A DNA stretch of 64,000 bases, from NCBI GenBank assembly GCA_026413225.1, contig CM048554.1, positions 97,071,963 to 97,135,962 of the forward strand, given 5' to 3'. Of this stretch, positions 1 through 64,000 are shown piece by piece. This DNA is from Otis tarda. Taxonomy: Eukaryota > Chordata > Aves > Otidiformes > Otididae. Position 1 is the first letter of the stretch. Every line of letters starts with the position of its first letter. Below the pieces are notes generated by a model. It ran no database searches, was not told where the DNA came from, and was given only the letters and a program-made list of their open reading frames with translations. Both the position numbers and the translations under genes were made by a program.

Positions 1-343
1 ACATCAACTATGGCATTGTGAGAAATAGAATGAAAAAAACCACACCAAAAACATTGTCACCAGACAATGCTATTTTGCATTGGCTCATCAATTATCTTTT
101 TAATTTTTTTTTTCTGTACAGAGTATGCTTAGAGTACAGATCAGTTCATGAAGAAATGTGTGTAATATTACTGTTTTTCTGAGATTTTTCTGAGTTCCTT
201 AGCAAGGTTCTGGGAAGCTCTGAAGAGGCATGGTCTCTTTCTTAATTACTGTAAACAGAATTAATTGTTGAGGTAGGGAAATCAATTGAGTATTTCAGTA
301 GTTATGTAGAAATCTCTAGAAATCTCAAAGAAGCGCATAGCTT
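1..343. other. Intron-like sequence, nothing recognised
   Basis: AT-rich unique-looking sequence upstream of a degraded LTR. No open frame of useful length, no splice-bounded exon and no recognised repeat. It is probably part of a long EYS intron, inferred only from the exons downstream on the + strand. Confidence 0.4.
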
Positions 344-690
344 TGTGGTGGGTTGATCTTGTCTGACTGCCAGATGCCCAGTCAGCCACTCCCTCTTCTC
401 AACAGGATGGGGGAAGAAAAGAAGATGGAAAAACTCCATGGTCTAAATAAACACAGGGAGATCTCACTGGCAAACAGATTTGTCTTGGGGAAAATTAAAT
501 TTATTACCAATTAAAAATAATAGGATGGTGAGAAATAAAGACAAAAACTAGAACACCTCCCCCCCTCCCCTTTTTCCCAGGCTTAACTTTACCTCTTTGT
601 TTCCTGACCCCTCTACCTCCTTCACCCTCCTCCCTCCTCTGAGTTGTGCAGGGGAGGTTGCAGGGAATGGGAGGCTTGTGGTCATTCCTT
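344..690 (-). mobile_element. Degraded ERVL-like LTR fragment
   Basis: The segment begins TGTGGTGGGTTGAT, the usual start of a common bird ERVL-like LTR family as printed on its complementary strand. It continues with recognisable blocks: a purine-rich GGGGGAAGAAAAGAAG stretch, a GGGAGATC box, a CTTGGGGAAAATTAA box, TTTATT (a reversed AATAAA), and a C-rich CCTCCCCCCCTCCCC tract. These appear in the same order in the better preserved LTRs at 13799 and 56336, so the orientation is minus. Similarity fades after about position 690; the remaining third is missing and no target-site duplication is visible. An open frame on the minus strand here is a by-product of the repeat. Confidence 0.6.
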
Positions 691-2925
691 GTTTGACCTG
701 ATGGCATTACATTCTGTCTACATTCATTTGTCAGGCAACAATTTTTGACATGTGTATGAAGGCAATACAGATAATATACAGGTAGATGTGTAAAAAAAAA
801 AAAAAAAACCCCAAACACAGAGAAATTAGAATATTGTTTGAAAGTAAAGTTTGAAAGAGATAAAAAGGTCTGGATATTAAAAACTTTATGAACATCACAC
901 TGTAACTTAGAAATGAAGTAGATTTCATTTTTCAAAGTAATGTTGCTGGAGTCTGGATTTTGGCTTCCTCCATTTCTCATTTCTTGAGAAGTAATAATTT
1001 CAGTTGAATAAAATAATGTTTGTCTTTTTTATTTTATCTATGAATAATCCTATTTAAAAGGGCAAAAATGATGCATTGGCTTCAAGTAAATTGGAACTTA
1101 TGATCCAAAAGGTTGGCTGTTAGAAAATGAAGTATGATAATGACTGCAAATTTATTTAGCACCATAGGTAATTTTCCAAATAAATTTTTAAAGCTTTAAG
1201 AAATCATCTTGTAATGATATGTATATTTAAAATGAATCAGTGCTTTTCCTCTTTTCTTCTTTGAAATTAAAAAGGTTCTGCAGAAGTTTGTTTTGTTAAT
1301 ACTGCTCAGGAAGGTGTTGCCTCAGTAGTGCTGAGGTAAGGGCCATGTATTTCAAATTTCACAGGTAAGGGTCATGTATTTCATGGGAAACATCTCTAAT
1401 AATCCTGCAGGTTGTTGAATTATCAAGTTTTCCTTGCCTTTCCTTTTTTCCTTTCAAGGAGGCATATGAGCAATCGATTAAACGAATGATAAGGTCCATA
1501 TTTGATCGATTTTTCACTTTTTTAATCACATTTGAAGTTGAGAATTATAGTTGAGATAACAGAGGTCTGATTCCAGTGGAAGTTAAAAAGGAAAAAGTTT
1601 CCTCACAAATGTCAGAGCACCTTGTGGTCCAAGATGATTAAAACTAAACTGTTTGCTATATGAATCCCAAGGTACTGCTATATTTCAGCTTCTGTGACAT
1701 TTAGCCAGTGACTTTTCATAGCTTGTTAATAATGTATAGCAATCCCAGTGTAAATTTGCAGTGACAGAGCTGGCCTGTTACAGTAGAGCAGTTAACTAGA
1801 TTTATTTTAGACAGAAAATGCACACTTGAAAAAGAAAAAAATCATGAATAATGCCGAAAGAGATCGCACATTTACAAGACTGTTTTACTGAAGACAGTTG
1901 CTCAGGTGAGGTGCTTTTCACATTGATCTGTTATTCTGTCCAAAGTCCCAATTACCTAACCAAGAGATATTAACACAACATTACCGTACTCGTCAAGGGT
2001 AACACTCATGAAAAAAAATTGGTGTCCCAAACAAATTTCACAGCGTGGATTGGTCCATAATGTTCATAGAATTTACCAGGATGAATGAGTCACATTGTCA
2101 GGTAAAGGTTACACGTAAATGCTGTCTTATAAGTACAATTGGTGTTAGTCATTGCTCCCAGATATACCTAATAAACTTCTGTGTTGTAGAAACCATGTTT
2201 TTTCTGAACCTTATATCTCACAGATACACAAATTATTCATGAGCTGTAAAAGGTTACAAGGCAGATGAAGAAAGAGAGGGAGAGAGGAGGAGAAGGGTAC
2301 AGATGAAAAATAGAGTCAAAGAACAATGAGTTACAAAACAGACTCAAGGAGTGATGAGCTACAGCAGGATATGAATTACAGTTGTAAGGAAAAATTTGGC
2401 TGACATTTGGGCTCTTGTAGATTTTCTCTGAAGCTGAAAGTTTACTCACATAGAATAAATTTTACTCTGACTGCAGCTATAATTGTCACAGATAAAAATC
2501 CTTCATTTAATTATCTTAATAAATCATTAGTCAATCACTTTGGAATTGTTTTAAATTTAGTGTTTGGTGTAGCAGAAATGTATGCATGCCAGTAGCCCTT
2601 AGAATGGAGAATTCACATGAAGTAAAGCTTTGACGAAAGCTATCACTGCTGCTTTTTTACAGGAGTTTTACATAGGACATCTTGGACTGTTATTGAAAAC
2701 TTAATCTAGGAGTTGAAGTCTCTTACTGATTTACTCACTCTTTATATGAAATATGTTGGCAAAAAATACAGATATTGTGGCAACCCAAAAATTGTTAATG
2801 CTTGAATAACTTCACTTCTGCATAAAACATTTGAACAAGTCTGCAAAGTTCCCTTACCCATTCTCTGATGAGTCTTTTCGATACTGATATAAATACAGAA
2901 TTTCTAATTTGTGTAAAAACAGTTG
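691..2925. other. Gene-free AT-rich intron-like sequence
   Basis: Contains a poly-A run near 792-808 and scattered short open frames without splice sites or domain features. Purine-rich GGAGAGAGGAGGAGAAGGG sequence occurs around 2278-2297. I see no exon, RNA gene or clear transposon. Confidence 0.4.
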
Positions 2926-3332
2926 TATATGGAGGACAGGCTGAGAGAGTTGGAGCTGTTCAGCCTGGAGAAGAGGAGGCTCCGGGGAGACCTGATAGCG
3001 GTCTTCCAGTACCTCAAGGGGGCCTGCAAAAAAGATGAGGAGAGGCTGTTCAGTAGGGCCTGTTGTGATAGGACTAGAGGTAATGGTTTTAAAATAGAAG
3101 GAGGTAGATTTAGATTAGATATTAGGAATTTTTTTTTTACAATGAGGTTTCTAGAACACTGGAACGAGTGGTGGATGCCCCATCCCTGGAAACGTTCAAG
3201 GCCAGGTCGGCTGGGGCTCTGAGCAACCTGATCTAGTCGGGGATGTCCCTGCTCCTTGCAGGGGGTTTGGACTAGATGACCTTTGAAGGTCCCTTCCAAC
3301 CCTAACCATTCTATGATCCTATGATTCTATAT
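2926..3332 (+). mobile_element. CR1 LINE, 5'-truncated 3' end
   Basis: Matches the last part of CR1 ORF2 and its 3' UTR. It starts with the block reading GGACAGGCTGAGAGAGTTGG, runs through the conserved ORF2 C-terminal motif ([20 protein letters not shown], visible in the + frame), and ends with the GACCTTTGAAGGTCCCTTCC hairpin and an ATTCTATGATCCTATGATTCTAT tail broken into near-8-bp units. The copy is 5'-truncated, as most CR1 copies are. Divergence from the 34191-36362 copy is moderate, with an internal poly-T expansion near 3130 and a small deletion before the C-terminal EHWN block. Confidence 0.93.
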
Positions 3333-5904
3333 TTTTTATTTGTTTAAATAACTGCAAGGTTTTTTTTAAAAAAAAAACTTATATACTTATTATGTAACAA
3401 ACTAATAAAATAACTTCGCTTCTTATTTAGCATAATTTTCAGGAATAGAGCCATTGTGGAGATGTTTCTGTTTTTCTACTGTTAGTGTTTTGATCAATAA
3501 TCATTTCTACAAGAGACTATAGACAGTTGAGTTTGTGCCAAAGTGTGAGGAACTCAGGAAATAAGCAGACATTCAGACAGATCTTTCCTCAGCTGTGCTC
3601 CGATTCATTAATAGATTCCTCTGCTGCTTTTTTATAGTTAATCTCAAAAAAAAAAAATTGTTGTTTTGATGTGGAAACACTGATGTTCTTAGGTTCAGTC
3701 TGACAAACTGGACTAATTAAAACATAACCACTTCATTCTCCCAGTGTAAGTTCTGTGAATGTTTGTGTCTACCTTATTATTGATTTATAAGGGATAACAT
3801 GCAATATAACACATAATTTAAGGTATCCATATATTTTTTAGTTTTGTAATCTTCCCTGCTGTATTTGCTATTTTAATTATTTTATTTGATATAATGAAAA
3901 GCAGGGGTACAGACCTAGGATCAGTCTCATATGTAGAGCAGGTGCTACATTAGATTGTTAAATGTTATACATAAAGTAAGGATGTTTCTTATTACTAACA
4001 ATTAGCCCAGTTCTGATCCACTTTATAGCCAGTCCTGGCATAGGATGTCTACAACACTGTGAGACAGAGCTACTTAAATCAGGTAGATGGCATTTTATCT
4101 GACCTTTGATTGATAAAATATCAGTAACATTACAATTTCATGTAGTTCTGTAAATCTGTCAATAATATAGTATTAAATCCTGAAATTGTGGTTTGAGATT
4201 ACTAAATCAGTGAATGTTTCTTAGGGCCTGATTCATCTTTCCTAAATAGGTCAGCCAAGAGCGTATAGACAACACCCTATTAACTCTGCTGTCTTTCTGT
4301 ATCTATACAATTTTCTTAGGTTAAAAGGTCAATTCTTCATTATATTAATGGCTAGCCCCTTAGACAGCTAAGCCCTCACCCTGAATGAGTCATTTTTCTT
4401 TTAGCCTGAACTGCGTAGCTAGGCCAGCTTCAAGCTTGCAAATTGCTTTTTTACTGGGTCCATTACAGGCCCATTCTCCAGCCTCTTTCCTGCCTGTTCC
4501 CTGATTCTGTATAATGCGTCACTCACTTAGTTGAAATGTCCTAGCTGCTTTTTGCAAAAAGACCTTCAGTGCGTAACTGTTCCCTCTACTGTTACTGAAT
4601 CAAAGTACCACAAGCCCTGTGAGGCAAAACCAAAGAGCAACAAAACCAAAGAGCAACTGCTGTCAACCCATAGTGAATCATAATGAAAACCATAGTGAAA
4701 ATTATCTTAATAAAGCTAGAATGCTCAATCTGACAAAATAAATCTTCCCAGCCTAACCCTGCTATTCAGGACCCAGGCAGCAGAGATTTCTTACTGCTTT
4801 CCAAAGACTGAATCTTCCCAGGTATCTGCAACCACTTGTGAGATCAAGTGCAAGTGAAAGGTACAAATCTTTGATTCTTTTTGCCAACTAGCTCTATGAG
4901 CAAAACAACCTTCAATGTTATCAGGGTATAACATGGCGATCGCTGTTATCTAAGCACTTTGGGGGATGGTGAGAATGCAATGATCATGTTACGGAATCAT
5001 CTAGTGATAATTAGTGGACCTCTCAAACTGAGCATCTCACTGGAAGCCAAATTTGAAAACTCCACCGTGATAGAGGCATGGCTGCTTTAGAAGAATAGAG
5101 CTGGAAATATCTTCGCTTTATCAGTCTCAACACCCTCCAGAGATACAGGGTACAGGCAGGGAAGAGGAAGCTTAAGGTGGACTAGCACTAGTTACTGGAA
5201 AGACTGAAGGCTGACACTGAGGATGAGGAAATTGGTCTTCTACAAGCATAGACAGTGTTTGTTGCAGAGCTGTTGCTTTTTAGATTTTCGTATGAAAGGG
5301 GCGTAAAAACAGTCATGGCCCTGATGCAACATCATTAGGGCAATACCTCTTCCTGCCTCTGGATGGGCAGTGTCATGGCAACTTCATCACTCAAAGGGCA
5401 AGGCCTGACCCTTCTCTTCTTTCTCCTTCTTAATAGTTTTTTCTTTTTATCCCAAAAATATGATTTTAAAATCCATGTTTTACCTTTAAATATTTGCTTC
5501 CCTTTTGTGTTTCTTGAGTGACTCCTTTGTGTTCTAAGACCACTCGTGTTTGGATCTTTGTTCAGTCTGTATTTCCCCACACTAAGTGTTCCCAGCCTCT
5601 TGTTCTATTAGTATTCTTGCTGTCTCTCAAATGTCCCATTGTGTCTCTCTCAATACATTTTACATTCAGTAAAAATAATTATTGATGAGCAAACTCATCT
5701 CTTACTCATTATCTATCTCTTCTGTGTTTATATCACCCAATAGCCCAAAGGGCAAGCATAAAGAGGAAGCATCTTTAAAACGACCAATGGGCTTTACTCC
5801 TCATTTAGGAATTTCGGCTTAGAAAGGCCTAAGATGTTATCTTTACACTTCAGGATCGTTTTGACTCACAGGTTTCCTAGATGGCTTGGAATTAATTTAC
5901 ATAT
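3333..5904. other. Gene-free intron-like sequence
   Basis: AT-rich, without exon-like features. Small local structure only: a 16-bp unit (CAAAACCAAAGAGCAA) tandemly doubled at about 4624-4655. A short minus-strand open frame at 5335-5580 is lysine-rich low-complexity and lacks any supporting signal. Confidence 0.4.
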
Positions 5905-6094
5905 AAGACACTGGAACAGGTTGCCCAGAAAGGTGGTAGATGCCCCATCCCTGGAAACATTCAAGGCCAGGTTGGTTGGATGGGGCTCTGAGCAACCTGA
6001 TCTAGTTGGAAATGTCCCTGCTCCTTGCAGGGGGGTTGGAGTAGATGAGCTTTGAAGGTCCCTTCCAAACCTAGCCATTCTATGATTCTATGAT
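5905..6094 (+). mobile_element. CR1 LINE 3' end, short
   Basis: Only the final ~190 bp of a CR1 remain: the [11 protein letters not shown]-coding block, the last residues of ORF2, then the conserved 3' UTR hairpin and CCATTCTATGATTCTATGAT tail. It lies directly in AT-rich intronic DNA and has no detectable target-site duplication, as usual for CR1. Confidence 0.92.
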
Positions 6095-8110
6095 AGATCT
6101 TACCAGATGGGTGATGAAACCGGCCACTGATTCTAAACCTGTGTCTATATTTAAGAGGCAGTCTAGACACTTAGAGGCACATAGTCCTCTTCCTTTCACT
6201 TCTGTTTTTCTACGTAATACAAGTGCCATTGAAACATTGTTTATCGTAACCAAGGAAAATGCCTATTAGCTTCCTACAGGACCTTCAAGGTTATCTTAAT
6301 AAACTCCTGCATTCATTGTAAAAGATAAAGTTTCCATTCCAGCTGAGATTAATAGAGAGTGAGAAAGACTGCAAAATTGAAAGTTTGCAAGTATCATTAC
6401 ATCACAGTTTGCAGTTAATGTCATGTGCAGGTTGAAAACTGACTCCTACAGATATACAGGAGACTTAATGATGACTAGTTGTCCCTGTTTTTCTGGAAAA
6501 AGGAAATGAGCTGTCATCTTCTACACCACACTAATCCTCAGCTAAGCATTTGGCTGAGGCTTATTCCCATCTCTGTTCTTTACTGCAGTGTGAAAGTACT
6601 GAAGTTACATTCTTCTGTTTCAAATCCATCCAGTTCAATGGAATCTTTTCAGTCTTTTGTTCAGATGCTGCTTTGGCATATGCCCATATTAAGGCGATCA
6701 CTCCTGATAATGATTGATATAAAGATACAACAGAAAAGGGACTATAGTTGCACATTATCTCAGCATTTTATATGAGAGGAAAAAAAGCTGTAGAGAATGA
6801 TAGAAGAGAGAAGGGTCTTTACTGTCATCCTTGTAAACTGGTCATAATTAAATTGTGAATGCATTATTCTTACAGAAAATGAGCAGTATTTTTTGCTACT
6901 TTTCAGTACTGAACTATTGATCTTCTGTTGATACTTTTGTAAGTTTTAAAGCTCAATCTTTACAATGCGTTAGCTTTCTGTATCAGATAAGCTCTAAGAG
7001 TTATTTGCTGCTAAACCTAGATATGCATTTACTTAGAAAGGCATTTTTTTTTTATTAAATGGTAATCAATGTACAAGATTTGCAGTGGTCATACCTTGAT
7101 ATGAAAACTGTCTAAAACCCCTGGTTTTGATTTGCAAAATGGTTGTAACTCAAGCACCACGTGCAAATGTGTTCCAAAGTATTTGAGTTAGATTTAATTC
7201 CATGTATAGCACAAGAACTGTTTTCCATATCTACTTGAAAAATAGTAGTGTGTTTATCAGTTTGTACATTTTCCAAGCCGGATGCCATCATTGTCATCTG
7301 TGGTTAATATAGACTTCGGAAAATCTGATCTGCTGTCAGTGTCTTGGTAGATTCCAAATTCCAATTACCCAGAGTGTATTCCACATAAAATTAAACAAAT
7401 ATGTTTTAACAGTTAAGACAGAAATAAACCAAAACATAATTACCAATATGTAGTGTAATGATCCTTCAGGAACTGTGGCACATACCTGTTCCATGGTCCA
7501 TTCTTCTCTTTTGCTTCAGGATCTGGAAAGCTAAGGTAGACACTGTAGATGTTTTGTTCTAATGATGTGTTTTGTATTCACACAATGTAGCACCTTCAGG
7601 AGTAGGTGACATGACTATTCTAATTTATTCAAAGGTGATTTGTTAATATACTCATCTTTCTCTAAGTGTGGCATAAAGTTTTATGCTCTTCATTAGAGCC
7701 AAGACAACATACAAGATGTGCAGCACCCAGTTGCTAACAGAAGTTATTACACTTCCTCATATGAAATATATCCATGTACAACACATCTCAAAAGTGTAAA
7801 TGTTGGAGATACCATTATGTGGCTCTGTTTTGCAGAACATATCTGAGTATATCTTGAAAGCTGTGTGTATGAATGCAAGGATGTGTCTCAAAAATGAGAT
7901 TAGTAAGATTTCTGAGTTTCATTAGAGGTCCTGTGAGTCTGTTTGGGTCAGTTGTATCATTATATGTTGAAATCATACAGAAATATTTTGGTATTAATAA
8001 TAACATACAATTTACAACTGAGAAATGCAGGAGAGTTTTTTTCAAGATGGCTAACATTTGATAACTGGAATTGTAATGAAAGCATGGTCCCTGAAGGTTA
8101 GCTTTTGTGC
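6095..8110. other. Gene-free intron-like sequence
   Basis: AT-rich. Several open frames of 60-120 codons occur but none has splice-site boundaries, domain motifs or composition unlike chance. No recognised repeat. Confidence 0.4.
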
Positions 8111-8176
8111 TGCAGTTACGTTTAATAGTCAACAAGCAGCTTTCCAAATATAGGCTGCAGTTACGTTTAATAGTCA
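8111..8176. repeat. 45-bp-period direct repeat beside CR1
   Basis: A perfect 21-bp repeat, beginning TGCAGTTACGTTTAATAGTC, occurs at 8111-8131 and again at 8156-8176. The intervening sequence (TAGTCAACAAGCAGC...GCAGTTAC, 8126-8164) returns on the far side of the CR1 at 8954-8992 with one mismatch. The structure therefore looks like a long target-site duplication plus a short extra copy at the 3' junction of the CR1 insertion. Confidence 0.85.
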
Positions 8177-8953
8177 TAGAATCATAGAATGGTTAGAGTT
8201 GGAAGGGACCTTCAAAGGTCATCTAGTCCAATCCCCCTGCAAGAAGCAGGGACATCCCTGACTAGATCAGGTTGCTCAGAGCCTCATCCAGCCTGGCCTT
8301 GAACATTTCCAGGGATGGGGCCTCCACCACCTCTCTGGGCAACCTGTTCCAGTGCTCTACAACTCTCATTGTAAATAATTTTTTTCTAATATCTAATCTA
8401 AACCTACCTCCTTCTAATTTAAACCCATTACCCCTTGTCCTATCACAACAGGCCCTACTGAACAGCTTCTCCCCATCTTTCCTGTAGGCCCCCTTGAGGT
8501 ATTGGAAGACCGCTATCAGGTCTCCCCGGAGCCTCCTCTTCTCCAGGCTGAACAGCCCCAACTCTCTCAGCCTGTCCTCATAGGAGAGGTGCTCCAGCCC
8601 TCTGATCATCTTGGTGGCCCTCCTCTGGACCCTTTCCAACTGGTCCATGTCCTTCTTATGTTGGGGACTTCAGAACTGGACGCAGTACTCCAGGTGGGGT
8701 CTCACCAGGGCAGAGTAGAGGGGCAGAATCACCTCCCTCGACCTGCTGTCCACGCTCCTCTTGATGCAGCCCAGAATGCGGTTGGCCTTCTGGGCCGCAA
8801 GGGTGCATTGCCCACTCATGTTGAGCCTCTCGTCCACCAGCACTCCCAAGTCTTTCTCCTCAGGGCTGCTCTCAATCCATTCTCCGCCCAGCCTGTATTT
8901 GTGCCTGGGATTGCCACGACCCAGGTGCAGGACCTTGCACTTGGCCTTGCACT
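8173..8953 (-). mobile_element. CR1 LINE fragment, minus strand
   Basis: Reverse-oriented CR1 holding the C-terminal part of ORF2 (after the reverse transcriptase core) and the 3' UTR. On the minus strand the frame at 8262-8648 reads through the [20 protein letters not shown] and [13 protein letters not shown] motifs to the stop; a neighbouring frame (8670-8975) carries the preceding [20 protein letters not shown] block, so one frameshift separates them. It is very close to the 34191-36362 copy, sharing the same AATAGTCATAGAATCATAG junction at its 3' end. Truncation is at about 8950, within the LHLGRGN-coding block. Confidence 0.93.
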
Positions 8954-8992
8954 TAGTCAACAAGCAGCTTTCCAAATATAGACTGCAGTTAC
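8954..8992. repeat. Long direct repeat, right copy, flanking CR1
   Basis: 39 bp beginning TAGTCAACAAGCAGCTTTCC match 8126-8164 with a single G/A difference. Position at both ends of a CR1 copy suggests an unusually long target-site duplication or a repair event at insertion. Confidence 0.85.
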
Positions 8993-9338
8993 CTAGCTAA
9001 ATAAACTATTTTAGTATACAAACAGTCTCCCAAGAGTACATTAAGAAAAGTTTGTGCTCACCTTGCTAGAACCACTAAACTATAATTGAGACTGTTAGGT
9101 TTGATTCTGATCCAGATGTGAAATTTGTGGATGGGTTTTGCCATCATAAATTCCCTAAAAGATCACTATGGATTATGGTGTGGAACTTGGAAGAATTCCA
9201 GTAAAATATTCCTTAAAACAGAAAGGATTATATGGCATTATGTCTTGTTAATGCACATACTTTATACGAATTGTTTCTACATGAAGTATATTTTATAGGA
9301 TCATTGTGCACAGTGTAACACTTTGGAATGTTCTTCAG
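8993..9338. other. EYS: Intron sequence before EYS exon
   Basis: AT-rich intron sequence ending in the acceptor TTCTTCAG immediately before the exon at 9339. The polypyrimidine tract is weak (TGGAATGTTCTTCAG), though the exon itself is well supported by its coding content. Confidence 0.6.
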
Positions 9339-9463
9339 GTGTCTTGCCGGATTTTCTGGACAGTTTTGTGAAATAGAAGTGAATGAGTGTAATTCATCAC
9401 CTTGTCTGCATGGCTCAACCTGTGAAGATCATATCAATGGATACACTTGTAAATGTCAACAAG
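9339..9463 (+). CDS. EYS: EYS exon, EGF-like (exon 23 counterpart)
   Basis: Eyes shut homolog is a large secreted protein of the photoreceptor extracellular matrix, needed for photoreceptor upkeep in vertebrates that keep it. This exon is 125 nt, entering in phase 2 and leaving in phase 1 (CAACAAG|GTAACT). It encodes the end of one EGF module (CLAGFSGQFCE) and cysteines 1-5 of the next (NECNSSPCLHGSTC ... GYTCKC), with a calcium-binding-type E-V-N-E-C start. The sixth cysteine is supplied by the next exon, so the join is natural. No stop or frameshift. As I recall the human transcript (unverified here), exon 23 is also 125 nt with the same phases. Other multi-EGF proteins (CRB, Notch-like) are alternatives, but the exon pattern and the downstream Ser/Thr-rich region favour EYS. 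Confidence 0.83.
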
Positions 9464-11222
9464 GTAACTGGCATCTGACAGAACAATCTTAAACAATGAC
9501 AGTTTTGAATTGTCAGTGTTACTACTGAGAAAATTGGTAAATTATATCAAGCTCTTTATTTGCATATAACCTATAAGGTACTAAAAGATTAACTGTCTCT
9601 TTGACAAGCTTTTATAATGAAATCTGAAGAGAATTAGTCTAATAAGCATGTTAGAAAGACTTAAAACTAAAACCAGCTCATGAAGTGAGTCTGAAGAATT
9701 ATGTAGAGCTAGATTTATGCTGTATGATCTTTACTGATGTAACTTACTGACCAAGCAGTCAAGTAGAAACTGTACAGCGACTAAATAATTTAACTAGCTA
9801 CAGAATAAGATTGACTGAAAAGAAATTATGAGCATTTTAACTTACATTACTTATTATTGTTGTTATTGTTGTTGTTATTGTCACATATACCCACGCTTGA
9901 GTCTGCTGGCTGGGATGAAAAGAAATTTTCTGAACAATTAGAAATAGAATGAAAACGAGCACTTTCTAAAAGAAGTGTGAGTTGTTTTCTTATGCTGGCA
10001 TAGACAACTTAAACAAGTCTTGTGACTTAGGAAATCATAAAGGGTTTAGTATTTATACAAAAGCAAAGGTCATAATCAGCCTGCATTGTCTTGTAATCCA
10101 AATTTAATCTGTTCAGGACAATTCACTGTCTCCTATCATGTCTATTAACAAAGACTCTTTTGTCAACATAAGTAGGGTATAAATAACTGCCTTGAAGCAT
10201 ACTAGTTCATAATTCAGTTACCTTTAATTTAAGAATTATACTGGTACCTACCTCCTGAAACGTTATTTTTTCTATTTGTCTATTGTTTCCTGTTGTATTG
10301 ACCTCCACTCCTGAATACTTTGTTTGATGGTACTGATCCAAGATTTCTTAGTGATTATTTTAGAGATTATTTAGATATATTTTGGAAGATAAATGTTCTA
10401 TTTACCCATGATATCTTCATACATCTGATATCCTTATTCTCTTCTACTGAGGTATGTTCACCTTGTGGGTTTCAATTTGCAAACAATAAGATCTTGCTAA
10501 ACTCTCCTGAAGTCAAGTGACCGTATATGTATTACACAAAACTTCTTCTGCAGTCTTTCTAGTAATCTGTTTATATAACTTTATACAGATTTATATCCGT
10601 GCTTGTTCTTCATTAAAAAGAAAACGCATAATGAGTTTAATATTCATAAAATCAGATTTTATTTTACATGGTTTTTTTTTTCATTCTGAAGTGTCCCTAG
10701 TGCAGTTTACAAAACTATATTTACAAAACAGATTTAAAAAAAAAAAAAAAGTAAGATACTGAAGTGCACCTAATGAGTCAATATGGACAGTTTATTCATT
10801 TGTTAAATCAGTACTGAGGAATGATACTGTAATACATAAGACTTACATGGAATTCTTTGGCTTACTAGACCCTAATTAATTTTAGGAATAATTTACTCAC
10901 AGATTAATATTTTCATAGTAACTTTTCTTTATGTCTAAGAGGTACTCAGTAATCCAGAAGGACACTATACTCCTGATGTAGGAGCAAAAAATTTCTGAAC
11001 TTTGCCATACAAAGGGTCAGAATTCATAGTTATAAAGGTCCCTTCTGATCTTAAAAGTTTGAGTTGTGACCTAGCTTCACTACTATATATCTTTTTTCCT
11101 CTCAGCACAGTTACACAATGGAAGTTCTATATGGATAAAACTGTATGTCCCCTCACTCTACCTGGTACTGCATATGGCCATATACTACTTCACTAGTACA
11201 AATGCCTTAAAAACTTAAAAGT

Positions 11223-11239
11223 TATATATATATATATAT
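11223..11239. repeat. (AT)n microsatellite
   Basis: An uninterrupted alternating TA run of about 17 bp inside the intron. Confidence 0.9.
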
Positions 11240-12558
11240 TTTATCATTATGGTGCCTCACACAGAATACATTATTGAATTCAACATTTTTCTCCTTATTT
11301 TTAAAGCTAGTAATACTTTAAATATGTTTGAATATAGTCATTTAAAAATTGTTTGCCAGCCAAGGACTGTAACTGCTGTCTCCATGTAACTGTGCATGGA
11401 AATACTTGGTATCATTAGAAGAAGCTTTTCTGGGGCCTTGGAACTCATTCCTGCTGCTGTTAACATGTTTTAAACACCTTCCAATCCAAGTGTAAGCTGC
11501 CTTTCTTTTACATTTATTGTAATAATAGCATTCTTTAATAGGGGTGCAAGATCTCTACGTTATTTCTCCACTAGGAAAAAACAATGAAGGACCTACACAC
11601 ATTTGGTATATGCATAATGGTTATATATCTTGGGTTTTTTTTTCAATTAATGGGGTATTTTCAAATATTATTTGAGTCTCTAAAACAGCTGAAGAGATAA
11701 AAAGGTTACAAATCAGAAAAGGAATTAATTTGGAGAGGCAGGGGAATCTTTGGGAGGAATAACTTTTTGGAAAGCTGCACTACTGAAGAAAGGAATTAGA
11801 AGATAAAGGAAAAGTATCTTCCAGAGACAGAAAGTAGAAATGGTTGGAGCAAATCTGCTCTTGTTGCAGACTACTCCTATTCACATATGATAGGTCTTGG
11901 ATTTCTTTTCTAACCTTCACCTATGGTTGAGATGGGATTGAGTATTTTTTCAGTCTTTAAAGGCAAGAAAGAACTTTCCACAAGGCAGAAGGTCTGAGAT
12001 ATCCAGCAACAGATCCACAGTTGTAATTTAATGAAATGGAAAAGGGATAGTGGCAAGACAGAAGTGGGAACAAGGCAGATGATTGCAGCTTTCCAAAAAC
12101 CTCCAGAGAACAAAATGAAGCATGTGGTGACAGCATGTGATACCAGGAAGGGGAATTGATTTAGCTCTGACAAATCCACTCTGTAATGGATCGTGAATTT
12201 TGTCAGCTATTGTCCCAGTACAAGGCCCCATACTCTTAGTATAATAGATGCATGTTCAGGATCTGTGGCTGCAGCTGCAGGGTGTTCAGGTGCAGAAGCA
12301 GCACAGAGAGACATAAACTGTATTCTAACAGCATCTCATACAGCTCAAAAGCAACAGCAACAGCCGTTTGAACTAACAACAGCCTCACAGCTGAAGTCCT
12401 TAGCTGAGGCAGGCTGCACTTCTACCAGGGCAGCTAGAGCAGGACTGGAATGTAACTGGTGGGTTCATTTGGTGTGTGCTCTGAGCCAAATACAGGACAG
12501 GGGCAACTAGATTTGTATCAGCTGAGGACTGCTGGAGTTTTTTGGGGGGCTGTGGGAG

Positions 12559-12581
12559 TTTGTTTGTTTGTTTGTTTGTTT
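12559..12581. repeat. (TTTG)n microsatellite
   Basis: Six near-perfect TTTG units directly after a G-run (TTTGGGGGGCTGTGGGAG). Simple-sequence repeat with no other role visible. Confidence 0.9.
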
Positions 12582-12776
12582 AGAAATGGGAAAATTTAGT
12601 TGGAGAAATAACAAAGCTGTAATGGGTGGTGGGAGTATCATGGCAGAAGGCTGGCATTCTTCAATAACCAACCATATTTACAAAACTTGGGGTTTGTATT
12701 TACCAACCAAATGGGCTGCTTCCAGTTCAGCTTAGCCACTGACAAGCAAGTTCAAGACAGGCTCAAATTACATGAT

Positions 12777-13235
12777 TGTCCTGGTTCCAGTTAGGATAGA
12801 GTTAATTTTGAACTGAGCTGGGAAAGGAACTGGAGCTGGTAGACCCTGTGGCTGGGGAATACAGCTGGAATAATTTACTAATAAGCCAACAGCTGGGATA
12901 ATTTACCCAAATTAGCCGAAGGGCCATTCCACACCATGTGACATCAAGCTCAATATATCAGTGAGGAGGGTGCTAAGGGAAGGTTCTTGCTACTCGGGAG
13001 AAAGCTAGGCATCAGGATCCACTGTGAGCTATTGTATTGCAAATCACATGCTTAGGTATTTTCTGTTGCTTTTTTTTTCTTGTTTGTTTTCCATCTCTAT
13101 TTTCTTTTCTTCTGTTGTTCTTTTAAACTGTTTTTATCCCAACCCACAAGTTTTGCCGCCTTTTTTTTTACTAATTTTCCTGTCCCACTCCAGATGGCAG
13201 TGAGGCAGAAGTGAGCAACTGTGTGGTGTTCGGAT
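12777..13235 (+). mobile_element. ERVL-like LTR, diverged 3' end
   Basis: Begins TGTCCTGGTTCCAGTTAGGA, followed by ATAGAGTTAATTTT, which is the start shared by a widespread bird ERV LTR family. Later blocks also fit that family in order: a T-rich tract near 13070, AAACTGTTTTTATCCCAACC at about 13126, and a GGCAGTGAGGCAGAAGTGAGC block followed by GTGTGGTGTTC. The usual terminal ...ACCACGACA is not recognisable, so the right boundary is approximate. No target-site duplication found. No internal retroviral coding region is attached, so it is an old solo LTR. Confidence 0.7.
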
Positions 13236-13798
13236 CAGTTTTTGACCTCCAATTTATTGATGTACTTAGTTAGAAAGCAGATTTTTGTAAGAAATGCCTA
13301 TTAATAAAAAGGCCAGTAATCTGAGTACCAAAATATAATAAGATAAAAGCAGATGGCATTCTGATGGTATTCAAACATTTGCTAAGGAGTCATCCTCCTT
13401 CTTGATCTGGTACAGTTACCTGTCTCAGAGTTTGTCTTTTAAACTTTTTCCCTTTATTTTATTTTCTGTAATTGTGACTATTTTCATCTATTTAAACCTC
13501 CAGTTTTCCTTTCGTAGTGTGGCAATAATGCACAAATTTAATGAACAGGACAAAAAGACCAAAAATTAAGATAAGCAATTGTATACTCTTTTAGTTTAAA
13601 TTTTGGAAGAAGTATGTCTTTGGTTGCACTACGCAGCTCTGGAATGATATAAGAGGTTTCAGGAAGTGTTTTACCCTTACCAGTTCTTAGGCACAAGATG
13701 GATAACAATACAGATAGTTCTGCAGGTGAAGGGCAACATGTCAAGTCAGTTAATTCAGTAATGAAGGAATATATTCTGCTTTTACTCTTGTCATAGTT
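13236..13798. other. EYS: Intron sequence between two LTRs
   Basis: AT-rich sequence without exon or repeat that I recognise. A 89-codon minus-strand open frame (13538-13807) runs into the LTR and is not supported as a gene. Confidence 0.45.
13794..13798. repeat. Target-site duplication ACTCT, left
   Basis: ACTCT immediately before the LTR start; an identical copy follows the LTR at 14908-14912. Confidence 0.85.
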
Positions 13799-14907
13799 CA
13801 GCCCCAATCGGGACCAGACTATGCAGTCTCTCTCTCACTCCCCCCACCTTCCGAGAGAACAGGGAGAGAAAAATATAAGGAAAAATGGCTCGAGGTTTGA
13901 GATAAGGACAGGGAGAAATCCTTAAAGTTACCGTTACAGGCAAAACAGACTCGACTTGGGGAAAACTATTCATTTATTACTACAAACAGTAGGATAATGA
14001 GACAGAGAACAAGATAACCTCCCCCCACCCCTCCCTCTTCCCAAGCTTAACGTTATCTCTACTGCCTTCCCCTCCTGAGTGGCACAGGGGGGAAGAGGGA
14101 ATGGGGGTTGCAGTCAGTTCATCATACGTTGTTTCACGCCACTGCTTCATGGTCAGGGAAAGAACTCCTCACATTCCTCCCCTGCTCTGGTGTGGGGTCC
14201 CACCCATACATCACAGTCCTTCGTGGAACTGCTCCGGCGTGGGTCATCTCTTCCACGGGGGTGCAGTCCCTTCAGAACGGCTGTCCCAGCAGGCCCTCCA
14301 TGGGCCACAGCCGCATTCAGGCATCCACCTCCCCCGATATGGGGTCCTTCATGGGCTCCAAGTGGATCTCTGCTCCTCCATGGGTTGCAGGGGGACAACC
14401 TCCTCCACCATGGTCGTCACCACAGGCTGCAGGGGAATCTTGGCCATGAGCCGCATTATTCCTCCCCCTCCTTTCTGAACTGACCTTGGCGTCTGCAGCT
14501 GTTCCTCACAACAGGCTGGTACATATGTCTCAGGATCTTTTTTACTTCTCATCTCCTCTCCATTTCTTGCAGCCAGGCTGGGCTGAGTTGGGCCCAGTTG
14601 GCCGCCTGGCGAGAGGCCAGAGGGTGAGGTCTGCAAGGCCAATGAGGCCTGCGCCTCCCCCTCTGCGCCTCTGCCCCTGCTCGGCTTCTTCACATCTTCT
14701 CTCTTTTTTTTTCTGTTTTCCCCTTCTTAAATACGTTATCGCAGAGGCGTTATCACGGAACATTCTGCTACCAATCGGCTTGGCCTTGGCCAGCAGCGGG
14801 TCCGCCCTAGGCCCGGCCGAGTCCACTGAACAAAGGGGAGCAACTTCTAGCAGTTTCCTACAGAAGCTGCCACCTTAGGCCCCCCCCTCACTAACAAAAC
14901 CACGACA
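13799..14907 (-). mobile_element. Solo LTR, ERVL-like, 1.1 kb
   Basis: A complete 1109-bp LTR starting TGTCATAGTTCAGCCCC and ending ACAAAACCACGACA, flanked by perfect 5-bp target-site duplications (ACTCT). The 5-bp duplication and TG...CA ends suit an ERVL-type element. Orientation is minus because the polyadenylation signal reads AATAAA on that strand (TTTATT at 13973-13978) and a TATA-like TATTTAAG lies on the same strand at about 14726-14733. The GC-rich middle gives several overlapping open frames of 80-134 codons on both strands; they are repeat shadows. No gag, pol or env sequence adjoins it, so the internal region was lost by LTR-LTR recombination. It shares its full length with 28452-29588 and 56336-57486. 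Confidence 0.92.
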
Positions 14908-14912
14908 ACTCT
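14908..14912. repeat. Target-site duplication ACTCT, right
   Basis: Second copy of the 5-bp duplication flanking the solo LTR. Confidence 0.85.
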
Positions 14913-15216
14913 TTTGCATACTTATGTCTCTACAGAAATAGAAATCATCAAATACTAACTTCCCTAATAGATGATGGAGTATAATTGTGAAGTCTATATA
15001 GTTTGGATTGTGTTTGTTTATTACTAAGATATTTCTTTTTCTACTTTGAGAAACCACAGCCCAAAATAGTTTATACCCATCCTATACTATACAATTAGAT
15101 GTGAAGATTTATTATAGATAACCATAGCTTTTTTTTTTTGACACTCAGTAAATTGATTTAGATTGTAATGGGTCTTGATTTTGAATTTGGTGGGGCTTTT
15201 TTTTTTTTCCTGACAG
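14913..15216. other. EYS: Intron end with splice acceptor
   Basis: AT-rich intron tail. It ends with a strong polypyrimidine tract and acceptor, twelve or more T followed by CCTGACAG, just before the exon at 15217. Confidence 0.75.
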
Positions 15217-15341
15217 GATGGGAAGGTCTCCATTGTGAGTTGGATGTTGATGAGTGCATATCCAACCCCTGCATCCATGGCATCTGTGTCCAGAAGGATC
15301 CCAGCTTTGGTTATTCATGTTTTTGCAAGCCAGGATTTGTG
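15217..15341 (+). CDS. EYS: EYS exon, EGF-like (exon 24 counterpart)
   Basis: A 125-nt exon between an excellent acceptor (CTGACAG) and donor (GTG|GTAAGA), entering in phase 1 and leaving in phase 0. Its first residues GWEGLHC close the EGF module begun in the previous exon; the split codon G+GA gives glycine. Then comes a calcium-binding-type D-V-D-E-C start, cysteines 1-5 of the next EGF ([11 protein letters not shown] ... YSCFC) and KPGFV. The pattern has one unusual feature: between C3 and C4 the loop reads [10 protein letters not shown] and lacks the usual asparagine/aromatic pair in its common spacing. No stop. Entry and exit phases agree with human EYS exon 24 as I recall it, though that exon is probably about three codons shorter. 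Confidence 0.87.
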
Positions 15342-18057
15342 GTAAGATGCTGATGTTCTTTCTTCTTCTTCCCTTGACTTGACTATTCGTTGTTGCACAG
15401 AAAATACTATGTTATCCCTTTCCTTTTTTTACCTCACTCAGATAAAACCTGGCCTTTCTGAAAAATACAATGTTTTAGTAACTGTTCTTTATTTTGTTTG
15501 TTTTACTGACAAGAGTGATAATTTTCTAGAGAAATAGTTACTAAAATCCACAAAAAGTGGAAAAGTGAGTGTACATAAAGGTATTGCTGGTTGTCAGAGT
15601 GCATTAATATTTTTAAATTCTATTTAATGTTTTTATTTCATATATGAATTAATATTTATATATACAAAGATAACTGATATTTGAAACTATGCATACAGAC
15701 AGATATTTTGAAAACAAGTTCCCTGAAACTAAATCAAACAATTCCTCTGAATGCTTGACCCTGTGGGCTTTGGTTCTATGTTTTATTCTCTCTGTTTAAC
15801 ATACCGACAGAATTCTTTGAGGGTGGCTAAATGCCACTGCTGTATTTATCTAAGGTTGTAGTTTCCATGCTGCCACTATCTTTTTTTTGTGCCAGTTCTT
15901 TCTGTAGCTGAAGACATGTAGTTGATATCTACAATTTGAGTTTGTGCTTCACCTCATCACACTTCAAGTTTAACTTAATAGTCTAATAGTCTGGAGTCAG
16001 TAACAAGGAGAGAAAATAAGAATAATATATATAAGAATATATGTGTTTTTCTTACTTCAGTAATTCTTATCTCTACAACTCCAAGCTTGAAAACATTATT
16101 TGAATGCCTTTTTTAAAATAAATTATGACAGTGATACTTATTTTAATATCTATGCACCATTTATTTGGTGTATTTAAATCTGTAAAATAAAAGGAATAGA
16201 TTATTGTAAGTAAGATTTAGATTTGCCTTCATAGATTCTGTGCAACCAAATCAAGAAAGAAATTAGTAACTTTTCAGACTTTAGCCAGCTTTAGGGCTTC
16301 TTTCTAGAGCATCTACAGTCAATGAAGGAAAAACTAACAAAGCAATAAAAATGGAAGAAAAGTTTTTCTAAAAAGCGAAAAAACCTTCTGTCTTCAGTTC
16401 TTCTCAGGCACCATATTAATCTCTGTTCATGTCCATTCTCTCAAGAGAATCCCCATTACAGCTGGAGATACTAGCGCATATCAGGGAACACAAGTGTCAA
16501 GTGGGCTGCTCCACAAGGGAAGGTAGACCAGGAGCCAAGGATGGCAGCAAGGCAGGCAGAGGCAATGACCTTACAGGCAAGGGAAGGAGTCCCACAGTAC
16601 CCAAACAAGGACAGCAAAGCAAAACAAGTGATTGCAGTAACAATCCAAAAAGTTCTTCCAAAAGTCCAGGTACTGCCAGGCAAGTCCATGATCACAAGGG
16701 ATATAGATCTAAGGTTAAGTCAGGAAGTCAAGGCAGCAAGGCAAGGTTGGATCAACAAAGTACTACGCTTACTGTGGAAGGCTTATCTTTATTGTAAGCT
16801 CAGTCAAAGACTAAGGGCAAGGACATGAGCTTAAATGCAGCTTCTAAATGTAGGTATGAAGGCCCCAGGTGAGACTTCTCATGCATCTTTCTCACAGCTT
16901 AGGTCTTTTCATGGCAGGCTCATCTGAGATTGTACAGCTGCACTGTATCAGAGCTGACCTTAAACACCGATTGCTAAACATCTGAGTGTGAAATAAGAGG
17001 TTGCAGAGATGGATTGCAGAAAATTGAGGCTGATCAGGGCCTTGACAACAATAATATGTTCAAGTCTAAAATACCAGAAGACTGTTGTTAATGCTCTTAT
17101 CACAGGACATTTCTAAGTCCTTCCGCATGCACCCCGCTAAACACTCAGAGTGGAAGTTGCAATTCTAATCAGACTTCATCATACCAGGTGCTCCATCATA
17201 AGTAGTGTCTTCTTTGTGTAGTATAAATGTGGCACCAGATAGTGGAAGCCTGTTTAGGTTAGCTTTTATAAGTAACTGAAACTTCCTTATTTTCAGGAAT
17301 TTTGCATCCACTTCCAGAATAAGAAGTTGAGTTCCCTAAGTCTGCATATTGGTCACAATCCAAAATGTGGAGAAAGGATTCTGTATAAACTCATTAACCT
17401 CAATATAACCATCAATCTTTCCTAGATTCAGAGGACTCGTTGTATCTGAACCCAGCAGTGGAAAGGCATCCCTGAGTTCATTTTTCTCTGACTAGGACTC
17501 ACTCCTGGTGTTGATTTAAATGAGAAAAAGTAGAGGTACCCCTACATTTTACATTCAGAGACTACTAGCTCTACCAGCTTCTCTGTTGTTCCTCACCTAT
17601 TTGCTTATAGTGCAAAACCATCATTCTGGGACCAGTAGGTTCCTTATTTATGTAAGATGTCCCTATAGTAATCCACACAGGATTGTGTGGAGGCAGGGGT
17701 TTTATCTAAATAAAGTAATCTTTTTCTCAAATTCTTCTGGGGAATAATAGAGAGAGGATAAAGGTCAGTTTGAGTGTGGCATTGGCTTCGTATTTCACCA
17801 CAGGTCAGTCCTCTGCATAATAGTGTACAAATACTAATGTGACTCACTTCTACAAGTATTTTATCTTCTGTGAAGAAAACAGAGGGGAAATGATGAAAAT
17901 TATAGAACACTCATTGGAGTGGATTATTTGATTCTGTGAGCTGTCTCAAGTTCTCTCCTTTACACAGCAGCGAGTGCTAGAGTGAACATTTGTTCTCTTG
18001 AGAGTATAACACAAAGGTATTTTTAGTGTAGTATTTTACAGATAGTTTAAAGCTGTT
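15342..18057. other. EYS: EYS intron with purine-rich patch
   Basis: First half of the 5.47-kb intron (15342-20810). AT-rich, except for about 16430-16830, which is richer in G and A and holds repeated AGGCAAG/AAGGCA-type words with a 122-codon + strand open frame. That composition suggests an old unidentified repeat, perhaps LTR-derived; no family assigned. No exon found. Confidence 0.5.
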
Positions 18058-18220
18058 GTATTTGAGAAGTCATGGCGGTCTGGTGAGGTTCCCGATGACT
18101 GGAAGAGAGGGAACATAACCCCCATTTTTAAAAAGGGTAACAAGGAAGACCTGGGCAACTAAAGGCTGGTCAGCCTCACTTCTGTGCCTGGCAAGTTCAT
18201 GGAGCAGATTCTCCTGGAAA

Positions 18221-18225
18221 CCGTG
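18221..18225. repeat. Probable target-site duplication, left
   Basis: CCGTG here and CCATG at 18822-18826 flank the LTR. Uninterrupted CR1 copies read ACCATGCTAAGG at this point, so the left copy would carry one A-to-G change. Confidence 0.6.
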
Positions 18226-18821
18226 TGTACCCGGTTCGTAGGATTCCTATGCACAAAGTTCACCCAGCATATGATATTTAAAAGCACAATAGTATTTATT
18301 GCTCTATTATAGCCTTGCATAAGCAGTTACAGTCCCTAGCATGAGCAGTTACTAGCATATTGTTTTCCCTTTGTGAGAGTCTTACCAACCCGACTAAGCC
18401 AGAGACACCGCCAAGCAGGAGGATGAAGATCAGCGGGGTCAGAGCAGAGAAGGGAGGAAGGCACAGCACCTTCAGAGCGTCCCCTGTTGTTTGTAGAGTG
18501 AACTCTGGGTCCTTTCTCTCTCCCTCCGGTCCGAGCCGCCTCTGTTTATACCCTCAGCAGATTCAGTGGAAGAGTACTGACCAGGAGTTGATGCACACGT
18601 GGCCAGCGCATGCAGCAAGGCCTGCCAAGTACATGCCTTGCTGGCTAACAGTGGGTCCTGACTAGCAGCAACATACTACTGAATAACAACCCTCCTAGTT
18701 CCCCTCTCCGAGATAACAGCCCTCATAGCTCCCCTCTCCAAGGTCGTGTTCTCACAGCTGTGTGCAGCTTGTAATTTCCCACAGTGGCCCTACAGGGACC
18801 ATCACTGAAATTCCTCACACA
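18226..18821 (-). mobile_element. 0.6-kb solo LTR inside CR1
   Basis: About 596 bp of non-CR1 sequence splits the CR1 ORF exactly within the [17 protein letters not shown]-coding block. It begins TGTACCCGGTTCGTAGGA and ends AATTCCTCACACA, giving TG...CA ends and a near-perfect 5-bp duplication. A TTTATT at about 18293-18298 (AATAAA on the minus strand) suggests minus orientation. It is unrelated to the 1.1-kb LTR family nearby. The boundary could shift by two bases (TGTG start). No internal coding region is present. The family is not identified. Confidence 0.75.
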
Positions 18822-20126
18822 CCATGCTAAGGCACATGGAGAGCAAGGAGGTGGCTGGTGACAGCCAGCATGGCTTCACCAAGGGCAGATCGTGCCTGAC
18901 CAATTTGGTGGCCTTCTGTGATGGGGTGACAGCATCAGTGGACAAGGGATGAGCAATGGATATCATCTACCTGGACTTGTGCAAAGCTTTTGACATTGTC
19001 CCACATGACATCCTTCTCTCTAAACTAGAGAGACATGGGTTTGATGGATGGACCACTCGGTGGATAAGGAGTTGGCTGGATGGCAGCACTCAGAATGGTG
19101 GTCAATGACTCAATGTCCATGTGGAGACTGGTCACAAGTGGCGTCCCTCAGGGGTCCGTGTTGGGCCCGGCCCTGTTCAGCATCTTTGTCAGCGACATGG
19201 ACAGTGGGATAGAGTGCACCCTCAGCAAGTTCGCCGATGACACCAAGTTGTGTGGTGCCGTCGACTCGCTGGAAGGGAGGGATGCCATCCAGAGGGACCT
19301 TGACAGGCTGGAGAGGTGGGCCCGTGCCAACCTCATGAAGTTCAACCAGGCCAAGTGCAAGGTCCTGCACCTGGGTCATGGCAATCCCAGGCAAAAATAC
19401 AGGCTGGGCAGGGAATGGATTGAGACCAGCCCTGAGGAGAAGTACTTGGGAGTGCTGGTGGATGAGAAGCTCAACATGAGCAGGCAATGTGCTCTTGTGG
19501 CCCAGAAGGCCAACCGCATCCTGGGCTGCATCAAGAGGAGCGTGGACAGCAGGTCAAGGGAGGTGATTCTCCCCCTCTGCTCTGCCCTGGTGAGACCCCA
19601 CCTGGAGTACTGCGTCCAGTTCTGGAGTCCCCAACATAAGAAGGACATGGACCAGTTGGAAAGGGTCCAGAGGAGGGCCATGAAGATGATAAGAAGGCTG
19701 GAGCACCTTTCCTATGAGGACAGACTGAAATTTGGGGCTGTTCAGCCTGGAGAAGAGGAGGCTCTGGGGAGACCTGATAGCAGTCTTCCAGTACCTCAAG
19801 GGGGCCTACAAGAAAGATGGGGAGAGGCTGTTTAGTAGGGCCTGTTGCAATAGGACGAGGGGTAATGGTTTTAAAATAGAGGGGGGAAGATTTAGATTGG
19901 AAATTAGGAAAAAATTTTTTACGATGCAAGTTATAGAACACTGGAACAGGTTGCCCAGAAAGGTGGTGGAGGCCCCATCCCTGGAGACGTTCAAGGGCAG
20001 GCTGGATGAGGCTCTGAGCAACCTGATCTAGTCAGGGATGTCCCTGCTCCTTGCAGGGGGGTTGGACTAGATGACCTTTGAAGGTCCCTTCCAACCCTAA
20101 CCATTCTATGATTCTATGATTCTGTA

Positions 20127-20810
20127 ATTATTGCTGTAAAATAAATGCATTTATTTCCTGCTTTTTTTTTACAGACCACTCAATATGAAAATGTTAAGTA
20201 TTTGACTAGGAGATATTTCAGGCTTCCAAAGAATTGTTAGTCTTGATAAAAAATAAAAAGTGAGTGCAAGGTCCAGTTTGAAACTGCCACTGTTTTTTCT
20301 TTTCTAAGAGTAATCAGTGAACTTAATGTATTAACAGGGTGCTCTGTGAAGATTTGGTGATAATAGGCGACAAATACTGAGCTTCAGTTTACAGAAAGAA
20401 AGAACATTAACTTGACAGTAGGAACAAACCATATGTTTTTAGACAACCAAGCCCACTGTACAAAATTTTCTGTATAACCATATGCTAATTGAAGATGATA
20501 ATTTTAACCACTTTTTATTACTGATACCAGTACTGTCTTTGACGTTGCAATTACAAATCCGTGGGGAAATTATTGATAATTTCTAATACTAAGAGTCAAA
20601 ATATAGTTTAGTGAAAATTTAAAATATACAACTGTACTATTAAATTAATTAAGCAATATTTTCCACATGATTAGATTTGCTTTCAAAAGTGTGGACAGCT
20701 TAAAATAAGCAAACAACATTTTAGAATCAAAAGAGAGCAATAATTGGAATTGACATGACTATGAAATGCACAAATTGCCTTCAAATATGGCTTTTAAAAA
20801 TTTCTTTCAG
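20127..20810. other. EYS: Intron end with splice acceptor
   Basis: AT-rich intron tail ending in AAAAATTTCTTTCAG, a usable acceptor, before the exon at 20811. Nothing else recognised. Confidence 0.6.
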
Positions 20811-21063
20811 GGACGAAGCTGTGAGCTTAATTACAATGATTGCCTTATACAGTCCTGCTCCACTGGGTATCTCTGTGTTGATGGAATAAACAATATCACC
20901 TGTTTACCTGCTATCCCCCAAAGCAAGAAAACTGTCACTGAAGTGTCTGAAACATTTCCTGCTGAGATTTTAGACAATGACCTTCCATCAGCCCTGGCTG
21001 TGTCTATGGAACATCGATCTAAACATGCTTCTCATGATTTTCATACAGGGGAAGTGTCCCAAG
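20811..21063 (+). CDS. EYS: EYS exon, last EGF and tail (exon 25 counterpart)
   Basis: A 253-nt exon, phase 0 in and phase 1 out, with acceptor TTTCTTTCAG and an ideal donor AAG|GTAAGT. It first completes the preceding EGF (GRSC), then encodes an EGF-like start (LNYNDCLIQSCSTGYLCVDG) with four cysteines (NDC, QSC, YLC, ITC). The module stops there: cysteines 5 and 6 never come, and the exon continues as a non-repetitive acidic, Ser/Thr-containing tail (TEVSETFPAEILDNDLPSAL and so on). This is the expected border between the EGF array and the Ser/Thr-rich linker of EYS. No stop or frameshift. Phases match human exon 25 as I recall it; this exon seems some 60 nt longer. Confidence 0.86.
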
Positions 21064-22423
21064 GTAAGTAGAAGCAGCTTCTGAATAATGCATGTATCAA
21101 GCTTCTTTCATTGTTAGTGCTTTTAAAATGGTAAGAATACTCAAAACGTGTTAATTTTCTTCTTAAGAATGTTGGTTTCTATTTCCTATACTACCTTCTA
21201 TTCTTTTGCTTTAATCCATCATCCTTTCTTAATTGGATTTATATGTAACTGGAAAATTACTCTTTTCTCTCCAAATACATTTTCCCAGCATCTTACACAT
21301 CCAGTAAGGAAAACTTAACTTTCTTTTAGCTTGGTTTTCAGTTTGCTTTGTTAGTATGAGGCATATGAAATTGCTGAACATAGAGTGTACAATCTCTGAC
21401 CACAATGCCAGTCTTCCCTTCTTCCTTGGCTAGTCAGCAGCAGAAAGATAACTTGCCTTACTCCATGGGGACTTTGGTTTTCTTTTCCTAGTTCACATGT
21501 TTTTGAAGTTCTTCCTTTTCTGTGTATCTAGATTTTTTTTTTTTCATTCAGACTATCTGTAACAAGCCTCTCAACATCTCTGCCATTCTCACTGTTTATA
21601 GTGATGTTTTTGGGAAGCAAAAAAAAATTGCCTAAATATTTGAAAAAAAGTCATCACTGAGAAGTATGTTTTATTTTGAAGATTGTACCTTCATTGTGGC
21701 CTGTTCATTTTACTAAATCTGGTATTATACAGATAGTATGTGTATAAGGCATCCTCTTTACAATTAGTTTCAGAGTTTTTTGCTTATATACTCTTTCAAA
21801 GTAACTGTGTAAGAAATAAGCCAGGAGTCTTGATTTTTTAAATTTGGGTAAATGAGTTTTACTGAACATTTGATTCCTGTTCAGACTAGTCTTTTGGGGT
21901 TATGAATAAGCTTTTGTTGCATTCTTAACAGGTAATATTCCTTCTTGATGTAAGTAATGATACTGAATGAAATGCAGTTAGTGAAAGTAGTTACAGCTGT
22001 ATATTTTCCCAAATATCATGTCAGCTAGTTTGCTGATATTCTCAATGGGTAACATTTATAATTCATTCATTTTGCATTGATTTACAGTAGTGGTTTGATT
22101 TAGAAGATTTAATACTTCTGTTCTGAGCAGTGCCACTTGTTCTGATGCTGACCCTCATACAGAATATGGATAATGGGAAGGTTAGCATTTACTCAGCTCT
22201 CGAGGTCACTAAAACCGCTTGTACACTTTTATTAAGAATATGATTTGCAGAGTTGTATTTGTCTGCTATGTAGTACTTTGGTAAGACTGAATGAGGTTTT
22301 GCTGGTCATGTAATTTGCTGCAGACTCAGTCCAGGGCCAAAGTTATTATTTTTTTTTTTTCTCTTATGTGAGGTTTTTTTGTTTGTTTTTGGTTTTTTTT
22401 TTTCTACCTTTTTATCCTTAAAG
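21064..22423. other. EYS: EYS intron with strong acceptor at its end
   Basis: A 1.36-kb AT-rich intron, the shortest between recognised exons here. It ends with a long pyrimidine tract (T-runs at about 22347-22412) and TTTTTATCCTTAAAG at 22423, a credible acceptor for the following large exon. Confidence 0.65.
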
Positions 22424-24250
22424 GTCTGGAAAAGGCAGATCTTTTCAGCTATGGGGATACTTCTGACTACTAATTTGACTAAACTGAGCTATGGACTAGG
22501 AGGACTAATTGCCACTGGAGTCAGGATAGCAACCTCAACAGATGTTCTCTCTTCACACTTTCTTAGTTCTGCTGTTCGGGTCTCAGTAAAAATAGTCTAA
22601 TATCACACCTGTACCATATGTTGCTACTGATACTTCCATAGATTTAAGGTCAGTACCTCTTTCCTAGCATAATTATGATAGAATGTTGTTCATTGCCAAT
22701 TCCTTAATAACACTTTCTATTTTCTCAACACAAGCGTCATCATTAGAGCAGCACCAGACTGTTGCTGTATCTGCCACAGACATGAGTTCAGTAATTAGCA
22801 ACATACCAGAGCTGAAATAGAATTAAACAGTGAGTCATTACTGTCCCGTAGATTAGTTTACAACTGATTCTACATGTGCAGCTTCAGTTCTCTCTAGGTC
22901 TTGAAGAGTTGTCAGATGTATTTTCAGCATTTTCTGTGTTTTCAGAGGAGCAGTGGAGATAATTATGTCCTTCAATAATTTCTTATTCCTCTACTAAGAT
23001 ACATCTAAAACCACGTATCTTTCCTTAGTTTGTTAGTTCAGTCACGAAGCTCAAATGCAAACATCTCTTGCTAGTGAATATCTGGCTGTTACTGCTTCAT
23101 CCATCAGCCAGAGACTCAAAACATCAAATCAGTCTGCTGATTCTTTGAGTTAAGCCAAATATGTGCAACATGTTCTACGACTGGAATAAAACTGATGAAT
23201 TCTCAGACCAAGTTCTGCATAGCAAACAGCCCCCATTTTATGAGATGTTTTGGATGAACTCAGTGATATTAACCAGCTGGTGCACACTAATGGAAGCTAC
23301 TGCTATTACTTCTGGGTATTTATTTTCTTCATCTAGCAAAATAACATCATCAGTAGAGTTCACAGGACTGTCATCCTTGCATCCCACTACAGGAAATACA
23401 CACACATCTCTGATAGAACAGTCTGTTCTGCCTTTTCCTTCACAAGAATCAGATACTCATTTTCCATATTTTGATTCATATTGTTTGACTATTTTTCTTT
23501 CAAAGACCATCTCTTTATAATCATAATTTTCATCGCTTACATCCTTTAAAGAGAAAAATACAGACTTGACAAAATGATTTACTACTATTGACCAGCTGAG
23601 AGCAGAGGAAATTCAACAATTACTGGAGACAAAACTGCATGATCCAGTTATGGTGATCTATCATTCATTAAGTCAGGGTACTTTCTTGGACATCCACCTG
23701 AGTAGTGTATCTCAAGTACTACTTTTAACATACATAGTAAATAGTAATTCTGAGTTCAAAACACATCTATTAGTAAATGCAGGTGAGACTTAAAATGTCT
23801 TTGAAAACAATCTGGTCAAATGTTCTTCATTTATATCTGCTGCCTACAGAAACTTCAAGTGTAGACTTAATGACGGATACCCTGAAATGTTGTAATTTTT
23901 TTAATCTTCTAGTAATCTTGGTTTTATCTGTGCAAGCCTCATCTGTACAAACATACATTTGTAAAATGTTAGTGACTAAGCATTTATCTTTAGCTGTTAC
24001 CCTACTTTAGGTTCTTTCTTACAAGAACATTAGCAGTATTGTACTGAAACATGGGATGAGCAGGCACTACTGCTGTGCATGATAAGGAGCTCCTCATGAA
24101 TTTAAATACTGTCATACCTAGACGTCACAGTATATCTGCAGTGGATTCATTTGCTGGCCTTTATCAGCTGATGTTGCCTGTTTCTCATTTTTATTCAGAC
24201 AACTTTTTGAGGTGATGGGGTATTTTTATACGAAGATAAAAGTGTCTGTC
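22424..24250 (+). pseudogene. EYS: Decayed large Ser/Thr-rich EYS exon (exon 26 counterpart)
   Basis: Starting at the acceptor in phase 1, as exon order demands, the frame reads GLEKADLFSYGDTSDY and then a stop, with another stop four codons on. Further Ser/Thr-rich open pieces follow in changing frames: LLTTNLTKLSYGLGG (22460s), NITPVPYVATDTSIDLRSVP (22590s), SSLEQHQTVAVSATDMSSVI (22740s), LEELSDVFSAFSVFSEEQ (22900s), TASSISQRLKTSNQSADSLS (23090s), a 119-codon piece at 23161-23520 rich in S and T, and a roughly 65-codon piece ending at 23790. In EYS the linker between EGF array and laminin-G domains is encoded by one very large exon (about 1.77 kb in human by memory), so size, place, phase and composition agree. 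It cannot be translated in any one frame. No end donor was located; the right limit is an estimate. Chance open frames in intron are the alternative. Confidence 0.6.
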
Positions 24251-26849
24251 AAGGTTGCCGCGTGTTTGAAAGAGATTTATATTAATCAGGCAGCAGCCTG
24301 TTCATTGGTTACAGCACTTGCCACTGTACCTGACACAGACAGTCATTCTTCATGTTCTGACACAGAGGCTGCTGGCTCAATATAGAAGCAGGCTGGAGGC
24401 TGCTATAATGCTGGTAGGCAGTCAGCAACTGAAAGTTTCACTTCACTATAGTAAAATTTTCAGAATTTCCAGTGTAGCTTTCATCATACTTATATATAAA
24501 TTCAGGAGGTATCGCTATGGTTACAGTATATGGGTATGGTTAGTAACATTTTTGAATGTAAAATAAGCATAGAGAAAAATGATCTTATCTCTTGAAATAA
24601 TAATCTTTATATATAATTAGCTTGCCACTTCTTATCTCAAAACAAGACAGATGATGGTTACATTTTTTTTAAAACAATAATTTTGTAAGAATATTACAAC
24701 GCTTTCAGAAATAAAGTCAGGAAACTAAACACACAAACATCTATGAATTCTAGAATTAAATAGTAATTTTTACTATTTAAAGTTAGTTTACTACTATAAA
24801 CTATTAAAATAGTTTATACAGAATGAATACCCATCAAGCCAAGGAGAGATTTTTAACTTTTATTGCTTTTCATTCTTTGCTTGAGGATTTGTGTAGGAAA
24901 TAATGGTTTTGTTTCATTGATTTAAGTCAATGTAGAAAAATTAAAAAGGATTCTAGACTATGAAAGGTATGTATAAAGGTGCCAAAAGACAAATAATTTT
25001 CTTTGTATAGAATAAGTTGTTTCCCTGTGAATGCTTGTCCATGTAAATTTCATCCTCAGTATGCATATGTAAGTACAGAGATCAAATTCTTTCTGCCAGA
25101 AGTACCTCCTGATACTGTGCCTGCACTCATGAGGTCATGTTGTCTGAGCATACTGCTGTGGATCCCCAAATGATGAAGATATGACTCAACATGGATATAA
25201 ATCTCAAGCTCCACATCTAGTGGATAATTACTGGCTTTAAAAAGTTCTCATAACTAGTCTCAGGTTTTAACAGAATCTATTAATATCTTTTTTTCTTCTC
25301 TTATTCTTTGATACCTTCAGTGTGAAATATATTTCCATGGGTTATGCCATATACTTTCTAAGTGTTTCTTTCAGTGCCTGTAACTTGCTTGGCACCAAGT
25401 GAGTGCTTTGGGGTCTATATTAATCCTATTTATTGGCTTATGCAATTTCAAGACACCTAAAAGTCATCAAGATCATAGGAATTTATACTACAGTTTAGTT
25501 GATGACCATCTGCTTCCTCTTTGAAAGAGGGAGGCCCAAATATACCAAAAAGAATAGAGTTGAAACATATTTCCTTTCACTTTTCCTGTGAAAGCATAAG
25601 AGATTTATCTCCTAGTCCTTCCTCTTAAAGAGCCTACCTTAGAAAGCAGAAAAGGGCATTAGGTCACTCCTTGAGTGGAACATTGCTTGGGAGTTAAAAG
25701 AAGCAGGTATTGCTGCCATGACTCTAGTATCCATATGTTCAAAATACATGAACACACAAGTTATGAGGTACACAGGGACTTAAAAGGCAATATCTTTTAA
25801 TGTCTTTTCCATAACTGGATCTTTCTTTTGTAGACGAAGAACAGTGCATCCCCAAAAGTAATAGTTGCTGTTGTGTTGGTGCATAAGTAAATCTATGCCT
25901 TGTTCAATGGAAGAAATAGAACTATTATAAAGGCAAATGAGAAATGCTTTTGGATGAGTAAGATCATTAAAAAACCATATTAAGTGTCCGTAGTAGAAGA
26001 AATGTGTCAAACTTTTAAACGTGCTGTACATGTCTGTACTTACTAGACTTAGTTTATTCATTAATAATTCATATTACTAAAACTTGGAAAAAAAGACTGA
26101 TGATCCACTGTCTAGGATTTGCGCTGTAGGGAAGATGGGTACTACATACTTCTCATATGTTTCAGTACTGTTATTCCCGTCTGACAATTGGTTCATACAT
26201 TATAGCAAGTTCTGAGAGTTTAAAATAGCTCTCTTCTAGTGGACCTTGCTATGAGAGATGGGATATGTTTAGCAGAAAAGTAGATTTTTTTGGTCCAGTC
26301 TCCAGGTATGCATTTCAACTGCTATACCATTGCTTATGGCAAATATTTTGTAAATAAATCTGTTCTGAGAAAAATACATTTTTATAGAAAAGCTTTTATG
26401 GGACCAGAAGGAATGCTCCAAGTTCTTAATCAGATAGAAATGTCTGTTAGCACACTGCAAGGTTTTGTATGCATGCTTACTATCCCTGTCCATAATATGA
26501 CCATGCTCATGTTGATGTGAATATTCCCTTCATCACAGTTATAATAGTAGAAGAGTTTCCATCTGAGTTTTGAAAGGTCTTCAACATGAAGACAGTGAAA
26601 AAAACTTTATTTAGAGGTAGTTTCCAGAGGTGTCCGGAGATCTATGAAGACATAGTGATATGTTCATTTGGTGCCTATGATTTAGATTATGGAGCTGAAA
26701 TGTATTCTACTACCAGCTTGAAAAATAAGACCATTTTTAAAAATACAGGGTTATTTGGGAAATATTGGTCTGCACATTTACAGACCATTTCTGTAGTAAT
26801 GGCTTCCATACAGGCTATCCAGCAGCAAAAGTAAGATAAGGGAAAATGC
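24251..26849. other. EYS: Gene-free intron-like sequence
   Basis: AT-rich. Open frames at 24318-24566, 25780-26061 and 26290-26520 lack splice-bounded, domain-like or compositional support. The first might still hold the end of the decayed exon. No recognised repeat before the old CR1. Confidence 0.4.
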
Positions 26850-27258
26850 AGCCTGCTGCTGAACAAGGCAGGGAACCTAATGACAAAGGATAGAAAAGGC
26901 CAAGGTACTGGGTGCCTCCTTTGGCTAGTTCTGTACAGGTAAGACTGGCCTTTGGGAATCCCTGAGACCATTGAGAAGTTCAGGAGCAAGGGAGACTGAC
27001 TCTTGAAGAGGATCAGGTTAGGGAACATTTAATAAAAATGGTCATACATAGGTCTGTTGAACCTGATATGGTGATGCTCCCACAAACATTGAGGGAGCTG
27101 GCTGAAGTAATCTCAAGGCAACTCCTGACAATCTTTGAAAGGTCATAGTGATCAGGAGAGGTTTCTGGTGACTGGAAGAAAGCATATGTGTCTGCTGTCT
27201 TCAGAAGGGTCAAGAAGGAGGATCCAGAGGACTACAGACCAGTCAGCCTCACCTTGAT
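26850..27258 (+). mobile_element. Old CR1 LINE, left part of nest
   Basis: Degenerate CR1 ORF2 sequence of an older subfamily. Recognisable blocks in order: GACAAAGGATAGAAAAGGCC, a GATCAGGTTAGGGAACA block, GAGGGAGCTGGCTGAAGTAA, ATCTTTGAAAGGTCATAGTG, CTGGTGACTGGAAGAAAGC, and finally the frame [15 protein letters not shown]. The sequence breaks off in the SLT block where a younger CR1 begins, and resumes at 30118. Many changes relative to the younger copies show greater age. Confidence 0.85.
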
Positions 27259-28451
27259 GACCCAGGACATGGAGAAGTCTGAGGTTCTTAATGACTTTTT
27301 TGCCTCAGTCTTCACTGACGAGAGTTCCTGTCCCACCGCCCAAGCTGTAGAAGGTGCAAGCAGGGACTGCGAGGGTGAAGAACCGCCCATTGTACTCGAA
27401 GAGAAGGTTCGGGATCATCTGAGGAACCTAAAGGTGCACAAGTCCATGGGACCTGATGAGATCCATCCGCGGGTCCTGGGGGAACTGGCGGATGAAGTTG
27501 CCAAGCCACTGGCTATCGTATTTGAGAAGTCGTGGCGGTCTGGTGAGGTCCCCGATGACTGGAAGAGAGGGAGCTTAAAGCCAATTTTTAAAAAGGGGAG
27601 TAAGGAAGACCCGGGTAACTACAGGCCGGTCAGCCACACCTCTGTGTCTGGCAAGGTCATGGAGCAGATTCTCCTGGAAGCCATGCTAAGGCACATGGAG
27701 AGCAAGGAGGTGGCTGGTGACAGCCAACATGGCTTCACCAAGGGCAGATCGTGCCTGACCAATTTGGTGGCCTTCTGTGACGGGGTGACAGCATCGGTGG
27801 ATAAGGGACGAGCAACTGACATCATCTACCTGGACTTGTGCAAAGCTTTTGACACTGTCCTGCATGACATCCTTCTCTCTAAACTAGAGAGACCTGGATT
27901 TGATGGACGGACCACTCGGTGGATAAGGAGTTGGCTGGATGGCCACACTCAGAGAGTGGTGGTCAACGGCTCAATGTCCATGTGGAGACCGGTCAGGAGT
28001 GGCGTCCCTCAGGGGTCTGTGCTGGGCCCGGCCCTGTTCAGCATCTTTGTCGGCGACATGGACAGTGGGATAGAGTGCACCCTCAGCAAGTTCACCGATG
28101 ACACCAAGTTGTGTGGTGCCGTTGACACACTGGAAGGGAGGGATGCCATCCAGAGGGACCTTGACAGGCTGGAGAGGTGGGCCCGTGCCAACCTCATGAA
28201 GTTCAACCAGGCCAAGTGCAAGGTCCTGCACCTGGGTCATGGCAATCCCAGGCACAAATACAGGCTGGGTGGAGAATGGATTGAGACCAGCCCTGAGGAG
28301 AAGGACTTGGGAGTGCTGGTGGATGAGAAGCTTAACATGAGCAGGCAATGTGCTCTTGTGGCCCAGAAGGCCAACCGCATCCTGGGCTGCATCAAGAGGA
28401 GCGTGGACAGCAGGTCAATGGAGGTGATTCTCCCCCTCTACTCTGCCCTGG
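27259..28451 (+). mobile_element. Younger CR1 LINE, left part, inside old CR1
   Basis: CR1 ORF2 sequence from the [19 protein letters not shown] block through the RT domain to LPLYSALV, where the solo LTR cuts in. It remains open over this entire stretch, within a 426-codon frame (27188-28468) that begins in the older CR1 and ends in the LTR. RT motifs are visible ([24 protein letters not shown]), but the catalytic box reads FTDD instead of the FADD seen in the other copies, and a PVSHTS replaces PVSLTS. The copy is therefore likely inactive even without the LTR. The rest of the element lies at 29594-30117. Confidence 0.94.
28447..28451. repeat. Target-site duplication CCTGG, left
   Basis: CCTGG ends the left CR1 segment; an exact copy starts the right CR1 segment at 29589. 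Removing the LTR and one copy restores the CR1 order seen in the other elements. Confidence 0.92.
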
Positions 28452-29588
28452 TGTTCTGGTTTTGTTAGTGAGGGGGGGCCTAAGGCGGTAGCTTCTGTAG
28501 GAAGCTGCTAGAAGTCGCTCCCCTTTGTTCAGTGGACTCGGCCGGGCCTAGGGCGGACCCACTCCTGGCCAAGGCCGAGCCAATTGGTAGCAGAATGTCC
28601 CGTGATAAGCCTCTGTGATAACGTATTTAAGAAGGGGAAAACAGAAAAAAAGGGAGGAGAAGATGTGAAGCAGCTGAGCGGGGGGCAGAGAGGGGGAGGC
28701 GCGAGCCTCGTGGGCCTTTCAGGCCTCACTCTCTGGCCTCCCGCCGGGCAGCCGACTGGGCCCAACTCGGCCCAGCCTGGCTGCAAGAAGTGGAGAGGAG
28801 ATGAGAAGTGAATAAGATGTAAAAAGGATCCTGAGAGGTGCCTGCCAGCCTGTTGTGAGGAACGGCTGCAGACACCAAGGTCAGTGAAGAAGGAGGGGGA
28901 GGAGTAATGCGGCTCCTGGCCAAGATTCCTCTGCAACTCGTGGTGAAGACCATGGTGGAGCGGGTTGTCCCCCTGCAGCCCACGGAGGTCCACGGAGGGG
29001 CAGAGATCCACCTGCAGCCCGTGGAGGACCCCGTACCGGGGGAGGTGGAAGCCTGAAGGAGGCTGTGGCCTGTGGAGGGCCCGCTGGGGCAGCTGTTCTA
29101 GAGGGACTGCACCCTGTGGAGGAGATGACCCATGCCAGAGCAGTTTCACGAAGGACTGTGGCCTGTGGGAGGGACCCCACGCTGGAGCAGAGGAGGAATG
29201 CGAGGAGTTCTTCCCCCGACGATGACACAGCGGCATAAAACAACGCGTGATGAACTGACCGCGACCCTCATTCCCTTTTCCCCCCACCCCGCCGTGCCTC
29301 TCGGGAGGGGAAGGTAGTAGAGATAATGTTAAGCCCGTGAAGAGGGAGGGGTGGGGGGAGGTTATCTTGTTCCCTGTCTCATTCTCCTGCTAATTTTAGA
29401 AATAAATGAATAGTTTTCCCCAAGTCAAGTCTGTTTTGCCCGTAATGGTAACTTTAAGGATTTCTCCCCGTCCTTATCTCAAACCTTGAGCCATTTTTCT
29501 TATATCATCTCCTCCTATTCTCTTGGAGGGTGGGGGGAGCGAGAGAGAGACTGCATAGTCTGGTCCCGATCGGGGCTGAACTACGACA
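28452..29588 (+). mobile_element. Solo LTR, ERVL-like, inside young CR1
   Basis: A complete 1137-bp LTR, starting TGTTCTGGTTTTGTTAGTG and ending GGGCTGAACTACGACA, with perfect 5-bp duplications (CCTGG). It is the plus-oriented relative of 13799-14907 and 56336-57486. A TATA-like TATTTAAG at 28624-28631 and AATAAA at 29401-29406 fit the U3-R-U5 layout. The GC-rich middle yields a 252-codon minus-strand open frame and several others; none is supported as a gene. No internal retroviral sequence remains. Placement inside a CR1 gives a clear relative age: it is younger than that CR1. Confidence 0.95.
29401..29406 (+). promoter_or_regulatory. LTR polyadenylation signal
   Basis: AATAAA in the 3' part of the solo LTR, in the position expected for the R region. 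It lies in sense to EYS, so it could in principle end transcripts early, but nothing in the sequence shows that it does. Confidence 0.5.
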
Positions 29589-30117
29589 CCTGGTGAGACC
29601 CCACCTGGAGTACTGTGTCCAGTTCTGGAGTCCCCAACACAAGAAGGACATGGACCAGTTGGAGAAGGTCCAGAGGAGGGCCATGAAGATGATAAAAGGG
29701 CTGGAGCACCTCTCCTGTGAGGACAGGCTGAGAGAGTTGGGGCTGTTCAGCCTGGAGAAGAGGAGGCTCCGGGGAGACCTGATAGCGGTCTTCCAATACC
29801 TCAAGGGGGCCTACAAGAAAGATGGGGAAAGGCTGTTTAGTAGGGCCTGTTGCAATAGGACGAGGGGTAATGGTTTTAAAATAGAGGGAGGCAGATTTAG
29901 ATTGGAAATTAGGAAAAAATTTTTTCCAATGCGAGTTATAGAACACTGGCACAGGTTGCCCAGAAAGGTGGTGGAGGCCCCATCCCTGGAGACGTTCAAG
30001 GCCAGGCTGGATGAGGCTCTGAGCAACCTGATCTAGTCAGGGATGTCCCTGCTTCTTGCAGGGGGGTTGGACTAGATGACCTTTGAAGGTCCCTTCCAAC
30101 CCTAACCATTCTATGAT
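29589..30117 (+). mobile_element. Younger CR1 LINE, right part
   Basis: Begins with the second CCTGG and continues CR1 ORF2 ([60 protein letters not shown], ending SNLI and a stop), then the 3' UTR hairpin and CTATGAT tail. A single frame covers 29530-30036, including a short LTR-derived beginning. It ends at about 30117 where the older CR1 resumes with TCCTGGGCACCTGG. Confidence 0.94.
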
Positions 30118-30640
30118 TCCTGGGCACCTGGTGAAGTAACAGCACAGGAAGGAGGAATAAGAGAGTGATTAGGGATAGTTGATACGGAGCTATGAAGGGG
30201 AAATCATGCTTCACGAACCCAGTAGCCCTCTGTGAGATGTAAGGCTTGGTGGATGGGGAGAGAACAGTGGATGTTGTCTATCTCAACCTTAGTAAGGCTT
30301 TCAGCGCTTTCTGCCATAATGTCCCCTCAGACAAGCTGGCAGTGTATGGACTAGATGAGTGGACAGTGAGATAGACTGAAAGCTGGCTGAACTACCAAGC
30401 TCAAAGGGCTGCGTTCAGCCAAACAGCATACTGGGCTGCATTAGGGGAAGTTTTGAGACCAGGCCAAGGGAGCTGATTCCATGCACTGGTGAGACCATGT
30501 CTGGAATCCTGTGTCCATTTCTGGCCTCAGTACAAACAGACATAGACTTACTCGAGTGAGTCCAGGGAAGAACCATGAAGATGATTAAGGGGTTCTAACA
30601 TCTCACATATGAGGAGGGTCTGAGGGAGTTGGGATTTCTT
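30118..30640 (+). mobile_element. Old CR1 LINE, right part of nest
   Basis: The old CR1 continues from the point where it was broken at 27258: the residues after SLT L read IPGHLVK, as expected in this part of the RT. Blocks that follow include a TGGATGTTGTCTATCTCAACC (YLD motif region), a large deletion, ATTCCATGCACTGGTGAGACC, TGTGTCCATTTCTGGCC, and GAGGGTCTGAGGGAGTTGGG. Several in-frame stops are present. The 3' tail is missing or too degraded to place. Confidence 0.82.
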
Positions 30641-33600
30641 ATCCTTAAGAACGTGCTACGAAGTTCCTCATATGCGGTGTTATTTTGTTTAAATCTTGCT
30701 CTACCAGATTTCAGATTTTGATTTCTCTTGCTTGCATTCAGTTGTTATTAACAAAAGACTTCTAGGAGAAAGAAAAATTTAGAGCTTTTATTGTTTTTTA
30801 CACACTATTTTCCATAATAATGTAACACTTTTCCATCTTTCTCCTTAATCAAGTTCTATTCAATTATATGAAACAGTGTGTGCTAATGTTTCTGAAAAAT
30901 GTTGAAATTACATGACACTTTTGCCTTCTAATTCTGTTTTATCATATTGATTTGTGTCTGTTAGATTCTCTAGAGCTGCCATCACTCTCATGATTACTTT
31001 AAACTTTGTCTTTTATCAGTTCTTCCAGACATATCATTATTATTCAGCCCATTTTAGTTTCCCTGTTCTCAATAGCTGTAATCATATGCTGATTTTAAGC
31101 ACATCTTGTTATATCTGCTATATCAAGGAAGGAAATACTTTTAACATAGTTAAGATGCTAGCTATGTAGGTTAGCATGGAATTTCATGCAAAGTGAAATG
31201 CACTGAACCCTGATCCGCAATTTGCACTTTATCTGTAACTGCTAAAAGCTTGAACTTGGTAACTTTCCAGACCTTCTTCACAAGCAGTCATTGTCCCTAG
31301 TGATCTGATAAAGAACACAGAAGTGTTAATGCAAGTCTGGCTTGCTTCTGCGTTTACTTAGGTGTAAACTGCTGCCCTGCAAGCAAAAGCATTTTGATAA
31401 TCTGTAACTTTAAGGTGCATTTTTTACTCTAATTACATTGTACTCAGACTTCTAGGCAAGCAAGATATCTAGGAAAATCTGTGGGAATTCCGTGTACATG
31501 AAAGTCATAGCAAGGAAAAAGGTAAACAAAATAAAATTAACTTTTTTAAAGAAAATGTCACTTGTTAATTTCTAAATTTCTATATAGGAATAAAATGAGT
31601 GTGTGAATATACTGACATGTATACTTCTACATATGTAAATTAATATATAGTGTATACACATACCCTATTGTCTATGAAGTTTGTAAAATACACTCACCAA
31701 CACACTGAGAAACGTCCATACACATCCCATATTCCTGATACAGACAGATATGTTCCATACTGCCAATATGAACATTTCTTAGTTCAGTTACATTGAAAAA
31801 ATATTTTGTCTGTTTTGAAAATACTGACTTTTAACTTTGTTTAATCAAATATTTAGTTCTCAGGTCAATAATCCTTAGCATTCATCTCACTAAAATGCTG
31901 TATCTGTGTAGTAAACCATATATTTTTGTTCTTTAAACGTTGTGTAGATACCTTAAAAAAAAAATATCTATCAACATTTGTTAACGTTATGCTTTCAAAT
32001 CTGTCATCTAGTGTGTCATAAGAAGGCAGACTGATGAGAAAATTTGAGAAAATCAATATGTGGCTAACTTTTGATCAAATTTGTATGTGAATCTCTTTTG
32101 GTGTAAGTAAAACAGTGATAGTGGAGGAAAAATGATATCTCAGGTGTACTCTTTTTACACTGAAGTCCGGAAGAGAAATTTCAAAAAGAAGAGAAGGAAT
32201 AAATTTTACTCATCTGCAAAACATACCACATTCTAATATATGAAAAGTCCACAGTATTATAGCATCCATGTCTCATTTATAAGAAAATGGGATTGATGAA
32301 GTGTGAAATCCTGGTTTATATGTCATAATGTACAAAAAGTTTAAACAAGTAAATGAATGACAAATCACAGACCGTAAGGTTAAATCTACCCTTATGTATG
32401 TATGTATGTAACATCCAGTAAGCCTTTTAGTGTTATAACATACATAATATTAAAAATATTTACACTGAATCTGAAGAGCATAGAAGTGATGTTGATCAGG
32501 TGATGTGACATTTCAGCCTTCCCAGAAAGTGAGATTAAAGAGTCTGATACTTTAATAATTTAATGTTCCTGACTAAGTAGAAATCCTTCACATTTTCATT
32601 TATTTTATTATGCACTCTTAGTCAAATGAATCTAAGATCAATTAAGCTTAAATAGGTCACCTCATTTTCATTTCAGAAATATTTTACCTTGATTTTTTCA
32701 CTTTGTATTTTCTGTGTTATTAGCAGACATAAAAGACATCAAAATATAAAACTCCAAAAATGTAATAGAACCCTAATGACTTCAGGTAATATTTTTGCTA
32801 ACCATTCTAAAAATTACCACAAGAAACTAATTCATAGTATTCTGTAATATTTGATAGTAGGGTATACTGACTAGCTTCTTTCCATAAAAAAATAAGAAGC
32901 AAACTTTTCAAGGAGATTGCATACAAGGACATATCTATAGTGAAAATTTTACTGATGATTGTGATTCACAGCAATAAGAAATACTTTGTACAAATGACAA
33001 CATGAACTCTTTAGTGATGACTGTATAGTTCCCAAACATGTAGTAGTTTTAGCTTTTAAAAAATCATATTGTTAATTTAGATAGGATATTGTTGTCCTTG
33101 CAAAAAAGGTTATAATTATTGGTGCCAGATTCTTACCTGTGATAGGTTAAATTTCCCTTTTGAGTTAACAACTATGTTCTTCCAACCATTAAAAGTGTTC
33201 CAGTAATATTTAAACATTTTCTATGCTTTCTATTGTCCAGCTGCACAGAGGTTCATTTTGCCTGATATTTCCAGGATGATGTTAGTTTATAGCAGAAAGA
33301 ATCATGATATCAGGAATAAAACTTTGGTGCGCATGCCAATGATAGATTTTTGTGTGTGAGGGGTATAGAAGCCATCTTGAGATCAGGAGCTGCTGTTGTT
33401 TGGAGCTTCAAAACCAATGGGATCTATGAGCAGCATGTGTTCCTGGGACTGATAGTTCACCAATTGCATCTTCTGTCTTTGAAAGATGATACTCCAAGGA
33501 ACTTTTAACAGGTATAGTTAACTTCACTATGATAAAAAAAAAAAAAAAAAAAAGATAGAACAGGTATTTCTGGGTTAGAGAAGCTATTGTTTTCCCAGTA

Positions 33601-34190
33601 ACTCAAAAGTGTTCTCTGCTTTTGTTAAGTAATATGAGCGTTTTGTGTTAAGGTTGTGTATATGTTAGTTTAATTTGTACATTTTTGGACCAACAGAACT
33701 ACATAGTATTCATACTAACATACATAGTGAAGATTACATTTCTGGTATCTTAAAATGTTATTTGTGCAGTAGTTTCTCAGGAGCATTTACTTTTTAGAGC
33801 AGTTAGTGTAATTACTGAATTTACTTATGCTTTACTCTTAAACCCTATGTTAGATATATTAAAAATAAATAATTGTGATCAAATTCTGTAGTTTAAAATA
33901 ACAAAGGTTTTAGAGTCACAAGAACTCTCTATTAAGATTTTCTCTTGTTACTTATTTGAAAAACTTACTATTTGGTATAATATGGGGTGCATCCCAAATG
34001 CACAAATTGCTCTTCAAATAGACTGTTATGTACCCAGGAGTTAAGTAATCATTAGGGATGATTGGGCAAGGAAGTGTAAGCATTGTCCCTTCAACTGTTC
34101 CATCAGCTTAGTGGAGGAAGTAAAGAGGTTCTTGTGTTATTCCATTGAGCTAGTAACTTCTCACCACCAGTGATAAGTTCTGATAATAGT
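30641..34190. other. Gene-free AT-rich sequence
   Basis: Very AT-rich. Contains (TATG)4 at about 32393-32410 and a 20-bp poly-A run at 33534-33553. No exon-like unit, RNA gene or transposon recognised. Confidence 0.4.
33534..33553. repeat. Poly-A run, 20 bp
   Basis: Uninterrupted A homopolymer preceded by CACTATGAT. No LINE or SINE body was recognised directly upstream, so it is listed as a simple repeat. Confidence 0.85.
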
Positions 34191-36362
34191 CATAGAATCA
34201 TAGAATGGTTAGAGTTGGAAGGGACCTTCAAAGGTCATCTAGTCCAACCCCCCTGCAGGAAGCAGGGACATCCCTGACTAGATCAGGTTGCTCAGAGCCT
34301 CATCCAGCCTGGCCTTGAACATTTCCAGGAATGGGGCTTCCACCACCTCTCTGGGCAACCTGTTCCAGTGCTCTACAACTCGCATTGTAAAAAATTTTTT
34401 TCTAATATCTAATCTAAACCTACCTCCTTCTAATTTAAACCCATTACCCCTTGTCCTATCACAACAGGCCCTACTGAACAGCTTCTCCCCATCTTTCCTG
34501 TAGGCCCCCTTGAGGTATTGGAAGACCGCTATCAGGTCTCCCCGGAGCCTCCTCTTCTCCAGGCTGAACAGCCCCAACTCTCTCAGCCCGTACTCATAGG
34601 AGAGGTGCTCCAGCCCTCTGATCATCTTGGTGGCCCTCCTCTGGACCCTTTCCAACTGGTCCATGTCCTTCTTGTGTTGGGGACTCCAGAACTGGACGCA
34701 GTACTCCAGGTGGGGTCTCACCAGGGCAGAGTAGAGGGGCAGAATCACCTCCCTCGACCTGCCGGCCACGCTCCTCTTGATGCAGCCCAGGATGCGGTTG
34801 GCCTTCTGGGCCGCAAGGGCGCATTGCCCACTCATGTTGAGCCTCTCGTCCACCAGCACTCCCAAGTCTTTCTCCTCAGGGCTGCTCTCAATCCATTCTC
34901 CGCCCAGCCTGTATTTGTGCCTGGGATTGCCACGACCCAGGTGCAGGACCTTGCACTTGGCCTGGTTGAACTTCATGAGGTTGGCACGGGCCCACCTCTC
35001 CAGCCTGTCAAGGTCCCTCTGGATGGCATCCCTCCCTTCCAGCGAGTCGACGGCACCACACAGCTTGGTGTCATCGGCGAACTTGCTGAGGGTGCACTCT
35101 ATCCCACTGTCCATGTCGCCGACAAAGATGTTGAACAGGGCCGGGCCCAACACGGACCCCTGAGGGACGCCACTCGTGACTGGTCTCCACTTGGACATTG
35201 AGCCGTTGACAAACACTCTCTGAGTGCGGCCATCCAGCCAACTCCTTATCCACCGAGTGGTCCATCCATCAAACCCATGCCTCTCTAGTTTAGAGAGAAG
35301 GATGTCATGCGGGACAGTGTCAAAAGCTTTGCACAAGTCCAGGTAGACGATATCCGTTGCCCGTCCCTTGTCCACCGATGCTGTTACCCCATCACAGAAG
35401 GCCACCAAATTGGTCAGGCACGATCTGCCCTTGGTGAAGCCATGTTGGCTGTCACCAACCACCTCCTTGCTCTCCATGTGCCTTAGCATGGTTTCCAGGA
35501 GAATCTGCTCCATGACCTTGCCAGGCACAGAGGTGAGGCTGACCGGCCTGTAGTTGCCCGGGTCTTCCTTACTCCCCTTTTTAAAAATGGGGGTTATGTT
35601 CCCTCTCTTCCAGTCATCGGGGACCTCACCAGACCGCCACGATTTCTCAAATATGATGGCCAGTGGCTTGGCAACTTCATCCGCCAGTTCCCTCAGGACG
35701 CGCGGATGGATCTCATCAGGCCCCATGGACTTGTGCACCTTCAAGTTCCTTAGATGGTCCTGAACCTGCTCTTCGAGCACCGTGGGCGGTTCTTCATCCT
35801 CACAGTCCCTGCCTGTGCCTTCCACAGCTTGGGTGGGGAGACAAGAGCCCTTATCAGTGAAGACTGAGGCAAACAAGTCGTTGCGTACCTCAGCCTTCTC
35901 CACATCCCAGGTAACCATGACACCCGTTACCTTCCGGAGGGGGCCTACATTCTCCTTGGATTTTCTTTTGTCCCCTATATACCTGTAAAAGCTTTTCTTG
36001 TTACTTTTTATATCCCTGGCCAGATTCGATTCCATCAGGGCTTTAGCCTTCCTCACCCTATCCCTGGCCACTCGCACAGCCACTCGGTAGTCCTCCCAGG
36101 CTACCTGTCCCCGCTTCCACCCTCTATAGGCTTCCTTCTTTACTTTCAGTTGGTCCAGGAGCTCCTTGCTCATCCACGCTGGCCTCCTGGCCTTTTTGCC
36201 CAACTTCTTCTTCATCGGGATGCACCTCTGCTGAGCTTGGAGGAGGTGCTCCTTAAATATGGACCAACTTTCCTGGGCCCCTCTTCCCTCCAGTGCCGCC
36301 TCCCATGGCACTTTGCCCATGAGGTTCCTGAAGAGGCCAAAGTCCGCCTTCCTGAAATCTAG
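34191..36362 (-). mobile_element. Long CR1 LINE, minus strand
   Basis: About 2.2 kb of CR1 in reverse orientation, antisense to EYS. It holds the C-terminal two thirds of ORF2 without any stop and the full 3' end (hairpin GACCTTTGAAGGTC and CATAGAATCATAGAATGG as printed). The 5' end is truncated near 36362, inside the [12 protein letters not shown]-coding block, so ORF1 and the endonuclease domain are missing. It is the best preserved CR1 in the window and shares near-identical 3' sequence with the copy at 8173-8953. Confidence 0.96.
34278..36320 (-). CDS. CR1 ORF2 fragment, reverse transcriptase
   Basis: A 680-codon open frame that encodes the reverse transcriptase part of CR1 ORF2, the enzyme that copies LINE RNA into DNA at the target site. 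Visible: an N-terminal basic segment (about residues 30-130, with [14 protein letters not shown]), the fingers motif [20 protein letters not shown] (245-264), [10 protein letters not shown] (291-300), [16 protein letters not shown] (326-341), [10 protein letters not shown] (384-393), the catalytic FADD box (414-417), and the CR1 C-terminal domain ending EALSNLI. The first methionine is only the first one inside a 5'-truncated copy; the frame opens a little upstream, after a stop at about 36385. The endonuclease domain is absent, so this is a dead-on-arrival insertion rather than a host gene, but its intactness means it is young. Confidence 0.9.
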
Positions 36363-37977
36363 GGCAGAGAGCTTACTGTGCAGTCACTGGGATCTGGACC
36401 AAAGAGAGGGGTACAACAGGAGGGATGAACTATCAGATTCTAGTGCAAAGTCTCTAGTCCTGTAGTTGATAAACATTGTTCAAACAAAGGCATCTGTGTT
36501 TAAATTCTATTGCACAATGAATGCGAAGTATAACAGCTACCACCCATGTAGCTGGAGGAAAAAAAAACATTAAGGATAGAAGATATTTTCCTTGCAAATA
36601 ATAACTGTAATATTTGAGTGACTCTGAACAAACTTAACCTGTATTTAAGTTTAAATAATATAAATTCTCAGACTTTATCCTCCTAAGAAAATATGATCAA
36701 TATTTAAGGGAAAATAATTCTTTCATTATTTGGTGTATCTCAGAAATGCTTTCCCTTTGATTGTGATTTCTGCTTACATGGACATTGTGGTAAGACAGAG
36801 GAACAGTTGGCTAAACATTATCTGTAAGTCTTAGTTTTGTTCTCAAATCAGTCATCTGTACAGATGTAAAAAGGGTAGTGTGCTTTTGAAAGTAAAAGAA
36901 GAAAAAAAGACTTCTGAAATGCTGTGATATGTCTTTGCAAGTGAAGGAAGTTGTAGGATAGGGAGGGTGAAAAAGAAATAATGAGGTAGAAGTGTGGATA
37001 AGCAAAAGTAGGTGCATGGTGAGGTAACAGTGTGTAAGAATCAAGCAGAGAAATTGATCAAGAACATGAGAGCCTTCAGGATGAAATGTGTAGGAACAAG
37101 ACCTGGAATGATGCAACAGGTTATTGGTCCTGAAGAAAACTGGAGTGCCTGAGTTCTTCCCAGATTCCCTTCAGTTTCTGTCATTGTATTAATTCTAAAA
37201 ATCTCTGTATTTACCCTGAGGCAAACAAGAGGCAATATGTTCTTACAAGTAAAGCAGTGGTCCTCCTATTACGTGTCATGTAGGCTCACTATTTTACCCT
37301 TTCAATACCTCTAATTTTAACAGGCTTGTAATTTTGACCAAGAGTGGATAATGCACCTCAGACCTTTGACCATGGCCATTGTCTTATTTCAAGTAGTCAG
37401 TAAATCTTTGTGTGCAGTTATGGGAAACATAAAATGACTTCATAAGCCTATCCTGTTTTTTCCTTTGATGTCACATGGGTCACTTTGTCATAAAGACTGA
37501 ACTGATTACTCAATACTCTTGAGAACTGTGCCTGCTTAACAGTAAGCTGCCCTGTCGCTTGACTTAGCCTGGCCAGCAGTTTGTCATACATAGCTGTTCT
37601 TTTTTCTTCTTCTTGAACATAAAGATGCAACACATTTTTCCCTATTAGTAAGTATACAGTGTGTAGCTGGAGCAAATTCTCTCATGTGTTTTGTTTTCTC
37701 AGCTCTGCTTCGGTTAGAGGTACCTTAAATACCTTTATATACCCCATTCCTAGCACTGCCAGTGTATGCTTAACTGAGCAGGTGATGATGAATGCCTGTT
37801 ACTACAAAAGGAAAAACAGGATAGCTGACGAGGTGTTGGAACTATGCCTTTTCTGCATACCTGAATAGGTTAAGAATGTATCAGAGGAAAAATTTTTTAG
37901 CCTTCTCATTGTCTGGAAATAGCTGCCCCCCAACTAAAAGTTTTAACCTGCAGCTTTTGGGCAATGTGTTTTCTATT

Positions 37978-37998
37978 GGGGGGGAGGGGGAGGGGGGG
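37978..37998 (+). repeat. G-rich run, possible quadruplex
   Basis: Three G-runs of 7, 5 and 7 separated by single A. The number of guanines is enough for a four-tract quadruplex if one long run is split. No promoter or exon is adjacent. Confidence 0.6.
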
Positions 37999-38563
37999 AA
38001 GCACATTAGCCATGAGTGGCATAGTTTTTTTTAGAAGCTCTATTTTTCTTCCAAGCTGGGCAAGTGCAAGGATGTTAACCCTTACTTACATCATGATTTG
38101 CATTGTAGCAAACTGTCATATATTCCAAATACCAAAGAAACTCTGCAAGATAAAGTATCAAAAGCATTTAATCCGATGACAATTCAGTCATTGTGTGTAT
38201 CACAAACATTTTTTTAACTAGTAACTCTAAAAAAATAATTTGAGAATAACTACTTAGAACTATTCAGTGTTCAGAATTTATTCAGTGTCACAACAAATGA
38301 GTCAGGAAAGTTTGCAGGGGGAAAAAAAACATACTGAAGGTATTCGTTTTATAAACATGAGTTAAAAGTCTATCCTGTCTTTCATGATAGAAGTAGGAAT
38401 GAAAGAATCATAATGTTTTTCCTTACACAAAACAGCAGTTTTCTTCCAACTTAGTGCTTTTACCATTGGTATCAGTGTGTCTTTAAATGCTTGAGTATCT
38501 CTGTGTTCTTTTTGGACCAAGTATTCTCTGTTTCTCCTGATTGCCTAGTTTTCAGTCTGAATA

Positions 38564-38581
38564 TTTTTTTTTTTTTTTTTT
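38564..38581. repeat. Poly-T run, 18 bp
   Basis: Uninterrupted T homopolymer; simple repeat only. Confidence 0.85.
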
Positions 38582-41500
38582 AATTCTAATTTGGAGAATT
38601 CACCAAGTATTGGCAAATGTCCTGGTATATAACATTTCCCCTTAATTGTTGGAGTCTACTGGATGTTCCTAAAAGAATACCAATATTCTTGTCACAGTAT
38701 TATTCCATCATCTTAATGATCTCTTAGAACTATTAAGCAAAAAGGAGTGTTAAACCTGTACACTTCAAAAGCACATTTAACAGTGTATTTGTTTATAATA
38801 AGAATATTTATTTCATTGAAATAACTGGGATAAAACAATATCTTAAAGGAAAATTTAAAACAATGATTATCTAAATTGTCTTCCATGGATCTGGTTTTAA
38901 ATATCACATCTTAAAAACTGCAGGACATGGAGCAGTATAAAGAGTCTTCCTATTTCCTTTTTTCTTCTTTTTGTGTACAGATACCATCACTTACATCCTT
39001 GCTTTTCTGTAATCTCTTTAGAGATAGTTTCCTTGGTAACCTTAGGTTTTTATGCATACAGCCACTCAATATTTACATAAGGATGGAGATACTGGAAAAA
39101 AGTTTAAAGATCATTGTATTTCGAGATAGAATAATGAAGTATGAGATATCTTTGCCTCCAATAGTGTGCATATATCATATCTATTTCTGGAAAGGATGGA
39201 ATTTTATTCAATGAAGACTTTTAATTATTGATTTTGAATATATCTATCTTTGTAAATATTAGTAAAAATAGCAGGGATTTTTTTTGTTGGTGAGAGGAAT
39301 TTAATTGCTTTTCTACTTTATAAAAGCACTCTAAGGGAAGTGGAATTTGAAACAAGAGGCAACTAGAATTACTGGTAATAAGGAAGGAAATCTAGTCACT
39401 GACCCTTTTTTGATCTCTGACCGTTTCAAAGTTCTCTCTTGGTGTCACTGAGAACAAAATTTTAGCAAAGCCTGGAGGATGAAATCTGCTTCCGGTTCTA
39501 CTGAGCTTTGTAGTGAAGATGAAGTGCAGGCTAGACTGTATCATCTCTCCTATAAGGGGTCTGAGGATTAGCGTCCCATGAGCAGGAGGGAGAATTCTCG
39601 CTAGCACATGTTTAATGGAAAGACTGGCCAGAGAGGCAGAGTCCCCACTAACCCCAGCTGTGGCAAGGGAAGGGAAGAACCTGGATTTGGAATACTTGAT
39701 AATACTTACCCATGAGGTTTCTGCCATGGCCTTCTTTCAAAAAACATATTGTGGATTTGACAGGAGGTATTGGCTAATGGTGTAGAGAGATCGTTTTTCC
39801 CATGGATATCTTTTTTGTTTTTTTTTAATAGGTTACTTTAAAGGTTTCAAGCTGTCTAGGAAGTATGTCTCACCTAACAGAGAGCTCTGGGGAAAGAGGA
39901 AGTATCGGATACTTTAGATATAGATCACAAACTGACAAGAATGGATTGTGGCTAAATAGAAGCCCTTTGGTTAATCAGTTTGACTCTCTTTTGACTTGAG
40001 TTACTTTGGAATGATGTATGCTCTCTTGATTGCTAAAGGTGCTATGCCATGTGCATTTTGATCTTACAAATAGAAAGAAGCACTAAAAGTTTTAAGTTGT
40101 AAGAGTAAATTGTTCTTAAGGGCAAATAACTGCAATGAAGAAATAGATCTCGATGAATGAATGTATCCAGTTCATCTTATGCAGACTTCTCAAGGTTATC
40201 TGGGTGAACGAATAGATTGCTGTGTTAAAAAACATAAAAACATTTTAAATTTTTTGTACTCTCATATTTGAATGAATATAGAAGCCTAATCATTGACCTA
40301 GTTAGAAATCTTTTCTGAATTTAGATACATAATAAAAGATTCATAAGAGTTCAGTGATGAAACCTCAGTGTAGACTTATTTTTTACACCTCAATATGGAA
40401 AATGAGATCTTGATCTTAAAGAATTCTTAAGAATTAACCTTAACATGATTGGTTATATCTACATTTGATTAGAGGTATAAGAACTATCCTGTCAAACTTT
40501 TTTTTTTTCCTATTGAACAGAGAAAAAAGCCCTCTATGATATTGGACAATTTGCTAAACGGTTTTTAATTGAAAGGGCATGTTTCAAACTTCATATTATG
40601 TAATTCTTCAGTAATTCCTCTGAAAGTTAACCTCAGAAGCAGGTTTTTTGGTTTTTCTGGAGTTTGTGGCTTCTGCAAACCGTTTTCATATAAGTAGAGT
40701 ATATTTCAGAACTTTGTAGAAAACTCATTATTTCCAACACTGAAAGACAGTCAGTCTGTCTGAAACTATACACCTCTTCTCTGTTAGACGTTCCCACAGT
40801 TGTATCTGACTAGCCTGTATGTCTCTGTGTGAGTCCTCACAATATTTGGAAGAGGAAGAATCAGTACTAGTTTAGCCATCCTTACTGCAGCCTTTAACTG
40901 TGACCATACAACATCTGGTAAACAGACTTTATATGCTGACTTTATTTCTGTGAATGTGGTTATAGCAGAGGTTCTTTTAGACCATAAGACGTCGATTTTT
41001 ACTAAATAGATTTTAATATTTTGGAATTCTGTCCAAAATTCAAAATCTTTAGTTTTGAAATTAAAAAAAGAGAAGTTAAGAACTTTATTTATTAGGATTA
41101 GAAGTGGGCTGCACTTACTACCTGCATTTTGTCATTAGTTTATATTGAAAAGGTGTAGAGGGAAGAAGTGAAGGGTTTTCATTTTTTCCCTTGTGGCATG
41201 CTTTGAAGTGGATATAACTATTATTGTACCTACTTTAAGTTAATTCTTCTATCTAAAGTATATGAATCTTTTTTTCCTTCTTGTCATCATTTGCCTTTTT
41301 TCTTCCTCCTTTTTTCTTAACCTCAAATGTACAAAGAAAATAGAGTGCCTGTCAGCAATACCGTGGTGCTGAGTTATAATCCTGACCACCTTTAAAATAG
41401 TGAACTATTAATTCCTGTAGGTTTTATTTAAGACTACTGGAGAGCCATCACGTTGAAAGATAGTTTCCTGTTGAAAACTGAAAAATAGAGCCAAGTTCTG

Positions 41501-41900
41501 TAATACTGACTCATCCAAAATTCTTCAGTTATGAGACCTCTTTTCACTGTAACCTCACTGGATTTTTTTTTTTCTTCACATTGGATAGACTGTCTCAGGA
41601 TCAAGTAGAGAACTATTAAACATTTTTATTTATTTTCACTTAAAGGCAGAAGCTTCAGGAATTGTGTAAAATAATATATCATGACAAGGACTTGGCAAGA
41701 CTTCAGAATTTACACTCCATTGTGGTCAGTAGTCCAGGTAACCAACCTCAGTAGCTCACATAAATAAGAATGTAAGAATGGATGGTTAAAAATAAATCCT
41801 TCAAGTTTTTGTTTGTTTGTTTTAATGCCTACAAAGTTAAATCCATTATGAATCAGTTGTAGAAATTATTCACATTAACAGCGTGCTATATTTATTAAAA

Positions 41901-41927
41901 TTGCCAACCTGTTGTTCAGGTTGGCAA
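41901..41927. repeat. Perfect 11-bp inverted repeat
   Basis: TTGCCAACCTG, a 5-base spacer TTGTT, then CAGGTTGGCAA. The stem is perfect. It stands alone in AT-rich DNA; no T-run follows, and no transposon could be matched. Confidence 0.8.
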
Positions 41928-44900
41928 CCACCTTAATCCTTCAACCGTAGTATACATTAAGAGTTGTACCTGTATTGCAAAGAAATGGAGCTCCTGAGTA
42001 CAAAAAAAATGTCATTATGTCACCTCTAGCTGCTATTGAATTTACTTGAGAAAACATATCTCGAAGAAATAGGAAAGGAAAATTAGAATTTATTTTGGCC
42101 ACTGGCCTTCGTCAGGCAAAGGAAGATATAGATGCACTGAGTTCATGTGATGCAACAGAACTCTTTGGAGCTCTGTCTTTTAATAGAACATGCTTCCAAC
42201 TTTTTCAATTTCCATGTTATCTTAAGGTAAATATATACTTATTAATTTATGTATTCTGTATGATTTGAATCTTCCTTTGGTTTAGTTACATTCTGGTAGC
42301 CTTGTTGCATATGATCAGTTTGCAACATATCTAGATTATTAATCTTACTAACAGTCGTCTTCTGAAAGAATAAAGTCGTGCATTTTCCATCACAGTTTTT
42401 ATGGAATACAAGGACTCAAAAGGATGTGTGGTCTGTCTTGGAGTTTTTCACATTTTTCTCCTTCCTCTTTCCCTATCTTGGTGGCAAAGAGTAAATGACC
42501 AACAGTGTCACAAACTGTAATACTAATAAAATTAGTTTGGGATTTGAGAAAAAAAAATGTGTGTTTGAATAGCTTTCTTGAAATCAAGAAAAGAGGAGAC
42601 CATGAAAGGGGAAAACAGCTTAAGAACTTAGCCTGTATTGCCATCCAATAGGACAGAAATGCTTTGTAGAGACTCTAACTTAACAGCATAATTGAAAAAG
42701 GTGGTGATGAGTACCTCTTCTTAAATTGTTTTTTTCAAGTTTTGTATATAAACTTCTCCTTTTCTTACAAATCAGGAGATAGAATAGAGAACAGTCAAGA
42801 TCAGCTCTCATAAACTTGTAAAAGCATCCTAAGCTTAACATTAAAAGAAGTACCCGGTAATATAAGATTCAGTGTGTTTTACTTTAGCTGCTCCTACAGC
42901 ACAGTGTAAGAAAGATAATCAGATTGTTTGTTTCAGTTATTCTCCCATGAACTAGTATGGCTGCTCAGAGATTGGCATTGCTGGCATAGAAACTGTATGC
43001 ATTGGATTTTATTTTGGAATGAAACACACTCTATTCTGTATCCGTTTTGTCATCTTTGGGGTTATTTTTGTCTGCTTGCTCCAGCCTACATTCCCAAATA
43101 ACTGCTGGGGTCGCAGGAGATGTCTTTGAGTCCAGGGGACAGAAATGGCTGTGGTCTCCCTTCTAGTTTGACATGATGCCCACTCTGTCTTTCTCTTCAA
43201 ATGCATGCTAACATATGTGACAGTACCACAGTGAAGCACTTGAACAAATAAATTGTGTGGACATCTTGGGACTGAGTAGAGTTACTGAGTTTTCATGAAG
43301 TGAAATGCTGCTATTTTCCATCATTTGAAAACCATTTCTGAAAAAGAGAGATCTTTTTATCCTTGCAGTTTTTTAATTGCAGTTAGAGTATATTCAGTAT
43401 TTCTCCTGTGTTTTTGAGATCTTTCTCTTTTTTGGTTCTTAAATTAGTGAGTGGCTTATTCATGTTGCATGTATAAAACTGTGAAATGGATGCTGGAAGC
43501 ATATACCAGGTATGTGTAGGTGAGACCATGCAGTGCCTGTTCTTCCCTTTGCATGTTTTTGTAAGTTAAAATAGCTAGCACCCCCTTTCTGTATCAAAGC
43601 TGTAGTAAGACTAACTGCTTTTACGTTAAAATGCATTTTCTAATAGAAATAAAAATCAAATATTTGCAACTATCTGAAAAAATTGGGATTATAATGTACA
43701 TTTCTAAATCGATGTCAGCAACTGCTAGCTTGAAACTATTCCATCAACACTAATAATAAAGTCAGTAAAGGCACAGAGAGAAGTAAAAAATGCCTACATA
43801 CTGTGATCTGCTTTTTACCAACTGTAAGTAGTCTTTCAGTAAAGTCTCTTTTTAAAATTAATATTTCTTTATAACAGGTTGACTTCACTAAAATATTTAC
43901 TGATGTAGAGCTGAAGGTAAATGATACAAGTGTGTGTGCAAGTGTGGCTTCCATTTAATAGATTATTAAAACATTTCTGTAAGGTACAAGTACAAAAATC
44001 AGGACTTATTCTAATTTTTATGATTGTTTACAGTATACTTTTAAACTTACCAGATCCCATCTGGTAAATAAATTATATTCTGAGAGTGACTTTTCTTTCC
44101 TGGAAGTCTTTGTTCTAGTAATCATAAAAAGTTGATTGATGCTGTCACCTAAGGCTGCTGTTATGCTAATTAATTTGGGGTATATCTAAATATTATATTT
44201 AGGTCTCCTATTTTGGTTTTCTATGCCTATTTTACTCTGGAAGATATCCATAACACAAGATATAAGCAATGTTCAGATGTGCTCATAAAGCTGACAGTAA
44301 GATATGACTTCCGTTTCATTAGCAGAATTCTCATCTGAAAGGCAGGGGATCTCTTTTTGCTCCTAAGTGTATGGATAGAACTAATTAAAAACATTATATA
44401 TATACACACACATATGTTTGTATGTTAATACATTTCACACAATTCTGTGTATAGTCCTACTGGCATTTACTAATGGGTATAATGCTTCCTGTCATGAACT
44501 TGATTTTACCATAATTTGATTTGCAGAATTTAAGCCTCAGATAGCTGAATGTGTTTTATTATACCAGTTTTAAAACCTTTGTAGGCTCTGTGAATTTATC
44601 TGCTTAAAATGTAATAACTTGTTTTTTACATATATCATATTTCAGTCTCACAAACATACTTTTTTCCCCAAAACTTTAGAGTGGGTAATTAAAAGTTGCT
44701 TTCAGCAAAAGTATTTTTTTTTTAAGTCAGCAAAAAAACCCTCAAACCTGTTGAAGCTTCAGTGGGATGCAGTTAGATGAGGATATTTTAAATTACTTTT
44801 ACTGAAGCAACTTTTTTTTTGCTATTTAAAAGTAATTACTAAGTTATTGCTATAGTATCTGCTGCAAGTGTCATGCCCCGTTTGCAGGGTAAGTAAGTGT

Positions 44901-47900
44901 GGGTCCTACAAATGATACAGATGTTCTTGGACTTAATTTGAAAAAGCTGTTAAAACACCCATTTCACTGAACTTCTGCATTATAAACAGTGCTCTGTATA
45001 TTTTGGAGCTAGTAAAGCTTAATCCACTATGTTTATAATGGATGGTTAATCATTGCTTTTTGCTAATTTCAAAGGAAAACATTTAAATACCAACACTTAC
45101 TGCAGTAAAATAACTTTAGTTATACTAATAAAGCATTAGCTCGATGAGATTGTGAAATACCCACTCAGGATCATTATAAAATTTCTGAATGCCTTCTTTC
45201 CAACTCTTTGCTTTTAGTTAATGCCCTACTTTAAAAACTGCTTCAGTTCTGTAGCAGTACAGGCTGCTGCTGTATGCAGCTTTCACTTACAAAATACTTA
45301 AAATACCTTTATTAAGCAACCTTGATACAAACTTGATTAGGTTACTCCTGGTAGCCATTTCATTCAGATTTGTGTTAGGGGAAAAAAAAGGTACGAGTGA
45401 GAAGAGCGGCAATAACTGTTCTTCAAGTACTGAAGTATTTGCCTAATGCGTAGTGTAATCTCTTGAAATCTAATTTGCTGGACGTAATACAGCATTGGCC
45501 TATGAGATGTAAGCAACTGCTTACACAAGTGCATTGCATCCATGGAAATGAAGCAAATAAATGATTCATCCTTCTAAGCAGTGGCAGGTAATTTTATTTA
45601 CTTCATAGGTCAACATGCTTTTCTTTCCCAAGAGATGACAGACGATGAGGTGAGATATGATTTTGTAATTGGAAGTCTCAACAGGCTCAAGGGAACAACA
45701 ATGCAGTATTTCAAGGGAAAAAATATTCTAATGCAGCCTGCTACTGTATTCTTGATTCCTTTACATTCAGATCATAACTGTGTACTTCAATGTTAAAAAG
45801 ACATAAATAAATTACTAACTGAACTTTGAAATAACATTTTCCATTTAGGAAAATATATTAACTTTATATTTGCAACCATTCTAGCATAAGTGTTACGTAA
45901 ATGCTATTTTTAAGTTCAGATTTTGCATGTAATTATACTTTTGCTCTGAGTGCAAAGGATGTTGATTTCTACTAGTATAACAGTGGGCAGGCTGCATATG
46001 GTTATGCTCATCAACACATAAAGTTGATGGGTAGATCGGCAGTTCCCACTGCCTTAATTTTGCAGTAATACCTTTAAAGTGCTTGAAAGTGGCAGATTGT
46101 TAAACTCTTCATGAGAACTCAACTTTTTTTCTTTTTCCTCCTTCAGATCCTAGTTAGAATTTCCTAGACTGAGAAAGTAAAATTTTAAAATGTGGTGGGA
46201 GAAACCAAGGAGTTACATTAAGTGACTTTTCGGAATAAACTTCCTTTGAATAGTGTGGGACTTTCCCTGTCCCTTTTGCTTTCCGTTTCTTGAGATTTTT
46301 CCTGAAAATAGCTTAACAGACTTTAGGTTGGCAGCTAAAGCACACTTTTAAAGTTAAAAATAAAACCAAAGAAAAACTCAACCCACTGATTAATTTAAGT
46401 ACCATTATAATTTTCTGAGGAAGGATAGGAACGTTTTTATCTGATTAGTACAATCACATTGGCTTTTATTTTATTTAAGAATTTTTTTTTTCAGTGGAAG
46501 TATCATTTCAGTTACGCTTCAAATGCATAACCTGAGTCTATGACTGAATAGAACTTCTGATCTTACAGATCACTGCAATAAACTTAATGTCACACTACCA
46601 TGTGTTCTAAAATTTACTGTCACTAACATGAGGGTTATGATTGATCAGGGTAGGAATTAGAGTTTTTGACTTGTTAACTTTTGGTCTTCTAAGACTTCAA
46701 TTTTAAAGACTCAAGACACTAAAAAAGCATGTGCATAGGTGTAGGCCTATCAAGAAAATACTTATTGTTAGCATCTTAAACTCTATTCTTTGCCAGACAA
46801 TACATTAGATTTCAAATGTAACAATAGTTTAAAAAAATATTGTAACCTGGGCATGGGAAGGAGTTGTTTGTGAAGTATGGATGAATTTTTAACATTACTC
46901 TTTGAGACAAATCTCAATAGATAGATTCTTATCAAATATACACACATCTTTTGTCTAGCTAGTTCAAGATTTGCCTTTGCTTTCCACTGAATAGGGATTT
47001 ACCTGTCAGTGAGCAACATTTATTGACATTGTCATCATCTTTCTTGGTATAATACTATGAAATTCAGCTTTTCCCACTTAAATCAATACAAGATACTTGC
47101 AGATATTAGTGATAGAGTTTTCTTTAGGTTCTTTTGAACTTACCTCTCAAACAAAGATGGTCTAGTTCTGTGATTTCTTTGTTTGTTTACTTGGTGCTCT
47201 CATCTTTCGTGTCCCGAACTTTAAATCCACTCTTCTGTGTATATTCACAGCAGTGCCAGAAAGTTGAGCTCTTTCCTGTGAAAGTATGAAACAAAAGGAG
47301 AAGAGAAATTGTCCCTGAAAATGTGATTATATGCTGATTATAAAAATAGGCTACATAACCAAAATATAATTCATTCTGAACTGTTTTCTTTTTGAGTTTG
47401 TTTATCCTGATGAGAAGCATCTGTAACTGTTCTGTTCATAGGCAAGAACCCATCCCTCACTGCTGAGCTAATTTATCTTCCTTCATGTTCCAGAACTTAA
47501 ATTTTAACAGAAAAAGAACAAACAGTAACAGTGTATAGATTTTCTTGAGTGCTGAAGCCCCTGGCAATGACCTAAGCACAAATGCATGGTTTAAAAATAC
47601 AATCTTAGAAATAGACTAGAAAATTCTATTTAACAATAGAGAAAAACTCTTGCCTTAGTTCCTGAGCTCTTATGAATTTGAAAATGCTTGGAAATAATTG
47701 TGTACAATATCTGACTTGGAAAGTGCAAAGCTAGCCAGGGCTTCTGCAAAGGTAATTACAGTTCCTTGATAGTTAAAGTTACCATCACAATAGCTTTTGT
47801 ACACTTTCTGTTTTCTAATATAGAAAAAAATGTTTTAAGAAACAGTAAGCATAATATAAGGTGTATTTATTGACTACTCTAAGCAAAGCAATTGAATATG

Positions 47901-48569
47901 AAATTAAAACAAAAACACACACACATTCCAAGTATTTTCAAAGCAAGGAAGTTAATGAGAGACTGCTTTTTACTGCCAGGATTCGTAACTTATTTGTCAT
48001 GTTATCTAAAACTTTCATCTTCTCAATGTGATCAAAGCCTGGTCTCCAAACTACTGAAGTCTACCTGGAGTTTTAGTGTTTATAAAGCATACCAACCATA
48101 GTGCCTCACAGCATTGATTTAATCTCCTGTCACTTTATGTTTAGCAGATATCAAGTACAACAGACTGTTGAGATAGAAATTCGCACCTAAAAAGAATACA
48201 AGCATTTACCATTTCCTATTCAGTGCAACATGTTGGAATACACCAAGGAAAGAAGAAGAATAGACTATAATCAGCTACAACTGATTTTTTTAACTCATTT
48301 TTTTAACTCATTCACATTTGCATTTAAAATCTGGTCATAATTTGTGGAAGCCCTGGAAACTGAGGTGGGAACCAGTAATCTGCCTTCTGGCTGTTCTAAT
48401 CACAGTGCTAGAAAGTTGAGTGCTTTCCTCTCTGAGTATTTAGTGCTGTTTTCTACAGATCTAAAGCATCGGTGATAAAGATGATCTATCATTGCAGAGT
48501 GCTTAGAAACAACTTAGAAAAAGGGATAGAGGAAACTGGTATGGCTATATTTAGTCCAAATGAAGAAAA
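41928..48569. other. Gene-free AT-rich sequence
   Basis: No exon, RNA gene or clear transposon. Small open frames (42399-42644, 43009-43239, 45581-45796, 47187-47420) look like chance. A 41-nt unit between splice-like signals at 45609-45649 was considered and set aside. Confidence 0.4.
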
Positions 48570-49960
48570 TTAAAGATGATGAATACTGAAACTCCGGCAG
48601 GCTAAACATAAAAACATCAGGCGGGTCAAAAAGGCTTTGAAGAACAACTAGCAAAATGTGTCTAATCTAATGACACATTTTTATTCTCTTTTTCAAGGGC
48701 AGGATGTCAATAAGCAGATCCATAAGTTGGTAGATAAAAGTGAAAAAGGAGTAATGGAGAAGCCAGGGCCATTACAGAGAATCCGAACTAAGTCTTTACA
48801 TCTTTGTGCTCTTTATTCTGCCTTTACTTACAAGAAACTGAGGAAGTCTTTAAGCTGGATCCCTTCTTTGAGTGTGAGTCTTCAAAAGATCCTTTTGGAA
48901 AATAAACTACATCAATGATTGTGGAAAAAACTGAGAAAATTAACTTAAGAATTTTTCTGTGTGTTCAATGCGAAGTCAGTTTTAAGCAAGACATTACTGT
49001 GGTGCCAGAAAAGGTTTTAGGAGAGCTCCAGGAAACTAGAAGGTATAAGACTGATAAGACTGATGTCCTGCTGTGTCAGGTAAGGTAATAGAAATAATAT
49101 TTAAGAATAGAATTGGTGAATATGCAGCTAAATATGACCTAGTTAAGAACAGTTAACACGTCTGGGGTTTTTTTTTTAAGAGAAATTGTGTACAAAAACC
49201 TATTGGAAGGCTTGGAAGAATTATGTGGATAAGGGAATGATGGAAGTTTCCTAAATTTCCAAAAGGCTGCTGCTGAGTCTCATGAAACAGACTTTTAAGG
49301 AAACTGAGCAGCTAAAAATTAGGAAACAGTAAATCAGTAAATGTTTGTTGCCGCTGGATATCAGCAGTGAAATTCTAAAAACTGGTGAGTTTTTTGATGC
49401 CCTGGAAATGGAATAGTCAGTGCAATGAAAAACAGGTCACTGAAGAAATCAAGTTAGTTGAAGAACTTCAGAAGAAAGCCTTATGACGTTGTGGGACTCT
49501 ATTGTGAAACAGCATAATAAAATTCAGCATATGTCTGAAATGGTACACAGGCATGGAAGGAAGATTAAAAAGTCCTGGCTGAGTTTACAGTGACAGACTA
49601 AGGAGCAGTATTTGGGGTTCATGCCCAATATTTGTATGAAAGTGTCAGCTCAGTTCTGAGTAATCATAAAAAATTCCCGAATGGAGAGTTAGGATTTATT
49701 AAGAACATAAATAGGGAATTTTATAGCATCATAGGTAAAGCATAGGTGTGCATATTTTACTGTGTGCGGTTTTAGTCTTCCTGTCTCTTTAAAAAGAGAT
49801 AGAATAGAATTGGGAATGATCAGAGAATAATATTAACATTATTAGTGTGAAAGCCATCAAAGCTACATCTGAACTGAAGAATAATAGGACACTAGCAGAG
49901 AGACTTCTGTGTTTGATCTGCTGTTGCCTTCCTACAGTCATTTATTTTAAATACTTCTGG
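48570..49960 (+). mobile_element. Very old CR1/L3-type LINE remnant
   Basis: Strongly decayed, but the RT region of an ancient CR1/L3-like LINE can be followed in order. CAGGTAAGGTAATAGAAATA with AATATTTAAGAATAGAATTG gives GKVIEIIFKNRI-like residues; AATATGACCTAGTTAAGAAC with AGTTAACA follows (YDLVKNS-Q); then GTGGATAAGGGAATGATGG, TTTCCAAAAGGCTGCTGCTG, TCATGAAACAGAC and TTAAGGAAACTGAGCAGCTA, which are the blocks after the catalytic-aspartate region; later AATTGGGAATGATCAGAG. Upstream, a 86-codon open piece (48658-48918) lies in the pre-RT part. Frames change often, so it is far older than the other CR1 copies. Ends are approximate. Confidence 0.65.
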
Positions 49961-52360
49961 AGAATGGAGACTTCTGATATGAAACAATAAGGCTGTTGTC
50001 ATGTTTCCTATCATAGAATTTGGAATTCCATCCTCATTCTGGCAGAATTCTTGACTGGTTGTCATAAATCAACATTAAACAAAAAAGCAAGAACAAGTTA
50101 CTTTTGGCTCATTTGTCTTAGTGCAATTCAATAGTTGATTTATTTTACTTTGAAATGCCAACATAGTCTGGCGCTTTTCCCGTAACATAATTTTTTTATA
50201 GTTTTCCTTCAACTTTAAATAAGACTTTCAAACTGTTACTCTTTATTTCTAATACTTAGTCACTTCCTTTAAGAACCTTCTCCATCCCTCCTCTACTTTT
50301 TTTTTTTTTTTATGTGTAGTACAAAGAAGCTGTAAGATCAGTTGAATTGTATTCCTAGAGATGACTTCTGAAATTAGAATTTTCGCGGGGAAGAGCATAT
50401 GGCTTCTTTGTCTCACATGTTGATTTTTGTTCTTTTACAGTCCCTGGAGTAGAAGTTTCCATGCTAAAGTTATAATGTGCTGCAAGAACTTGAAACAACT
50501 TCCAGGAGACTTGCTCTTAACCAACGTAGCAATAAAGAAACTGAAAAGTGTGTTATGAAACCTGGGACTTATTTTAACTTATTTTTTTTAAAATTTTGAT
50601 CTTGCTAGAGAAACAGCTTAAAATTTTGGCTTCCTTGTGGCAGCAATAATGTCATAATTGTCCCAAGTTTTGACAGGGGTTGAAATACAGTTAATGTCAA
50701 AAAAGCTTGCATTGTCTGTCCTTGCAGAAGATCCTATAGAATAGTTTTGTCTAGTGAAAGAGGGATACACAGAGTTAACTAATGGGCTAATGAAGAAATT
50801 GTACCACATGGAAATATTCAGTGCAAGTTTGGTCAGTTAAAGTCACAAATTAAATGCACCAATTAAGCTTTAAAAAAAAAAAAAAAATAAGCAATAAGAT
50901 ATAATTATCAGCGTCAGGCTGGAAAGCTGCAATAGCTACACCGGTTTAATGATTTGTTCTGAAATTGTATTTGACAGTTGAGGTGAGTAAAACTTGTTAC
51001 ATAAATAATTATGAGCATTTTGAACTCCTTCAGGCTAGTTAGAGAACTATAGATGAAAAGGTCTTATTCAGCCAAACATGAATTCATTCTTCATGGTTTG
51101 GGGATTTCTCCCAAAATCACTTTGGAAAATAAGGAGCAAACATACCTGTGAGGTAAGGTTTCTATTAATTTAGTCATTCTAGTATTGAGAGAGGAGGCTT
51201 CTTTTGTCACGTGTTTTGCTTTTAACATCACCTAAAATAATGTGCAGTTCCTTAGGCTACAATATTTTGGCAGATTGGAAGTGTATGCCTACATTCATAG
51301 TTAGGAATGTGACTGATACAGAGTCCCGTGTTCTCCCACTCTTCCAGGATTTTTGTGTGTATTTTGTATTGAAAAGCTACTGACTTCCAGTTTGCCCTTT
51401 GTGTTTATTTCATAATTTGTTTCTGCTTGTCACCAAACTGTAATGCCAAACTGTAATGCCAAGCTCTTTAATCTTTCCTTGTAAGGTTTTAAACTGCTTT
51501 ACTCTTTGAAATATTTTGTGTTTTCTTACTTGATGACGTAGTCCATTAATTGCGTATTCTGAGTTACAACAGTTTCACATCTTTCATAGGATGAGTAGGA
51601 AGTATCTCTATAATCTAATTGTGGGCAGGTAGAAGACACAGATTTCAGTACTTTTAGGTTGTAAATGGCCTAAAATTTGGAGATTCTAATTAGGTGAAAG
51701 TGTGGGCAATTGAAGCCAAGACATCTGCTTCATCTCTGTTTCACCCTCCAAAAAGGTATGAATGTGAAGGCGCTCAAAATGCAAATAGTTCTAGGCCCAC
51801 ACAGTAGCAGAACATGATTACTGAATCTCAGGTTGAGGAAGAGGCATCAGTAGTTTGCCATATTGGCTTTGTGTATGCTGGGGGAAAAGCATAGTAAACC
51901 CTAAGCATCTGGTTCATCACTATGCCATATTTCTTGAGGCACCATTAAAGTTTGTTCTCTATCAGAAAGGTACAGATTAACCTGAATTTGTCTTAAATTC
52001 AGTGTTACATTGAAATAACACTTTAAGTAAAAATAGGTTATTTTGCTCAACACAGAAATGCTGGTTTACGCTTAGAAAGCACAGGACTTTTATAGGCATT
52101 GAATACTGGCTATGTAGATTTAAATTTGAAGAAGAAAACCTCCTTTTATTGCTAGGGATCATTGAGAGCTTCTTAAGAACCTCTGTGTTAGTATGCAATA
52201 CAGTTTTGTTTTGTATTTGTCCTATCTTTAATGTTTCATGAATGCTTGGATTCTTGAATGTTTTTCTGAATAAGGGAATCTTTTGTTTGTCTTTATTCAT
52301 GGGAAAAAAAATATTTACAGGTAAACTAGAACTGTGTGGGAAAGCTAACAGTGTCTTAGC
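49961..52360. other. Gene-free intron-like sequence
   Basis: AT-rich with homopolymer runs at about 50299-50312 (T) and 50873-50887 (A) and a 13-bp tandem pair (CCAAACTGTAATG) at about 51433-51462. No exon or named repeat. Confidence 0.4.
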
Positions 52361-52662
52361 AGAGAGGCTGTTCAGTAGGGCCTGTTGTGGTAGGACGAAG
52401 GGTAATGGTTTTAAAATAGAGGGAACTAGATTTAGATTGGATATTAGGAAAAAAATTTTTTACACTGAGGGTTGTAGAACACTGGAACAGGTTGCCCAGA
52501 GAGGTAGTGGATGCCCCATCCCTGGAAACGTTCAAGGCCAGGCTGGATGAGGCTCCGAGCAACCTGATCTAGTTGGGGGATGTCCCTGCTTCTTGCAGGG
52601 GGGTTGGACTAGATGACCTTTGAAGGTCCCTTCCATCTCTACCCATTCTATGATTCTATGAA
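52361..52662 (+). mobile_element. CR1 LINE 3' end fragment
   Basis: Begins in the GAGAGGCTGTTCAGTAGGGC block of ORF2 and runs to the 3' tail CCATTCTATGATTCTATGA. Residues [19 protein letters not shown] are visible. A one-base shift (AAAAAAATTTTTTACACTG) breaks the frame before the EHWN-like block. 5'-truncated, with no target-site duplication. Confidence 0.93.
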
Positions 52663-55600
52663 GATGCCTCCAAAACCATAAGAAAGCCTTCAGCAATCAC
52701 TCTTGTCCTGATCTAGAAAGCATTGTTTTAACATTGAACCTGCTACTTATGAAAACCTACTTCACAGAAAACTCTAGAACTTACTTCAAAGTTCTGTGAT
52801 CTTTTCCTGCTGTGTCATCATGCAGCCTTTACAAGCTTCAGCAGGGAGCAGTAGGAAAATCCAGAGAGGGAAACTGTGTTTAAACAGCAGTCTAGATAGA
52901 GAAGAGAATAAGAAAGCAGGATTGTAGAACAAAGTGAAGAAACAAGAGCTGGCTTTATGGTGAAAGGCAATGGAGGGAATGAAAGATGGAGAATAGATAG
53001 ATGAGGGATGGAATGGGGACAGGGAAGCAGGGGCTTGTTGTGGAGTGCTGAGTTGAGAATACTCCTGAGTTGCAATGATCATGACCTTTTGGACAGCATG
53101 GCTCTTGTGATATATTTTGCTTATTCTTTGTGATCATGGCCAGATTAACTTTTACTTAATAAAACCTGTGCTAAATGCCTGGACTTGTATGGACTTGTAC
53201 ATTTATGGAATAATATTTTTTTGTGAGGTTGTACAATCTATTTATAGCCCCTTTTAGTCCCTTTCTCTGAATTGTCTTCAAAAATGTAATGTCTGCTGGA
53301 GTCTACTGATAGCTTGGAACAATAAGTAGAGTATGGTCTTTTCTGCAAATATAAACGGAGCACTTACTCCATGACATTATTTTCTGGGGAGAATCTGTTA
53401 ACATGCCTGTCATTCAGCCAGGAGGGGGAGCAAGCACTGTTCTGCTGGTATTAATTAGAGGGTGAGCAAGGGGCTGAAAATTGGGACAGAGTAGGAAAGA
53501 AGGTGGGCAGTGCTCTTTTTTTTTTTTTTTTTTTTTCTTCTTTTCCCCCTAGACTGAGGAAAAGATACTTCCATCACCCCATGCGGCAAAATCATAGCAC
53601 AGCAAACCTAGAGATACTGTTGCTTTAACACTGATGTAGGACTTGGTTGTCTTTTTATGTAAAGTAGAATTATGGCTGGAGAAATGAAGGGCAGACTATT
53701 TGAAAGCATAGTATAATGCTTGGTCTTATAATATCAGAGTCTCTCTAGAACGAAGTTTTATAATTAAATAAGGACTATGAATTTTTATATCCTCTCAAGC
53801 TTATGTAGTTTAAAACTTAGAGGCTATGTTTGACAGCAAAAATCTCTGTGTAGTCTCTACTCAGTCCCTTGGACAAAATCTTACTGTCACCACTAAAGCA
53901 CAGCTATCTCCCTGTTCTCTGCATTTCTCAGATACCTCTCATTCTCTGTTAGTTACAAACTCCTTACTTGCAGTAGCTCTTGCTCTATTAATCCCAATGG
54001 GGTAGGTTTGCTTTTGAAGAAGAACCATTCTTTTCCTTCCTCAGCCTGCAGTGTTTCTACTCATCAGTACTGCAGTAGCCAGGCAAAAGCAGATAGGTGT
54101 TTCCTCTTTGCTGCTGAGAGTCAGCCTTCTAAAGGTAAACTGTGAACAAACAAAAAAGATAAAGCCTCTGTCATCACTAACTTATTCTCTGCATTTCAAA
54201 GAGCCTGTCCTTGAGCACAGTACACTTTGGTTAAACTCTTGGAGGTGGAGAGGGAAGGGAGAGAAAGTGAGTCGGGGAAATAGGATAAATGTTCACTGAC
54301 TTAAATGAAAAGAACTATTAATGTAAGCAGGCACTGAGAAAAATATTTCAAAATACAGGACCTAGAACTTAAAGTACTCTGGGGATGTTACAGAGTGAAT
54401 AGTATGAGAAATTAGATAGTGTTTTGACTTACAAGAAAATATGAGTTGAACCAATATATTTTCTCAAGAGGATGTCTTCAATGGTATGTATTCCCGAAGT
54501 CAGAGAGAATTAGTGAGTGCTTTCTATCAGCTTGCAAACTTGTTAATTAGATCTAGTGAGTGTGTGGGTTTGGGGGGCAGATAGTGTGGGGCTAAAGTGA
54601 CAGGGAAGGAGAAGGTCATCTGGGCTTCTTAGACTCCCCTTTGTCACTGATTTATTCTGTTTCTATCCCTTCTTTCTCTCTTTTTTTTTTTAAACTGAAT
54701 CTCTTTGTCTTCTGCGACAACTATTTGATCAAAAGTCAATCAATTTATTCACAGTATGATGTGTCTTAAAATCCCATCATGTCTGCTACTGATGAAATGA
54801 TGCCCCTGTTGCAAATAAACAAGTGATCCTCCTTCAGGACTCAACTGAATTGGCTTTCACTTTGAAGTACATTTTAGCACCAGGACATGAGTGAATGCCA
54901 TCCTTTTCTCTGTGTGATAATGCTTCAAAATGTAACTGTTTGCAAAATGCCAAATCAAAAATATTCTCCCCTGAGATTAAAATGTTATTGTCAACAACTT
55001 GGGGGGAAAAAAAAAAAAAAGCTCTGCCACATATTGAGATTGTTGTAAGAGGCACAGCAGTTAATTTCAGAGCTATGAAATATTGATATCTATCCTCTAA
55101 CCTTGAGATTCAGCAAAAAGTACGTTCATATTTTCCTTTGTTAATATCCATTGACTCTATGGAAAGTCAGTGGATGTAATAGTAGAACTTGATCAGAGGA
55201 TATTTGTATAAATAGTCAGATTCTGTTTGTACTAGTATATGGGAGTATAAAGGAGAAACTTTCATTTGTGAAAACATCCAGACAATCAAAAAATCCACTC
55301 ATATGCATTTTGATGAAAAAAGTGTAGTGACTGCACCTGAGTAAAGCTGTTAATAATTCAATTAATTTTAAATAATTAATTTGAAGCATTTGAAGCATTT
55401 GAAGATGCTACTTGTGTAATGTTCAATTTGAATAGAGACAACAGGATTGCTTGAAAGTGGTCAGCAAACCAAGCACCAATACGTATCACACTGACCAGTG
55501 ATATGGTTTTATTTATTTTGGTTTGCATTTCAGTTGTTAACATATTTCCAAGGAAATTTAGTTACTGACTTTTTTAAATCACTGGCTGAAATATGGTATT

Positions 55601-56330
55601 TGAATGAGAAAGCATTAAGAAGGTATCAGTCTTAGTTGGCAATAAATTACATTGTTTGACAAGCATAGTAAAATTTGTAAAAAATAACATGAAGTTGCAA
55701 GGGCTTTTTTGTTGTTTGTGACTTTTTAACTGAACCTAATTTGCAGTCAGCATCTACTTTTTAATAGAAAAAGAACACAAACTTTAATATACAGTGACTT
55801 CATTTTTACCTATTTTTTTTTTACAAGGGAAGAAGGAAACAAGCTTCCCTTCTTCTAGCTGTAATGTATTTTCTGAACCCTGTTTGTTGGTTGCTTAAAG
55901 CAGAAATTGCACTTGCAAACAGTAGTGTTTTTTCTCCCCTTTCACAATAGTAGAATGAATTAGAAAAGGAGTACTAAATCAAATCTAGCTCTTACTATTT
56001 TAATCTATATGAGGCAATATTCATCACTCTAGTAGACATCTGTCTTTATAATGTAAACAGATATCAACTAATATATGATAATTTATGACGTGATGTGAAA
56101 AGTATTTTCAAACGTAAGTAAACTTCCTAGTATGCCTGTGTAAGGTGCTTTATAGATTCAAACTTCTTAAAACTGAACCATTCTGTATTTTAGTAATTGC
56201 TTAGATTTTTTAAAATGTGTTTTTTTCTATTCCTTTACTAATACTATTGGAAAGAAGTAGTTTAAAAGTATTTAGGAGAATTTTTCAAACTTAAAAAAAA
56301 ATATATTACTTCATGTAAGGCACGTAGCAA
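52663..56330. other. Gene-free intron-like sequence
   Basis: AT-rich with a 21-bp poly-T run at 53516-53536, an A-run at about 55006-55020, and a GAAGCATTT short tandem at about 55381-55406. Open frames near 52786-53137 arise from a purine-rich stretch and are not supported as genes. Confidence 0.4.
53516..53536. repeat. Poly-T run, 21 bp
   Basis: Uninterrupted T homopolymer followed by CTTCTTTTCCCCC. Simple repeat only. Confidence 0.85.
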
Positions 56331-56335
56331 CTCTG

Positions 56336-57486
56336 TGTTGTAGTTCAGCTCTGATCGGGACCAGACTACACAGTCTCTCTCTCACTCCCCCCACCCTCTG
56401 AGAGAATAGGGGGAGATAATGTAAGAAAAATGGCTCAAGGTTTGAGATAAGGACAGGGAGAAAATCCTTAAAGTTACTGTTGCGGACAAAATGGACTTGA
56501 CTTGGGAAAAACTATTCATTTATTACTAAAAACAGCAGGATGAGACAGAGAACAAGATAACCTCCCCTCACCCCTTCCTCTTCCCGAGCTTAACATTATC
56601 TCCACTACCTTCTCCCCTGAGCGGCACAGCAGGGAAGAGGGAATGGGGGTTGTGGTCAGTTCATTACGTGTTGTTTTACGCTGCTGCTTCATGGTCGGGG
56701 GAAGAACTCCTCACATTCCTCCCCTGCTCCGTTGTGGGGTCCCACTCATACGCCACAGTCCGTCGTGAAACTGCTCCGGTGTGGGTAATCTCTTCTACGG
56801 AGTGCAGTTCCTCCAGAACAGCTGCCCCAGTGGGCCCTCCATGGGCCACAGCCGCCTTCAGGCACCTGCCTGCCCCAGTGTGGGGTCTTCCATGGGCTGC
56901 AGGTGGATCTCTGCTCCTCTGTGGACCTCCATGGACTGCAGGGGGACAACCTGCTTCACCACGGTCATCACCACAGGCTGAAGGGGAATCCTGGCCAGGG
57001 GCCACATTACTCCTCCCCCTCCTTCTTCACTGACCTTGGTGTCTGCAGCCGTTCCTCTCACGAGAAAAATTCTTCACAACAGGCTGTCAGATGCCTCTCA
57101 GGATCTTTTTACATCTCATTCACATCTCATCTCCTCTCCACTCCTTGCAGCCAGGCTGGGCCGAGTTGGGCCCAGTCGGCCGCCCGGCGGGAGGCCAGAG
57201 GTTGAGGCCTGCAAGGCCCACAAGGCTTGCGCCTCCCCCTCTGCCCCAGCTCAGCTGCTTCACATCTTCTCTCTTCTCTTTTTGTTTTTCTGTTTGCCCC
57301 TTCTTAAATATGTTATCGCAAAGGCGTTATTGTGGAACGTTCTGCTTCCAATTGGCTCGGCCTTGGCCAGCAGTGGGTCCGCCCTAGGCCCGGCCGAGTC
57401 CACTGAACAAAAGGGAGCAACTTCTAGCAGTTTCCTACAGAAGCTACCACCTTAGGCCCCCCCTCACTAAAAAAAAAAACACAACA
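56336..57486 (-). mobile_element. Solo LTR, ERVL-like, third copy
   Basis: A 1151-bp LTR of the same family as 13799-14907 and 28452-29588, in minus orientation (TTTATT at 56519-56524). It starts TGTTGTAGTTCAGCTCTG and ends AAAACACAACA. The flanking 5-mers are CTCTG (56331-56335) and GTCTG (57487-57491), a duplication with one mismatch. An A-run has grown near the right end, and a short extra piece (GAGAAAAATTC, about 57063) is absent from the sister copies. No internal region is attached. Open frames of 66-139 codons on both strands are repeat shadows. Confidence 0.92.
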
Positions 57487-60400
57487 GTCTGTTAATCCAA
57501 GTGATAGATTTCTGTTCACCATTCTTTTTCACAGAGTACATCCTACCATATTTTTTTAAAAATATATTTTAAAGCCTAATGTATTGGAGAATAGCTATGC
57601 AGAGCTTAGGCACAGAAAGAGGTAAGGTGAACAGGGAAGTCTGAGGGATTTACATCTTTGATTCCTTCTGGAAAGTTAAACATGGTTCCATGCAGGCAGT
57701 GGACATACTGTCACATACTGTTCTGAATATTCCATATTTCCATGTTGCACTCAGCTAGCTTAAGTTTCCTACAGTAGAATATTCTTAGAGAAAGGTGTGT
57801 CCTTTGATGCTGAGCAGCATTTGAAACACTGCAATTGCAGTAGCTCAGTCAACATTATTCTGGTTGCAAAGATACATGATAGAAACTGAAATCATGCACA
57901 CAGTTTTAAAAAATTTCTTATGCCACTCTCCTGTGGCAGAGACGAGACCGCTATTCTGACTGTAAGTATAGAATATTTATTCAGGACTTAACCAGTCAAC
58001 TAATGAGGCACTTGTCTCAGAGGCTAAGTTGTCCAAGTATCTGTGGGATATGATGCACAAGACTGACATAAACTGTATTAAAACAGGCTGCTAAGCTCTG
58101 CTGGTTTTTTAAGTGAGGTGAGAGTATTACATGGAGCCAGAGTGGAAAACATGGCTTTAGCACCTGTGGTTACAGCTCAAAAGCCGCAATGATGAAGTGT
58201 AATAAAGAGTGGAACCAGTCAGTCTGCATCATATTTGAGTTCTGGGATCAAGTTCTTACATAACCAGGAATGTTTCATAAATTAGTTTTCTGGAAATCCT
58301 TATTCTTTGAAAAAGGGATAAAGTTGTGGGAAATAAACTCATAACCATACAAATAATTTGAAATTAAGACTTCAGGATGAGGGAGTTTTGCTAAAAGCGG
58401 TGTAAAATTATAGAGGAAACCAGGGTTGTGTAAATGAGGCTGCCTGTGTCTCACAGAGAGGTAGCTAGAGTAGTCGGGAGGGAGTTGGAATACAAAGTTG
58501 TGGGGAAGCCAAAACCAGCACAATCTTAGGCAGAAGTAGTGCTGTCTAAGCACTCAATGTACTGGTGTGTGTGAAGTAGGAACAGGTGGATTAAACTATT
58601 GTTAGAGGCTGTAACAGGAAAATATGGGGGACTGGCTGACTGGGAAGCAGCTCTGTTGAGAAGAACCCACGGAGCCTCCAAAATGAGCATGAGGTAGCAG
58701 TGTGCACAGGCATTGTGCTGGTACATTTCCCTTGTTCTTGTGCTGTCACTTTCATGGCCATGCTCTTGCAAATCCTGATGGTGTTGTTATGGTGGATTCC
58801 AGTGTGAAGGAAATGCCAGAGGCATGCAAGCCACCTCTTCTTTTCCCCTTTCCTTACCTATTGGTTGTATCATTTGGTTTACATTGAGGAACCCAATGAA
58901 ATGCATGTGCAAAGCTTAACCAGTTCGCATGCAGCACCTGTCCGTGACCAAAGCGTGTTCCAGTCAATGTAGCATGATAAGCGTGAACAATCTATAGGGA
59001 GCTGGAGCAGGTCCTGATGAAAACTGCATGGCTGTTGTGGTAAAGCTTATGCATCAGAGAGGATGCCCAGAGAAGGATGCTCGTCTGGACATGTGCTAAG
59101 TTTACAGACTTGCAGGTAAAATTTTTCAGCCAGTACCTAATCTACTATGTCCATCACTGCACAGATTCCAAGTACTTCTGCAGTGTTTATTTCCCTCATC
59201 CTTTGGAACTGTGGCTTCTCAGTGCAGTGGTGGTTATATGACAGTATTGCTTTAACTTGCAGAGTACACAGGTACTATTTCAAGAAAAGTACTGGAGTAC
59301 AAGTGCAGTATTGTTTTCAAAGATAGACGAGTGACTGCAACTTGTTAATTTCACAACTGAAGAAAAAAGGTTGATTTGTTAATTTTGTTTTCTGCTGTAC
59401 CATTGTTCAAAGGCATTTAAGAAACTTTATGCTTCAAGGTAGCAGTTGCAAGTGCATTTTTCAAATAAAAAGTATATACTTTTTTTTTTATGGGCTCAGG
59501 GCAGTTAATTAAGCATAAAGCACTGCTGAATCACTTTGATTCAACACTGAACTTAATGTTTGTTTTTCATGTTCCCAAAGACAATTTTTAATATTTACCA
59601 TAACAAATCTTAGAAAAGCAGAACAATACAGGTTGACTTAAAAAATTAAAAATTGTGGAAATAATAAGAAACTAGTACATTTGCAACTAGTTTGCCTTGA
59701 TCAGCCAAGATAAATTTAAGATAACACCTCTTTCTTTTTCCTGTTGGAAAATGGTGAATGCCTCATTAACCTTTCTCATGTCACCCATAGCTTTCTAGAC
59801 CTTTCTCATACTATTCTTCCATCCTTCCTACTCTATTTAATAAGAAGACAATCATCCTTCTTTGTGACTTTTGCAGTTCTACACTGACTGTCCGTGAGAT
59901 GGGGAACAAGACAACTCAGTTATTCATAGTATGAGGACATCACCGGTACATGAGCCTAATGAGATATTTTCTGTTTCCTTGTCTTTACATTCTTAGTGTT
60001 TAACATCACTTCATGCTTATCTACATTGACTTCCATTTACCATTTTATTGCTCTGTAAGTTAATATTGCAAAACTCTTCTACATTATTTCCAGTTCGCTT
60101 GATGTGACAAGCATCAGCTCAGAAACGTTGGCCATCATGACCTGCTAGAACTGAACGAATGTAGCTCTGTGGTTCAAGGGTGTTATTTCAGCTTTTAGCT
60201 GGAAAGTTAGAGTCAGAATGGACATTCAATCTTAAAAACTAAAGTGGAAGTGCATGCTTATTCTTTTGTCAGAGTGACTTTTACTGTATAAATTATTATT
60301 CACTGTTCGACCAAGTTTAGCAACTGTTTTATGCTGGGTATCTCACTGTTTATGATCAAATTTTTCCTTAACCATTGTTCCTATTATAAATCTAGATAAA

Positions 60401-60661
60401 CTGTATGCGTACACAAAAGGATTTTATTTATTCTTGCCTCCAGAAGGATAAGATATAATTAATGGAGATTGACATCATGCAGTTTATCAGCCACTCTTTG
60501 TAAGGATCAGGCTCTTCTCCGCCTAGACTTCTGACCCTTTGCTCTCATGATCAGACTCTTACTTTCAGTCACTCTTAATCATTGCCAGATCTTCAATATC
60601 AGTAGGAGAGACATAAGATTTTTTACGTTGAGCAAAACAATGTCCCAGGAAGACTCGGATT
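57487..60661. other. Gene-free intron-like sequence
   Basis: No exon or RNA gene recognised. About 58010-58190 shares two short collinear matches with 12260-12352 (GACATAAACTGTATT and ACAGCTCAAAAGC), perhaps remains of the same unknown repeat. Confidence 0.4.
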
Positions 60662-60757
60662 TAGAATCATAGAATGGTTAGAGTTGAAAGGGACCTTTAA
60701 AGGTCATCTAGTCCAACCCCCCTGCAAGGAGCAGGGACATCCCCAACTAGATCAGAT
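60662..60757 (-). mobile_element. CR1 LINE 3' tail, minus strand
   Basis: Only the last ~95 bp of a CR1: AGAATCATAGAATGGTTAGA at the left, the conserved hairpin (GACCTTTAAAGGTC), and the CCCCCCTGCAAGGAGCAGGG stem-loop, ending at ACTAGATCAG. 5'-truncated just inside the 3' UTR. Confidence 0.92.
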
Positions 60758-63700
60758 AATTTAAATCTAAGCTCTCAGAATACAAAGGCAAGCAGCGTCA
60801 TTATTGGTGCAAGTATCTCTATTTACAGTTGTAATTAAAAGGAGTATTTAAAGAGGATAACAAATTGCAATTAGGACAACTGACTTCTTGCTCTGAAAAA
60901 TAAACTAGAAAAGATGTTAGTGCCTCCTTCCCCCATCTTCCCACCCCCAAAGGAAAGTTCCAAAAGAAAAGACCAGAACTCAAGTGAGACTTTGTGAAGC
61001 TGAGGAAAGGAAGGGTAGCACTTCTAGCTTCTTTGAAAAAGAGAGAAATACAGCTAGTGTTGAACAATGTCTAGCCACTAGAAGATAGTAGGAGCACACT
61101 AAATCACACCTCTGTTGTGTTTTTTTGAGTATATGTCCTCCAGTCATGAATCAGTTTGATCATCCTTAAAACTGTTTCAAGGTAGACTCTTTCAGATTGG
61201 CCCACTTCTCAGTACTGCTCTTTTTCAGATTGATAAAAAGCCTATAGTAGATTTCTTTTTGTACCAGGGACTCAAGAACACTGAGCACGGCTGCAGTGCC
61301 TGGCTAGTCCTTACCACGCTGCAGAAAAGTAACGATTCCTCTTCCTCTGCTCTCTTGGATACAGTCAGGCTTGTGTTCACAGCTTAGCAAGCACCACTAA
61401 GATTTGGTTCATCACTGATGTTGGCTACTCTCATTCTGGGTGAGAACTTAAAGCTTCTTAAGTAATTGCCCATTCACAAAGATGGAAATTGCTATGATAA
61501 ATTCCGAGCAAATATATGCAAAGTAGTTAGCAGCTACAATACTGCTGGCACTGCCCTTGTTAAAAAGAAAAACAAAATTCTTGCCAAGTACGTTAAGAAA
61601 GACCCTGACCCCTTTCTTCAGGAAGAGATTGGCAGGTAGAGTCCACCTTCAGCAGCAGTGAATCAAAAGCATCTGTATATTCTGGTCATCCTAACCAATT
61701 ATCTCTTGAAGTTTTCGTAACAGATTTTAGTGCCTGACCTCACATGAGCTTTGTAGGATGAATCTAAGTGTAAATATGGACCTTTGAATGTTCAAGGACT
61801 AGATCCAGTAAGCATTTCATACTGGTGAAGTGGTACCACTCACTGTATAAACACCTTAGAATATCAGTCTATTTAACATGCAAGAAGGACACAGGGCAAA
61901 AATTTCATGAGAATGATGAGAGAGAGCCAGGAGACAATGATGATTTGAGAGAAATTGAAAGAAAAGAAGAAATGTCTGACATATCATTAGAAGAGAGAAA
62001 GGGAAGGTAAAGTTTGATCAATAGGAATGTTTTAAAAAGATGTGTCAGTAAAAGAGGTGAGCAGTCAAACAAGTAAAAAGTAAAGATAGAGCTCTAAGCA
62101 AGGTACATAACTTTTATGAGTTTTGTGATGCTTGGCTTATAGACAGTTTTATACCCTTTTGTGACAGTAAAATGTGTTTTCTTCTTTGTTTTAGGATAGG
62201 AAAGTGCTCTCAGAATGTGGTGGTTATTAATAAATGTGTTGACCATTACTTTTTAGACTTCCTAATGCACACTGTAGCTTAAAAAATAAAACAATCAAAA
62301 CATCCTTCTAAAACTCTCTCTAATAGCTTCTGTTATGTGGAAATTCTGAAAATATAGTGACTGGTAACTGGTACCTGCCAAAGGCTTTCTGTTTTAATTA
62401 TATGATCCTATTAGCTGTTTATATGAGGAATAGCAGCATGTTCTGAATACAGGCTTTGCCATTAGTAATTCCTACAGTCTACAGGCCTCTGAATGGCTGT
62501 AGCTTCCCCAGTTTACCTGAAATGCAAAATCATTTCAGGTAGCCACAGAAAGCTCTATCAACCTTTTCGTCAACATTTTTTGCTTAGCTGTTTTATCAGA
62601 CATATTCTTGGAGTGGGGTATAGGTAAAGGAACAAAACTGGATCTGCAGAAGCTACATCTAAAGCTCCAAGAGAAACTGGTGTTTCCAATTTGAATCTGC
62701 AGTAAGGGCAGAGAAAGCATGCTACAAAGTAGCTGATTATATGAACAAAAAAGTTATAGTTTGGAACCAGAAGGTGCTCATTTTAAGGGAGGTGGCTGGC
62801 AAACTGAGATTTCTTCAAATAGATAATCCTAGTAAAACCCCCGTCAGTACAGCCGTATGCAGCTAGCTGCTTCAGTGCGCTCACAGGGCCTTATAGTTCT
62901 CTTGTGGTTTATTATGCCATTTGGAACAATGTTAAGTGGAGAGTAAGCAAATAGTTCTTCAGTATCTGATCTCAGTGGGTTATACTAAGGGTTTTATAAC
63001 CAGCACCTTTTCTGTCAGTTGCTACAAATTCTACTTTGAATTCATGTTACCAAGAACTATTTTTCTTTTCAGATTAAAACATTAATCTATTAAAAATACC
63101 TGGGTTAAGGGTAACAATGCTGAATTAAAAAAAAAAAAGAATCAAAATGGCTTTCTAGTGTTCAGTCTTGGACCACTGCTTCATGGTTAGGCAACATGAG
63201 ACAGGAGATGAACTTTGCACTGATCCTCCTCAATGCCAACAGTGATTCTTCAACTAGTCAACTTGGGGCATTCATAAAGCATTTATCTGCAAAAAGCCTT
63301 CAAGTTCTGTGCCCGGAACCGGCAGGGTAAACATTAAGCAGTACTACGTCAAATGGTTAGTTGTTTACATCTTTTTGTGAATATGGTCCTTTGAGAGAAC
63401 CCAGAAGGTTAATAAAGGCAATCTAAGCTACAAAATAGATTTTAAAGATTACTTTTGTAGAATGCTGAGAAACTTGCCAGACTATATTAAACTTGTATCT
63501 TGACGCATAACAAAAAATTATCCATAGACATAAAGTCTTGAGTAGAACAAATGACTGGCACTGAACTCTCTTCAGTCATCGGCAACTAGCTGTGTTGGGA
63601 ACAGAATTGGAGAAAATCTTCTCTAGACTAAGACTACTGTATGAACTCCCAGAGGTCTGTATCTACATGATTCTGCAAAAAAAAAAAAAATCCACTGAAA

Positions 63701-64000
63701 TCACTACATCCTGATTAAATAGAAAATTGTGCCGGTTTGGATTCTTCTGTTCTGGCAAAAGAGAAATACTCAATTCTCTGTAAAACAGAATGGCTGCCTC
63801 TGTGTCTCCTACTGAAGAGTTAACTCCTGGCCTTATTAAAATGGCAGTAAAAATTCAGTTTTAGGTTTGATATTTCAGGATACTGAGGTTGTATTACCTT
63901 GTATTGCTTGCTCTTGCTCTGACTTTAATGTGCTGTCATTTGAGTCACTAGCACTGAATCTGGAGGGATTTAATAGTCTACAGCTTATGGACATGGTATT
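60758..64000. other. Gene-free intron-like sequence
   Basis: AT-rich to the end of the window. A 61-codon acidic/basic open frame at 61825-62010 (DEREPGDNDDLREIERKEE) comes from a purine-rich stretch and has no other support. A-runs occur at about 63127-63138 and 63677-63690. No exon or transposon recognised. Confidence 0.4.

Follow-up and report, generated by a model that had tools for sequence, protein, structure and literature searches.

A probable fossil of the Ser/Thr-rich linker exon of EYS in a bustard genome

In EYS, one very large exon (exon 26) encodes a Ser/Thr-rich linker between the EGF array and the laminin-G domains. In the bustard stretch analyzed here, intact EGF exons are followed by Ser/Thr-rich fragments broken by stops, raising the question of whether that exon has decayed and, if so, whether EYS survives without its linker or is itself being lost. 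The window, that is, the whole 64,000-nucleotide stretch analyzed, corresponds to C3:97071963-97135962 of a 1.2 Gb assembly.

The EYS locus and the window

The window was placed inside EYS. Matches to Morus EYS were collinear across C3:96634302 to 97466358. The locus keeps the EYS exon order, an EGF array and then five laminin-G domains, and so qualifies as an EYS ortholog. The EYS protein of another bustard, Chlamydotis macqueenii, contains five laminin-G stretches recognized by Pfam, and its residues 1058-2324 were matched in the genome of the window. Exon numbers are those of human EYS, transferred by homology. The original prediction had claimed three intact EGF exons in the window, and all three were found intact on reading (Table 1). 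Exon 25 was 97.7% identical to Chlamydotis EYS and 87% identical to Morus EYS (tblastn, 86 residues).

Table 1. Positions of EYS features in the window (+, forward strand; a slash marks the splice site)
Feature	Position	Strand	Basis or remark
EYS exon 23 (EGF), intact	9339..9463 (about)	+	tblastn 100%, 43 aa, Chlamydotis and Morus EYS
EYS exon 24 (EGF), intact	15217..15341 (about)	+	tblastn, 44 aa: Chlamydotis 95%, Morus 98%
EYS exon 25, intact	20811..21063	+	phase 0 in, phase 1 out; donor aag/GTAAGT
Surviving 3' splice site of exon 26 and pyrimidine tract	22404..22423	+	sequence read
Probable fossil of EYS exon 26 (Ser/Thr-rich linker)	22424..24179	+	tblastn, profile alignment, tree
First lesion, extra base in G run (GGGG)	22453..22456	+	4-base step at 22453 versus open P0122 frame
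Expected exon 26 5' splice site	24174..24186	+	now CCT/GTTTCT, -4.2 bits

Two families of interspersed repeats were also noticed in the window. A LINE-like repeat, which we take to be CR1, occurs at 18052-20026 and 27512-30031, with pieces 87-96% alike; in the first copy the pieces are separated by ~600 bases more (18225 to 18822) than in the second, and the first seems to carry a foreign insert. A repeat of ~0.8 kb occurs at 14074-14886 and 56616-57463, with pieces 83-92% alike, and by eye a similar piece seems present in a separate stretch (L031, 4062-4995). No Rfam family was found in the window at gathering scores.

Homology and lesions of exon 26

Exon-26 peptides from kiwi, chicken, turtles, lizards, and mammals were used as tblastn queries (n = 10) and matched 22457-23986 in a changing frame. 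The best E value was 3e-35, obtained with the kiwi peptide, and the dingo peptide gave 3e-25; the final piece, 24069-24173, reached only E 0.62 on its own. We then aligned the region, allowing for frameshifts, with a profile built from exon-26 peptides, the protein P0122, and three more open frames. The alignment covered columns 1-602 of 603, with 338 of 584 aligned columns identical, and scored 885. Control segments scored far lower (mean 28.8, sd 3.3, maximum 36.5); these were 80 random 1841-nt segments taken on either strand of the 264 kb around the fossil, which was itself left out. Homology thus spans the whole exon and goes beyond local Ser/Thr richness. No intact exon 26 turned up elsewhere in the 264 kb spanning introns 25 and 26, where all other matches had E of at least 0.001.

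The default alignment needed 16 frameshift steps and crossed 8 in-frame stops, counts that rose to 18 and 9, respectively, under lenient penalties. It started at the acceptor (22423/22424) and stopped at 24173, with the exon expected to close at 24179/24180. The Ser/Thr-rich pieces in shifting frames with many stops that had been described from the sequence are therefore real, but they end before the proposed 24250. The frame opened at 22424, said to stop after 16 codons, does so: it reads G, completed by the last base of exon 25, then LEKADLFSYGDTSDY, then a stop. It stops so early because one surplus base in the G run at 22453-22456 shifts the frame (Table 1). Collectively, a whole-exon alignment at this score, with these lesions, upholds the claim that exon 26 has decayed. 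We consider it highly probable that 22424-24179 is the fossil of a phase-1/phase-1 EYS linker exon which died on the bird branch, and that EYS persists without the linker.

Could the stops be assembly or sequencing errors? Some lesions do fall in short runs, such as the GGGG at 22453. Yet more than 20 of them lie in exon 26, whereas no stop occurs in any other EYS exon that was read in this assembly, and the models of other birds omit exon 26 too. We regard error as scarcely conceivable.

The 23 lesion events were scattered as at random, and the longest lesion-free stretch, 326 nt, was not unusual (P 0.20), which led us to reject residual constraint in the fossil. Dating from lesion counts pointed to tens of millions of years, but was too rough to use. 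The lesion-free stretch, 23192-23518, contains the most conserved block of the linker, and one may wonder whether a segment like this one still serves as an in-frame exon, especially as the chicken model also uses exon-26 pieces. However, random scatter produces so long a stretch in 20% of cases, the frame entered at the acceptor is the one that stops after 16 codons, and the composite models look like patching by gene predictors. We hold partial exonisation to be most unlikely.

The two splice sites have had different fates. The phase-1 acceptor that had been noted at 22424 is present (tttctacctttttatccttaaag/GTCT) and 85% of its tract is pyrimidine. At the expected exon end the donor has been lost, which fits skipping. 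For comparison, on the same weights the donors of exons 25 and 27 score 12.4 bits, near consensus, and 11.4 bits. Exon-26 read-through proteins of six relatives (P0122, P0125-P0129) continue with GEF or GEY, and, judging codons from residues, this fits a G/GTGA donor that the relatives would have and that is absent from the window. Donor-like sites exist elsewhere, namely CAG/GTGAGA at 23782 inside the fossil (10.9 bits) and another just beyond it at 24211 (6.2 bits). Together with the strong-looking acceptor, they mean that some transcripts may enter the dead exon.

Exon 26 is in phase 1 at its acceptor, and exon 27 completes the same exon 25 codon; the 3' phase is assigned by homology. Phase 1 at both ends had been proposed, and it holds for the human exon: by the accessible text of the two sources, human exon 25 ends at c.3877 (PMC8032658) and intron 26 starts after c.5644 (PMC7057104), so that exon 26 measures 1767 nt, or 3 x 589. 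Being divisible by three with phase 1 at both ends, it could in principle be skipped in human as well.

The exon 25-27 junction and the state of the gene in birds

Exon 27 starts at C3:97176952, position 104990 of the joined 264 kb and ~84 kb beyond 21063. When 20811-21063 was joined to it, the result was open in one of three frames (...HTGEVSQ/DFSYAHYHGDSYLEFQG), and the translated junction was that of the Chlamydotis model. Skipping exon 26 thus keeps the frame, as had been anticipated, and the same junction occurs in other birds. A protein search gave 200 matches; our statements rest on the best 120 of these, which include 12 bird proteins. Exon 25 passes directly into exon 27 in 9 of the 12: Chlamydotis, Vidua, Morus, Phalacrocorax, Coturnix, Passerculus, Melanerpes, Anas, and also Cyanistes, whose model starts inside exon 25. 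The Tympanuchus model starts just before exon 27. The Gallus and Apteryx models are composites with 196 and 367 exon-26 residues, respectively, which leaves room for the possibility that some birds are less broken.

We estimated linker length as the distance from the last EGF, located by a rough pattern, to laminin-G 1. Among the 12 listed bird proteins, seven had 78-80 residues, against 310 in Gallus and 428 in Apteryx. Anas gave 160 by the EGF pattern despite its direct junction, and the Cyanistes and Tympanuchus models are cut short by their late start. With the kiwi exon-26 sequence as query, one search returned 18 proteins of 1136-3614 aa (14 mammals, two turtles, kiwi, and chicken) and another returned 8 of 531-1689 aa (gorilla, elephant, Rhineura, Pogona, and four others); among these 18 + 8 matches, no bird protein had an exon 26 open over its full length. 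The sensitivity of this query is limited, the 1136-3614 aa search having missed Anolis and Elgaria, which both bear exon 26. In the tree, the fossil grouped with Apteryx and Gallus at 100/99, and with chicken at 90/67. P0122, probably a crocodilian protein, has 600 open exon-26 residues with sequence past both edges and came out as sister to the bird group with modest support (87/86). The decay had been proposed for this one bird; given the direct junction in most listed bird proteins, the loss looks bird-wide.

The other possibility raised by the original prediction was that this lineage is losing EYS altogether; exon 26 would then be just the first wreck in sight. The later laminin-G exons give it no support: from exon 27 to the last exon, 43, we found no stop inside exons (matches of at least 78% identity, Chlamydotis residues 1058-2324; residues 1424-1458 were matched separately, in stretch L042). 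Three matches did contain a stop (IL*YQF, KSNM*, and F*GCIF), but the flanking sequence places each stop on the intron side of an acceptor. The last EYS exon sits in an open frame of 427 codons. Upstream, exons in the six EGF-side stretches L032-L037 were stop-free as well. Lesions are thus found in exon 26, while exons 23-25 and 27-43 have no stop. Identity to Morus EYS was 81-94% in 13 of 14 matches, the remaining one (71%) including intron, and EYS models that lack exon 26, 2288-2950 aa long, exist for several bird genera. In favor of a dying gene, roughly one quarter of Chlamydotis EYS lies beyond our reading, all of it upstream: the main search covered 1757 of 2324 residues, with the remainder upstream except for the exon in L042, and residues 76-386, 455-531, 624-738, and 798-823 lie outside the upstream reading. 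On balance, we consider the death of the whole gene very unlikely.

What would then happen at the seam? Lacking its donor, exon 26 would not be defined by the spliceosome, and 21063 would be joined to C3:97176952. The resulting EYS would connect the EGF array to the laminin-G half through ~80 residues instead of ~640. We propose that exon 26 died in the bird lineage, once this had diverged from crocodilians, as selection on a disordered spacer relaxed, and that the EYS gene itself would have stayed under selection.

The main rival to this scenario is that the gene is split, or makes a truncated isoform, at the fossil. The acceptor at 22424 would then open an alternative last exon, yielding an EGF-only EYS ending in GLEKADLFSYGDTSDY, and the laminin-G half would have its own start. 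The acceptor is there, AATAAA occurs at 23185 and 24710, and two bird models start at the seam, Cyanistes in exon 25 and Tympanuchus with an 11-residue leader followed by exon 27. Human 5'-only and 3'-only EYS isoforms are also described in the accessible text of PMC8127272. Against this, eight listed bird models cross the seam, and the Tympanuchus leader had no good match on the + strand of the 264 kb (best 6/11), nor did a start exon of the Tympanuchus kind turn up there. We therefore judge a split gene unlikely and retain the fossil exon in a living, shortened EYS.

The linker in other vertebrates and in human disease

What kind of protein segment has been lost? Ser and Thr make up 25-28% of the linker in five sequences, and no Pfam family was found in P0122 or P0126. 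AlphaFold, run on the P0122 linker and five relatives, returned a mean pLDDT of 27 and a pTM of 0.18. The linker is probably a disordered spacer, although a prediction from six sequences bears weakly on this point. Its composition, together with the lack of a Pfam family and of a confident fold, makes the role of a losable spacer plausible.

Exon 26 holds c.4957dupA, the most frequent pathogenic EYS variant in a worldwide patient set (107 of 841 alleles, 12.7%), and EYS variants cluster mostly in exons 26 and 43, according to the accessible part of PMC8226124. Birds thus appear to make a shorter EYS that lacks the stretch in which the most frequent human EYS blindness mutation falls. Should birds indeed have done without exon 26, EYS as such would not strictly require its linker. 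In human, a change in the exon 26 donor, c.5644+2T>C, was classed as pathogenic in a family in the part of PMC7057104 available, where an RNA test is not described; this argues against the view that human EYS could lose the linker without harm. Judged by titles and abstract openings, we found no paper on exon 26 loss in birds. An earlier report annotated chicken EYS in 2010, with 33.1% identity to human, and its accessible text leaves exon 26 unmentioned (PMC3045506).

Outside birds, exon 26 is kept in mammals, lizards, and P0122. Linkers measured 633-655 residues across 14 mammal proteins, 606 in Anolis X1, and 669 in Elgaria. Shorter ones were found in Anolis X3 and Pantherophis (73 residues) and in teleosts (mostly 60-75, with outliers). 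A sturgeon protein, P0107 of Huso huso, has a 470-residue linker (residues 253-722) with a local match to exon 26 (E 6e-10 with a kiwi piece). This match implies that the exon is older than tetrapods, and the length of the Huso linker suggests that teleosts probably lost or shortened theirs. Among turtles, the Pelusios and Terrapene models are piecewise and that of Chrysemys starts within exon 27 (P0024, P0086, and P0113); turtles may also have lost exon 26, or their models may be poor.

These observations lead us to a broader view, in which our confidence is evenly balanced: the EYS linker would be an optional module of great age. Sturgeon and amniotes have it, in teleosts it is short, a snake model skips it, a lizard can skip it, and in the bird lineage it would have been erased. 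The bird retina would then have run for tens of millions of years on a join of ~80 residues, making birds a natural long-term trial of exon 26 skipping.

Compared with known EYS genes, the bird fossil occupies the same place as the mammal and lizard exon 26, after the last N-terminal EGF exon and before laminin-G 1, with phase 1 in (and, in human, phase 1 out). It differs in that the mammal and lizard exons hold ~530-600 open residues, whereas the fossil has stops, frameshifts, and no donor. Teleost EYS, Anolis X3, and Pantherophis resemble the bird in joining the EGF array to the laminin-G half by a short linker. Yet Anolis keeps exon 26 as an option, as its X1 and X3 forms show, while in the bird it is dead; the teleosts and the snake were compared as proteins. 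By the accessible text of PMC3045506, EYS is apparently absent in mouse, rat, and guinea pig. Rodents and the bird would thus both point to an EYS that is dispensable in whole or in part, with the difference that in rodents the gene seems absent, whereas in the bird one exon only has gone.
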